DNA of 64,000 nucleotides from Annona cherimola (taxonomy: Eukaryota > Streptophyta > Magnoliopsida > Magnoliales > Annonaceae). The stretch spans positions 75,162,224 through 75,226,223 of the forward strand of contig CM059971.1 in NCBI GenBank assembly GCA_030490835.1, given 5' to 3'. Shown here one piece after another: positions 1 to 64,000 of this stretch (positions are counted from its first letter, which is position 1; each line of letters starts with the position of its first letter). A program made the position numbers and the translations under genes. The notes under the pieces were generated by a model. That model had not been told where the DNA came from, did no database searches, and saw only the letters and a program-made list of their open reading frames with translations.

Positions 1-977
1 TAAAGGATGATTCATTGGAATTGCTTAGAGAACAGTCGAAGGATGGTAAAAATGGCCTAGATGGATGCAAATGAAGAAATGGAAAAACCAATTCTAAGCA
101 TGGATTTAATAGGCTGTCATTCAAGTTATGGTCAGCAGGAATTGTTAATAAATGATTGTGATGTAGAATGGGAAGTGTGAAGGAATAGATGCAAGAGGAT
201 CCATCCTCTCAAAGGAATCAAATTAGATGTGCATATCAAACCCTCAGAAAGTGCATCTATTTAGGGCATATTCAGCTACTAAAGATTTGGAAGCTGGATT
301 TGGATTATTTTTAATTTTCTCCCAAAATATAACAACTGTACTTCCCATCTTCCAATACGCAACAATCCTATTTTCCCTTGTTATTACCTATAATTTTTAT
401 ATTGCAACGTATGATGTGACATACACCTACCATAACAACTTTACTTTTCCAATTTCCAATTCCAGTCCAATCCAACCTAAGAGCCCGTAATCAGAAAAAC
501 AAAACTGTAACACAATTTTTCTTAGTCTTATGCAATCCCAGTACCAATTCTAACTTGTTGTATAACTCTTACCCAATCCCAGTTCTAATACTTGTGGGAT
601 CCATTAACAAAATCCTAAAACAATTTAAATCATTCGTCAAATACTAAGTATAAAATCCCTAAAACAATAGCACTAAAAAAATTACGAATTTAAGTAGTCC
701 AAGTTCTTTTTTATTTTTTTAAAATAAGTTAAAGATGTGTGGAAATGCTGAATTGTGTACCTTCTACTGTGTAGTGAACCTGTTATTACCACATTTAAAA
801 AGAATGAACAGAAATAAATCTCATAGGAATGACTTGTTGATGAAAAAGCTTTCTTTTTTAAATATGCTTTATCTTAATTCACCTGTTTTCAAAAATAAAA
901 AGCAAAAAATTGATTTGCTACAATTTGCAATTCATAGGTAAATATTTTAATGGTACGGCTACTTTTTTTGTGAATAG
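1..977 (+). other. TPC1 intron sequence, no exon recognised
   Basis: This stretch lies upstream of the first recognisable TPC1 exon. I looked for the preceding conserved segment (the end of the S3-S4 region of domain II, finishing in the codon for Trp) and did not find it, so the intron is at least 977 bp. The sequence is AT-rich. The pyrimidine run ending in AG at 977 is the splice acceptor. Confidence 0.6.
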
Positions 978-3900
978 GATTCGGTACCTTCTTATAGCGA
1001 GGATGTTGAGATTGATCAGACTTCTGATGCATGTTGGTCGCTATAGAGCTTTTGTGGCAACTTTTTTAACCCTCATACCAAGTCTGATGCCATATCTTGG
1101 GACTATATTTTGTGTTCTATGTATTTATTGTTCCATTGGTTTACAGGTATGTGCTTTCGAGTGTTTCTCTTTTCAGCAAATATTTTCACATCTGCAACTT
1201 TCCTACATATTTACAATAACACCAAAAGTTTTAATTAAAAAAAAAAAAAAAAAACAGTAACACCAAAAGTGAATATTTTTCAGTTATTTGGGGGAATTGT
1301 CAATGGCGGAAATTCGAAGTTGAAAGAAACAGATCTCTATGATGATGAGTATCCTTTTAAATCATCTGCAGCATATTTACATTTTGTACCTGACTTCTGT
1401 AACGAATATCATGATTGTATTTTCCGCACTTGCATGAGTTCAAATCTATATTGTGGTTCTCTTATCCTCATGTATTTATCTACCAATTCTCTGTACATAT
1501 CCCTGGATGAAAATTTCTGTTCCATCTGACAATTTCTTAACCGATCTAGCTACTTGCTTTTCAATTTTAATGACTACCCAAATGGGATGGTAACACTGTT
1601 CAATTTGGTCGTCATGGGAAACTGGCAAGTCTGGATGCAGGTAATAAGAAATTTTGATTTCCCCCTTTCTATAATAATGCTAGTTATCAATGCCAGTCTC
1701 ATAACCTCTTCTACTCAATTTGTTAGTTATTCATGCATGAAAATTCTCTATGAAAACCTCTAGATTGTGCTCTACCAATATGGACATGAAAATTCAGTAT
1801 GAAACATCTACCAATGATTCTTGCATACAACAGTTCCAGTCAGCTACTTTCTTGGTACATCATCCTTCATATGGGAAAAATGTAAAATATTGACACATTT
1901 TATTTCTTATTTTTCTGAATTTTAAGATATTTTTTTCATATTATGTTGGCTTTAAAAAAATAGCATCCCATAGTCCGATACTGATATGACACGGGCAATG
2001 GATGGGGCCGATACTCCCCAGAATTGAGGAGTGATCGTTTAGGATTTGTAAAAGAAATGTATGAATAAATGGGTGATATTATCATTTCGGTGAAAGCATA
2101 ACTTTAGAGGCATTCGAATAGGTCCAACTGTCAGAAGGATCCCTATGTCTGAACTAGTGAGTTGGCACTTCTCAGTATCATCATATTCAGTTTAGTGTCA
2201 CTGTTTTATCAGCAGTTTTCGAGGGTTTTTTTTTCTCTTTCATGGTTTTTCAATTTGGGTGTATTTGGCAATTGATAAAAAATGTCAAGTTAAAACTTTT
2301 CAATCTAAAACTTTTCACTTTCCACATCTATCATATTTTTTAAATTATTTTTTACATTTTCCTATACAACTATCCTATTTTTTAATCATTTCTACACAAC
2401 TATCAACATAACTAACCTATCTATTTTTACTTTATCCTCTTTACTACTCATCATTACCCCTATCATATCACAAGATTTGACAACTTTTTCTCTCCAAAAC
2501 TTTTCATCAAAAGTTTTATTCATTATCAAACACACCATTTATATTCATGTTATGTGAGGTTGTCTGAAGCCTTTGGCCGGTTTCTAGTTTTTTGCCACTG
2601 TTTTTTTGCATCTGTATGTGTTGGGGCTGCACATCAAGTTGCATTGCAAACTCAGCATCACTTGGGTGTTAACTCTAGCCTAAGCCAATTTGAAAGATTC
2701 CAAGAAATTTATTAAAAACACCAACAAGCCTGACCTGAACCTGCATAATCTGACATTTTAGGGTGTGCTACTGTGCTTAGTAAGTGGTAAAAGAAATTTT
2801 TTTGGTGGAATGTTTTGAAATTGATAGGGTAAAATGATGTGATATGATAGGGGTAATGATTAAAAGTAAAGAGAAAAAGTTGAAATAGGGAGGGTAGTTG
2901 CATGGGAAGATGTGAAAAAGTAAGAGAGAATTTGTTCTTTTCTCCTTTACAAAAAACACTCTTTAGTAAAAAATTTATAGAGCGAATTGAGGACTGGGGA
3001 AGATGGATTGGGGAAGATAAGGCCTTGGAGAATTCTTTGGTCTATCCATGACAATCTGGTAAGGGTTGGATTGCCCCAGAACCAACCAAGACAATTCAGG
3101 TTCAGCTCTAGCAAACTAGCCTGTATTCCTGTGTTGCTTCCTGAAAATCCTGTGTCTTACTATGCCCAGTTGAAAACTTGCAGGTTAGTGGTGATAGAGT
3201 TGCTGCTGCCTATCTTAGTGGGGTCCTCTTGGAAATAAGCTTGTGCTTCCTGAAAAGCAATACAAATATGGTGCTAGATTGATTGGATTGAGTTGAGCTT
3301 GTTGGTTACAATTCGAATTCAATCTAATTTGTTCCTAAGCTTGTAGTTACGTGGTATTGTAATTATTTAAGATTTCATTTTACCATTCAAAGTCTGTTTG
3401 ATCCTCTGTTTGTAATCATGCTATCAGTAGTCAATACAAATTTTCCTTTTTAAGAACTTTTTTTTCTGCTGGGAATATTGTGATCTGAGTATGTCAACAT
3501 CTCTGTTTCATGAATACATAAACAACTGAACTCTTAATCATGTTGTTTGTACTTATCGAGTGTTCGTATGTGTGCGTTTCTGCCTTGATAGTGTGATCTC
3601 TGTGTTTCTCTATATAGAATTCTAACAGAGATTTAGTTTTAGACTTTATAAACAAGTTGTTACTATATATTGAGCAACTGTTGCATAAAATGTTCTATCA
3701 AAAGATCTATATAACAAGTTGCTATTCCTTTAAAAACTTAGCTGTCCGACCCGTTTATTTAGTTGTTTCGTACTTTCCTGTCTTGTTGTTACTTGTAACT
3801 AATATGTATTCAGCTTGAATATTAGCTGGATGATGCAAATTTTTTCTTCTTTTGGTGCTGCTAATTCTCTTATTATTACATTTTTCAGAGCTACTGGGAT

Positions 3901-6900
3901 CTGACAGGGACAGTTTGGACGCTTGTGTACTTTGTCAGCTTTTATCTCTTAACAGTTTTGTTACTCATCAATTTGGTAATTTCCATTTTTGACTAGTATT
4001 TCTTATGTTCCTAACTATGGTAGTAGTTAATCAAACATGATAAGACTGCATTGTAAAATGCACTTGTTCCTTTGTTTGGGGTACTATTTTGTGCTTCTGC
4101 AAAGCTTAGAAGAGCTTATGCAGGAGAATCATGTGTAAAAAGTGTTACGATCCTAACCTAAAGGACAAAATTGTACTAGCCTTGTGTGCCAAGGGAACCC
4201 TGTGGGTTTATAGTTAATAATGCTTAACATTAAGTTAGAATCGAGTCACTATGAAACAATCAGACAAAAACAAAGAATAAGTACAAGTATCATACACGCG
4301 GTGAAGTCTATGATGGTCCAATGATTAAATGCAATGTGGACTTGCTATTACATCTCGTGGGATAATTGGAAACAGTTTTAATCTTTCCTTTGAGATTTTT
4401 AATGGTTTGCACAAATTATAAGAGACCTTCTGGTTATCACTGGTGATGAAAAGGATGATGGCACCAATCCACATCCTATAGAGATGCATCAGACAATAAA
4501 AAAAAAATTGAAACAATGACCTGATTAAAGTCAATAAAAGAAGTCCCGTCTTTCCTGTCAGCATGTGCTCATGAAGAGGCGAGGGCTTCAAACATGCAAC
4601 TTTTAGGGACTTTAGTAAACTTTACGTACTCATGAGGCATCAGTTAAATGCCCGTTTATGGAGTTGGCAAATGGCTTTGGACTTGTAAACTAGTTAGACT
4701 TCTATGATTGATCCTATGGCTGGTGGATTGTATGTCAATCATCATCCAACCAAGCTTCAAAAGATCCTTGTGTGGCAGATTCAATTCTGGTTATGCAGCC
4801 AAACTTTAGTAAGAGATCCTATGACTGGCTGATTGATTGCTGAACTACCCAGCCAAGCTTCAAAAAAGATCAAAGCAGGACTACTTAAAAAAAAAAAAAA
4901 AAGGAATGTTTGTTCGTTGGTATGTTTTCAATCCATCATGCCTTCTTGAAGGTGTGGTTTTTGAAGGCCCAAAATGAATATATTGAGGATTTTGTGGTTT
5001 TGACTTCGTAGTTGTTATGTGATCTTACACAAGCAGCTGTTTTAAAAGAATCGCAAGTGATGTCTTTACTTCCTGAACTCTTTCTAGGTTGTGTCATTTG
5101 TCTTGGAGGCATTTTTTGCAGAAATGGAACTTGAGTCTCCCGCTTCATATGGAGATGACAGCAAGGTATGTATTAGAATTAGTTCTAATAATTTTTCACA
5201 GGAAGTGAAATCAATAGACCAATCAGCCAGTACAGGCATTCTTTGTGGATTACCTTCAGCTACATAAGGATGGCGATGATGACTTCATGCTAGAGTATCA
5301 ATACAAGCCATTGCTTTTCAGCATAAGGATGGGGATAGTAGAGTCATGCTAGAGTACATGCATTCTTGCAGACCATCAATTTTTGCAGGGATATAGGGTT
5401 AAACTATCCAAAAAATCCTGGTCTATTTTAGATTTGTTGTACTACAAGGTTTTCTTGTGTTTATGTAGTCATGGCCTCTTCTGAGAGTTGAATAAATTTC
5501 AGTATTCATAAAATGAAAAGTTTCTTCTTCACGGGGTCAAATTTTTGGCTGTTGTCCATGGGATTCAGTTGTAGAACAACAGAAAAAACTCACCGCTTGC
5601 AGTGTCCTGGCAAGGCCAAGAAAATTTTGTCACCCGGTACTTCGTTACATCCTATTCATGAATCCACTAGCTGTAGCCACATCCTTGTAATAGCATGCAA
5701 CTATGTCAAACTGTCAACATGCAACTGTATCTTATTGTCAACTTCATGGTCTGCCTTTTCCCGCCACAGGAAACACAGTCGAGGAAAGACAGGCGTCGTA
5801 CTACCAGGTACATGCCTCAACTTCTCATTGTTCGGTTCAATACTTATGTGAGCATGGAAGTCTCCATGCTTTCTGTTGATTTTTAGATTTTTAAATATAT
5901 TTTTTAGATTCCAAACCATTTACAATGTTTAATAAGAAACGCTCCAATACAACCAGTTGTATTTTACAACCGGTTGATTTTTTCCTTTTTCTCACATCCA
6001 CAGTGTATACGTTTTGTTCAAAATTATTTATTTAGCCTATATACCAAAAATAAGGAAATTGAAAATCTCATAAAAAAAAGTAAATTGAAAATTTTTATAA
6101 TTAATAATCTTTAAAAAGTCTAATTATAAACAACCTTATTCATTTACAATTGTTATAAATTATATATAAATCCAAATAACATGGTTTTTCATGTCATGCA
6201 AATATTAATTGGAGCAAACATCATATATGACTTGAATATAAAATAAAATATCAAAAAATAAAAAACACAACCGTTTGCATCTTACTATTGGTTGTCCTTG
6301 AGAATCAGTCATATTTGACACATCTTGTTTTATTATATTATTTTATAATTAATAATTCTAAAAAATGTAATCATAAATAATCTCAAACATTCACACTCGT
6401 TATAAATTATATACGGGCCCACTTCTATATTACAGGGTTATATAAATGAAATTTCATGTAAACCCTTTAAATGTTAAGATTTTGATGTTTTATATAACCG
6501 GGTTATATAAATGCAATTTCATGTAAACCCTTTAAATGTTAAGATTTTGATTTTTGATAGAAAATTCAATTCATTCATTAAATATCATTATATTTAATAT
6601 TATTTATCTAGCTAGGGACTAAGTTTCATCTAAATCACATATATGCATGGCCACATTTTCTTAAATGTACATATATATATTCATGTGTAAATTTTGAAAA
6701 TTGTTTAAATCAATTTACGTATACATTAGAATATAATATTATTTTATGAAAGCATTTATTTAGATAGAGATGATATGTTAGACAGTTTAGATGTTGAAAA
6801 CACAACTTTTAAATTAATATTTAACATTAAATTATTTTATCGCATTGATTTTACGCATTTGTGGATAGAGCATGTGTGTAGTGATACTAGACAAATGAAA

Positions 6901-9900
6901 TTTTTTCTAAGATACTATAAATGATGCTAAATACAATAGTTGAAGTAAATTTTCTATTTAGCATCAAGATATTAAAAATTAGTGGTAGATCCAAGATCTT
7001 TGGTTAGTGGGGGCAAAGTTTATGCTTTGTTTTAAAATTTTTATATGTTTAAGAATAATTTTTATTATAAAAAAATTTGAAATATATTTTTAAACATCAT
7101 CCTCAATCTCGAATTAGGTAGATGAAATTATAACATTTAAATAGAGAAATGCAACAAGTTAATTGGTAATACTATTAATTTAAAAATAAATACACAATTT
7201 ATATTTGTCTTTCTCAAGTTTTCAAAATTTGAGATCTATCTATTAGAAATTCATTGCCAACACTAGCAAACATAGTTTTTTCAATGCAAGTAATTAGACA
7301 ATCACTTGTCGTATTTAAATTATTTGTTTAGTAACAACATTAAGTTTCTTTCACCTCAAATATTTATATGGACTCATTTTGTAAAATTATAACGCAAAAT
7401 CAATTTGATTTATATATCTATTTTAAATTGCTGATTCGATATTCAAAATAGTTTACAATATAAGTAAATGATTTGATAAATTGTTATGATATTTCAATAA
7501 ATTTATAAATGGACATAGGTCTTAGACTCTCAGTGTATTTTAATTATTTTTTTAACATAGACATCAAGTTTCATTCACCTTCAAATATTTATACGGGCAC
7601 ATCTAATTAAAGTAGTAAAAATGTAAAACTAGTATTAATTACAAATATTTGATTTATACTTCTATTTCAAAGATTTTAATTAATATCATAACTATTTTTC
7701 AATATTAATGAATACTTTTATAAATTATTATATTATTTCGATAAACAATTTGAAGTTAATCTGGCTAAATGACTCCTCTAATAATCATATTTGACACCTA
7801 AGGAAAGGATTAACAATGAGCTAATAAAGATAAATTTGAGAAGTTTTTTCATAGAATAATCAAATAAGAGTTCTTTTTTTTTTGTTTAAAAAAGTGGAGA
7901 AAATCTATAACGAAAATTTAGAAAAAGTAAGAGAGTAATGTAATGTAATGAGAACAATGATTATAAATACAAAGAATAGAGATAAAATAGATATAACAAT
8001 TACTCATTAAAAAAAATAGATATAACAATTGTATAAAAATATGAAAAATGATTATAGTGTAAATGTAATAATAAAGAAGTAGATTTATTAGTTGAACTAT
8101 CAAAGAATATCAAAAGGTATCTAGAAATAAGTCACGATGCTTTTCACATTTTATAAAGTGCGCTCTAGACGTGTTTGGTCAGATGTAAGATTTTTTCCAT
8201 TTATTTCTGTCTACATTTTAATTTAATATAATTTATCAATTATTTAGTTACCTTATTTTTCTATTATTATTTCTACATTTTAATTATTTTCACATTTTTA
8301 TAGAAATATCTTATTTATTTTATCTTATTTCTTCTTAAACATTACCATACTTCAAAAAAAAATCACAAAACTTTTTTTTTTTTAATCTTTTATTCAATGG
8401 ACTAAAAATTTTAAAATATATTGCTTTGATATAAAAAATAATCGGATCGTACATGGAAAATTCAATACCATTATTATTTAATGAAGGTTTCATAGGTCGT
8501 ATTGTATGGAAAAATCTCTAAGTTACTACTTATTACGTGTGTGTGTGTGTGTATATTTCAAATGGAAGTTAGAATCAGACAACAATGATGTGATTATTTT
8601 CAAAAATTGAAAAATAGATGTATTACAAATTATAATAATCGATATTAGTATTTTTTATTAGTAATGTAAGACATGACATTGAATATTACAAATCAAGATA
8701 CACTAAGCTTTTACAAATTTTTTTTTCTCATCATCGCGCATATTTAAAGTATCTTATAATCTTAGAAGATAGAGAGAAAAATAGTGTACTTTCTTAATTC
8801 TGATATACCAAAAGAATGAGGAGTGAAACCCGAAAGAGAGAAAAGAGAGAGAAGTCTAGCTTGAAAAGGGAAGTAAAGATGATAAAAATCCATTCAAAAT
8901 TGCTCTTAAATATAAGTGGTAAGCTATAATAATTAATTCCAAAAATTAAAAACATGCATCTTCTAAAGAGAATAATGAAAAATTAAATAAAAAAATCTTG
9001 ATAGAAACAATGTTAAAATGGTAAAAAGAAAGTCTTTCTAATAAATACATATAGCAAACGTTGAGTAAACGCATAGGGTTGTGTTTTTAAACCGAGGCAA
9101 AAAAATGTAACAAAAACAACCATAAAATCAATACGAGAAAATCAATACGTTAAATTATGGGTCTTTAATAAGGATGGGGGCACTAAATTTTAGGCAGTGG
9201 GGGAAATCTTAGAAAATAATGTAATTTATAATATATATTAATAAGTTTTAAATTTCAGTGGGGGCAATTTGTACGTGGATCCACCCCTATTAAAAATGGA
9301 AGAAGCATGATTATATACATCATGATGTATTTTAAGCTAAAATACAATATTCATTTATTTTTATAATTAGTTATATTTTTATATTTTTTTTCTTCATAAA
9401 CATGTTTTCTTAAGTGTATTAAATCTATGTATAAAATTTTGCCATTTTACAATACTTTTACGTATTTATTTTTTATTTTTAGAAATCATTAATTTCAAGG
9501 GCATTTAAGTCATTTTTCAACCCTTAAAAAACTTAATTTTTAAAAAATAAAAAATAAATATGTAAAAGTATTGTAAATTGGAAAAACTTTGTATATAGAT
9601 TAAATATATTTAGATAAACATACTTATGAAGAAAAATCAGAAAAATATAACTAACTGTAAAAATAAATGAATATTGTATTTTAGTCTAAAATACATCATG
9701 ATATGTATATAATCATGCTCCAAAATGGAATGGGTTACATAAAAGAGGGGTTTTATGGAAGCATTTATATGTATATATATATATATATATACATATATGG
9801 TTTTTTATTTCATGCAAATGTTAATGGGAGTAAAACATGATGGATGACTGGGATATAAAAAAAATCGAAAAATAAAATATATAATGGTTGTATGTTGCAA

Positions 9901-10366
9901 TTTGTTGTACTAGAGAATTACTCATGTTTAATACATCTTGTTTTATTATATTACCAAAAATAAATTTCATTGAAAATTTTACATCTTCTGAAAAATAGAT
10001 CTTTTGAGAGTGAATATATAATCACTAAAAATTTTGAAAAATGTACATTATAAATATAGTATATAAAAGTTTGCGATACATGTAGTTTTTGGAATCTTAA
10101 ATAAATATGTATGGATAAACATGATAAATAGTTCAGATTTTTGAAAAAATATTTTAAAATTAAAAAAATTAAGGGCAAGTATGGAGACTTCTATGCTTAT
10201 GCAAGTATTAAATCATTGCTCTAAGTTGTCTGGCTGCTACTTACCATGAATGAGGAGTTGAAGTATCTTGTTTCCACTGTGCAGCTTTAAAACCAGAAGC
10301 CGTACTGTTGATATTCTGCTTCATCAAATTTTGAGCGGGGAGCTTAATGAGACACAGAGCTCTTAG
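978..10366 (+). CDS. TPC1: Two-pore calcium channel protein 1 (TPC1), 3' part, six coding exons
   Basis: Vacuolar-membrane, voltage-gated, Ca2+-regulated cation channel (the slow vacuolar channel in family knowledge). Exons read directly, with AG/GT borders: 978-1146, 1284-1348, 1550-1640, 3889-3975, 5088-5165, 5770-5807 and 10285-10366 (stop TAG); the first is entered from outside the window. Phases join without a stop. The first visible exon starts with the G that completes a Trp codon and then reads [19 protein letters not shown], the arginine-bearing S4 helix of the second 6-TM domain. S5 follows ([18 protein letters not shown]). The pore exon has [19 protein letters not shown], including the domain II filter VMGN. 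S6 is [17 protein letters not shown], continuing into [16 protein letters not shown]. The basic tail ends [19 protein letters not shown], matching the conserved TPC1 C-terminus. Domain I and the EF hands lie upstream of the window. Counting the entry exon, seven exon blocks are listed. Nothing suggests a pseudogene; only the last intron is unusually large. Confidence 0.93.
2257..2536. mobile_element. Tourist-like MITE in TPC1 intron
   Basis: The ends read GGGTGTATTTGG and, at the other side, CAAACACACC, an imperfect terminal inverted repeat. The interior is the same as other copies in this window (AAAACTTTTCATCAAAAGTTTT near the right end). GGG-N-TGTTTGG ends are typical of Tourist/PIF-Harbinger MITEs. 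A decayed second copy in the opposite orientation is seen at about 2775-2960. No clean 3-bp target duplication here. Confidence 0.6.
2775..2960. mobile_element. Fragment of Tourist-like MITE
   Basis: Contains the reverse-orientation interior of the family (AATGATGTGATATGATAGGGGTAATGAT and neighbours, at 2825-2870) but lacks clear TGTTTGG ends. It is a truncated or diverged copy inside the 1641-3888 TPC1 intron. The rest of that intron (2970-3880) shows no recognisable element. Confidence 0.4.
6180..6360 (+). repeat. Left copy of a 3.4-kb-spaced direct repeat
   Basis: The block from TTTTTCATGTCATGCAAAT through CACATCTTGTTTTATTATATTA matches 9797-9955 in the same orientation, with scattered differences. 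It includes the GCAAAT-ATTAAT-GGAG core and an AATAAAA-rich middle. The pair lies inside the large inverted-repeat element in the TPC1 intron and brackets AT-rich sequence. Confidence 0.5.
6410..6960. repeat. Foldback-family repeat (GGGCCC-end, AAGTTTCATC core)
   Basis: Contains ACTAAGTTTCATCTAAATCA and, further on, AAATGATGCTAAATACAATAG. The same two cores are seen in mirrored order in 10537-11060 and 16090-16800, and in fragments near 36230-36500, 44870-45040 and 46680-46930. A 60-bp piece (GGTTATATAAATG...TTTGAT) is tandemly duplicated at 6435-6553. It is read as a non-autonomous element family, not a gene. Confidence 0.4.
9302..9720. mobile_element. Foldback MITE with 8-9 bp target duplication
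   Basis: The left arm starts AGAAGCATGATTATATACAT. The right arm, reverse-complemented, starts GGAGCATGATTATATACAT. The arms pair over about 140 bp each (CATCATGATGTATTTTA, AACATGTTTTCTTAAGTGTATTAAAT and so on) around a short centre. The flanks AAAAATGGA and CAAAATGGA look like an 8-9 bp target-site duplication, which would fit a Mutator-like MITE. It is nested in the TPC1 intron element. A related copy is at 14493-14855. Confidence 0.6.
9797..9955 (+). repeat. Right copy of the direct repeat
   Basis: Direct counterpart of 6180-6360. Shared landmarks are TTTCATGCAAATGTTAATGGGAG and ACATCTTGTTTTATTATATTA, in the same order and orientation. An (AT)n run at 9774-9790 sits immediately before it. 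Confidence 0.5.
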
Positions 10367-10536
10367 GTTAGTTCTCACTTCAGGTACCCAGATTTTTATC
10401 CATCTGATCTTTTTCGTTAATTGCTAGAACTGCTACACGCGAATGCAATCGATTTTGACCATGATTCGATATTATGTCGCACATTGCATGTTGTTCATCT
10501 AAGCATATAATATAAATATATGGCATCTTTATATGG

Positions 10537-11060
10537 GGTCCGCTTCTGCAAACCCATATAACTCTTTTAAAATCTAAGATTTTGATTATTGATGGAAATC
10601 TAATCGATTCATTATATTTAATATTATTTGTTTATCTAGGGGATTAAGTTTTATCTCAATCAAGTATTTTTATGAGCCACTTTTGTTAGAAAACGTATAT
10701 ATTCATGTGTAAATTATGAAAAAGGCTAAAATATCAATTTTAAAATAGTATTTTCGACATCTAAACCGTTTAAAATATCATTTTTATGTGAATAAATGAT
10801 TATATAAAGTATTATTACATTCTAATACATGTGTAAATAGATCTAAACATTTTTCATAATTTGCACAAGAATATATATTTTTAAACAAATGTGGTCCATA
10901 AACATACTTGATTGGGATGAAACTTGGTCTTCTATATAAACAAATGATGTTAAATACAATGAATGGATTAGATTCTCCATTAAGGATTAAAATATTCGAT
11001 TTTGAAGGGTTTACATGAGTCTGCTTGTATATAACGCAATTACATAGAAGCTAGACCATT
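10537..11060. repeat. Foldback-family repeat downstream of TPC1
   Basis: The left side has GGGGTCCGCTTCTGCAAACCC and ATTAAGTTTTATCTCAATCAAG. The right side has the mirrored GATTGGGATGAAACTTGGTC and AAATACAATGAATGG, ending in GGGTTTACATGAGTCTGCTTG. The arms are inverted repeats with a palindromic centre near 10790. It belongs to the same family as 6410-6960 and 16090-16800. No coding potential. Confidence 0.5.
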
Positions 11061-11549
11061 TTATATGTTAACTACAATAGGAATAAATGTATCAAAAAGT
11101 CAAGAGCAGAGGAAAACATCATCTTTGGGGTGCTTTTGCAGGTGCACTTGCGAGGGCGTATATACTTATTTTTTTTTATTCTTTTCCAAAATTTTTTTAC
11201 ACAAATGTTAATTTAATTATATTTAATATGTATATCAATTTTTACCATTTTTGGAGATTTTTATATATTTATTTCGGATTTTTAAAAATCAATGGCTTTT
11301 TAGTAATTTAACCATCTTTGAGAGATCAATCATGATTCAAGCATACTGTAGGCCCTATAGGATTCAATACTCAAAAACTTCACTGCATGTGCCGTGTGGC
11401 AGAAAGAAAAAACTAGTTGTACAAAGCACGTGTAGCCTGAGTACAAAGAAGAAAACGGAAAGCAAAAGAAAATTTATAATAACAATAGATTAAAGATTAA
11501 AACACGTGCTTACGTTGGCAGAGTGGGATATTTTTGAAAATAAAATGTA

Positions 11550-11823
11550 GGGTGTGTTTGGGATTTGATAAAAGTTTTGGTATAAAAGTTTTTGAATTGG
11601 AAGAAAATAATATTATGTGATATGGTAGGAGTGATAATAATAGGTAAAAAAAAAAAGAAAAAAAATAATATAGTTGTATGGATAGTTGTGTAGAAATGAC
11701 TAAAAGGTAGAGTAGTTATATAAAAATGTGAAAAAATAATTAAGAAATAAAGTAGTTGTAGAAAATAAAAAGTTTTAAATTGAAAAGTCTTGGTCTAAAA
11801 AGCGTTTCTTAAACAAACATGCC
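11550..11823. mobile_element. Tourist-like MITE
   Basis: Starts GGGTGTGTTTGGGATTTGATAAA and ends AAACAAACATGCC, with the same interior as the copies at 2257, 14939 and 47895 but in the opposite orientation to some. The flanks GTA and AAT do not give a clear duplication. The following sequence to 12520 has no recognisable feature; parts could be TPC1 3' UTR, but I cannot show it. Confidence 0.6.
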
Positions 11824-12523
11824 AATAATTTAACCTAAACCATCAACATAAATTGAAAAACCAAATCGAACGCCTAACGTTTCTTATTTTTATATGGTTG
11901 TCCATCCTAACCTCCCTGTAGAGGTTCTGGCTCCGCCGCTACACCTTACGCTAGGTAAACCGGAGGAGGTATACTGAAGCTACATAGCTAGTCATAATAA
12001 CCCGAGGTACTTTTCTTCGATTAATTTTTCACCTCAAGCACTTTGAAAGCCGATTCCCGGGAGTTCAAAGCTCTGTTAGGCGTTGAATCATGTTTATGAC
12101 TTTATGGTGGACAGGGTTCAGAAGTCTTCGGCCAGCAATTGGTTTGGGTGGTACGAGCGTGGGCAATTAATCTAAATATCACCACCATCCGTGGCATTTT
12201 GGAACTTCCACTTCACATTCTTATATGTCGGCAGTGTTTTTAAATTACTATGCATAGCTTTCCTAGAATAGTTTCCAACCTGATGTAGAAATCTGAATTT
12301 TTTGCAAGCTCCCAGGCATCTCAGAGGGATGAAACCTGCTGAAACTGCTCTCTGCTTTTATTGAAGGCTGGTTATTTTGGTCTGTGCTTCCTCAGATGAT
12401 TTGAGTTTTTTCCCGGGGCTGGCTTATGTGCACAAAGAAATCTTATCATCACCACCTTCTAGCAGGATCTGGTCCTTGCGGCTGCGGCTGCGGTTTCATG
12501 TCTGAATTTAAAAAAAGAAATAC

Positions 12524-12721
12524 CAATTTGTATTGCATAAATCCTTATGTTTCATATATACGAAAATTGCAACCCGACGAAGACATGTTTGAATTTTTAG
12601 TTCCGAGTCTGTTACTGAAGAAATGCTAATTTGTATTGCATAAATCCTTATGTTTCATATACATGAAAATTGCATCCCGACTAATACAGGTTTGAATTCT
12701 TAATTCCGAGTCTGTTACTGT
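12524..12721 (+). repeat. 103-bp tandem duplication
   Basis: AATTTGTATTGCATAAATCC begins at 12525 and again at 12628. Both copies continue through ATGTTTCATATA, AAAATTGCA, CCCGAC and TCCGAGTCTGTTACTG with few differences. Two copies in tandem, no gene attached. Confidence 0.75.
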
Positions 12722-12784
12722 AGTTCAAAAAAATCTTTTGTTCAATTGAGTAGCTCATAAATTTTTTCACCAATTCCATCTCTC

Positions 12785-14110
12785 AATGGAGTGGGCTGGC
12801 CATTTGCGCCCAGTCTACTGGGTCAAAAATATATTTTTTAGATTTTGAATTTTTTAATACAACTGTTAGTATGTTTACTTAACTTATAACTTAAGTTTTA
12901 TCGATTTGAAAATATGTATATGTTTTTTTTGTATTTTTACACTGTTTTAGTCATTTAAAATGACTAAACTACCCATGTTTAAAATATAAAACAAATATAT
13001 ACGCATTTTCAGAATTGATAAAATTTAGTTTATAAATTAAATATGCATATTAGTGGTTCTATAAAAAAGTTAAAAAAAGTTGTTTAAAAATTTTTCAAAA
13101 AAATAAAAAGGCCATTTGCGCCGTTTTATAGCGCCTCTTCAATAAATTTACATGTTTCGAACTATATATCTATCGTTGCCCAGGAGTATATTTCCTAGTA
13201 AGTTTGGGTCTGATTCAAATGCAAACTTGCAATGTCCTGAGTTATTATATCAGACGCACCTACACTACACCTTAGACCTTTCACCTAACCGCAATTTCAC
13301 TTTTTTTTTTTTTTTTTTTTTTGAAATATCTTGCGAAAAAGGGATTTTGTGGCAATACTTTTAAAAATATAGGCCTTTAAGATGGGTAAGTATGCATAAT
13401 TATATTTTAGCAAGTCATTTGATATAAGTTTCAGACAGACTAAAAATTTCTAATCATTACAAAATAAACTCTATAATATAGAAAACAGCTTTATAATCTT
13501 TTTCCTTTTCTGTTTAGCTGAAAATCACAAGCAAATAGGGTTGAAATATCCTAAAGTAAGCAGTAGATCGAGATCATTTCAAATGTTGATAAGGTCTATT
13601 TTATGCACGTGCACGGATTATTCTTGAAGTTTTTTTTTTTTTTTTTCACCCACTACTTGAAAATCACAAGCGCATAGTAGGGTTTATTATCCAAAATTTG
13701 AAACGCTTTAAGGTTATTTTACAAAATGTCATAATACGTCTAAATACGGCGCCGAAACTTCAATCCACATGGTGCGGGGACCCATTTTATTTTATTTTTT
13801 GATACCAGTACGCAGGCCCAAGCATGTAATTTTCATATACGTAAATTTACAAATTTTGACATTATTTAATATTTTTCAAAATTGTGAAAATTGAAAAATC
13901 ACTATTCACATGCCCCGAGCATATGAACTGTGACTTTTTATTTTTAAAAATTTAAATATTAAAAACTTGTAAAATTATATATATGAAATCCTGATGCTTG
14001 GGTCCGCAGATTTTTATTAAAAATTTTTTAAAAATCTCCGCATGGTGTGCATTGAACTTAAGTACCTACGGTGCATTGAATCGAGCCCCGCCAAAATATA
14101 ATTGTGGAAA
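12785..14110. repeat. Two diverged foldback-type repeats and a poly-T run
   Basis: At 12790-13125 a core with mirrored TAGTCATTTAAAATGACTA sits between two copies of GGCCATTTGCGCC. At 13750-14100 a second unit has GGACCCATTTTA...GGCCCAAGCATG on the left and GATGCTTGGGTCCGCAG...CGCATGGTGTGCATTGAA on the right. Both share the TTTATA-ATTAAATA core of the foldback elements at 9302 and 34616. A poly-T run lies at 13302-13321. No gene found. Confidence 0.4.
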
Positions 14111-14492
14111 TTTACATTATATATTTTGTAAAATCTCCTGAATGGTTTGATGTAATTAAACCCATCCTTGGTTGGGTGGCTTGAAGTTGGAAGTACTTGA
14201 GCTGGTGAGCATCTGTTTTAAAGCCGACAGGACAGAATTTTTTTAAAATTTTTTATACATCTTTGGACCATGCAAATCTCTTGAAATTTGACAATGTTTT
14301 AAATTTATTTAGTATTTATTTTAATTTTGGAAAGTAAAAAGCGTGTGGATATATGATCCATATCTTTTTTAATAAAAAATTAAAATATCGAATACATTTT
14401 AAAAATTGTAATGTAGGTATAATCTACACATTTTTAAACAATAATAAATAAAAAGATATTTTATTGGCCATTGGTATTGGTGGCTGTATTTA

Positions 14493-14855
14493 GAGAAGCA
14501 TAATTAATATATCATGATGTATGTTAGGCTAAAATATAGCATTTATTTATTTTTACAATTAGATATATTTTTTTGCTTTCTTTTTCATAAACATGTTTTC
14601 TTATAAGTGTATTTGATCTATATACAAACATTGATTTTTTTTGTTTTTTAGTGATTTTTCACCCCTTAAAAACTTATTTTTTAAAAAATAAAAATAAATA
14701 TACAAAAGTGTTATAAAATGTAAAATCTTTGTATATAGATTGAATACACTTAAGTAAACATATTTATAAAAAAATCAAAAAATATAACTAACCGTAAAAA
14801 TTAATGAATGTTGTATTTTAATCTAAAATATACCATGATGTATGTAATTGAACCC
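14493..14855. mobile_element. Foldback MITE related to the 9302-9720 copy
   Basis: The left arm has GAAGCATAATTAATATATCATGATGTATG. The right arm carries the reverse complement (ACCATGATGTATGTAATTG) and the same internal core, ATAGATTGAATACACTTAAGTAAAC. Target duplication not clear. Confidence 0.55.
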
Positions 14856-14938
14856 CTTATTTTGATCACCCTCCTTTTAGCTGAAGCTTATTGGGTAGTG
14901 CAAGCAATGTCCCATGCGACAGTGCACGACAGTGATTA

Positions 14939-15200
14939 GGTTGTGTTTGATAGATGATAAAACTTTTAGATAAAATATTTTTAGTATAAAATTTTTGAAA
15001 TAAGAGATAATGATGTAATATAATATGGGTAATGATGAAACGTAAAAAGAATAAAATTAAAATAGATGAGTTAATTATATAAGTAATTGTGTAGAAATGA
15101 TTGAAAAATATAATAGTTATATAGAAAAATGTAAAAAATAATTAAAAATGAAGAGTAAAAAGTTTTATATTAAAACGTGTTGTGGTAAACAAACACACCC
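14939..15200. mobile_element. Tourist-like MITE with TTA target duplication
   Basis: Begins GGTTGTGTTTGATAGATG and ends AAACAAACACACCC. It is flanked by TTA on both sides (14936-14938 and 15201-15203), the standard Tourist/PIF-Harbinger target. Interior as in the other copies. Confidence 0.75.
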
Positions 15201-15203
15201 TTA

Positions 15204-16140
15204 ATCTGGATCCTTCGAAAGTAAATTAGGCACACAAAAGAGGGAGACGTAAGAGATACCTGCCAATACAATAAAGTGGTGTGTAAGGTGACGTGGTGGA
15301 AGCGAAGAGAGAGGCACATGGAAACGCAGCCTCTTGTTGCAATCCGCATCCTTCAAACTGGCAGTCGATTAGAACAGTCAATGGACGCAGATTAGATGCA
15401 TTATTCTCACGCAACAGTTATGTTTATTGAGTAGTAAATTGCACTAGTTAGCATGTTCATCACGATATAAAAAAGAAGCATTGTTCAGTACATAAACCAC
15501 TATTTCAAAATCTATTCCTGAAAGGATGGTACAAGGGGATCCCGATCCTGTGCACCCATGTGCACTAGGAGCCTGCCAAATGTACCCAACCGCTGGTTCT
15601 AGAGGGGAGACGTGTAGGAAGCTGGCTCCAATTGCAAACATTGTACCTGAAATGCTGCCTCCAATATTTATGAAGATGGATTAGTTCTCACTCGCAGTGA
15701 GAAGTTGTAAGGTAGGATCTGTCCTAATCCGCGTCCCACATCCCTCTCTTACCACCTGCTGACCTGCATACGCCCTCCCCTGTGCCTGTGCGCCCCTGTT
15801 CTGTTGATACGGTAACTGGGGACTATTCTAATAATCTAATCTCCGTTCCTTCAAACTTACCTGCCTACCTGCCTGCCTGCCTGCTTACTTTGGATGTTAT
15901 GTTGCATGTTCGACAAGTGCTAAGGTGACCAACGAACGAATAAATAAATGCTCACGTTCACATGCATGTTATTTGTCGTTTTCCTATTTCTTGCTAGTTT
16001 CTAGCCTTCACCACCTTTTGTCGTTTTTAGCTCCTTGTATTTAGTTTGCTTTTCCTAAACATGGGTTCCGCTCTCGAGCTGTCCATATATTTAGCATAAT
16101 TTATTTAGCTAACATATTAAGTTTCATTCAAATTAAGCAT
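15204..16140. other. Intergenic, no gene recognised
   Basis: No coding region or RNA gene could be supported here. The only simple feature is a short CCTG/CTGC microsatellite at about 15860-15890. Short open frames on the minus strand at 15226-15641 have no family resemblance I recognise. Confidence 0.5.
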
Positions 16141-16148
16141 ATATATAG

Positions 16149-16487
16149 AGGGCTGTTCCGGTGCAGTGGGCCCCAAATGATCATGAAATCATGATCTACT
16201 CCACCCATTGTAGAATAATGTATTATATTACCATACCAATTTTCATCCCAATCAGATACTTTAAAGTTGTTATTTACATCAAACTATTTTATTACGTTGG
16301 ATTTGTACCATTTTCAGATGGGGCCCATATACATATCTGATTGGGATGAAAATTGGTGTGGTAATAGAATACATTATTCTAAATACAATGGGTAGAGTAG
16401 ATCATGATTTCATGATCATGTGGGGCCCATTTGGGGCCCACTGCACTGCTGTTCCGGTGCAGCGTCACTGCACCGGAACAACATCCA
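16149..16487. mobile_element. Long near-perfect hairpin (foldback) element
   Basis: The left end GGCTGTTCCGGTGCAGTGGG is mirrored by CACTGCACCGGAACA at the right end. The arms continue as inverted repeats for about 150 bp (GGGCCCCAAATGATCATGAAATCATGATCTAC against its complement at about 16395-16440; CCAATTTTCATCCCAATCAGATA against 16338-16360). The right arm has an extra GCTGTTCCGGTGCAGCGTCA insertion, itself a small inverted repeat. It sits inside another repeat whose TTAAGTTTCATTCAAATTAA core stops at 16138 and resumes after 16490. Confidence 0.75.
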
Positions 16488-16489
16488 TA

Positions 16490-18430
16490 TATATATATAC
16501 CAGATTTATTTTAATAAAAGAGATATTTGTGCGTAAATTAAGAAAAATGATTATATCTATTCAAATATATGTTATAATATAATAGAACTTTATAAAATCA
16601 TTTGATTAGATAGTAGTTATATTTTAGATGATTTAGCTATTGAAAATATGACTTTAAAATTAATATTTGATATTAAATTATTTTATTATGTTAATTTTAT
16701 ACATTTGTAAATAGGACAATGCACAATAATACTAAACAAATGAGAGTGTTTTTATAGTAATATATAAATGATGCTAAATATAATAGATTGAGTGAATTTT
16801 TTTTATCAACTATCAAGATATTAAAAACGGAAAAAAGTTGCATAAAAGAAGAGTTTCGCAGAAGCGTAACCTCCCGAATCCAAACACCGTGCTTTACCTT
16901 AATTTTAATTATACATATTATTCCAAATATATTTATTACGTTTGCATTTAATCTTAAAAATATTCATTCCGTTACAAACATAAATAAATATATGAAATTA
17001 TTAACACGCTCATCAATTTTAGAGTTAGATTGAAAGAGTTGACCGTAAAAACTCGCCTCTATGCTAATTGTATAAAAGCTCTAAACCTTATGAAATGAAT
17101 CTTTTATCATCTTACGGTAGGGATATCTTAGGCATTTATGAAAATATAATCAACATTTAAATGTATCACTATTAGCCTATTTAATGTACCTAATAGCTTT
17201 TAATGAAATTAACAATTTTTTGATTGAATGGAATTAACATTTTTAGGATTAGATGTAAATGCATTGAATATATTTATGACTTTTGAAATATTTTCGATAT
17301 ATTTAAGATTAGATTCAAACGTAACATGTACATACATGAGAAAAGCCCTAAAACTATTCTTATCATTATTATCGCCCACTACTACTTGGCCAGTCGTCCT
17401 TTATTTCCCAGGCAGTTGAAAATATAGGAAATAATGTTAAACAAACAATAGTTCTACTTACCAGCAAACATATTATTTTCAATATTTAATTAAATAAATC
17501 AGTTTCGAGAGTTTTATATTTTACTACAATTCTATATATTATGAAACGTAGCCCAAGCGAGCAGCAGAGCAAGATCGTTTTAAATATTTAACATAATTAT
17601 ATACGGTAATAAGTTCTATTTTGATACTTGTTAAGACTTGCGCGTACGCTATAAGCATTATTCGACAGTAAGTAATTATAAACTAGGGAAAAAAAAAAAA
17701 TCTCCGACGACTAATATAAGTACATAACCGAGTATTTACTTCACATAAATAGGTAAACATAGATTTTTAATCCAGATGATTTTGTTTATCTGAGTGATTA
17801 GATAATGTCATCGATGATAATGCGTCATTGCTTACAACACAAACTAATAAACTTCAACGATGCCATTTTTTTATTATTTATTTTATTATTTTATTTTTAA
17901 TGTTAGAGACGCACGTTTTTTTTTCGAATTTCGAGACCGTAATTGGTGGGAACATGAAAATGTTGGGGGAAGCAGAAGCTTACTCCTTTCCAACAACGAC
18001 TTCCATATTCCACTTGCGTAGTCCCCTTGTACATATCATCACACGCCTCTACTATCTACATATATATAGAGGAGAAAATAGATAGCTGTATGTGGGAATG
18101 ATTAGGTAGAAACTTGGCTGACGTTTTCGTGAAGTAGGAAAGAAAATAAATAAATAAATAAAAAGCTAAAAAATGGAAGGCGTACTGAGCATCAAGCGTC
18201 ATTCGCCAGCAGAGTATCAATTAACTTTGGGCCTCTGGTTACGAGTCAAGATCCTTATTCTTGGATCGATCTGTTTCCGCCACAAATGACGTTCGGAAAA
18301 AAGAAATATTAAAATCATGAGAGTTTACTAATCAAAGCCAGAGGAATTTGAATTGTTGCTCGCACACCCCCATACCCGTCTTGTGTTTTCATCTCTGCCG
18401 CATTATCCACGGTCTGGATCATGAAACTGG
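16490..18430. other. Intergenic, repeat remnants only
   Basis: 16500-16800 continues the AAGTTTCAT foldback family (TTAATATTTGATATTAAATTATTTTATTATG and AAATGATGCTAAATATAATAG). 17545-17660 (CGAGCAGCAGAGCAAGATCG, TTAAGACTTGCGCGTACG) weakly resembles 13540-13640, a diverged repeat pair. I see no supportable gene; short frames near 17828-18085 lack recognisable features. Confidence 0.4.
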
Positions 18431-18439
18431 ATTCAAAAC

Positions 18440-18815
18440 TCTTTTTTATTTTTTTTATTTTTAATAAAACTATTAATCTAGATGTATTCAACTTATATAT
18501 ATATATATATATATATTAAGTTTTAACATTTTTCGAGGCGTATATATAAATTTTTTATATTTAAATATAGGAATATTTTAGTCATTTAAAAGTCAAAAGA
18601 TGTGTATATGTATTCCTATTTTTAAATATTAAAAATATATACATACATTTTCAAAAATGTTCAAATTTGATTTATAGATTAAATACCCATATATTAACAG
18701 GCTTATTTAAATTTTCAAAAAAATAAAAAATAATTTTGCATCAGACTGTACTAAAGTTTTAATGCACCTGGGTCTATTGAAACAGAACTCAATAATAATA
18801 ATAATAATAATCATC
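18440..18815. repeat. Diverged foldback-type repeat and (AAT)n microsatellite
   Basis: Contains an (AT)n run near 18497-18516 and the TTTATAGATTAAATACCCATATATTAACAGG core that resembles the other foldback elements. The ends are weakly inverted. An (AAT)n run lies at about 18790-18812. Confidence 0.35.
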
Positions 18816-21065
18816 GTTAATCATTAATAATTAACACAGCAGAAACTGCGGTTGGATGCTGTCTACCACAGCTTATGATTCCGCTCGGCATGCAACTAGA
18901 ATTTTATAATAGTATGGGATGTACCTGTGGAGGGCCTGACATGCACATTTGAGAAGTCAGGACAGAAAGATTATTAATTGGATTTGGCAACATGTAATTA
19001 AATGCACGTGTCTATCCAAGCAGCAATTACGATCGTCAAAGGCTGTAGAATGATGAATGGTTGAGTGTGGAATTTGATCCAATTCACATATTACCCTAAT
19101 GCGGGGTTGAACCCTCTGCTGCTGTGCTGCCATATATATGCTCCTTCAACAAACACCTACCTTACCTTGTGCTATCTTTTACTTTAAAGGGAATATATCG
19201 ATGCGATCTTCCCTCATAATTTTTAAAAAAAGTTTATAGTTTTTTTTTTTTTTTTTTTTGAGATAAAAAAAGTTTATAGTTATTGACTATACATGCGGTA
19301 CTGGTGTATACTTCTGATAACTAGAGATGTTAATGTTGCCGTGATCCACCAACATTTGATGATTAATACAGACAGTCGTGTCCGTTTGGATATATAATAG
19401 AAAAATTGTATGAAATGGCATCAGCAAAGTAAATGTGTTTTTAATTAACAAGTAAGAAAATAATAAAATGATTAGAAAGTGATACAAAAAATTATTAAAA
19501 ATAGTTAATAAATTGTCATATAAGTCTACAAAAATACAACTACTACACTCTTATCCTGTTAAGGACCTCTTTAGATAGACACATAGCCTCCACTTTTTTG
19601 TGGGATCAGGCAAAATATTTTGTGGGGCTCAAAAAAAAAAAAAACTTTTTTGTTTAGTTATCTTCTAATTCCAAATATACCTGCATTTTTTAAAAATATG
19701 AAGGAATATTCTGCAAATTAATTTGCAAAATGTTGTAATCATGATATCGTTAGTGCTTGATTGTATTAAAGAATTATGAGAAGAATTAATGCCTGCAGCC
19801 TTTTACTACTACCTGTATAAGCGGAATTTGTGTAGATGCATTTTCTTTTTTAAATAAATTTCTAACAACATGCAAAACCCGAATAATTCAAATTCAGAGT
19901 CAATTATTTTGCGTCGGCCATAATACACGTACATGGATGAAGAAGTTCCATGGGAATGTACACAACTTGGTACACATATGTGGTATCATCGAAAAGGGAA
20001 TGATGAATCCCTACAAGAGTTTGTACTGAGAAATTTATACAAGCAGTTGCTTTTTCTATTTTTTAAAAAAAATTATTTTACCTCTAAACCATTTTATAAA
20101 GGTATAAAATCAACATAATGAAATTATTTAATTTATATCAATTTTAAAGCTATTACTCTAACATCCAAATCATTAAAACATGTCTCCAACGTAGACAAAG
20201 GATTTTGCAAATATTTATAATTTTCTAACACGTCTATAAATTTATCTAAGTATTTTCATAATTTATACACTATTATACACACTTTTAAATAATTATAGCC
20301 TGCCCAAGACATAAATTAAAATGATTTTTAACATCGTAGTATAACAGATGACGTTAAAAAGTGGTAAAATTTTGATTTCATAATCAAGATCGGCTCCATT
20401 TAACTAATTTTTACGATAAAGCAATACATGTACCATTCGACCATTTTCCAAATATAAATTAGTATTTATATATTTATGATGTCAAAAATCACTTTAATTG
20501 GGAACTTATAAGCTATAGATATGAAATATTATTTTTAGGGTGGATACAAAAATCTTAAAATTTAGAAGTAAATATATAATATATAAAAGTTTTCAAAATA
20601 TTAATTTTTGGCATCATAACTAACTATACTTTTTTTTGATGAACATGACTAACTATACTTGGATGAATATTATGAATGATTTAGATATTAAAAAATCATA
20701 TCGGATCGCATAACAAAAAAAATATATATATATATCGAATCGTTTGTACAAATCATGCAATCCATGTAACGATTTACAGGGAAATACTCGCCATCACCAA
20801 ATAATACGGATAGGTAGGAATATATGTATCTATCGTGACAATAAAAAATGTGGAACAGAATTCCAGCGTAGCTAAGTATAATAGGTTGAGGCTAGAGCTA
20901 AGGGGCTCAAAGAATATAATCTACTTTCGGAGGGACTGAAACTATTTAAAACGATTTGGAATCTTCTCCCACAGATGAAAGGAAGCTCCCCACCATCCAC
21001 GGATTAATAAACGCTAGCTTAATCTGTACATAAGGTAGCCAATTAATGGCCATGAATGTGACAGA

Positions 21066-21102
<37 letters not shown>

Positions 21103-21150
21103 TATTCGACAATTTTTGTGTGGCAAATGCACATGCACCTCTTCCTCTCT
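18816..21150. other. Intergenic upstream of the MLP-like gene
   Basis: No gene seen. A T-run lies at 19239-19259, and AT-rich sequence with repeat-family fragments covers 20100-20760. An (AT)n microsatellite spans about 21069-21097, just upstream of the MLP TATA box. The CACGTG-like G-box is not evident near the gene. Confidence 0.45.
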
Positions 21151-21154
21151 CCTC

Positions 21155-21160
21155 TATAAA
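21155..21160 (+). promoter_or_regulatory. TATA box of the MLP-like gene
   Basis: TATAAA in the context CCTCTATAAAAGCGGC, 54 bp before the start codon. Usual spacing puts transcription start near 21185-21190, which would leave the two out-of-frame ATGs at 21171 and 21180 outside or at the edge of the transcript. Confidence 0.65.
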
Positions 21161-21213
21161 AGCGGCAGCCATGTTGCTAATGCCAACCACCACCACTAGA
21201 GAGAGAGAGAGAG

Positions 21214-23237
21214 ATGCAGAGCTTGAAAGGAGAGGTAGTGCTGAATATAGCAGCAGAGAAGGCATGGGAGATGTATAGAAACAACGAGATTGTTAGCAAG
21301 ATAAACCCAGAAATGCTGGCTGGGGCCGAGTACATCCAAGGTGATGGCAGCCCTGGAAGCTTGAGGCTCTTCAAGCTTGGCCCAGGTCTATATCTATACG
21401 CCTATACCAACCGACTCTACTACTTATTTCTCTCTCTCTCTCTCTCTATTTTACTACTTTTTCTATATATGCATGTGTGTGTTGCAAGTGAGAATTTCAT
21501 GCTGGTTTAATTCCTCCTCTCCGTCTTTTTATTTTACTACTTTTTCTATCTATGCATGTGTGTGTTGCAAGTGAGAATTTCATGCTGGTTTAATTCCTCC
21601 TCTCCGTCTTTTTATTTTACTACTTTTTCTATCTATGCATGTGTGTGTTGCAAGGGAGAATTTCATGCTGGTTTAATTCCTCCTCCCGGCAATCCATTTT
21701 AGCTGGTGAGGATGGAAATCAATCTACATGGCATGGCCAAAGATGGGTGGGTCGACTTGATCGTGTTTTTTTTTTTCTCCTCCTCTTTCTCGGAATGGAT
21801 AAGTGGCAAAATCAGACCCACAATTTCCGTTACTCGCACCGACGCACCCACCTCCTCCCACTCCCTAGTCCCCCACCTCACCCGAACATGGAAGGGGGGA
21901 GCCAGCACGTGGCAGGCATGCAACAGCAGCAAAAACTGCAGATGCGGCTCCAGATTGGACACTATACATATAATATGTATTAAAATCTCAATGCACATCG
22001 GCACTTTCTGCCTCTATTTATTTATTTATTTATACTATACTAGTAGACATTTAATATGATTATCAAGCACATTTATCTGAAGACTATAAACTTTCACATA
22101 AAAAGATATAAGCACCTATATATACGATGGGAGATAAAACTCTCCCTATACAGCAGGATCCCCGCCACAGGGGCGACGAGAGCCGCATGACCACCGTATT
22201 GGTTACCACCAGGCCCAGCCACTGGTTTCAGCCTTTATTTTTATTTTACGAGTTGATATGAAATCTTTATGTATGCCAAAGTTCATATTTCACACCTATA
22301 CAAATATATATATATAAGGTTACATAAAAACGAAAATAAAAACAAAAGAAGTTGGAAAAAGAAAAAAGACCCAGAAGGTTCGTGCGTACTCGTGCACTGA
22401 ATCAAAGAAAATACGTGGCTTTGCATACCCATACAGATATGATCTTGCTTGATTCCTTGTGCATATGTAATTGCGCCATACAATGCTATGATCCTTTTGT
22501 CCATCAAGTCCAAAAAGTTGGCATGGTCCCACCTCCGATTCAAAGAAAATACGTGGCTTTGCATTAATAACATTATTAGGACGCTGTTGACAGAATAAAA
22601 AATGGATTTTGTTGGACTTTATGTTCCGAAAGGTACATACTATATGCTGTAAAATGGGTCGGTAATTTCATCATACATACTATATAAGGATGCTCATAAA
22701 TTTTTAAACGTGAGGATATTGGAAGAAAAAAAAAGCCCATCAATTTATGCATGTTGATAAGCTGAGAGAGAGAGAGAGAGTCGGTTTTGATTAATTTTTT
22801 TATTACATTGAACTACAAAGGCGCGTGCACGCTCGCAGTGGGAATCAAACTCTCACGCACCTCACATACGATGCCATTGGGCTATACCTTGGTTGATGGT
22901 TTTGATTAATTTATTGATGAAGAAGTATTAATTGAATGCAGCTGTGGAGAAGTATGTGAAGGAATCGACGGAGCAGATAGAGAATGTTGAGGTGGGAAGA
23001 TCAGTTACGTATCAAGTGATAGGTGGGGAGCTGAAGAGCATGTACGATCCGTACAGGGTCACCTTCTCTTTTTCTCCCCTGCCTTCTTCCCCTCACAAGT
23101 GCATTGCTGAATGGAAGGCTGAGTTCGAACCACTCTCCCCTGCCACGCCTCCACCTCACAAAGCTAAAGATGCTGCACTTGGATTCCTCAAGTCATTTGA
23201 CAACTATGCCTGCAACTCCACCACATGTGCAGTCTAG
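21214..23237 (+). CDS. MLP-like protein, Bet v 1/START-like fold
   Basis: Two exons, 21214-21385 and 22942-23237 (stop TAG), joined in phase 1 (G|CT codes Ala), give 155 aa, the usual size for major latex protein-like and PR-10 proteins. Residues 1-57 contain MQSLKGEVVLNIAAEKAWEM and the glycine-rich loop GDGSPGS at about 43-49. Exon 2 has YVKESTEQIENVEVGRSVTY, GGELKSMYDPYRVTF, CIAEWKAEFEP and a C-terminal helix AKDAALGFLKSFDNY. The single phase-1 intron just after the P-loop strand is at the position usual for the family. Proteins of this type bind small hydrophobic ligands in a cavity, and many respond to stress, but the ligand cannot be inferred. There is no signal peptide, so it is probably cytosolic. 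The 1556-bp intron carries 83-bp tandem repeats and a SINE-like piece. Confidence 0.9.
21448..21685 (+). repeat. 83-bp tandem repeat, about three copies, in MLP intron
   Basis: GCATGTGTGTGTTGCAAG occurs at 21471, 21554 and 21637, exactly 83 bp apart. Each is followed by GAGAATTTCATGCTGGTTTAATTCCTCCTC. Copies differ by only a few bases (for example GTGAGAA against GGGAGAA), so the expansion is recent. A (TC)n tract lies just before it at 21430-21446. Confidence 0.9.
22785..22905 (-). mobile_element. tRNA-derived SINE remnant in MLP intron
   Basis: On the minus strand the order is ACCAAGGTATAGCCCAATGG (box A-like, TAGCCCAATGG), then about 30 bp later GAGTTTGATTCCCACTG (box B-like, AGTTTGATTCC), then a body ending in T/A-rich sequence near 22795. 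The spacing and motifs fit a RNA polymerase III tRNA-like head. It is not an intact tRNA because no acceptor stem or anticodon arm folds cleanly. Confidence 0.5.
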
Positions 23238-24091
23238 TCTACTCTACACTACTATAGTTTCTTCATCATCATCGTGCATTCATCGCATGGGTGTGTGTAT
23301 CGTCATCGTCATCTACTACTACGACATGGGTGTGTATTGAGAAGACTATTATATGCATGCAAGCATCAGAACTAGCCTCTCTCTACTAAATCATCAACAC
23401 TGTTGTATGCATGCAAGCTTTTCGCTAAGCTGCAGTGCAGTAGTCAATGAACATAAATATACTCACCATGTTTAGAGCTACATGATGTTATTGTTTTGCT
23501 CGTGCATTCAACTCCATTGTGAAAAAAAAAAAAAAAAAAACCATAGACTGGCGGTTAGTAGGCTCATCAATAGACAAACCATCTTCCTTTCTTCAGATAT
23601 GAGCTGGGTTATGGATGGAGTCAAAAATTCTTCAGCCAATTTGATACATCATCATCTGCCTATCCAAACCTTCTCACATATCTCACTCTTTTATTATTGA
23701 TAGCACGGCAACATGCTTTGTTGGGACTCCCAACAGGGTTGGGAGACATCAACAATGGAAATTAACATCCATGAAAAAGCGGCATTTTAAGGAGGAAAAA
23801 ATGACGCAACTCAAAAAGTGGAGAGCAGCGTTTATACTGATAAAAATTAGTACCGAATCTGAGAGTCTTTTCATTGTCCCTAGAACAGCCTGCCAATCAT
23901 GGAACCATTGAACCCCATTTATCTACACCTATTTACAGTATATTAATATTATATAAACATCAAGAAAGTAAATAAACATCCACGTCAGTCTTTACCTGTT
24001 CAATTATCTGTTGGAAAAAGAGGGAAACAGTGAGTCGGTATGCAAAATGGTTGGGCTCATTTCTGGAAGCTCATGCCAAGGCATATGAATG
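23238..24091. other. Convergent 3' flanks of the MLP-like and E2 genes
   Basis: The two genes converge here: MLP ends at 23237 and the E2 stop is at 24092. An A-run at 23523-23540 is present. The sequence likely holds both 3' UTRs; no other gene is seen. Confidence 0.5.
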
Positions 24092-27000
24092 TCAGTCATC
24101 AAACTTGTGAATTCGGAGCGTTCTCGTGCACTCATTCGTCTCAGGAGGCTTGTCGATAAATTGCCGACAATCAGCACCATTGTCTGCAAGAGCAACCAAC
24201 AGGGTTGGAAGGAGTTTGCCTAGATTGGTCTTGAAATTTGCTGACGGATGTGGATGCGGAAATTGAACTTGCACAGCTCCAGCATCTGTATTCACTTTCT
24301 TGTCCTTGTCATTCTTTTCCTCATTCTCAATCTTTAACTTTTTCTCCTCCTCTTCCTTCTCCATCTCCTCTACTATGGGGCTGGCAATTTGAGCACCATC
24401 CAGGTATGCTTTGCATGCCTGTAGTATGTTGTGGGCTCGTGCACGGAAATGTCCTGCTACAAAATCCTCAAAATGCTGCCAGAGAAAAATGATCACCCAA
24501 ATAAGGAATATAAAATCAATTTCCTTGAATGATACAATGAAGGTATGTAAAGATCCTGCAAATTATATGAAGACAACCCAAACCTACCTTTGGTGGTCTC
24601 CGTAGATTATACAGCATAGTTTTGCAGGATAACACAAATACGTCCTCATTGTAAGAAATGGATTTCATCTCCCCTGCAGGTTTGCCAGCTGACTTTGCAT
24701 ATCCTGGCTCATTGAAATATGGCTTCTCATTTAGCACAAGTGCCTGAATTGAAACTAGAACTTGTAACATTGTTGACTTTCCAGGGGTCCATAACTCGCA
24801 TTGGCTCCCATGCCAAGTATTAAGTAGGCTAAGGCAAACTTTACCACAATTATACAAGTTTGGATTTAGCCGAAGCCCACCAGAGTGGTAGTGTACCAGC
24901 TGCACAGAAAAAAAAAAAAAAGAACTAAAAAAATTAATAAATATAAGAAAGAGAGGAAACTGGTACTTTCAAATGGCAAGCTAAACTGCAGCATACAGGC
25001 CAAGAGGAAGAAGCAGCAACCAGAGTACACGTGAAGTAAAAGGAGAAAATCAGACAAAAAAAAAAAAAAAAAAAAGATGGTGACTTTTGGGGAACAACAG
25101 TTCACGACTCAGCGAGAGATCATAATGCTGAAGACAATAGATCAAACTGAGTGAAATATCACGTACCGGTGGGTGATTTGGATAGTTGGGAGGAAAATGA
25201 ACATCAAAGAAGAAAAGGCCATCATGGTAGGGAGTTCCTGAGGCTCCCACAATGACAGCCCTAAGAAGATCCAGCCTCTCTTCATAAACTCTAACAAATA
25301 TTGTCTCTGTGAAATTGAGAAAGCAGTAAGATTTCACATATGAGAAGCAATAAGATAGCACACAAAGCATAACCATGAACGAGAAGCAACACACAAAACT
25401 AGAGTACTAGACAGGCATCAGAAGAATGCTCAGCTAGAACTAAATTGCTGTTACTGGAATAGAGATAAACTTGGGCCTATGTCCCCCACTATAAGCTTAC
25501 ATTTTGCAGTGAACTTCAAGCACATCATGTAAGGTTCCTTTCAGATGCAATATCTTTATGACAAGAATGAAGATAAAAGAAATAAAATATAAATTGCTGC
25601 CAGAAATACTTAGAAATTAAATGAGGTCCTCATCCTATCCACATTCAGACAGGAATCTGAAAACAAACTTCTGAATGACAACAACTAAAATTTCAAAGCA
25701 CAACTGCACAAATGACAGAACCTTCAATTGTACAGAAACTGAATACCGTCGTCTCCCCAAAGTTATTCTTCCCAACTTGGGATGGATTTAGATGCCAGTG
25801 AGCATACTGTTCTAGTTCTGTTCAAAGAATTGGGTTCGCTCATCAATTAGAGTCCGTGTAGCTTACTCTCTCCAAGCCATTAATTACTGAAGTCTTCCTC
25901 AGGTTGCCAAAGGGAGTAAATTAAAATTTAGTAATAATTAAAAAAAAAAAACTTTCACAAAAGAGTTTAACAAAAGTGGGAGGACAGGACTTTCTTATCA
26001 ATGCGGTGTCTAAATTTCAATCTAAAGCAACATCATAATCTACAATATACAGTTAAAACCAGTAAAGTTAAGCTTAATTGCAAGCAACAATCATAGAGAA
26101 TATCTTAAGGTATCTTGTGATTAGAAGCTGAAGGCACAGTAACCTGGTAAATCTTTCTCCAGGATCTTCCACTCCTGCTGAATTGTTTTTGACCAATCCT
26201 TTGGCGCCTGTTTGCATACAAGGGAGAAAAGAAACCAATCAGGCCAAAAAGCATATATACTAACCAAACATAAAACATGGCTGAATGACTTAGCTTCATA
26301 ACTAAACCACCTTCTTTGTTAAGGAGACTGCTTGGGAGACGATGTCGGAGAAACTGCTACGATATTTCTCTTTTGGATCAGCATAATAATGGTCAGAATA
26401 ATCAGCAACCTCATCAAAGTGCTTAAACTCTTTATATTTCTTTTCAACATCATCCTCCCTCACATCCATTGCCTTACTTGTACTTGGCTGGCTTCGGTCT
26501 GTTAACCAGGGAACAGAGGCCTCTACCCCAGCAGGCAGGTCTACGGCATCAAATTGAGCATCTAAATTGGTCTCGTAATCCAAATAATCGATGTCATCAT
26601 CATAATCATCATAATCCACGTCATCATTATCATCATAGTCAAAATTTTCATCGTCCTCATAAGTTTCATCAACGTCATCATTTTTAGCAGCTAAATCATC
26701 ATTGTTGTTAGCCACCATATCGGAATGTATGCTGTCAGGATTGCTTGAATCTACTGATTCTGGGCCAAAGACTTTGAGAACATTCAGAGAGGCATTTTCA
26801 ACTCCCATCATGTTATCCAAATCAACAGTATCTGGAACCAAGGAAGCCTGCAAAAAAAAAAAAAAAAACTTGCATTTATGCATCTGTTCAACATTCAGCA
26901 TGGAATACCATCAATAAATTTGCAGACATCATACCTCCCATGGCTTCTGCCAATTCTCACCATAAGACATGATTTCCTTATCCTTCGTGCCAGTGCTATC

Positions 27001-30000
27001 TTTCTCACCAGAGATCACGACTCCAGAAGGAATGTCATCTCTGGAAGAATCTTCATCTCCATCTCTGTCAATTAACTCACAACGTACAACCTGGGCAATC
27101 TATTAAGCATAAAAGAGACCATTAGGAGTGGTTGTGGATGCCTAGGAAAATTACTTCCAAGTTAATGACAATAAGCATCATAAGAACCAAAGATGACAAC
27201 CAAAGGCCTATATGAGAATCGTTTCAGATTTATGCACAAGAAACATAACAGTAAAGCAAAATGAGAGATCATATGTCAATTGGGATCTAGCTGACTCGTC
27301 TTTGGTATTGATCAGGTGTTGTACACTTACAGAAATAGCGTATGCATAAATAATCAATCTCTGACCAGTAGTTCATGGACCGCAAAAAAAAAAAAAAAAA
27401 GAAGGGAAAGAAAAAAAAATACTTGATAGCCATAAGAGCAAGGAGGAGATAGGCTGAAATGGAAAGAAAGCTGAAGCAAGCACTGTTATGCAACACAACT
27501 TTGACCAGACAAAACAACTTTGATTATGGTCAATGAAGGTCAAACTTCAAAAATCATTTAGAAATAAAATCCAACAAAAAAACACCACATACCAAGTTCT
27601 TAAATTCCTGAAGAACCTAGAGCTTCATTTAAAAGTGCTAGTGCACAATGTAAACCAATCACGTCTTTGCAACTCTAAAAGAAGGCCAAAAGTTCAAAAT
27701 ACAACTGCACGAGATCTCAAATCGCAGTAGCATACGACAGTTAATGATCCTTCCAATTCCTTATTTCATTCAAACAACTCTAACGCAGCCTCTTCTTGCA
27801 GCAACAGAAAACAGCATACTCAATGTATGAAGGAGAACATCATCGTCACCATCACATTATCAAAGTCCAAAACTCCTACATTCAAATCATAGTTAATCCT
27901 TTTCCACCTTCTTCTCCATGCAGACCTCTCTTCAAGGATGAATTGAGACTACTTAACTACGAACTAGAGTTTTGGCTCTCTGTTGCACACAATTAATGCA
28001 CTCAAGTCAACTTCTCTCACCCTACAAAACCATTATGATGCATTGGCTTATGATTCTACCATTCATCACATGTTTCCATCTTAAAACCTATATATAACAA
28101 GAAATTTTTTAAAAAATAAAAATAAACCAAAAAAGCATGGGTTGTTCAATCGTTGTTTACTTCATGATTGAAAACTACCAATCCCTACTTTCAAAAAAGA
28201 AAACTACCAATCGCAGCAACATGGAACTCTAAAACTAAATGAACTCAACAGATGCACATCTCCAAGTTCACCTCTATGACAGTTTAAATGCAAACATGTC
28301 AAATCTTCTCAAACCAAGTCATGGTGTTTCACACGCAAGCAAACTAGAAGAGATCATGTCTCCGTGGAACATTTATGAATGAATCAAGTCAGCCTAACCA
28401 CGCTGGCCACATTAGGAAGAAATGAGGATGCCTGCAAATAGCCGGCAGTAACATGTCGAGCAGGTTCATGAAAAACCAATTAATGAGATGTGCTCCCGCA
28501 ATAAACCTTGAAGACCAAAATTAGAGTCAAATGCAAATTTCAAGTCTGAGCCCATATGATTTTCCCCATTTGAATCTGACTTATGAATCAGTTTTAAAAT
28601 AAATTTCATAAACCTTCCCTCCTCTCTTCACAGTCAACCACCAAGCAGTGATTGAAATGCATTTTCCTTCTGATGTTCTCCATCTCACTGTTTCTTCTTT
28701 TTGGTTTTGGAGAGGAAGATAAAGCTGGAACCTTGCCTCCTAACCAGATTTAGGAGATTGCAAACTTCTGTGGGTTCCAAAGCCCAAAGCAGTTTTCTGC
28801 GCAAGGATAGACATTACTCCAGGCAGGGTTGAGGGTCTTCCTCATCCCCTATATTCCCAGTACTCTGCCCCTCATTCACTTCCCTGTTGCATCCCATTGC
28901 CTCCCCTTCTCTACCCTGAGTACCCTTCAGCCTACAACTGTCCCTCCCTAAGGCATCGCTCGGTGACCCATTTCTCTCCTGAACCTTCCCTCATTGGTAT
29001 GAGTTCTCCTTGCCATAAGGACTCTCAATTCTCTACCCACCTTCCCCTTGGTTTACCATTGCAATTACTCCCCTCTTTCCTACTTTCCAAGCCACCTGCA
29101 TTATGTTTATCCACCACCACCATCTGCCTTGTTGTTTCTTCCAAACCAGCCAAGTACTTCTTCAGTCCCACTTTGCTGTTTTCTTTCGCACTGCCTCTTA
29201 GTCCTGTAGGCTTGAAACCAACCCTCATGTGGCTTCCATTGTTGTGGTCGTCCCCTATCCAGGTCAGGGCACTCTCTAAATGCACGTCCCATTCTCCTGC
29301 ATTCATAATAGAAGATGGGAAGCTTGTCAAACTGAAACCCTAACTATCTCTTCTGCTTTCCCCCTCCCTGGATAAAGATTCCCCTCCTCAGAGGCTGTCT
29401 AACATCCACCACTACTTTTATCTTCAGGTGTTGGTCTGACGTCACAGCCTCCAAACACACTCTTCGAAAGACTTTCCGATGAGATTTCCTAATGCGTTCT
29501 TCTCAATGAGAACCAGAATGTCAAGGATGTGAAGCCATATGGGAGACTTGTAGATCGCCACCTCCTCCATCTTCTTTGGGGTTAAGATTTCCTTAAGCAG
29601 CACCAAGTGCCCCCACTGGAATTTCCTCCGGGTCATCCATAGCTTCTGCATAGTAGCTTTAAAGATCTCTCTATTATAAGACTTAGTAGCGCATATTGTA
29701 CACAATAAAGCAGATCACCCATCTGGATCGATCATCTTACGTAACCCCTCATCAATTTCAAAGTTTGCAATTCATCAATAAGGACCTCCACTGCCTTGAT
29801 TGACATCTTAATAGCAGCATGAAACAATTAGAGACCATCTCCACCTTCAGAACCCTAGCTTTCTTTTTAAAAGAAAAATGCCTCCCACTTTCTCCCGAGA
29901 AGCTGCTTTCATTTCACCCGTCTCGACCTGCGTCGGCTCGCCCTATTGGGACCAGCAGGCGGAATACTCGGCTAGGGTTTCATCGTCAGGCGAAAAAGGG

Positions 30001-32700
30001 ATACAAGTGCTGGTTTAGGATGTACCAAACAACACTGTTTTGAAACTTAAGTGGGATCAAAAACATAACATTTAGATATTCATTCACAATTCCAGTAACT
30101 GATGTTAGGAAGATGCTTCCCGGTTCTTGTGAATGAGGTCCAGAATCAATAAAAATAACATGGGTATTGCATCCAACCAACGGAGAGGAAGTGTCAATTT
30201 CAATATGCACATCAACAAATAGATAGGCGTACACCCTTAAAGTCACCAGCATGTTTTCTTGAGTAAAATGTTGACCTTTAACATATCCAAACACAAAACA
30301 TAGTCATAGATTGAGAATCTTTTTAAAAATTTTCTCATCGTATTAAATTAAAGATTGAAAGTAGAAGACAACCAGTGGCCTGCTGACAGAAATGAGGCAA
30401 GCTTGCTTTGTTGCCAAGAGGAAAATGATGCATCTGAAAAATAATTAGAGCTGCAAAAAAGAGGGATGTATGAAACCATTATCCTTGTGAGTTTTAATTT
30501 CAAATCCCGAAACAGTGGGATGCTGGTGCAAATGGTGAAGTTAATATTCAAAACAAAATTAAAAAAATGTAATGATAACAGACATTACAAAACGAGGACA
30601 TACTAATAAAGGCCTCAACGCCTGCTGTGTGATATGGATTTGATTCGATGAATAATGCAAATTACATCACAAAATAGATGGCACTTTCAATCATAAACCA
30701 AATGAAATCAAGGACTCAAAAATACATAGGGGGTAATGATTGAAAATACAGGTAATGGTGGAACTGATAAAATTGCTATGCAAAGTACATGTCAAATCAA
30801 AGCTTTGAAAAATGAGAATTTTCAGAACCATCCATTCATGTAGTCAATCAGTCCCAAAACTAATTCCTGACATACAAAATGTGGGTGCTTATAATGCTAA
30901 TGGTATGGTCAATCTTATTTCTATAACCAGTTAAACATTAAACTCATTAAACTAGACCAGATGCTTGACTGGTTTGATCACTGGTCTAACCCGGTGAACC
31001 AAAAAGCACTCAGAGAGAGTGTTTCTGCAAGAAGAGGCCCAGAGGAGAGTAAGAAAAAGGATGAAAAGAACATAGGATTTTTGAGAATACAGCCCAAGAC
31101 AAACAGAAATGGTGCGAACCATGTATTTGAAAACATTTGGATAGGAAGGAAACAGACAGCACTTAATGATGACGTGACAACACTTTGCTTGTGCTTTCTT
31201 TTTTGTTTTACTTGAGTTGCAATATAAGTTATGTTCCTTGAGCAATTCCAGAATAAAAATTCTCTCAAAATGACGGGACATCAAATGAACAAGAGTAAAA
31301 AGCAGGCTATCAAAAATTAACATCATACCTAGCCCACACATGTTAAACAGCTACCGGGTTATGGGCAATAGAGGAGTCTCTTGATATGGACAGTATTTGC
31401 TACTTAGAAGGACATTGATCCATAAAGACATCATAAAAAATTGAAAACTGTAAATCTGGAAATCATCTAATGTTCTGGGACATGTTTGGTAGTTCCTCAT
31501 AAAGAATTCCAAGGAACTTATTCCCACACAAAAATAATCACGGTTGGAAGCTCATTTATCACCATCGATCATGAAAGTTTAAGGGCTTGTTTGGCCCTTG
31601 GTTATCTTATGTTGGCAGTATTTTTGAAAATTTAAAAAGTGTTTGGCCACATCCAAAAGTGCTGCATCTACCAGAAATTAGGTTAGTTTTAGTACCAGTC
31701 CTTATGTTTGCGGGAAATTGGTTGTTGATGCTTCCAGCAATAGCACTGGCAGTGGTATTTTGTTGTGTACGGAAGCTTGTCTAACCATGCCCTAAAATGT
31801 TGACTGAAAGTAGGAATGATTATGTAGGCCTTGGAGAGCCAGTGTCCCACTACTGCTGTTGACAGACGACTCACGATGAGAAGATCTACATCATCAATCG
31901 CATGATTTTGACCCCCCTCACAAAAGGTCCAAGATCCTTCCCTGTCTAGCACGCTTAAACAGCTAAACCTAGTACAACGTCAATTTAACTTTATACTTCG
32001 CAATTAAATTGCTTCTATTTCAATGCAAAACAACCATGAGGAAAGCATTGATATAAGAATTTTCATGATATACAAAAGCCGTCAAGCCAGGGAGTCAGGG
32101 AATTGATATTAGGGTTCTGCTTGCTCTCGAAACCCAAAAGCCCTCAATTCACATTCCGCTTCCTTACGCGACCACACTACCATCGAAGTACAAGTAAAAA
32201 GTGCAGCCGAACACCGAGATACCACAGCCATTGCCAATTACCTGTATATCGATCGAGAAACACTGACCAGAAGCAAAGAATCAATGATCACGCACGAAAG
32301 ACAACAACACCATTACGGACCAAGAGCGGAACCCGTAAAAACAGGGAAGGAGACTTCCAAAGCCCTAATTCTCGAACTTAAAAACATCGATCGATCCTCG
32401 CATTGAAAGAAACAAACACAAACGAGGGAATAAGAAGAAGAAGATCGAAACCGCACCTGATTCCGCTTGCGCTTAGACTGGCTCGATCCCTCGCCGTCAA
32501 GCAAATCGACGTCGATCACGTCGGGCTCCGGGGGCGAAGAAGAGCTTCCGGGAAGGCAGCGATGTCTGCGCGAAAACCGTCGACGGACAGAAACAATCAG
32601 AACGAAAAAGGATTAAAGAGGCGAGAAAGTGAGAGAGACAAGACAGAGAAACTAACGAGCTGGCGGCGAGGTATTCTACTAGCGGCGGCGGCGGCTCCAT
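24092..32700 (-). CDS. Ubiquitin-conjugating enzyme E2, UBC25/UBC26 (PFU) type
   Basis: Eight exons in transcript order: 32700-32657, 32565-32457, 27090-26935, 26847-26311, 26207-26144, 25306-25167, 24899-24588 and 24475-24092. All have GT-AG borders and compatible phases, giving about 581 aa. Residues 1-51 start MEPPPPLVEYLAASS and include VIDVDLLDGEG and a basic SKRKRNQ, a possible nuclear signal. An acidic Asp/Glu/Tyr tract spans about residues 155-200, followed by QFDAVDLPAGVEASVPWL, a family hallmark. The UBC fold begins near residue 283 (DWSKTIQQEWKILEKDLP), has GTPYHDGLFFFDVHFPPNYP and LRLNPNLYNCGKVCLSLL, with the catalytic Cys at about 372. The C-terminal extension is Lys/Glu-rich. 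It accepts ubiquitin from E1; targets are unknown. The first two exons and the 5.4-kb intron are less certain than the rest. A UBC23/24 identity is less likely because the long N-terminal PHO2 region is absent. Confidence 0.88.
28900..29830 (-). mobile_element. Decayed LINE ORF1 (DUF4283-like) fragment
   Basis: On the minus strand, 29705-29442 reads REIFKATMQKLWMTRRKFQW, HLVLLKEILTPKKMEEVAIY and PIWLHILDILVLIEKNALGN. This is the pattern of the DUF4283 domain found in gag-like ORF1 of plant LINEs (substitution of the usual PW-F/L-L-L and FWVQ-L-LP motifs). Upstream, 29822-29725 gives AAIKMSIKAVEVLIDELQTL. A separate open stretch follows at 29330-29025. Frames are broken between segments and no reverse transcriptase is visible, so it is an inactive remnant in the same orientation as the host gene. 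Confidence 0.55.
31583..31792. mobile_element. Tourist/Harbinger-type MITE with TAA duplication
   Basis: Begins GGGCTTGTTTGGCCCTTGG and ends GCTTGTCTAACCATGCCC. TAA flanks both sides (31580-31582 and 31793-31795). The interior is richer in GC than the AAAACTTTT family, so it belongs to a different subfamily. Confidence 0.65.
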
Positions 32701-32835
32701 CAAACGGCTCGGCGCGTGGAATTCAGAAAGGCGCGTATTCGCGCGAGTGAGGTTGTGGGAAGGACGCTCGCTGCTCTGCTCTGCTGTGCTTCGTCGTCTC
32801 TGCGAGAAGGACGACGAGGACTCTGCTCTGCTGAT

Positions 32836-32842
32836 GCTTATA
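32836..32842 (-). promoter_or_regulatory. Possible TATA box of the UBC25/26-like gene
   Basis: On the minus strand the context is TTCCAATATAAGCATCAGC, about 140 bp upstream of the proposed ATG at 32700. The ATG context TTTGATGG has G at +4. The leader region between is GC-rich compared with the surroundings, as expected of a housekeeping 5' UTR. Confidence 0.35.
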
Positions 32843-33149
32843 TTGGAAGTTGCTCTCCCGCGGGGAAATCGGAGGCAAAGCGCTGGAATTTCATACGGTG
32901 CTTTTTAAGATTGCGGGCCCACCCCCACCTGCCCCCATCACAACCGTCGGATGTACCCCTATCGCAAATCCAGGCCGTTTGATCTAGCGCCTTGGTCCCA
33001 GAACACTCCCATGGGCTGAAATTGGGTGGGAACTTCTCCTTTAGAGTAAGTGTGGAGATTGACCGCACGTGTGGCATCCGATGGATGGGGTGCGTTTGAG
33101 AGCCGGTTTTTGATGGAGGTTCGGACTTCGGAGGCATTCAATTATTAAT

Positions 33150-34610
33150 TAATTATAACAAAGGCCATGCATTTTAGCTTTGTCTTTTGTCCGTCGATTT
33201 GTCAGCTTGCACTTGGATTTGATGATTTTTTTTTTTTTACGCCTGAAAAAATTGGAATAATTAGCCCCGTTCAACCGGTGGCCCAAAATTATAAATGGTT
33301 GGGAAAATATGCATTAGTGGGTGGCTAGCAACTGCCAAAAATACTTCTATCGCTAGACTGCTTGGACCATCCTATCTGTTTATGTTCCGCTAGTTCTCGA
33401 GGGATTTTTTTTATAAAAAAAAAAAATTATTGACGAGTTCTCAAGGGCTTAAGTTGCCTGAAGAACAGAAATTTTTTTTTTAGTAAAATATTATTGGTGT
33501 ACGCTTAGTGAGAAAGAAATAGGAAAAAAAATTTGTAAAAAGTTTTAAAAAAATGAAAGAATAATGTGATGTAAAAGAGATAATAATTAGGAGTAAAAAA
33601 ACTAAAAATAAAATAGATAAAGTGTTAAGATTATGTTTTGTACTTTGGGTATAAGTTATTTGCGGTTCTCATATAGGAGTGGCAGTGAATTGTAAACGCA
33701 TTATTTGCTTAACGGTTGGCGTGCGGAAATGCGTAGCACATATGCGAGTCTGCATAGCTTTTTGCGTCCTTACGAAGCGGAAAAAAAAGGTACTGTCATA
33801 TCTCTCATGTGGATTTCAGGTACGTTCGCAAACGTAAAAGCTGTGGGAAATGTGTCATAAGTTGCTGAGGAGAAAATTAAATATTTTAAAAATTGATAAG
33901 GATAAGTTGATTGGAAAAATAATTAGAATATAAGAGTAAAAGTGTAAAAATATGATAATTAATTAATTAATAATTATCTTAAAATCCATGCCCTCATCAT
34001 TTTCCTCCGTTTCCTACCTCTTATTCTCAAACGGTCCCTTAATTCCATCTTTATTAACACAAAAAGTATGTCTTTCGTGAATTAGTTGAGATTTGATCAT
34101 TTCAAACCAATTTGAATAGTCTAATGTTTTATTTATTTTAAAAAAAAATTTATAAAATTGTTTATCCAGATAAAATTAATTTATAAATTAAATTTTATCA
34201 TTTTGGTAGGTGTATATATATTTATTTTGAATTTTTAAATGCATGGATATTTTAGTTGTGGTTCAACAGTGTAAAAATTTTAAAATCCTTTTTGTCTTTA
34301 AAAATTTAAAATAAATATATATCTAAAACTAATATAAATTATATAAAAATTTTAAATTTTTTTTGGACTGGTTTGAAGCCTCGACGCGGCACATTCCAGA
34401 CCGGCCTTAAAAGGATCATTTGCGGACATTCAAAATTGTCATATAAAAAATGAACAATGGCTTGTAAATCTTTTCCAATATTTTCATCAGTTTTTATTTC
34501 TTTATTTTGTCACGAAACATCCTCCGTGCAAGGCCAAGCTTGGGCGGCAAGTAATTCATGCGAAGCTTCAAAACGACAAAACGTGGACGATTTAGACATA
34601 CACAGACATA
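33150..34610. other. Intergenic, weak repeat remnants
   Basis: 33490-33640 resembles the Tourist interior (AATAATGTGATGTAAAAGAGATAATAATTAGGAG). 34104-34420 resembles the foldback core with mirrored TTTTATCATTTT and AAAATATAAATA stretches. No gene recognised. Confidence 0.4.
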
Positions 34611-34615
34611 CTTGA

Positions 34616-35014
34616 AGAGTTATCTTGTTAGCTGGATAAGTAAATGTCTTACTTAGCTTATCTTAAAAAATCTATTTATAACAACTTTTTTTTATTTTTT
34701 TATTAGTGCACTTGTTTATCTAAGTGTATTTAACATATTAATCAAGTTTTACCGTTTTTGAATATATTTATCTATTTTTTTGAGATTTTTAAACATCTAT
34801 GTATATATATGTATTTAAAATATCCTTATTTTTAAAAATCTAAAAAATATATATATACACATATCCAAAAATGGTAAAACTTGATTTCTATATTAAATAC
34901 ACTTACATAAACAAGTGTATGAAGAAAAAAACAAAAAAAATTTGTTTTAAATATGATTTTTGAAGTAGGCTAAGTGAGACATTTACTGAGCCTGGGCTAA
35001 CAAGATCATTCTTT
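34616..35014. mobile_element. Foldback MITE, first of a tandem pair
   Basis: The left arm TCTTGTTAGCTGGATAAGTAAATG pairs with the right arm, whose reverse complement is TCTTGTTAGCCCAGGCTCAGTAAATG. The arms extend inward through CACTTGTTTATCTAAGTGTATTTAA and its complement (TTAAATACACTTACATAAACAAGTG), then CAAGTTTTACC-TTTTTGAATAT and its complement. Total about 400 bp; it is entirely non-coding. Confidence 0.7.
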
Positions 35015-35028
35015 AACAAATATATAAG

Positions 35029-35428
35029 AGAAGTGATCCAGTTAGCCCGAACTAATAAATACTCCACTTAGCTCACCTTAAAAAATCTATTTACAATAAC
35101 TTTTTTTACTTTTTTCTTCGTGCACTTGTTTATCTAAGTGTATTTAACATATAGACCAAGTTTTACCATTTTTGAATATGTTTATCTATTTTTTTGAGAT
35201 TTGTAAACATCTATGAGTATATATGTATTTAAAATACCCTTATTTTTAAAAATCTAAAAACATATATACAGATATCCAAAAATGGTAAAACTTGATTTAT
35301 ATATTAAATACACTTAGATAAACAAGTATATGAAGAAAAAAATAAAAAAAAAGTTTTTTTAAACATAATTTTTGGGGTGGACTAAGTGGGCCATTTACTT
35401 AGTCCGGGCTAATAGGATCACTTCTCAA
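35029..35428. mobile_element. Foldback MITE, second of a tandem pair
   Basis: Left end GAGAAGTGATCCAGTTAGCC; right end GGGCTAATAGGATCACTTCTC. The interior is nearly the same as 34616-35014 in the same orientation. The flanks AATATATAA and AACATATAA agree at 8 of 9 positions, a plausible 9-bp target duplication. Confidence 0.7.
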
Positions 35429-35810
35429 CATATAATAATGTAAAAAGTATCAAACAAAGCATATAAGGTGACCCTTATTAGAGAGGTAAAAGTAAAAGTA
35501 GGAAAGTGAGTGTGTTAGGAAAGTGGTATAACTATTAAATGAAAAGTTTTTTTTATAAAATGGTAAAAATATTATGATATGACATAAGTAACGATGAAAA
35601 GTAAATAAAATAAAATTAAAATAGATAAAATAATTGTATACTTAGTTCTATAATTAGAAAGCAGAATAGAAAAATATGAAGAAATAATTAAAAATTAGAA
35701 TAATTATAAAATTTAAAAGTTTTGGTTTAAACAATTTTATATGTAGTTAAACATGTGTTGTATTTAGGATAATTACTTCATTCAAATTAAATATGAGTAT
35801 TGATGTTGTC

Positions 35811-36152
35811 AGTCGGGTTAACATAAGCTTATGTTAGTGCAGGCTAATTTATATATTTTTAATATATTTAATTTTATAAATGGTATTCCAAATGTATTTA
35901 ATTTGTATATAATTTTTTTATTTCTTGACATATGTATATATTTTTTGAATTCCAAAAATAGAATTTTGAGGTATTTGGGCCATTTTCACTCTAAAAAAAC
36001 TCTTGATTTTGAAATTTGAAAAAATACATGCACATCCATAATGTATAAAATTGGTATATACATTTAGGATACCATTTTCATAAAAAATAAAAAATAAAAA
36101 TATATAAGTTATCCTAGACTCACATAAGCTTATATTAACCTATGGTAGTCGG
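35811..36152. mobile_element. Foldback MITE with divergent ends
   Basis: The left arm GGGTTAACATAAGCTTATGTTAGTGCAGG is mirrored by CTCACATAAGCTTATATTAACC on the right. The interior has TTTAATATATTTAATTTTATAAATGGTATTCC against AAATTGGTATATACATTTAGGATACC. A degenerate Tourist-type stretch precedes it (35530-35750). Confidence 0.6.
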
Positions 36153-36169
36153 CCATAACAAGGTCAATA

Positions 36170-38715
36170 TCCATCAAATATGTATACATACGTCATTCTA
36201 AAAAGGTAAAAACTCAACGTAATACATTTGTTTATACTTTCGGAAACTGTTTTTTTAATATTTAAACGGTCTAAGGCATCACTTATTCACTTATGTGTAG
36301 AAGTGTAGATAAATGATCCTAAAGTATTATTATATTCGGATGCAACTTTTGGTGGATTTAAATGAGCAAGCACCACACATCTAAAGTTATGATTGGTGTA
36401 TCTGAATACATGATAAAATAAATGATTTTAAACAATTCGAACTGTGTTATTCATATTCTATCATCAATATGGGTTCATTTTATGCGTGCAGCATGAGGTG
36501 TGCTAACTGCAACTTAGCATATTCCATAATTAAAACGCTATATATAGTTTCCTAAAAAAAAAAAAACAAAAAACAAAAAGCTTGGCAGCACAGATCTATT
36601 TCACCAAGTAGATCTACTTAAATAGGATCTTAGATGGTAATTAACATATCTTCTTAATTGAGCCGAATCAAAAATCGCTAAAACTGGCTAGATCAATAAT
36701 CCAAGATCCCAATACAAAAATAATAATAATAATAATAAAATTTAAGATCCCAAACACTAAAAGCCACGTCAAGAAAGATTTCATGTTCAAATTAGGAGGG
36801 TACAACTTGGGGAAGTTCGGATATGAGGTTAATCTGTTCTTAATTTAGATTGTAAATTTTTGCCAAAGTTAGTGAGGGCGTGTTGGAAGCGATACAAGAT
36901 TCTTAGATTAAATATGCATTATTATTTCTAAGACAGCATTCCAATTCTCAAAACGACGTTTTTAGTTTTCAATACAATTTTATTCATTATTAATACACAT
37001 GATTACATTTTCATCCCAAAATAAATTTGTTTCAAGAATCTTGTATGATTAGAAACAGACTCTAATTCATTTTTAAAACACTTAGCCCAACCAAATTTAT
37101 AAAAATTCCAATTAAAACATCGAAGTTAAAATTTATTAACGCATTCATTTAATAATTCAAGTTAATATTTCGATTCATTAATTTTTATAAATGTTTTATA
37201 CCCCTTGAGATAAAATTTGCAAATGTTTTCCTGTTGAATTATTTAGTGAGTCAATAAATAACTATGAAAATTTAGAAAAACGTTAAAAACTTTATTCAAT
37301 GTTGGTAATCAATTTTTTTATTGTTCTATCTTGAATCTTATTTTATAATATATCAATTTTCATCGAATTTTAATAGATTTTCTTATATGAGAGATCGTAG
37401 CTCCCACACATAGGAATGATGAACCTCCCATCATGGGATTTGAAGCCAACTAAGGCTTTCGATAGTATTTTCTTTCTTACAAGTATTGCCAGCAGCGGTA
37501 TGCATTTTTCTGTTTCCTTTTTCTTCTTGTTATATTGGATTTCTCTACTTCTTGTACTCTTTTCAGTAGCGCCGGTGGTTGCTCTTATGCAACTGATATC
37601 ACACACAGTGACTGTATTTCTTTTTTTACATGGGAGAAGCTTGGAGATTCTGGATTTTAGAATGCTTTTATCTGATTCTGATCTTTTCCTCTGTGTTGTA
37701 GGGTTCAATATGCACATTTACGGAATCCATTTTGCGTAATTGTGGCTTTCGCATTGGGCAATCTTGTTTCTGTGGTTAAATATTCTTCTTTCATCTGCTG
37801 TTATGGTTCTGTTTTTTGAACATTCGGGTTATAAAACATTGCTCCCTAGTTTTATGCTTTGTTTTGTTGTGTTATTTTTTTTGTAGCCTTTGCTATGCCA
37901 ACTCCCAAAGAAAAGATGGAAGAAAAAATTATTGACAGATCAACTTGTGCAAAAGCCATCTTAAAAAGGTCAAGCTCAATGTTGACTGTGGTGCATGACC
38001 TTCCTGCCACCATTAGTTTTCTGTTGTTCTGAGATTTTTTGTTTTAAAAAAAAAAAAACTAAAAATCACGTTTTATGTCCTCTGTGGTAGTCTATTGTTG
38101 ACAATTGAGGCGAATGATCTTATGGCATCTTCTTCACAAAGTAATCAAGTAAGTGTAGGCAAGGCTTTTGTGAACTATTCATGTCAAAGACATTAAAGAA
38201 TCCGGTTATCCGAAAAGAGTAAGCTATTTGTGAAATTCATATATACTAATTCATAACTCAATATAATACTTCTATCTTCTTGACTCTATTTTTTACACAT
38301 ATGATAGGGATTGACGACATGTAATTTTTTTTGTTGTGTAGATGATTATAACAAATCAAGGGTGCAAAATAATGAGGATGAATGCAATTGCGATGTAGTA
38401 AAGGGTTTGAAGAGAGGTGGAGATTCTAAAACGAGAGCTTGTCGTTGCTAGAAAGGAGATTGAATTTCTGAATCAAAAGGCTAAAATCGAAGCAATGGTG
38501 TCAGCATTAAGTTCGATCCGAATGAAATGTTGGAAGCATCATTGTTGTCTTTTGCGTTAGGAATAGAAAAGACAATTGTCATATGTTATAAAACATATTT
38601 TTATTCTCCTATGGATATGCTTGTGATGACTACTTGCAATGTTAATTACAATTTTTAAGTTATGCTATTGAAATATATAGTCAGTCTTTTTACTATTTTA
38701 AAAGAATGTTGTTTT
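36170..38715. other. Intergenic, no gene established
   Basis: 36230-36500 carries fragments of the AAATGATTTTAAACAATTCGAA / foldback family. 37400-38600 is less AT-rich and has exon-like patches (for example CCAACTCCCAAAGAAAAGATGG at 37899 and a Glu/Lys/Ala-coding stretch at about 38430-38520), but frames are interrupted and I recognise no family. It may be a decayed gene or transposon ORF. An (AAT)n run lies at 36719-36737. Confidence 0.4.
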
Positions 38716-39059
38716 GCAAGAGTTTTGATCTTTTACGACCGGTCGGAGAGGAGGGCTATTTTCGACCATGCCCGCTCACCGTTCGATCGTGCAGGCTTGT
38801 TCGTGGCCGTTGGATTACCTCTGACAGAACTAAAGCAGCTAGGAACAATTAATGCAAAGAAATTTTACAGGCAGGCCCTTGTCAGGGAGGATTCGTGCCC
38901 ATGTGTCCCACCCTCTCCCTCGCTCATTTCTTCTCCCTCTCTCAGCATGCTCTCTTTCTCTCTCTGTAGGCGTCGGATGACGCAGGAAAAAAAAGGCATC
39001 TCCTTCACCAGTAAGGTTCATTCAGATTTCCAGATCAAGAATACATAACACGTCATGTT

Positions 39060-39720
39060 CACACAATTGTGCATAGGATTTGAGTACATCAAAACACATC
39101 TGAGCTGCCCACAAATTTCCCATCTAAAAATTGTCATTAAAGAAACATAGGAGATGAAAACACAAATTGAGTACGTTGTCTGAATTATCTGCAATTACAA
39201 AGAAAGAGAATGTACTGTTGGTTGCTTCTTGATCTCTGCATTCTCAAAAGAGAAAACAAGGTGCATTCTATAATTCACATAACTCGAGTACATTGGCTAC
39301 CATTCCCTTCTCCTTCTTGACTGTTGTATAGTGAATTCTCTGCGAACAAAAAAAAATTACATGAATCTACATACATTTATGAATAATCCAGCTCTTCTAT
39401 AACGCCCTCACCGCCACTTCATCATCAACATTATCTGATAAGGGCACAAACAGTAGAACATCCTCCACCACTTCAAGCATGGTTTCCACCTTCTTACCGT
39501 CGTTGAACTTTAGGAGCTTCTTCAATTGTCAAGTAATAGGAATGGTCTCATGGAGGGCGCAACTCGGCCTCACTGTGGGCAAACCAGTAGGCATTGCCAT
39601 GGCTGCAAGAACCAGAATTGCGTCTAAAGGAGCAGAGGCTCGCCTTTCAATAGGGATGCAAGGAGCTAGAGAGATGTGGACAGAAAAATGTCTCTGTGGG
39701 GATACACAGCTTCTGCTCGA
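39060..39720 (-). pseudogene. Possible captured gene fragment inside the TIR element
   Basis: On the minus strand this reads as a coding-like end: RASAPLDAILVLAAMAMPTG, then a stop, and in another frame KVETMLEVVEDVLLFVPLSD followed by a stop, then AT-richer sequence resembling a 3' UTR. I do not recognise the source gene. Codon-like composition contrasts with the surrounding AT-rich intergenic DNA. It is disrupted and presumably not functional. Confidence 0.35.
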
Positions 39721-39792
39721 ATGCCATGGCAGCGAGAGAGAGAGAGAGAGGGGGGGGAGGGAGGGAGGGAGAAAGGGAAATCGGGAGAGGGA

Positions 39793-39795
<3 letters not shown>

Positions 39796-39879
<84 letters not shown>
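39796..39879. repeat. (GA)n microsatellite
   Basis: About 42 uninterrupted GA dinucleotides inside a longer G/A-rich stretch (39736-40130). The open frames it creates on both strands are low-complexity artefacts. Confidence 0.95.
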
Positions 39880-39882
<3 letters not shown>

Positions 39883-40332
39883 GGAAGGAAGGAAGGAAGA
39901 GGGAGGGAGGGAGAAAGGGAAATCGGGAGAGGGAGGGAGGGGGAGACGAGAGAGATCGCGAGAGAGGGAGAGAGGTAAGGGAGGGGCGCTGGAGGAAATT
40001 TTCACCCTGACAGGGGGTGGTTCGAGAGGGCGAGAGGGAGGTGAGGGAGAGGGTGGGCGGAGAGGGAGAGGGCTGGCGGAGAGGGCGGGAGAGGGAGGGA
40101 GAGATAGCGAGGGGGGAGATCGCGAGGGAGAAGGTATGCGAGGGGGACCATTTGAAATTTTCGCCGCTGACAGGGGCTGGCTGGACAAACCTCTCGCATT
40201 AAAAGCCTGCACGCCCCGCAGCCTTTTCGCTCGATCATCCAACGGCTGAAAATTTACCCGCAGCATCCAACGGTTCTCGGTGCTGGTCGGACGCAGCGGG
40301 TTCGACCGACCGGTCGTAAAAGATCAAAACTC

Positions 40333-41555
40333 GCTAGATGAAAACGTTTTTTAGATAGGCGTATAAAGCTCGGTTGCTTTGAAAAATTTGTTGTGATTTC
40401 TCTAAACAATTGATAGCTCTTTTTAGCAAAGGAAAAGAAAACATGAAGGAAAATAGTTGTAGCTGTAGTTTTTATAAAAAATTTCCTGAAGGTCCCTTTC
40501 ACAATTCCCTTCTATCATTCTTATATCTGCAAGCCAAAATGCTGGTGATCAAGATGAGAGCATGATGGCCAAAACTAGCATGACCGCAGGAGAACCAGTT
40601 GTCTTTTGGCATCCACCTACAAATCAAAAAAATGTCCTTGGACGAGTGGGCTATGTAACATATAAAAGCGAATGAAATTTTCTTGAACTTTTTCAAGGTG
40701 AATCTTCAAAAAAAATCCTAATTCTAGACGTCACAAAAACCTTAACAAATCCCCACAAGAGAGCAGCTTGGATTTGCCAAAAGACAAGCCAAACACAGGT
40801 CCAAAACAGAAATATAACACAACGACTCCTCAAAGTGTAGAACTCATTCCCAAATCTAGCTTAAACAACCATCTACTACCAACCCAACTAAAACCCAAAT
40901 AGAAAGCAATCAATCGAACACCATATCTCAAAAAATTGCAATCAATGAAATCAAAGACTAAAATTGTAAATAAGGAATATAATTCAAATGAAACAAATTC
41001 TCTTTCATACGAAGATCAGTCGGCAAAATATTTTCGGTTGGAAATGTGAAATTGCATTCAGGTAGTCCCATTCAATAGTCCAATACATCTCAAACTGATG
41101 TCTAAATACAAAAATCAATGGCTCAGGCAACAAAATTGTGCAGCATCACAGTAGTTTGCATTTCTTGTCAAATCTTCCTCCAACCCTTCTGTTGAAGCAC
41201 GGGAGGGAGGGTACAACCAACTTGCATTATTGAGTGAAGGAAAACCTGATAAAGGAAACAAACAATAACGGTTAGTGGTAAGATGACAAGCAAAAACTTG
41301 CACAAATTTTATTTTTCCTCTTTCACTAAAGCAAAAAAACATGTTTGTGCTATAAACTTGATTTATAAAATAAAAATAACCTTTACGTCCTGTGTAACTT
41401 TAATGTGATTGGATTCTCATATGCACACAAGTAAACAAAATTTACTATACATGAAGATTAAAATTTTGGAAGACAAAGAATTTTCAATATGCATTAACAT
41501 AGCATGGAAATTGTCATTTTACCTTACTTGCCTTGCCTAGTACTTATTGATGTAG
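40333..41555. other. Intergenic, no gene recognised
   Basis: AT-rich sequence without a supportable coding region or repeat end. It separates the TIR element from the FAR1-like pseudogene and could include the distal part of the MULE-type element from which the pseudogene derives. Confidence 0.4.
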
Positions 41556-41559
41556 ATTT

Positions 41560-43640
41560 TTTTTAGTTTAGGACAATTTCTTCGGTCATGACCAACTACC
41601 CATTTTTTGCATCTACTACACTATAGACTTCCAAAAGTCGGTTGACCTTTCCTTGGTTGAAGTTTTTTTTCTGGGGCTCCCATACTACCAACTTGAGAAC
41701 TTTTGTGTTGTAAGAATGTCCCCTAAAATTCTCCCCACATTTTCAATCATAGTATTTCCTTCTCTCTCAATTTCACTGAAGTTGTCAACTTCAGCCGGAG
41801 TACAGTTTCCAAGGCCTTCATCCTCTTCATTGATGGCAACCTCATTTATTTTCCGTTCAATTATTTCATTTACTTCTGTTGTCGCCTTGTCCATATGTGT
41901 TTTAACAACTTCTGCTTGATGCTTAAGAAAGGAGAACGTATAACAAGGTTGTTCTGTGTATCGCATGATGATGGACGAGATTGATGCTTATGTTGACTTT
42001 TAGCAGACCATGTCGAATAAGAGAATGTATTGAGGAGGCATCGACATTATCTCTTTGAACTTGAAAATTATGAAAATGTGTCTACATAAAAATCCAAAAA
42101 ATTCAAATTTCTGACAAGAACAAGATATCATTGCTCCTACTGAATTCCAAAATACAATATGCCATACATTATGTTTCTTTTCTCCCAACCTATATACTTG
42201 CCAACTTTCCTAGTCTTCCTCTATAGCAATTTGTTTTGCCTAGTAATAGGTGCTATTGTCCAACTCTTCATGGAACTCGTAAAATGATTTCAATGTATAT
42301 ACCTTTGTCATATTTGCTTCCATAGTCCATTGTGTCTTCAATACTAGCATTCCATTCAAAGTATCAAAGTCAACACAATTCTCATCTTCATGAAGCCTTT
42401 GGATAGCTTATTCATAACCACTAACAAAATCGAGCAAGCTGGATCTATGAGTTATAAGGTTATCAAATATTGCATTCATGCTTTCACTACGTCATGTTGT
42501 TCTCATGCCAGCTATAAATACAGATTTAGTAAAAGCGAGGACCCACTTTTCTCACACATTATACAGGTTTTGTAGCCAAGCATTGGTATGTAAGTCAAAC
42601 TCAGCAATTATTTCTATCCAGGCACTTTCGAACTCCGCAAGAGTCGATGATCGATACAAGCACTGATCCTATTTTGACTTGAAGTTTGGATGCATGCTGA
42701 AGACATGGGATAACTTTTCAACAATTGCACTCCCAATCACTGCATCTTGGTCAGCGATGATCGCCTTTAAATGACCTCCTCTCATTTCTTCTAGCCATGA
42801 TTGCAATAACGACTTAAAATCATTTGTGATTTCACCACATAGCAAACCTCCCCCCAACAACACAGTCTGCATGTGATGGTTCACACCGACGAAAGGTCCA
42901 AAAAGCATATCATACTCATTGGTTCTATAGGTTATATCAAAAGAAATAATATCACTGAAAACCATGTAGTCATCTTTTGATGCTCCATCCACCAAAAAAC
43001 AAGATAACATACGCATGTTCTCATCTACCCGAATCTCGTATGTGAAGTTCCCATCATCCTTGTTTTTTGACTAAAAAAGCTCAATAATGCATCATCGTCA
43101 CTCCCATGCATTGTCTGCCGCTTCCTCCACAATGCATTCCTAAGATCCCTCTCTGTGTAACCAAGTTTTGAATAACCCCCCTGCTTCAGTCGTCAAGAAA
43201 TTAATATATCTTGTTACACCTATGCCAACTGCTTTTAAGCTAGAGATTAGATTTAACTGATATGATCCCACGCTTCTATGTGATCTTAGGAAATGTGACT
43301 TTGTAGGCGTGAAAAGAGGATGATTATGTGATTCTTCAAAATGAGTAATTATGTAAATACCTTTTTTCCTTTGCAATAGTATCGCCGCCCTTGCTGGGCA
43401 TTCACAACGTGTATGTGGGCGATGCTTTTCTTACCATCACTACTTTTGTCTTGAATTAGCAATATTAATTTTTCCGTCTAGCCCTTGAACATAGGAACAA
43501 ACGTCTTGAAACCTCTCTATCCTTTGTCTTATGTTGTTGATCTTTTCTAGTAATAAAACCGGAATACCATGCATAAGTGTTGTAGAATTTGTGTGCGTCT
43601 TCAATAGATGCAAATTCCTATCCAATACTTAGCTTCTGTT
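41560..43640 (-). pseudogene. FAR1/FRS-like (MULE transposase-derived) pseudogene
   Basis: Family members are MULE-transposase-derived transcription factors or the transposases themselves. In minus-strand order: FAR1 DNA-binding region with EDAHKFYNTYAWYSGF near 43590-43540 and HFEESHNHPLFTPTKSHFLR near 43345-43285; MULE domain at 43016-42669 with DYMVFSDIISFDITYRTNEY, GPFVGVNHHMQTVLLGGGLL and KAIIADQDAVIGSAI; SWIM zinc finger near 42130-42060 (CSCQKFEFFGFLCRH); zinc-knuckle near 41615-41580 (CSRCKKWVVGHDRRNC). The frame breaks in an A-run near 43070, and stops occur at several points (after FKSK at 42669, and between the MULE and SWIM domains). It is not functional as read. Terminal inverted repeats were not found. 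Confidence 0.8.
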
Positions 43641-45041
43641 AAAATGGTATGATTGGCATAAATGTAGTTTCGCTACACTGACCGACACTATTCTCATGGC
43701 CTCCATCCAATTGCTCATTATACCCCATAATTTGTTGATGAGCCATGACAAAATGGGTATTATTAAAATCCAACTATTACAATCATGAAAAAAATTAGCC
43801 CACATAAATTGAAAGACATAGAAAGGCAAAAAGCAACTCTATTTAAACTTCAATTTTTAGAAAGTGAATAGCATCCAACTTTCTTTAATCCTGTTTTCTG
43901 GTCTCTTTCAATTATGTTGTTACCTTCACAACTTATTGTTGTTCATCAATGCACAAAGAGGTAGATCAGTTGTCTTTAAGCTTAGCTAATTACGACCAAG
44001 GAGACTATAACAAGGCATTTAATTATGGTAATCATGATTTAGTAACCGGTAAAAAAGAAAATAATCTATAATTTGATTTTTTAACATATTTAATTTTTTT
44101 ACATCATAACTAAATATATAAAGTTGATAATGAGGGCAAAGTTTCAAATACACCGATATGGGTAACATTTACTCATTTAACATTGGATAAGATTATTAGA
44201 AACGATTTTAATTAGTTATTTCAAGTTACAAGTTAGCAGTGTTACGCATTAGTTAGTGGGAAGGATTTTGCTTATAAATTTACGAAACTTAACCTATTAG
44301 CATTATTATAAACTTAATGGCTAAAAAGTGCAAATTTTCAAGCCTTATGTTGATGTATACGAAAATCTCAAGTGCTGATACCCTTCTCAAAAAAAAAAAA
44401 AAAAAAAAAAAAAACTTAAGTAGTATCATTCGAATTTTTCCATATATCAGCAATACTATTGAATCTAAAAAACTTTCCAAGGAATCTTGGAATAGATGTT
44501 GCCTCCAGCTTAATGAATATGCAGAAACGGCCAAGATTCAGTTGGCTTTCATCCAACGGTAGATAATTGATGCCGCATAAACCCGCATTCTGCGACACGT
44601 CGCAAAAAATCGCAATCCTTTTTTCCATTCCCAATAGTATTCATGCAATTGGATGAAAGGAGTAGATTATACTTTCCTCATATCTCATTCACTCTCTCAA
44701 TTCACAGAAACCATGGCTGCCCTAATCGACACCTCGAAATATAATATATTCCACTTCGATCAAACCTCATTTCTGTGTAATACTAATTATTTTTTCTTTG
44801 TTGATAATTGATAAAAAAAAAAAACCACTTCATCAATTGTACTTGTATTTAGTATAGTTTATATTCTTATCAAAGCCTTATCTAGTATCATTTTAATATC
44901 ATTGTGCATGATCCTATTTTAAAATATATAAAAGTAATTTAATAAAATAGTTTGATGATAAATGTTAATTTCAAAGTTATATTTTTAATATCTAAATAAT
45001 CTAAAATATCATTATTATATGGATACATGATTTTATAAATT
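43641..45041. other. Intergenic with repeat remnants
   Basis: An A-run of about 25 at 44391-44414 could mark a retroposed tail. 44870-45040 belongs to the AAGTTTCAT foldback family (GTTTGATGATAAATGTTAATTTCAAAG...) and is interrupted by the LTR element that follows. No gene supported. Confidence 0.4.
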
Positions 45042-45275
45042 TGATAGAGTTGGTAATTAGTGGGCTTGAGCTAGTTAATGATTATAAATAGGTGAGGCAG
45101 AGAGATGAGAAGGGAGGATTGTTTTATATGTCTTTCATTAGTTACAATTAGCGGTTAAAGATAGAAAGAATAGCTTAAGAGTCCTTTCTTGTAAATCCAA
45201 TCCTTGTAATCCATCCATTCTTGGAGTGGAATTTCTAAATTCTTATCATTCAATTGGATATGCTGGCGATTTTAC
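45042..45275 (+). repeat. 5' LTR
   Basis: Direct repeat partner of 46437-46678. The two differ at many positions and by small indels, so the insertion is old. The right border is approximate. Confidence 0.6.
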
Positions 45276-46436
45276 GAAAGCGGGATGGAATTGGTTTCCA
45301 AGTGGTTGACCTTCTTCCACATCTTATTATTCTAATTGGGCAGCACCTACAATGACGTATTGGGAACCCACTGGTGGTGGTGCAAGATCATCTTGGAGAT
45401 CCATGACAATTGCTTGGTTGGATGTTGGGTCGAGATCTCCACCGGACATGAATCCGTCGTACTCAGTTGAAAGCCACAAGCATGGGTGGCAAGACTGCTT
45501 GCACACAGATGGGAAGCGGCAAGGGTCGGTTACTAGATTGGGTGATGATGGGGTCTTATTCGGGTGCGGAGGCCATCATCGGAGAGAAAGTTTCGATTGC
45601 ACCATCATCAAGTAAGTTTCCAACCTCCACTTTTTAATTCTTCTGGGTCGACATAAACAATGGAGGCGGGAATTGGCAAGATCTGGGTTAGGGCACCGCA
45701 ACCAAATTAGTAGAGCTGGAGTCTGATACGACACCACTAGCAAGGAGATGCCAGACGTGGCTGGAAACAATGTCGTTTCCAGCATCGTTAAAAGAGCAGG
45801 ACCACCTGACGCCTTTTGCGTAGAAGAATCTTAGAGGCTTATTCGATAGCAATGCGGCAAGGCTAATCCAAAAGGTGACCTCAAATAAATCAAATGTAAT
45901 GATTGAGGAAACAATTAGTCGCCTAGAACAGAAAAATAAAGACAAGGTGGTTAAATTTGGTTAGCGGTTGAATGGGTTGGAGAGCTCCTTAAAGGAATTA
46001 CGACGGGTATTCATCGATTAGGAGAGAAGGGTGGAGGATATTGACGTTGCATGGGGAGCTGTAAGGGAGCTTGAATCAAGTGGGTTAAGGCAAATGTGGG
46101 ATCCAAGTGGTTGGAAGTTTTCATTGACTAGTTTAAGCTACGTGTTCAAGCAGCGCCTTAGGATATAGGTTTGGGACCCAAGAATACCAAGACGCACATC
46201 TACGTTGTTTCTATATTGCAGCATTGGTGACATTTGAAAACAAGTGTTCCATTTATTATAGTTACGAGGTGAAGCCAAGGCCTGGTTTGGTCCATTCTGG
46301 TTGGACATCTGCCAGTTCATCTCACTATTTTGAGCAATTTTTCTAGCCTTTGGTTCTGGTTGTCTCTTCTTTTTGCCATTGTAAATAATTTTGATTCCTC
46401 CACCTTGTGGGCAAGATAGATTTTGAGGGGGTAGAA

Positions 46437-46678
46437 TGATATGGTTGGTGGCTTGGGCTAGTCAGTGTGGGTCTGGTTCTAAATAGGTAAGGCTGAGAAA
46501 TAATTGTTTTGTATGCCTTTCATTAGTTGTAATTAGTGGTTAGAGATAGATAGAACAACTTAAGAGTCCTTTTTTTTATAAAGGGGTTCTTGAACACGAT
46601 CCTTGTAATACATCCTTTCTTGGAGCGGAATTCTCGAATTCTTGTCATTGAATTGGAAATGATGGCTAGATTATATCA
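46437..46678 (+). repeat. 3' LTR
   Basis: Partner of 45042-45275. Ends near TTATATCA, after which the foldback-family sequence (AATCATTATTATATTCTAAAAC) resumes. Confidence 0.6.
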
Positions 46679-47529
46679 AATCATTATTATATTCTAAAAC
46701 AAATGAGAATGAATTTAAATATATTTTTTATAATTTACAGATGGATATGTGTATCTTTAAGCAAATGTAACCCATGGACATCCTTGATTTGAATGAAACT
46801 AGGTCTCAAAGTTAAGTAAATAATGTTAAATGAAATGGACAGAGTATATTTAACATCAATATTCAAGGTGAAGAAAACATATAGAGTTTTATCAAATTGC
46901 TTGTATGTAAATTGATTGTATGTAATCTGATTATGGTAAGGATGGGAGAAGTTCGCCAACCCCATGCTGAGAACCGAAAATTAGGCAGCCCATTAAGCAG
47001 CGGATTTTGCATCAGGTCATGAGCGGCAGGAAAGGCCGCTATAGTCGATCATCGTTTGTAGTTCGTGAATGAGTGAAAAGACGGTACGCTCTTTTTTCAT
47101 TGAAACGAGTAGAACAGTTTTTTAACGAGTTACCTGTCGAATATTATTTATTTTTTAAAAAATAAAGGACTCGAAATTTTTTTATAAGGAATTTTCTAAA
47201 AGGACTCAAATCTAATTCCATCGAGTATTAGGCAGCACAAATTTCCATGGAGGATTAGCTCTTTTGAATTTGTGAAATGCAGGGCAAAAAAGGTCCGACA
47301 GCCATATGATAGATCACTATCTTCTCCGTGGAAGTCGAGTTGACCCAGGATCTCGAAAGTCGGACTCTTTTGTTTGTGATGCCAGCGGATCGGAAAAAGC
47401 TACTCGCACGAGGTGGATACGCCGTTCATCGGAGGGAGGAAAAGGACGTGTTTTTTAAATTATCTTTTTCTTTCCCATGTGGGCCTGTGAGCCGACCGTG
47501 ATGCCGAAGTTATAAAATTTGTACATGAA
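46679..47529. other. Intergenic, second half of split repeat then unique sequence
   Basis: 46680-46930 has AACTAGGTCTCAAAG, TAATGTTAAATGAAATGGACAG and other cores of the AAGTTTCAT family. 46960-47520 is more GC-rich and unique, with no recognised gene. Confidence 0.4.
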
Positions 47530-47821
47530 GGGTATGTTTGTTCAGAGCAAAAAAGTATCAATTAAAACTTTTTAATCTAAAACTTTTTACTCTCCATAAT
47601 TATTTTATTTTTTTAATTATTTTTTTCACATTTTTTATACAAACTATCCTACTTTTCAATCATTTTTACACAACTACCCATACAACTAACCTATCTATTT
47701 TAACTTTATTCTCTTTACTCCTCATCATTACTCCTATTATATCACATCATTTTTTATTGATTTGACAACTTCTACTTCAAAAACTTTTCATCAAAAGTTT
47801 TACCTCCAACCAAACATACCC
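47530..47821. mobile_element. Tourist-like MITE
   Basis: GGGTATGTTTGTTCAGAG at the left and CTCCAACCAAACATACCC at the right make a terminal inverted repeat. The flanks are GAA and AAA. The interior is closely similar to the neighbouring copy at 47895-48185 in the same orientation. Confidence 0.75.
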
Positions 47822-47894
47822 AAAATCATAAAAAGTTGACGGGGGAAAAGCTTTTTGACCTGGGGCATGTTTGGTAAGTCTTAAAAATTTTTCA

Positions 47895-48185
47895 GGGTGT
47901 GTTTGTTTGGGGCTAAAATATGTTAATTAAAACTTGTCAACCCAAAACTTTTCACTCTCCATAACTACTCTATTTTTTTATTATTTTTTCACATTTTTCT
48001 ATACAAACTACCTTACTTTTCAATCATTTCTACACAACTACTCATACAACTAACCTATCTATTTTAATTTTATTCTTTTTACTCCTCATCATTACCCCTA
48101 TTATATCACATCATTTTCTATCAATTCGACAACTTTTGCCCTCAAAACTTTTCATCAAAAGTTTTACCTCCAACCAAACACACCC
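47895..48185. mobile_element. Tourist-like MITE with TCA target duplication
   Basis: GGGTGTGTTTGTTTGGGG left, CCAACCAAACACACCC right, with TCA on both sides (47892-47894 and 48186-48188). It is very similar to the preceding copy. A third, degenerate copy without clear ends follows at about 48189-48440, and traces of a fourth in opposite orientation at 48450-48630. Confidence 0.8.
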
Positions 48186-48738
48186 TCAGTAAGAACTTTT
48201 TAATTTAAAATTTTTTACTTTTCATAATTATTTTATTTTTTAATTATTTCTTCGTATCTTCTTATTCAGCTATTCTACTTTTCAATTATTTATACGTAAC
48301 TATATATACAATTAATTTATCTATTTTAATTTTATTTTTTTAATTTCTGATCATTACATCTTTGCCATATCACATTATCTTCTACTAATTCAACAATTTT
48401 AACACAAAAAATCTTTTCATAGGTTTTATTACTTCCTAAATATATTATACGAACAAATAATATTGTAGGATACGAATAATGATGAAGCGTAGAAAAAAAA
48501 AATTTTAAGTAGATTCTGTTGTTTTTTAATGTAAAAGTAGATTCATTATTTGTATGGATAGTTGTGTGGAAATAATTTAAAAATATGATAATTATGAAAA
48601 GTGTAAAAATTTAGATTAAAAAGTTATTTTTATGTAAATAAAAATACTCTTTGATAACTGCGCCCTTTGAAAGGTGGAATCCATCACCACAAAAACTTTT
48701 TGCATGTACGCAAGAATGGAATCCGTACTTAACTAACG

Positions 48739-48871
48739 GACTTCGGTTGTATGCTCCGGGAGCATGCAGCGCTGCATACTCCCAGGCGCATACACCTATT
48801 TTTTTAATTTTTTTTGAAATTTTTTTCATAAACTTGTTAGGCCAAGTGCATACTCCCGGGCTCCCGAAGTC
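48739..48871. mobile_element. 133-bp MITE with a perfect 11-bp target duplication
   Basis: CTTAACTAACG occurs at 48728-48738 and again at 48872-48882. The sequence between starts GACTTCGGTTGTATGC and ends GGGCTCCCGAAGTC, giving an 8-bp perfect terminal inverted repeat (GACTTCGG) with imperfect extension (GTATGCTCCGGGAG against its mirror). The inside has GCATGCAGCGCTGCATACTC and a T-rich centre. A long duplication of this size points to a Mutator-like insertion. Confidence 0.75.
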
Positions 48872-49829
48872 CTTAACTAACGATATGAAACGAAGGCAAT
48901 GAATAAATGTAAACAGAACAGAAGTACAAAAGTAAAAAAAAAATAAAACAAAATACCAAACAGAATAGGAATAATGGGAGAAAATATAGGAATTATAAGT
49001 ACATCAATATCAACGCATGAGTAACTTCAGGGCCACTTCAGAATCATTCGACAGAATGAGACAGGAATGAAAAAACTTCCTCATTCTCAATATATGTATA
49101 CTTTTTATAATTTTACGGTAATATCTCGTTTTCCAATATTAACAACCTATATTTTTCTATTTTCAATACTACGTTTCCCATTCCCTACATAATATACTGT
49201 TTCCTTTCAATACAAAATAAACTCTTCTTCATCCAAACTGCGTCCCGTTCCGTCCAACTGAACGGTAACGAACGGCCCCTAAAAAATATTCTTCTCCCTA
49301 GAACAAAATACATGATTTTGCACCTAATCAGAAAAGCGGGGCGACCTGATCACTGGTGTAGGCCAAATCAGGTTGAATTGGACATGGAAACTTCCGTTTT
49401 TGTTCCCTTGGGCCAGTTATAAGGTGACGAAAACCTTCCGACTGATGTTTTTCGGCACAATCAAAGAAGGGAAATAATAAAGCAGTCAAGTCAAATCCCA
49501 ATTAGGCATTTCCATCAATATATATATATATACACACACACTAAGTAGGCATTAACAGAAAAATATGGTGAACATTTCAGAATATTTTCCAAGAACCATA
49601 ATATATTAACCTAATCTAATCAATGGTTCTGATTAAGCAAAAATCATCTCATACCTAATTATCAAAAACCAGGTCATGCACTAACCAAATGAAGGAACAA
49701 CTTTTTTGATGATTTGTCTTTTACGTTCTCTTTATGTTAAAATTCACGCCCAATTCACCTTATAATTTTTATTTTATATTTTCCTCAACTGATAATGACC
49801 AACATATTATATGTTACATACATCAAGCA

Positions 49830-49940
49830 CGAGAAAAGATCGGGAAACACAAAGTTCCCTCAGCGAGGATTGAAACCGTTACCACCTCGACACAAGGACA
49901 GGACTTTATCAACTGGTCTACACTCATGTTGGCAAATGAA
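49830..49940 (-). mobile_element. Possible tRNA-like SINE remnant
   Basis: On the minus strand: GTGTAGACCAGTTGATAAAG (box A-like), and about 25 bp later GGTAACGGTTTCAATCCTCG (box B-like GGTTTCAATCC). The order and spacing fit a tRNA-derived SINE head. No poly(A) tail was identified with confidence. The surrounding 48900-50230 holds no gene and probably includes the PHO2 3' UTR near its right end. Confidence 0.4.
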
Positions 49941-50235
49941 GGAACATTCAAAAGACAACAGAAAAACAGCCAGACGTTAACCATCAATTACATATAGTTT
50001 CATCTTATTTATGCGGACGTACCAATAGTAATTTCAAACATGTTTACAATTGAGAAGCCCACAACAGCCTATGCTACAGAAGTTTATGGCCGGCCGTATT
50101 CACACCACAAATCAGCCATTTATTTTTCACTCATTCAAATCATAATAAAGCACAAAACCCCACACAAAATGTTTCAATACCATATATGACAGTCTAATGG
50201 TTTGAACATCACAGATATGCATTCAAATAGATTTG

Positions 50236-53200
50236 TTAGATCTTGGGAACTTCCTCTGCTTGCTCAAGGAATTCCTGGCAGTTTATCCCTAGCTCAGCGA
50301 ATGCAGACATAAGCATAGGCAAAAGCTTGGCAAGCATGATCTTAAAACCCCTGGAACTCCCCTGCAGAGATTCAACAGTGTTGGTTTCACATCCAAAAGC
50401 ACGACCAACCTGAATGCCTCCCATGTATGCCTTGCAAGCAAGGAGAATTGATTGCCCACGCAGCCTGAAATGCTCCTCTACAATTGACTCAAAATTCTGC
50501 ATCGTTTAAGAAAGCCAAATGAAATAGAATGAGTTTCTAGATGGGAAAATATATATTTATATACCTACAGGGTGACCTGTGGCTTCAGATGGCGGTAAGC
50601 CACAATCCTTACACATCCAGTTGTCCCCAGTGGAACGTGAATTATCTAGCAGTACATGGTTGTTTCTGCTGAATGGCCCGGATATTCTAGCTAGTGTTAC
50701 ATTCAGCCCAGACATGGGCATCACATGATTAGAGAAAATCTTTTTTGTATTTCAAATGGGTGGGTCTGATTTGATCTGATGAAGCCTCAGGCCCTCAACC
50801 TTTGATAAAATAGCATGTCACTGATCCAAGTGGCAATCCATACCTTTGGAGGTTTGCGTAGTAGATAGAGCATGGACTTGCAAGAAAGAAGGAAAGCATT
50901 CTCGTTGTAAGTGATGGAATTCTTCTCTCCCTCGGCTCTTCCTAACTGCTTATCATATCCAGCCTCGTTGAAATATGGCTTGTCATTGAGCACCAATGCC
51001 TGAAGGGAGAGCAGCACTTGGAGTATGGTTGAACTCTCTGGATTCCATACTTCAGAACCTGTACCAGCCCATGTCTTAAGAAGGCTAAGACAGACTTTTC
51101 CAGATTCGTACAAGTTTGGATTCAAACGAAGCCCACCAGAAATGTAGTGTACCAACTGCATGAATTTCGCAGAAGCCGTTAGCCCCAAATAAAGAGAGGA
51201 CCATATACAATAAAAGCCACCTGTATCCATGTATATTTTTATATCCAATATCAAGTTCAAATTTCATATATACATGGACATGTCAATTCACACCATAGTC
51301 CAGCTGTGACTTTCCAAGAAAAAAAGCATAATGAACTTAACAGGACAGAATTTTTTTAAGGCTGCCTTAGACGCTTTTCTGCTATTGATGCTGGTAAACG
51401 GATTGTCAAAAAATATAATTATGTATGTAGGATGTCCCGAAATATTCAACCTGTCAAAAGGAAGGCAATTTACCATAGCAGCTGCCTTCCCGTGTGCAAA
51501 CTCCATACATACAGAGTATCCATTATTACAAAAATTCTAGTCGACAATCATTACATATTTTCCTCAGTGATGGGTAGTATACAGCCATTGTTCACGAAAA
51601 TTCTGCACCCATAAGATGAGAATACAAACTTCAGAAGAAGAATAAACAAAGGAAATACTTACAGGCGGATCATGGGGATAGTCAGGAGGCAGAAAGATAT
51701 CAAAAAAGAAGAGCCCGTCATGATATGGAGTTCCTGGGGCTCCGACAATTGCTGCCCTCATTAAGTCTATTCTTTCTTCACAGACTCTAACATAAATGTT
51801 ATCTGTTCAGGCAAAAGAAGCACAATTAGTAATGAGGCAACCACATACTGCTGCGCCATGTCCAAGGAAGATGTTTATAGCAAAATCCCATGTCTTAAAA
51901 GGCCAAATGACAGGGGATTTGCAAATAGGCACATCGAGTTTGTGTAATTTGCACTTTTTGACCCTTAAGTTTCATCTTTGCAACAGATGGCTTCAAGTTT
52001 TAGCAATGTGCAGTTTTGGTTCCTTGGTTACATGAAACACTATCACTGTGTATTTCCAAAACTTGAAGCCATCTACTGCAAATATGAAACTTAAGGGTCA
52101 AAAAGTAATATTTTGGTAAACTTGAGGTATCTCTATGCAAATCCCCCGCCAATTGACGGACCTCCAGTATCGATCCAGAACTCAGAGATTCGGTTGTTGA
52201 AAGCAACTCAACATTTGGTTATCATCTAAATTAATCAACCCTCCTGTCAACATGTATGCTTGCTTGTCTTTTATTTGAAAATGGAAAATGCAAGTGTTCT
52301 AGAATTCAGGAAAGCACAACCAGCATGTAAATAGCATATTTGCTAATCAATCATCTGAGGGATCCGCATGCTCCTGATGCAATGTTGAAGAATGAAACTG
52401 GACCCGATTATGGTCAATAATTAGATGCTTATAGAACAATTAGGAAACTCTCCTGGTGATGGTCCAGATTTAATCATACAACTCATATTGATATAAGGAT
52501 GAGCCAATAAACCTATCACAAACATCACCGTAAACAGAAAAATAAAATGAGTAATGTCACAGATGTGCTATAGTTGTATTAAAATTTGAGCTGGATTATC
52601 AAGCCAAAAGATAGCAACCAAAATAACAGAATACACACTTGCAGAATCTATCATTCGGGGTCATTTAAGTATTTTTGCCACAAAAAAATGACATTTAATA
52701 TCCTCTTCTTTTGTTTGGCTCCAAGATTAAAATTTTCAGCCTCTTAGAAAGGGTAAAACTTTGCTAAGCAATGTCCAGAAAGCATCATAAAATGAAATTT
52801 TCATGACATGATACAAGAAAGGACTAACCTGGCAAATTTTTCTCTAGGAGAGTCCATTCGTGCTGCACTTTCTTCAACCAACCTTTTTTAACCTGTAACT
52901 AGCAAGACGAATGTACTCAGCATATCAAGGAAACTAGATTCAATGAATAGAACAAAATTCAATTCTTTACCTGAGACAGTGTCAAACCCTTTCCAGCACC
53001 ATTCACAAAGTGATGATCAGCATAGTCATTAACTGTGTCAAACTTTTTGAATAATTCCAGTTTCCCACTATCTTCCCTTGGTGCCAATGGAGTGTCCTTG
53101 ATGGTTTGAGTCCCTTCTACATCCTGTTTCATGCTTGTTTCTCCTGATGTCTGCAAATCATCTTCTGCAGGTGATAGCCAATGGTCAGCCTGTTGTGTCT

Positions 53201-56200
53201 TATTTTCTGACATTTTCTTCCATGGGAACAGCCGAAAGTAACTTTTGGCATTTGACATTGGGGTCTGCAAATCAGAATCAGAGATCTTCATAGTATCAGA
53301 AGAACTTGGCTTCGTTGAAGTTGAAAGCGAAGAGGAGCCATGAGAGCCAAAAAGACTGGCTGCAAAATTTGTGAGAAATCCAATAGCTGACTGCTGATGG
53401 GAAACTGCAATGCCATCTGATGCATCTTGCGTGTGATCTTTACCAGAATCATTGAGAGCTTTCACTGGAACATCCTGCAATGAAAAGATCCATTCCTTTC
53501 AGCCAGAAGTTGTAACACAGAAGTATATATATTCAGGTGTGCACATCTACACTTGACCCTGTAGCCTGTAGGCAAAGTTATTCCCATGTATCTCTGCAGC
53601 AGTGCATGCATGTCTCTCTGTGTCTATATGCATGGAGGAGAGAAAGAGATGACCTTTTCTTTTTTTTGCAAAGATTCCTTTTCATTCTCCAGCATTTCTT
53701 CACTTGAATGGTCTTCAGCATCTTGCTGTGATGGAGTTGAAGCTGGATCTTCATATCGATCAATTCTGACAATTTCAGAGGGTCCTACCTGGAGTAGTTT
53801 AAAAAGATTAGTTCAGCAGATGATAGTGATCACTAACAGCCAAATACAAAGACACCATATCACCACAGAGCAAAGATCAATGGCCATGTCTAAGCTGAAG
53901 GTTTTCAGACTTATCTACTGAGAAGATGCTGGTGATTATTAATAACCACAATAAATGTACAAGATCACCACAGAGCCGATTTAGCCCCCATGATGTTCAG
54001 ATTTGGGATATGGATTTAGTCCATGTGATTCAAGACAATTAATTTTAAAAAAAGCCATGTCTAAATTGAAGGTCTTCAGATTGAGCCCATGTGGTTCAAA
54101 ATAAGTAACACAAACATGTAAACACAGTCCAAGGACTTGCAAAACCATGCATCACAGTATTCGCAGACATGCTCAATGCTATGCATACCAAAACAAAAAT
54201 CACCAATGGCAAGTAGTAGTGGTTCCATTCAAAAGAAAAAAGAAAAAGAGCAGTCCAGTTGTCCTACTGAAGGAAAGAAGATAATGAGAATGCATGTTAC
54301 TGAATCAATTCCCTGATTAAAAGATGCATAGACTGCTCCTTATTGGAACTTGTAGCTCACTCATGACAACATGGCAAAAACACTTGTCAAACCGAGTTTG
54401 CCGTTAGATATGCCGTCCTCTGGTCCAAAGTCAGTATAATCCTATACTATGTTCATCAAATTAAAGGTGGAAGAGGGATTTACCAGCAATCAGCCCCCAG
54501 TTTTTGGTCTTAACATATGTACAAACCATCGTGTCCCCTAGGTATCAAACTGTCAATATCTTCTATAAGATTAATAAGCAGTATTAATCTTGCATACTTG
54601 GGACATGTTGACAAAGTCAAGCAACCAGTGCCATGTAAGCAGTGTGATATAATCAATAATGAAATAGGGGTAAAAATAGAAGAGAAAAAAGAAATCCTCT
54701 CAAGGGCCAAAAGAGAAGAAATTCCAAAAGAGAAGAAATTAAGGACAGAGAAAGGGAGACTGTGAGAAAAGAGAAGAATAGTAGGGAGGAAGACCATGGG
54801 AAAGAGAGTAGAAGGATTAAGGTAGAAAGAAAAAGAATGATAATGATAGTGTCAATCAATTGAAAACACACTAACCCTAATTTGAGAATCGACATTCATA
54901 ATTGATATGTAAAACTAAACTCTTTAATTCCTTCAATAAAAATAAAGGTATTTAAAATACTTATTATAAGCTATCTACTCCATCAAAAAATTATATATAA
55001 GCTATCTACCTAGTTGTTATGTGTAACATTTAGACTCAGAAAAATGATTCTAGGCCTGTAGGTTATGAGTCTCACAGTACGATATTATCCACTCTGGATT
55101 AGCAGCGTAGCCGCACGATTTTAAAACGCGTCACACTATATTTAACCCACTTATAAACCCCTAGGCACTCTTTCCCCTTTTCAATGTGGGATTTGGTTTT
55201 GGGCTATTACAGGCTTATCGGCTTCCACTTGATTTGTCCTTGAACTATAACTTAACTTTGGGCTTCTACCTGCAGTCCTAGTTTTTACTAACTCAACTCT
55301 TCGACTTTCCGAACCACCTCTATTGGAGGGAATCTGCTCTGATACAATTTGTCATGCCCAAACCCAGAAGGCCTATGAATTATGGATCTCACAGTGTAGT
55401 ATTTGCCTAAAGTTCGTTCCCCTTTTCAATGTGGGATTTGGTTTTGGGCTATTACAGGCTTATCAACTTCCGCTTGATTCGTCTTTGAACTATAACTTAA
55501 CTTTGGGCTTCTATCTGCAATCCTATCTTTTACTAACTCAACTCTCCGACTTTCCGAACCACCTCTATTGGAGGAAATCTTCTCTGATACAATTTGTCAC
55601 GCCCAGACCCAGAAGACCATCGTGGGCCTATGAATTATGGATCTCACAGTGTAATATTGCCCGCTTTAGCTTGGAAACTTGATCGCACAATTTTAAAACG
55701 CGTCATACTATGTTTCGAGCTTAGACCCACTCATAAATTTTTAGGAACCTCTCCCCTTTTCGATATGAAATTTAGTTCTATACTGTTATAAGTCCTCTAG
55801 CTCCTACCTGATTTGTCTTCAAACCCCAACTCAATTGAATTTTAATCCTCTGCCCACTCATCTCAACTCTAGGCCTCAGCCCTTCGTCCTTCAGCAATAA
55901 CTCAACTCAACTCTAAGCCCCTGTCCCACATCTACTGGAGGGGTCTATTCTAATACCATTGGTAACGTCTGGATCCAGGAAACCATCCTGGACCAGTAGG
56001 TTATGGATCCCACTATGTGATATTATCTGCTTTAGCTTGGCAACTCAGTCGCACAGTTTTAAAATGCATCACACTATATTTAACCTAAGATCTACTTATA
56101 AACCCCTATGAACTCTCTCCTCTTTTTAATGTGAGATTCGTTTATGGGCCGTTATAATATGTGTTTTGATCTCTTGAGGTTTGCATGAATGAAGATCAAA

Positions 56201-58308
56201 TGAAAAAAAAATTATTTCTAAGCATTTTGCATCACTGTCTGATTCCTTGTCTAGATAAATATCTTCATGTCCAATGTCTAGTCCATGAAAATTTAACAGC
56301 CTATTTAGGAATGAAGACAAGGGACGGAAAAGAGGTGAATAGGAAAATGGAAGGAAATTGGAGGAATTAGTGTGGCAAAATTGAAAGCAAATGAAAAGAA
56401 AATGAATAAATAATAATTATAAAGATAGAGAACGATGATTAGAAATTTAGGTTATGATGAGAAAAAAGAAAAGTTAATAAGTGATGTCACATCACATAAT
56501 TTTTTTTAAAAATGTGGAGGAGAAGTAGAAGGAATTTCCTTCTCCCTATTCCCAAAACAGAACCTAAATAGAAATAGTATAAGGAATGGGAGATCTCTGG
56601 AGCAACACAGCCATTTTCAACTAAAGCATGTTGAAATAGTCCATTCTTCAAATATTGACATGACATTCTCTACCTGCCAAGCCATATAAAACTAGCCTTT
56701 TTTTAATGGATATAAAGCTAGATTTTAAACATACAAAACTGTATCACTTTGTCCATAGTCAAATTAACGCACTAAAATTTTTAAAGAAGATATAACTATT
56801 TTGCATACCTTGGAAATTAGTCCATTTGCCCATTTCACCTCAATACCCCCATTTTTAGAACCAATGACATTTCCAACACAAGATAAATAAGCATTATTTT
56901 TACCATCTTGACCTTCTTCAACATGCTTCTTGTCGAGCACCTTTCCGATTAATTGAAGTGATTGCATATCCATTTTCGTCTGTTGTAGATCTTCGTGGCC
57001 TTGAATTTGCTCCTTAGTTTGGATAACATGAATTACATCCCAATTCTCAATGAATGGAAACAACCTAAATACCACATCCCCAAGACAATATGAATAGTCT
57101 GGATGCTCGACCAGTTCATAAGCACTGACAACCTCACCATCGCAGTCTGAATGAGATTCAGTTGTTTGATCCGTCTTAGGGCTTTCCCATTTCACCTTCA
57201 CTGTCCTTTCATTTGCATCCACATTTTTCACTATTCCCACACGTTGGGCAGCAGAAAGGTCATTCTCATATGCACCTTTTACTGTTACAAACTGATCAGG
57301 CCAAAAATCATGGTCACCAAGGTTGTCCACAGGAATCAATGCCTGTGAGTCCAAATTGCATGAACAGCTACCATCTTGCCAAATGACATCAACTTTAGTT
57401 TTTGTCTTCACAATAACAAAAACATTTCCACATTCAGGATCCCTTTTGATGGGTCCTCTTCCAAAATTTGTATACATTTTAAACAGTTGGGTAGATATGT
57501 TTGTGTGCACTTGCTCTTTAGTATCCATCTGATTAATGCGGTAGGCATCTGGAAGCATACACCAGTCACCAAGTTGCCAATTAGCATGTGGAAAGCACGA
57601 CAGTAAGGTGAGATTTTCTGGATGCTGAAGACTAGGAGGAGGAGCCGAAACAAACTTGCAACCAACAAGAACAGAGGCAATCCAGTTGACATATATGGAC
57701 CCTACTTCAACATGGCACACAACACCTTCCTCACGGTTTGGTTTCCATTTTCCACACAACCATTTTGCAGATTGAAGGGCAGTTGAAACCCTTACGCGCA
57801 CATGCTGACCTGGATAATATGGATATAGGGTATCTTCAAGTGAGTTTGGAGAAATGGGAATGAGACTGTCTGGGTTTGCTGCTGCTATCTCACACTTTGC
57901 CCCATCCTCAAAGAGGATGGTTAAAAGATCAATTACTGTATCAACCCTCCCAAGCCATGGCCCATGAACTACATAATCCCCTGCCACAAAGGGACGTAAT
58001 TTTAAAAGCTTCTTGCTACATACACCTTTAATAACATCGCCAGAGATGCTTTCCAAATCAACAGTCATATAAACATCCACAACCCTACCAAATTGCCCAG
58101 ATGGGTCCATGATGGAACAAACAACATCCCCATGTGAAAACCCTCTTTCAAATGCAAGGAAATCATCAATCTTTCCAATGCTCTCTGTCAAGCTTGACAA
58201 AATGCTCTGAGCATGATTGCCATATATGGATTCAACATCATCATGATCTTCGCTGTCACTGCTCACGCTATAAGCCTCCCAATCTGAATCACTAAGCATA
58301 TTGATCAT
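50236..58308 (-). CDS. PHO2: E2 ubiquitin conjugase PHO2/UBC24 (phosphate homeostasis)
   Basis: Seven coding exons in transcript order: 58308-56809, 53788-53654, 53474-52971, 52892-52829, 51802-51663, 51155-50844 and 50496-50236. All have GT-AG borders and joining phases, giving 971 aa (Arabidopsis PHO2 is about 900). An in-frame TAA sits directly before the ATG. The N-terminus has LSDSDWEAYSVSSDSEDHDD, SIYGNHAQSILSSL, KIDDFLAFERGF and YYPGQHVRVRVS, all PHO2 landmarks; repeated SH3/Tudor-like blocks fill residues 50-500. Mid-region: SAIGFLTNFAASLFG. The UBC fold runs from about residue 714, with GTPYHDGLFFFDIFLPPDYP and LRLNPNLYESGKVCLSLL; catalytic Cys about 803. The C-terminus is ACKAYMGGIQVG...GFKIMLAKLLPMLMSAF. 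In known plants it acts at endomembranes, promoting turnover of PHT1 transporters and PHO1. The leader upstream carries the miR399 sites. UBC23 is the alternative, but UBC23 lacks the miR399 array in family knowledge. Confidence 0.93.
51913..52147. mobile_element. Inverted-repeat (hairpin) MITE in PHO2 intron
   Basis: The left arm GGGGATTTGCAAATAGGCAC ... TTTTTGACCCTTAAGTTTCAT ... AGATGGCTTCAAGTTTT is matched by the right arm read in reverse complement (ending ATGCAAATCCCC, with AAGGGTCAAAAAG and AACTTGAAGCCATCT). Arms of about 95 bp with a short centre. It lies in the intron between 52829 and 51802. Confidence 0.75.
53789..56808 (-). other. 3.0-kb PHO2 intron
   Basis: Separates the exon ending KWANGLISK from that starting VGPSEIVRIDRYEDP. 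Apart from the repeat block 55044-56160 it holds G/A-rich sequence at 54660-54840 and an unremarkable remainder. No exon was detected inside. Confidence 0.7.
55044..56160. repeat. Nested/tandem LTR-like repeat, about four units, in PHO2 intron
   Basis: The block TATGAATTATGGATCTCACAGTGTAAT recurs at about 55049, 55361, 55622 and 55996 with variants. Each is followed by GTCGCACGATTTTAAAACGCGTCA and CCCCTTTTCAATGTGGGATT, and then GGGCTATTACAGG. The unit order is the same throughout with deletions in some, so these are tandem or nested copies of a common plant dispersed repeat that looks like LTR sequence. Located in the large intron 53789-56808. Confidence 0.65.
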
Positions 58309-58858
58309 TTAAACACCTGCAACATGTTCAAATAGCCATTTAAGTATTAGCATCATTACAAGTTCCCATGGAAGGGACACCAGCTTAATGCAAACCAACC
58401 TTGTGAGCATTATCAATGAGCAAAACTATGATTTCTTAACATCAGCTTTTCTCTTTAACAGTTAGCTGATTGTATGACAAACTTCCATGCCAATAGCTTT
58501 TCCTCTTGACAATAAATTTACAAGAACGTATTTGGACATCAGTCACTGAGGAACTTTGCAAGAATAAACGAAGCATTATGAATGATGAAGAATTTATGGT
58601 ACATGTTTTGTTCATTCTTCCTTCTTTGTTTTAATGAACTAATGCGACTTAATTAGCATTTTAAGCTGCATTAGAATGTAGGGTGGTTCTTATCCAACCC
58701 ACTCCATATCTGAGGCAGTAGGAAAGATTTCTTGTGCAGAAAAACAATTTTCTGCTTTTTTGCCCTGTAAATAAACAGCTTCAAGATGGAACTAAAGCAC
58801 ATAGCCTAAGGCCTGACTTTTTCAAGAACCCAATCATCACATCAGAATGAAAAAGTAA

Positions 58859-59120
58859 GGGAACGTTCGGTAATGCGTGAAATTGTGGGACTGTGGGAAA
58901 TCGAAAAGAGAATATTTTGATAAACGTGTAATTCATAGGAAATAATAGGGGTATAGTTGGAATAAATAGGTTTGTTGTATGTAGTTGGTAGGGAAAACGA
59001 TTGGAATATAGGGGTAAAGTGGAAAAAATAGTGTGATTGATGGAGCAATGATTGGTCTTGGGAAAGAAAATCCCATGGTTTTCCATGGTTTCCCACACTT
59101 GCATTTTAACAAATGTGCCC
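58859..59120. mobile_element. Harbinger-type MITE with TAA duplication in PHO2 leader intron
   Basis: Starts GGGAACGTTCGGTAATGCG and ends CATTTTAACAAATGTGCCC. TAA flanks both sides (58856-58858 and 59121-59123). The interior matches the copy at 63187-63458 in reverse orientation (TTGGAATAAATAGGTTTGTTG against CAACAAACCTATTTATTCCAA). Confidence 0.75.
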
Positions 59121-59240
59121 TAAATGAACTTTATACTGATTATGCCTTTGATTCCCAAAACCATATCTGTGTCCAATTTGTGGTTTTAAGATCACACTAA
59201 ATCTCTTCAAATTAAAGTGAACGAAAAGAGAACATTGTAT

Positions 59241-59243
<3 letters not shown>

Positions 59244-59285
<42 letters not shown>
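59244..59285. repeat. (GA)n microsatellite in PHO2 leader
   Basis: About 20 GA units, read as CT on the transcribed strand. Close to a candidate splice donor at 59295. Confidence 0.9.
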
Positions 59286-59288
<3 letters not shown>

Positions 59289-59527
59289 CCATACCAGAAA
59301 TTGTATTGCTTGAAATGGAAGCACCCGTACCAAATGTTTCCTCTCGTTTAGACCTCAGATTAATACCAAAGCATAAAGAGACCAGTGATAACACGAGTGA
59401 CAGATATAATTTCTTTGGACTTGATTGGTCAAATGGAGTGTGCAAGTCCAAACATTCAGACTGATCAGACAGTTCAGTATGGATAGATTACAGATATTTC
59501 AGGGCAGAACCTGAATATGGTATGAGA

Positions 59528-59548
59528 TGCCAAAGGAGAATTGCCCAG
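59528..59548 (-). promoter_or_regulatory. miR399 target site 1
   Basis: The plus strand reads TGCCAAAGGAGAATTGCCCA, i.e. the mature miR399 sequence with a change at position 13 and one near the 3' end. The PHO2 transcript therefore carries the complement. The seed (positions 2-12) is perfect. Family knowledge: miR399 is UGCCAAAGGAGAUUUGCCCUG or close variants. Confidence 0.8.
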
Positions 59549-59595
59549 CACAACCGTGGAGGTTAATGTCTGGATATAGAAACTAAGAAAGTAAC

Positions 59596-59616
59596 TGCCA
59601 AAGGAGATTTGCCCAG
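59596..59616 (-). promoter_or_regulatory. miR399 target site 2
   Basis: The plus strand is identical to miR399 through TGCCAAAGGAGATTTGCCC, with only position 20 differing. Near-perfect pairing including the cleavage positions 10-11. Confidence 0.88.
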
Positions 59617-59642
59617 GGGAGAAATTTCCCTGAAATATTAGC

Positions 59643-59663
59643 TGCCAAAGGAGATTTGCCCAG
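59643..59663 (-). promoter_or_regulatory. miR399 target site 3
   Basis: Same sequence as site 2, 47 bp downstream on the plus strand. The spacer AGGAGTTATTTCCCTGGA is also repeated, showing that the unit was duplicated. Confidence 0.88.
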
Positions 59664-59689
59664 AGGAGTTATTTCCCTGGAGTAGTAGT

Positions 59690-59710
59690 TGCCAAAGGAG
59701 ATTTGCCCAG
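59690..59710 (-). promoter_or_regulatory. miR399 target site 4
   Basis: Identical to sites 2 and 3, again 47 bp on. Followed by a shortened spacer AGTAGTATCCCTGGAATATT. Confidence 0.88.
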
Positions 59711-59733
59711 AGTAGTATCCCTGGAATATTAGA

Positions 59734-59753
59734 TGCCAAAAGAGATCTGCCAG
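59734..59753 (-). promoter_or_regulatory. Degenerate miR399 site 5
   Basis: TGCCAAAAGAGATCTGCCAG: a G-to-A change at position 8, a T-to-C at 14 and one missing C. It keeps the register of the array (44 bp after site 4, 45 bp before site 6) but pairing at the seed and centre is weakened, so it may not be cleaved. Confidence 0.55.
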
Positions 59754-59778
59754 AAATGCATTTCCCAGTGGGAAACAC

Positions 59779-59799
59779 TGCCAAAGGAGATTTGCCCCA
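59779..59799 (-). promoter_or_regulatory. miR399 target site 6
   Basis: TGCCAAAGGAGATTTGCCCC followed by A: matches the miR399d-type variant ending CCCCG at all but the last base. Confidence 0.87.
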
Positions 59800-59909
59800 A
59801 CAAAACTTGTTCACTCAGTGATGATGATCTCAAAAGTGATACTCCAAGCCAGATATAACACAAGGCTGCATTGCGAAAAGGGATCTTCCAGATAAAGCCA
59901 AATTTTCTC

Positions 59910-59928
59910 TGCCTGGAGATTTGCCCAA
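59910..59928 (-). promoter_or_regulatory. Degenerate miR399 site 7
   Basis: TGCCTGGAGATTTGCCCAA keeps GGAGATTTGCCC but has lost two bases of the CAAAGG part. The 5' seed pairing is broken, so it is probably a relic. Confidence 0.45.
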
Positions 59929-59959
59929 AAAAAGCAGATCTTCTGTTGAAGCACGCTAT

Positions 59960-59980
59960 TGACAAAGGAGATTTGCCCTG
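59960..59980 (-). promoter_or_regulatory. miR399 target site 8
   Basis: TGACAAAGGAGATTTGCCCT followed by G: identical to miR399a except C-to-A at position 3. It is the 5'-most clear site in the transcript. A further very weak trace (TTGCCAACAGATACC) lies at about 60010-60025. Confidence 0.82.
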
Positions 59981-60274
59981 TATAGCCAAAAATTCCAGAA
60001 GAATATGCTATTGCCAACAGATACCGAAAGCTGTTGCATTGGAGAGAAATTGATGTCGAATACCTTTATATGCAAACCAACAGCCAAAAACAAACTCAAT
60101 CTGCCTATTGAAACATCTAGCTCAGAAGGAAAGATCCATCATATGAATATTCAGAAACTATGAACTTATGGACCACTTTGTTTGTGATGAAAGCTAGATG
60201 ACAGCATTAAGCCTGCAAAACATATTCAAAGAGGAATTACTAAAAACTATCTTACAAAAAAATAAACCTCAAAA

Positions 60275-60277
<3 letters not shown>

Positions 60278-60339
<62 letters not shown>
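60278..60339. repeat. (CT)n(CA)n compound microsatellite
   Basis: About 21 CT units followed by 9 CA units inside a probable PHO2 leader intron. Confidence 0.95.
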
Positions 60340-60341
<2 letters not shown>

Positions 60342-60399
60342 GACATGAAGAGATTGAAGGAACAGGGGCAGAGAGAGGATATCCATCACGTGATAAAAA

Positions 60400-61725
60400 T
60401 ACAGATCAATGCAGTTACTTACTTCAGCAGCTTGTTTCTAATTCAGTATAATTTCAATCTGTAGAATCCAAAACTACGGTTTTAACAGGGTTGAGATATT
60501 CAGGAGTTATTTCCTACCTTCCTTAAGTAATGAATTTGAATAATTTAACACTTCGACAAGAAATGACTAGTTGGCCTCTAAGAAATTGGAAATCCTTCAA
60601 ATTCCAGGATCTAAAACACTCTTTTGGCCTGGATAGTAAAAGATAAATCTTCTATCTTCCACAACATTTTGTTCGTTGGGAAAATAATTAAAAATAATCC
60701 CTGAATCATTCCTTATGGTAAACATGTCATGTGCCCAGGAAAGTCCCTTTGAAATAACAGTAGCAATAAGGATTCCAAGAACATTAAAGAGAAAAGGTTG
60801 GAAAAAAATCATAAAAGGTGAATCAGTACATCATGTGTTTTAACTAATTAACCAAGTCTATATTGATTTGCATTCTGTGGAGTCCACGGAAAATGTTTAA
60901 TATGAATTCGACTGGACATACTAATCTAAGCAAGAAATCTTTAAAATTAAGAGAATATATCATATTTTGGGAGTTCAGGAAAGAAATTCCTTAAATTGGA
61001 CAAAATTATTTGTTCAGTGAATGTTTGAAATGAAAGTTTCAAGAAACTTTTCCTTTTGTTCTTTTCACACCTTTTTTACTTTGTTCTTTATTGGTAGTAC
61101 TTCAGATGGAAGGTAACAATGTTCCATATGTTTATGCACGATTTCATTCTCCACTTTACAAGAACAAGAGGCAGAAGAATCCCATGAAATAAGCTCCAGA
61201 GGGTTGGGGAAGGGGAAGAAGCTTACTTTATAAATATTTATAGAAGATGATCAACCTGATCGAAAACAACCAAAAGACTCTTCTTACACGGGAAGTTGAA
61301 ATTAAAAAAAAAAAAAAAAAATGATGGCAAATAAATAGGAAGTCCTCTGCTCCTAACCAGTTTAACCATGCAAATCCTGGAAACATGTCATCCAGTATTC
61401 CTGAATAAGACAAACGAAAAGGCAACCCTAAACAAAATTTCAGAAAAATTTATCAACCCAAAATCGAAGAAATAAATCTGATTGAGAGTTGTAAAACCAA
61501 ACACTCAAATGCAATTCACCCATACAAAGCTCGCCCAAACTCCCAGAAAATTAAAAAGAGAAGAAAGTCCAAGAACACTGCAAAGAACATTGCCATCAGA
61601 CGCAAGCTGATCTAGAGACTTCCAAAAAGTCACTTCGGGGGTAGCAGTCAGTGTCTTGGAAGACAACAAACCAAGAGAAAAAAGCACAAACATTGTAGAG
61701 CTAACAATCGAAATATATCCATCTC

Positions 61726-61756
<31 letters not shown>

Positions 61757-62660
61757 AAATATATCATCATTTCCATAGGTAAAATTCAGAGTAAGCTAAA
61801 ACTTCAATGCACATAAGAAAGGGGAAAAAGAATATCGATATGATGCCATCTCTTCTTATGGTCACAATCTTAGGCGAACTAAACCGGGAAAAAAAAAAAA
61901 CATTTCATTTCATTCTGCAAAACACGCAATCCAAAATTTCAGATTCTACTTCACATTTCACTTTGCAAAATATCAATAAAAATTCTCATTTGTTCAGTTT
62001 TTTATACAGGCAATGTTCGAAGCTTCCAAAACCCAGCATTAAAATACGGACACCCACAAGGGGCTTATCAATCTTTTTTTTTTTTTTTTTTTGAAAAATA
62101 AAACTCAGAAAAGCACACCACAAATAAAAGTTTAATCCACTTCAATTTTCTGCAACAATTTGTTTAATTAAATTTCAAATTCAACACTCCTGACTCCGGA
62201 AAAACTCTGTTCGATCTTTCGGCTGCCACGAATTACCAACATTTTCTAGAGCTCACACAAGACATGTCAATACAGACAACCAAAACATAGAGCATGCAAT
62301 GATCCTTGGAGCTTAACCATCCGAATTTGCCCACTGTACGGCATACAAAGTAGCTTCCTTTAGAATATTCAACCGTAGTCAATCAATCAACGGCCAAAAT
62401 CGTCAAAGTCGCGCACTTTATCGTTCTCCAATCCATCGAAACCAATTCCACTTGCTTATACTAGATTGAAAAACGTCCAGAGAGTTTCAAAGCCAAAACA
62501 AATCCTAACAAACTCACACCACAATCTAACCAGAAGAGCCACACGAGGAAATAATTCTAAAACCAAAAAAGAAATAGAAAAAAAAAAGCACGGAAAAACA
62601 ACCACAGCAATCACGCCCTCTGTCTCCAGTTTAAAAGCGCTGGAATAGCGCAGAAGCACC
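60400..62660 (-). other. Probable PHO2 leader intron, no other gene
   Basis: A/T-rich with A-runs at 61302-61320 and 61726-61753 and a T-run at 62072-62092. I see no coding region or repeat end that can be defended. Short frames here lack family features. Confidence 0.4.
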
Positions 62661-62661
62661 T

Positions 62662-62950
62662 GAGCTCGGTGCAGGCTGAGAAAAGAGAGCCTTTTGGTGT
62701 CTCGTTTGGTTGCAAGTAGCAGAGAGAGAGAAAGAGAGCGACAGCGGGTCAAAAGGGAAGGAGGAGAGCGTTTCAGGGAAGCCCTTTCCTTCCCGAGAAT
62801 CCATCCATCATCACATCTCGGAATTTTCCAACCATTTGCAGACGAAGAGGAGAGCAGAACAGTTGAAAGGCTACGCCTCTGGCTTTGCTTGAACTTCCGT
62901 CGCACCGCCGTGCAGAGAGAGGCCACTTCCAAATGGGGATAGCGATACTG
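62662..62950 (-). other. Probable first non-coding exon of PHO2
   Basis: GC-richer and, on the minus strand, CT-rich (CTCTCTTTCTCTCTCTCTGC) as typical of plant 5' UTRs. Ends in a good donor, GAGCTCAG|GTGCTT. A TATATGA motif lies about 35 bp upstream near 62984. No ATG-started long frame is expected to be used. Confidence 0.4.
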
Positions 62951-63186
62951 TATCCAGTGCTCTCTCATTTCCGTCCCTGTACTCATATACAACCCAGGGA
63001 TTTCATCCAGTGCAATTAGGTGTACCGCTGTTTCCTACTACTCCCTCATTCTTTCTAATAATAGATTTAAGTTGTTTTGTGCCAACACGAGCATATTCTA
63101 GCTGTTAAAATTGTAGTCTGGTGTTCGCATGGTTGGGATTTTAATTATATTACGGAAGTTTTGTGTCTTTTGTTTGAGGAATGTTA

Positions 63187-63458
63187 GGGGACGTTTGGGA
63201 ATATGGTGGGGGAAATGTGGGAGGGAAAATGTGGTAGCATGGATTTCGAGATCCATCATTTCACAACTAATTATTATATTTTTTTACTTTTACCCTTATA
63301 TTCTAATCATTTTCTCTGTCAACTACCTTCCAACAAACCTATTTATTCCAACTTTACCCATATTATTTCATATCAATCACACAATTTTCAAAATATTCTA
63401 TTTTTTATTCCTACAAAATATCACATTTCCCACAACTTTCATATTCTCAAACATCCCC
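63187..63458. mobile_element. Harbinger-type MITE with TTA duplication upstream of PHO2
   Basis: Starts GGGGACGTTTGGGAATATGG and ends CATATTCTCAAACATCCCC. TTA on both sides (63184-63186 and 63459-63461). Same family as 58859-59120. It sits about 240 bp upstream of the presumed PHO2 transcription start. Confidence 0.78.
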
Positions 63459-63461
63459 TTA

Positions 63462-64000
63462 GTCTATTATCCTAATGTATGCTGGTCATTGTCAATGGAT
63501 GAAAATGTAAGATAAAAATTATTAAGCGAATCGGGCATGAATTGTAGAAAAAAGATATTATAAGTAGTTGTTTGTTAATAAACAAAATTCAAATATTTTT
63601 GTAGAACTTTTCAAAATGAAGGTTTATTTGGAAAAACTTATTATTTCACGCATGGATACTTCATTTCAATCAGGCAGCTTCTGTACAACTGTAAGAATCC
63701 ACATAAAATTAGGTGTGGCTAGGAAAATGCATAGCTGGATGAGGCATTTCACCACTTCATTTGTGGTTCAACCATTTTAATGAGCATCTTTTAGCTCTAA
63801 TAACACTTATATTCTTGGTCAAAATTCAATCAATGCATGGTTTTTATACAGGTAAAAAAAATGTCAACAAAGTTTTTATCAATCCAAACTGCCCTAAAAA
63901 AGAATTTGTCAAAAAAGAAGTTATTTGGTAAGTCGAGAATAATAATAGGAATGGAAAATGCAAAAAGTAAATGTCATTAATTCTTCAATTATCTTATTTT
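63462..64000. other. Upstream of PHO2, nothing recognised
   Basis: AT-rich flank. The last 130 bp (63870-64000) may be the start of another Tourist-like copy (GTAAGTCGAGAATAATAATAGGAATGG), but the window ends. No P1BS element (GNATATNC) could be established near the leader. Confidence 0.35.

Follow-up and report, generated by a model that had tools for sequence, protein, structure and literature searches.

An enlarged array of miR399-like sites in the predicted leader of a PHO2/UBC24-type gene of Annona cherimola

Flowering plants control phosphate through the pairing of miR399 with PHO2, a central switch, and the reason why PHO2 leaders hold multiple miR399 sites is unsettled. The stretch of Annona cherimola DNA analysed here (64,000 nucleotides; hereafter the window) carries a compact array of miR399-like sequences next to a gene of this type. 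It raises the questions of whether the array is a source or a target of miR399, how it came to its present size, and what its members might do.

Both strands of the window were scanned for ungapped 21-mers with at most six mismatches to Arabidopsis miR399 sequences. Seven were found, all on the plus strand and all within 59528-59980, and none lay outside that interval on either strand of the 64 kb. As a background, 50 first-order Markov sequences as long as the window were compared with seven miR399 isoforms; the best match had three mismatches, and matches with four or fewer mismatches numbered 0.14 per sequence on average, with a maximum of 4. The array is not a product of chance, and its placement at 59528-59980 by the first-pass annotation is confirmed by the scan and the Markov background. 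Compared with Arabidopsis miR399, the copies at 59596, 59643, 59690, 59779 and 59960 have one mismatch each, that at 59528 has two and that at 59734 has four; the one or two differences noted earlier for 59779, 59960 and 59528 thus stand as 1, 1 and 2. We named the sites S1 to S8 in the mRNA sense, i.e., along the minus strand, S1 being the 5'-most and S8 the 3'-most. In the following list, local scores are those against four isoforms of the same genome, the L023, L026 and L027 sequences being left out.

59960..59980, minus strand, S1: mismatch at miRNA position 3; best local score 3.0
59911..59929, minus strand, S2x relic (59910 in the first-pass annotation): decayed, seed match deleted
59779..59799, minus strand, S3: best fit to the local L011/L022 isoform, score 0.5
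59734..59754, minus strand, S4: weak; best local score 4.0
59690..59710, minus strand, S5: 21/21 perfect to the local L013/L024 isoform
59643..59663, minus strand, S6: 21/21 perfect to the local L013/L024 isoform
59596..59616, minus strand, S7: 21/21 perfect to the local L013/L024 isoform
59528..59548, minus strand, S8: best fit to the local L012/L025 isoform, score 1.0

The array consists of six strong sites, one weak site (S4) and one relic (S2x). S2x retains the stretch opposite miRNA positions 8-19 and has lost 2 nt of the seed match; as its ungapped score is 16 or worse, it was counted as a relic. S4 scores 3-6 against the seven isoforms used for the background and 4 against the best of the four local ones, and it is weak but not clearly dead. 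The initial description of eight members, six of them nearly perfect and those at 59734 and 59910 decayed, is therefore right for the six strong sites and for the seedless relic at 59911-59929, but too severe for 59734.

The surroundings of the array bear on whether it belongs to a PHO2 transcript. The relevant features are as follows.

50236..58308, minus strand, PHO2/UBC24-type coding region: 971 aa encoded in 7 exons, free of internal stops
58308-56809, 53788-53654, 53474-52971, 52892-52829, 51802-51663, 51155-50844 and 50496-50236, minus strand, PHO2 coding exons
59295..60212, minus strand, non-coding leader exon of 918 nt holding all sites, predicted from splice-site scores

In the 971-aa protein, Pfam detected the tSH3-B, SH3-B and SH3-C domains of UBE2O together with UQ_con, all above cut-off, and the best-scoring solved chains were UBE2O-type E2 enzymes. 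One intact protein thus combines SH3 domains of the UBE2O type with a UBC domain at its C-terminus. These E2 domains plus the miR399 leader identify the gene as being of the PHO2/UBC24 kind. The predicted order on the minus strand is leader exon (60212-59295), intron, and ATG exon from 58316. With a simple home-made splice-site score, the acceptor of the leader exon ranked second of 25 listed and its donor third of 15 listed, which makes the predicted boundaries plausible. The seven sites and the relic all fall in this predicted non-coding exon ahead of the ATG exon. Both their orientation and their position upstream of an intact PHO2/UBC24-type gene fit the earlier proposal that they are minus-strand target sites in a PHO2 leader. 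There are also nine short upstream ATG frames within the predicted exon, and not one of them overlaps the coding start.

Several other features lie in the window. A 79-nt sequence at 58899-58977, within the predicted intron between the leader and the ATG exon, has an inverted copy at 63331-63409 (86% complementary) and is perhaps a small transposable element. A direct repeat of 205 nt (55169-55373 and 55414-55618, 92% identical) sits within a PHO2 intron. A second E2 gene, putatively UBC25-like, is found on the same strand about 25 kb beyond PHO2, at 24092-24968 and perhaps extending to 26910. Its frame at 24516-24968 has a UBC domain whose best matches are BIRC6 and UBE2O chains, and the scan of the 64-kb window found no miR399 site near it. 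Reading frames with a MULE transposase domain (42669-43070, minus strand) and a partial ion-transport domain (862-1260, plus strand) are also present.

As the plus strand spells mature miR399 seven times, the array might instead be a cluster of MIR399 genes, a source of miR399 and not its target. One plus-strand fold pairs 15 of the 21 bases of S1 to a single contiguous stretch, but none of the 14 plus-strand folds has the 17-20 contiguous paired bases of real candidates. The window contains no Rfam MIR399 match at the gathering score, and 59300-60250 contains none up to E = 10 on either strand, whereas the same model finds at least six places elsewhere in the genome. Moreover, the array precedes PHO2 and is oriented as a target would be. 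We rejected the MIR399 cluster, as it shows neither a covariance-model match nor a mature-arm hairpin, and consider it extremely improbable. A target mimic of the IPS1 type is not supported either. Such a mimic, according to the portion of PMC6571617 available, pairs with the full seed and bulges opposite positions 10-11; no bulge is present in any of the seven sites, and S2x, the relic, has no seed match.

If the array is a target, the miR399 isoforms of the species itself are the relevant partners. The exact miR399 core pattern occurs at 10 places in its genome (791.8 Mb), five of them inside the PHO2 leader, and a reversed control pattern occurs at none. Four of the five places outside the leader fold with 17-20 of the 21 mature bases paired; the other, L009 (L020 4436, G000:C3 28897437), gives no precursor fold, with 10-11 of 21 paired. 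One of these five has an Rfam MIR399 match at gathering score. Genome-wide, the Rfam MIR399 search returned 11 rows corresponding to at least six places, two over and four under the gathering score, a lower bound, the scoring having covered 45 of the 42,564 candidates from the first look.

The mature part of the predicted hairpin L013/L024 equals S5, S6 and S7 in all 21 positions. These three are thus perfect targets and not one-mismatch targets, which replaces the single 3' difference from miR399 first ascribed to 59596, 59643 and 59690. The same sequence is identical over all 21 positions to published soybean miR399a-d and to a peanut isoform. S8 is one mismatch away from a rice-type isoform that the genome also encodes. 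Near-full complementarity to same-species miR399 thus extends from S5-S7 (21/21) to S3 (score 0.5) and S8 (score 1.0), as judged against predicted hairpins. The mature part of L026 begins with C, and L027 is a doubtful MIR399, with four to five mismatches to known mature sequences and no P1BS motif.

A P1BS motif is present within 200 nt upstream of five of the six Rfam-detected MIR399 places, L027 being the exception; at the P1BS density of the window this enrichment has p = 2e-6, with the 200-nt limit set post hoc. P1BS motifs also occur near the PHO2 leader, at 60001, 60145 and 60377. On the contig of PHO2 (G000:C1), MIR399 places occur in clusters: L014-L018 and L027 are at 124.226, 124.264 and 124.270 Mb, three places within 44 kb, and L022-L023 are at 77.204 and 77.214 Mb, some 10 kb apart and approximately 2 Mb from PHO2.

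The size of the array can be addressed through the sequences between the sites. Tandem Repeats Finder reported one element here.

59595..59797, no strand assigned, tandem array: period 47 bp, 4.4 copies

Homology between spacers or flanks reached p < 0.02 in 3 of 36 pairs, namely those among S4-S5, S5-S6 and S6-S7. These repeats make it clear that the surplus sites arose through tandem duplication, the unit being 44-47 bp long. The S5 and S6 units have identical sites (0 of 21 bases differing) but 7 differences in their 26 spacer bases (Fisher p = 0.012), and from such sequence comparison S5-S7 are likely to be under selection. Unequal exchange, i.e., homogenisation, could also have produced the identity of the S5-S7 sites. 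The S4 and S5 sites disagree at 5 of their 21 bases, while 14 of 15 aligned bases of the S4 spacer are the same as in the S6-S7 spacer; the S4 site has thus diverged more than its spacer. Judged by their letters, S4 and S2x are decaying. The array therefore seems to expand by tandem duplication and to shed sites by decay.

Five miR399 sites are described for the PHO2 leaders of Arabidopsis, rice, Medicago, poplar, bean and wheat in the parts of the published accounts available, in agreement with the five that the first-pass annotation gave for Arabidopsis. In those parts, published leaders range from four to six sites, and among the matches listed from the open-licence literature no PHO2 leader with more than six miR399 sites was found. 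Array size is known to vary, and on these partial sources the present array is an expanded example, above the published 4-6.

The closest plan is that of bean PvPHO2, as the accessible text of PMC3645745 gives it: a nine-exon gene with two 5'-UTR exons and, as here, seven coding exons, and an array whose second site is poor and is followed by a long gap and then a 3' cluster, again as here. The start-to-start steps computed from the published bean positions are 91, 170, 54 and 54, compared with 51, 130, 45, 44, 47, 47 and 68 from S1 to S8 here, relic S2x included. Bean has five sites with a 3' cluster of three, whereas the 3' cluster here has six. Arabidopsis PHO2, in the accounts consulted in part, likewise has its miR399 sites in the UBC24 5' UTR; the protein has 907 aa and the gene nine exons, beside 971 aa and 7 coding exons here. 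It differs in having five sites, with experimentally verified cleavage; those described here are known from sequence. For bean, wheat and barley, the excerpts at hand place the sites in a non-coding exon that precedes the ATG exon, as is predicted here.

Cleavage itself is uneven in the species studied. The sites of barley HvPHO2 lie in 5'-UTR exon 2 and are of unequal quality, as they are here; papers differ in counting five or six of them, cleavage was found at sites 2 and 5 only, and site 1 is a perfect match whose cleavage product was nevertheless not found (PMC4919326, PMC3878733, as excerpted). Nicotiana benthamiana PHO2 also has its array in the 5' UTR, with four sites, the second and fourth of which were confirmed cut by 5' RACE (PMC6296076, in the section available). 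The first-pass annotation suggested that the response of this copy to phosphate starvation may be stronger or more graded; because of this unevenness, more perfect sites need not give stronger repression. It may be that the extra sites are neutral leftovers of duplication with no regulatory effect beyond that of the usual few. The decay visible in S2x and S4 is in line with this, as is the partial cutting elsewhere, confirmed at two of four sites in N. benthamiana and found at two in barley according to those excerpts, whereas S5, S6 and S7 have stayed identical despite a drifted spacer. We regard neutral leftovers as a serious possibility, though less likely than not.

We also considered the folding of the predicted leader. 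Predicted accessibility in windowed folds gave site means of 0.36-0.55, close to the exon average of 0.47, and the fold of the array was no stronger than those of shuffled sequences (-79.7, against a shuffle mean of -82.7). Local hairpins ending in the first bases of S5, S6, S7 and S8 were equalled by 7%, 0.3%, 22% and 1.7% of shuffles, respectively. S1 and S3 gave no such signal (79% and 89% of shuffles equal), and the stem at S4 (9% of shuffles equal) excludes the S4 site. As S5-S7 share ancestry and the hairpins were assessed after having been seen, the predicted hairpins at S5-S8 are a lead only.

The predicted leader exon is further bracketed by two long dinucleotide runs.

60278..60321, no strand assigned, (TC)22 run, GA in the transcript: 44 nt, upstream of the leader exon
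59244..59285, no strand assigned, (AG)21 run, CU in the transcript: 42 nt, with its start 9 nt into the intron that follows the leader exon

Three AG/TC runs of at least 20 nt occur in the window, the third at 39798-39879. The two listed are complementary in the transcript and flank both predicted ends of the leader exon, and in the minimum-energy fold of 1106 nt 42 of 44 run bases are paired. The GA and CU runs could thus favour skipping or circularising of the predicted exon. In a fold of this sort, however, complementary runs of such length always pair, and microsatellites vary, which leaves the bracketing repeats as a lead. It is conceivable that the site-bearing exon is often skipped, leaving much of the PHO2 mRNA out of reach of miR399 and confining the action of the array to the longer form. 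As the exon is non-coding, the protein would be the same without it, and an Arabidopsis PHO2 form lacking miR399 sites is cited in the part of PMC10319397 available. The paired 44-nt GA and 42-nt CU runs point the same way, but the lengths of microsatellites change fast and runs of this kind pair in such folds regardless. Frequent skipping, which we think rather unlikely, would supplement the main explanation, not replace it. Bolder still, the site exon might be a movable miR399 module, folded by the GA and CU runs and either skipped or released as a circular sponge with seven sites, while, through isoform-matched sites, the depth of repression would depend on which MIR399 genes are switched on; this we hold to be quite improbable. 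If the bracketing repeats truly move the exon, they would add a layer of control to the phosphate switch.

The locus is very probably the leader through which a working PHO2 (UBC24) gene responds to miR399, with a 3' cluster enlarged by duplication. The steps of the PHR1-miR399-PHO2 pathway are established in other plants. By analogy, under phosphate starvation PHR1-type factors would act at P1BS motifs to turn on the MIR399 genes. AGO1-loaded miR399 would then pair with the PHO2 leader sites, and the transcript would be cut opposite positions 10-11 or its translation repressed. With less PHO2, phosphate transporters and exporters would escape ubiquitin-dependent destruction. In A. cherimola, the 44-47 bp unit was duplicated in tandem, giving the bigger 3' cluster. 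The genome sequence itself shows correctly oriented sites, an intact gene, hairpins whose isoforms match and, ahead of most of these, P1BS motifs; the boundaries of the leader exon are inferred, as are transcription and cleavage and whatever effect the number of sites may have.

What is new in this known system is the surplus of sites, the exact fit to a local isoform, and the repeats that bracket the predicted exon. Seven sites are usable, among them three that are identical and match a local isoform perfectly and one that is weak; together with the single dead copy, they make this natural array a test of site number versus site quality in the dose response.
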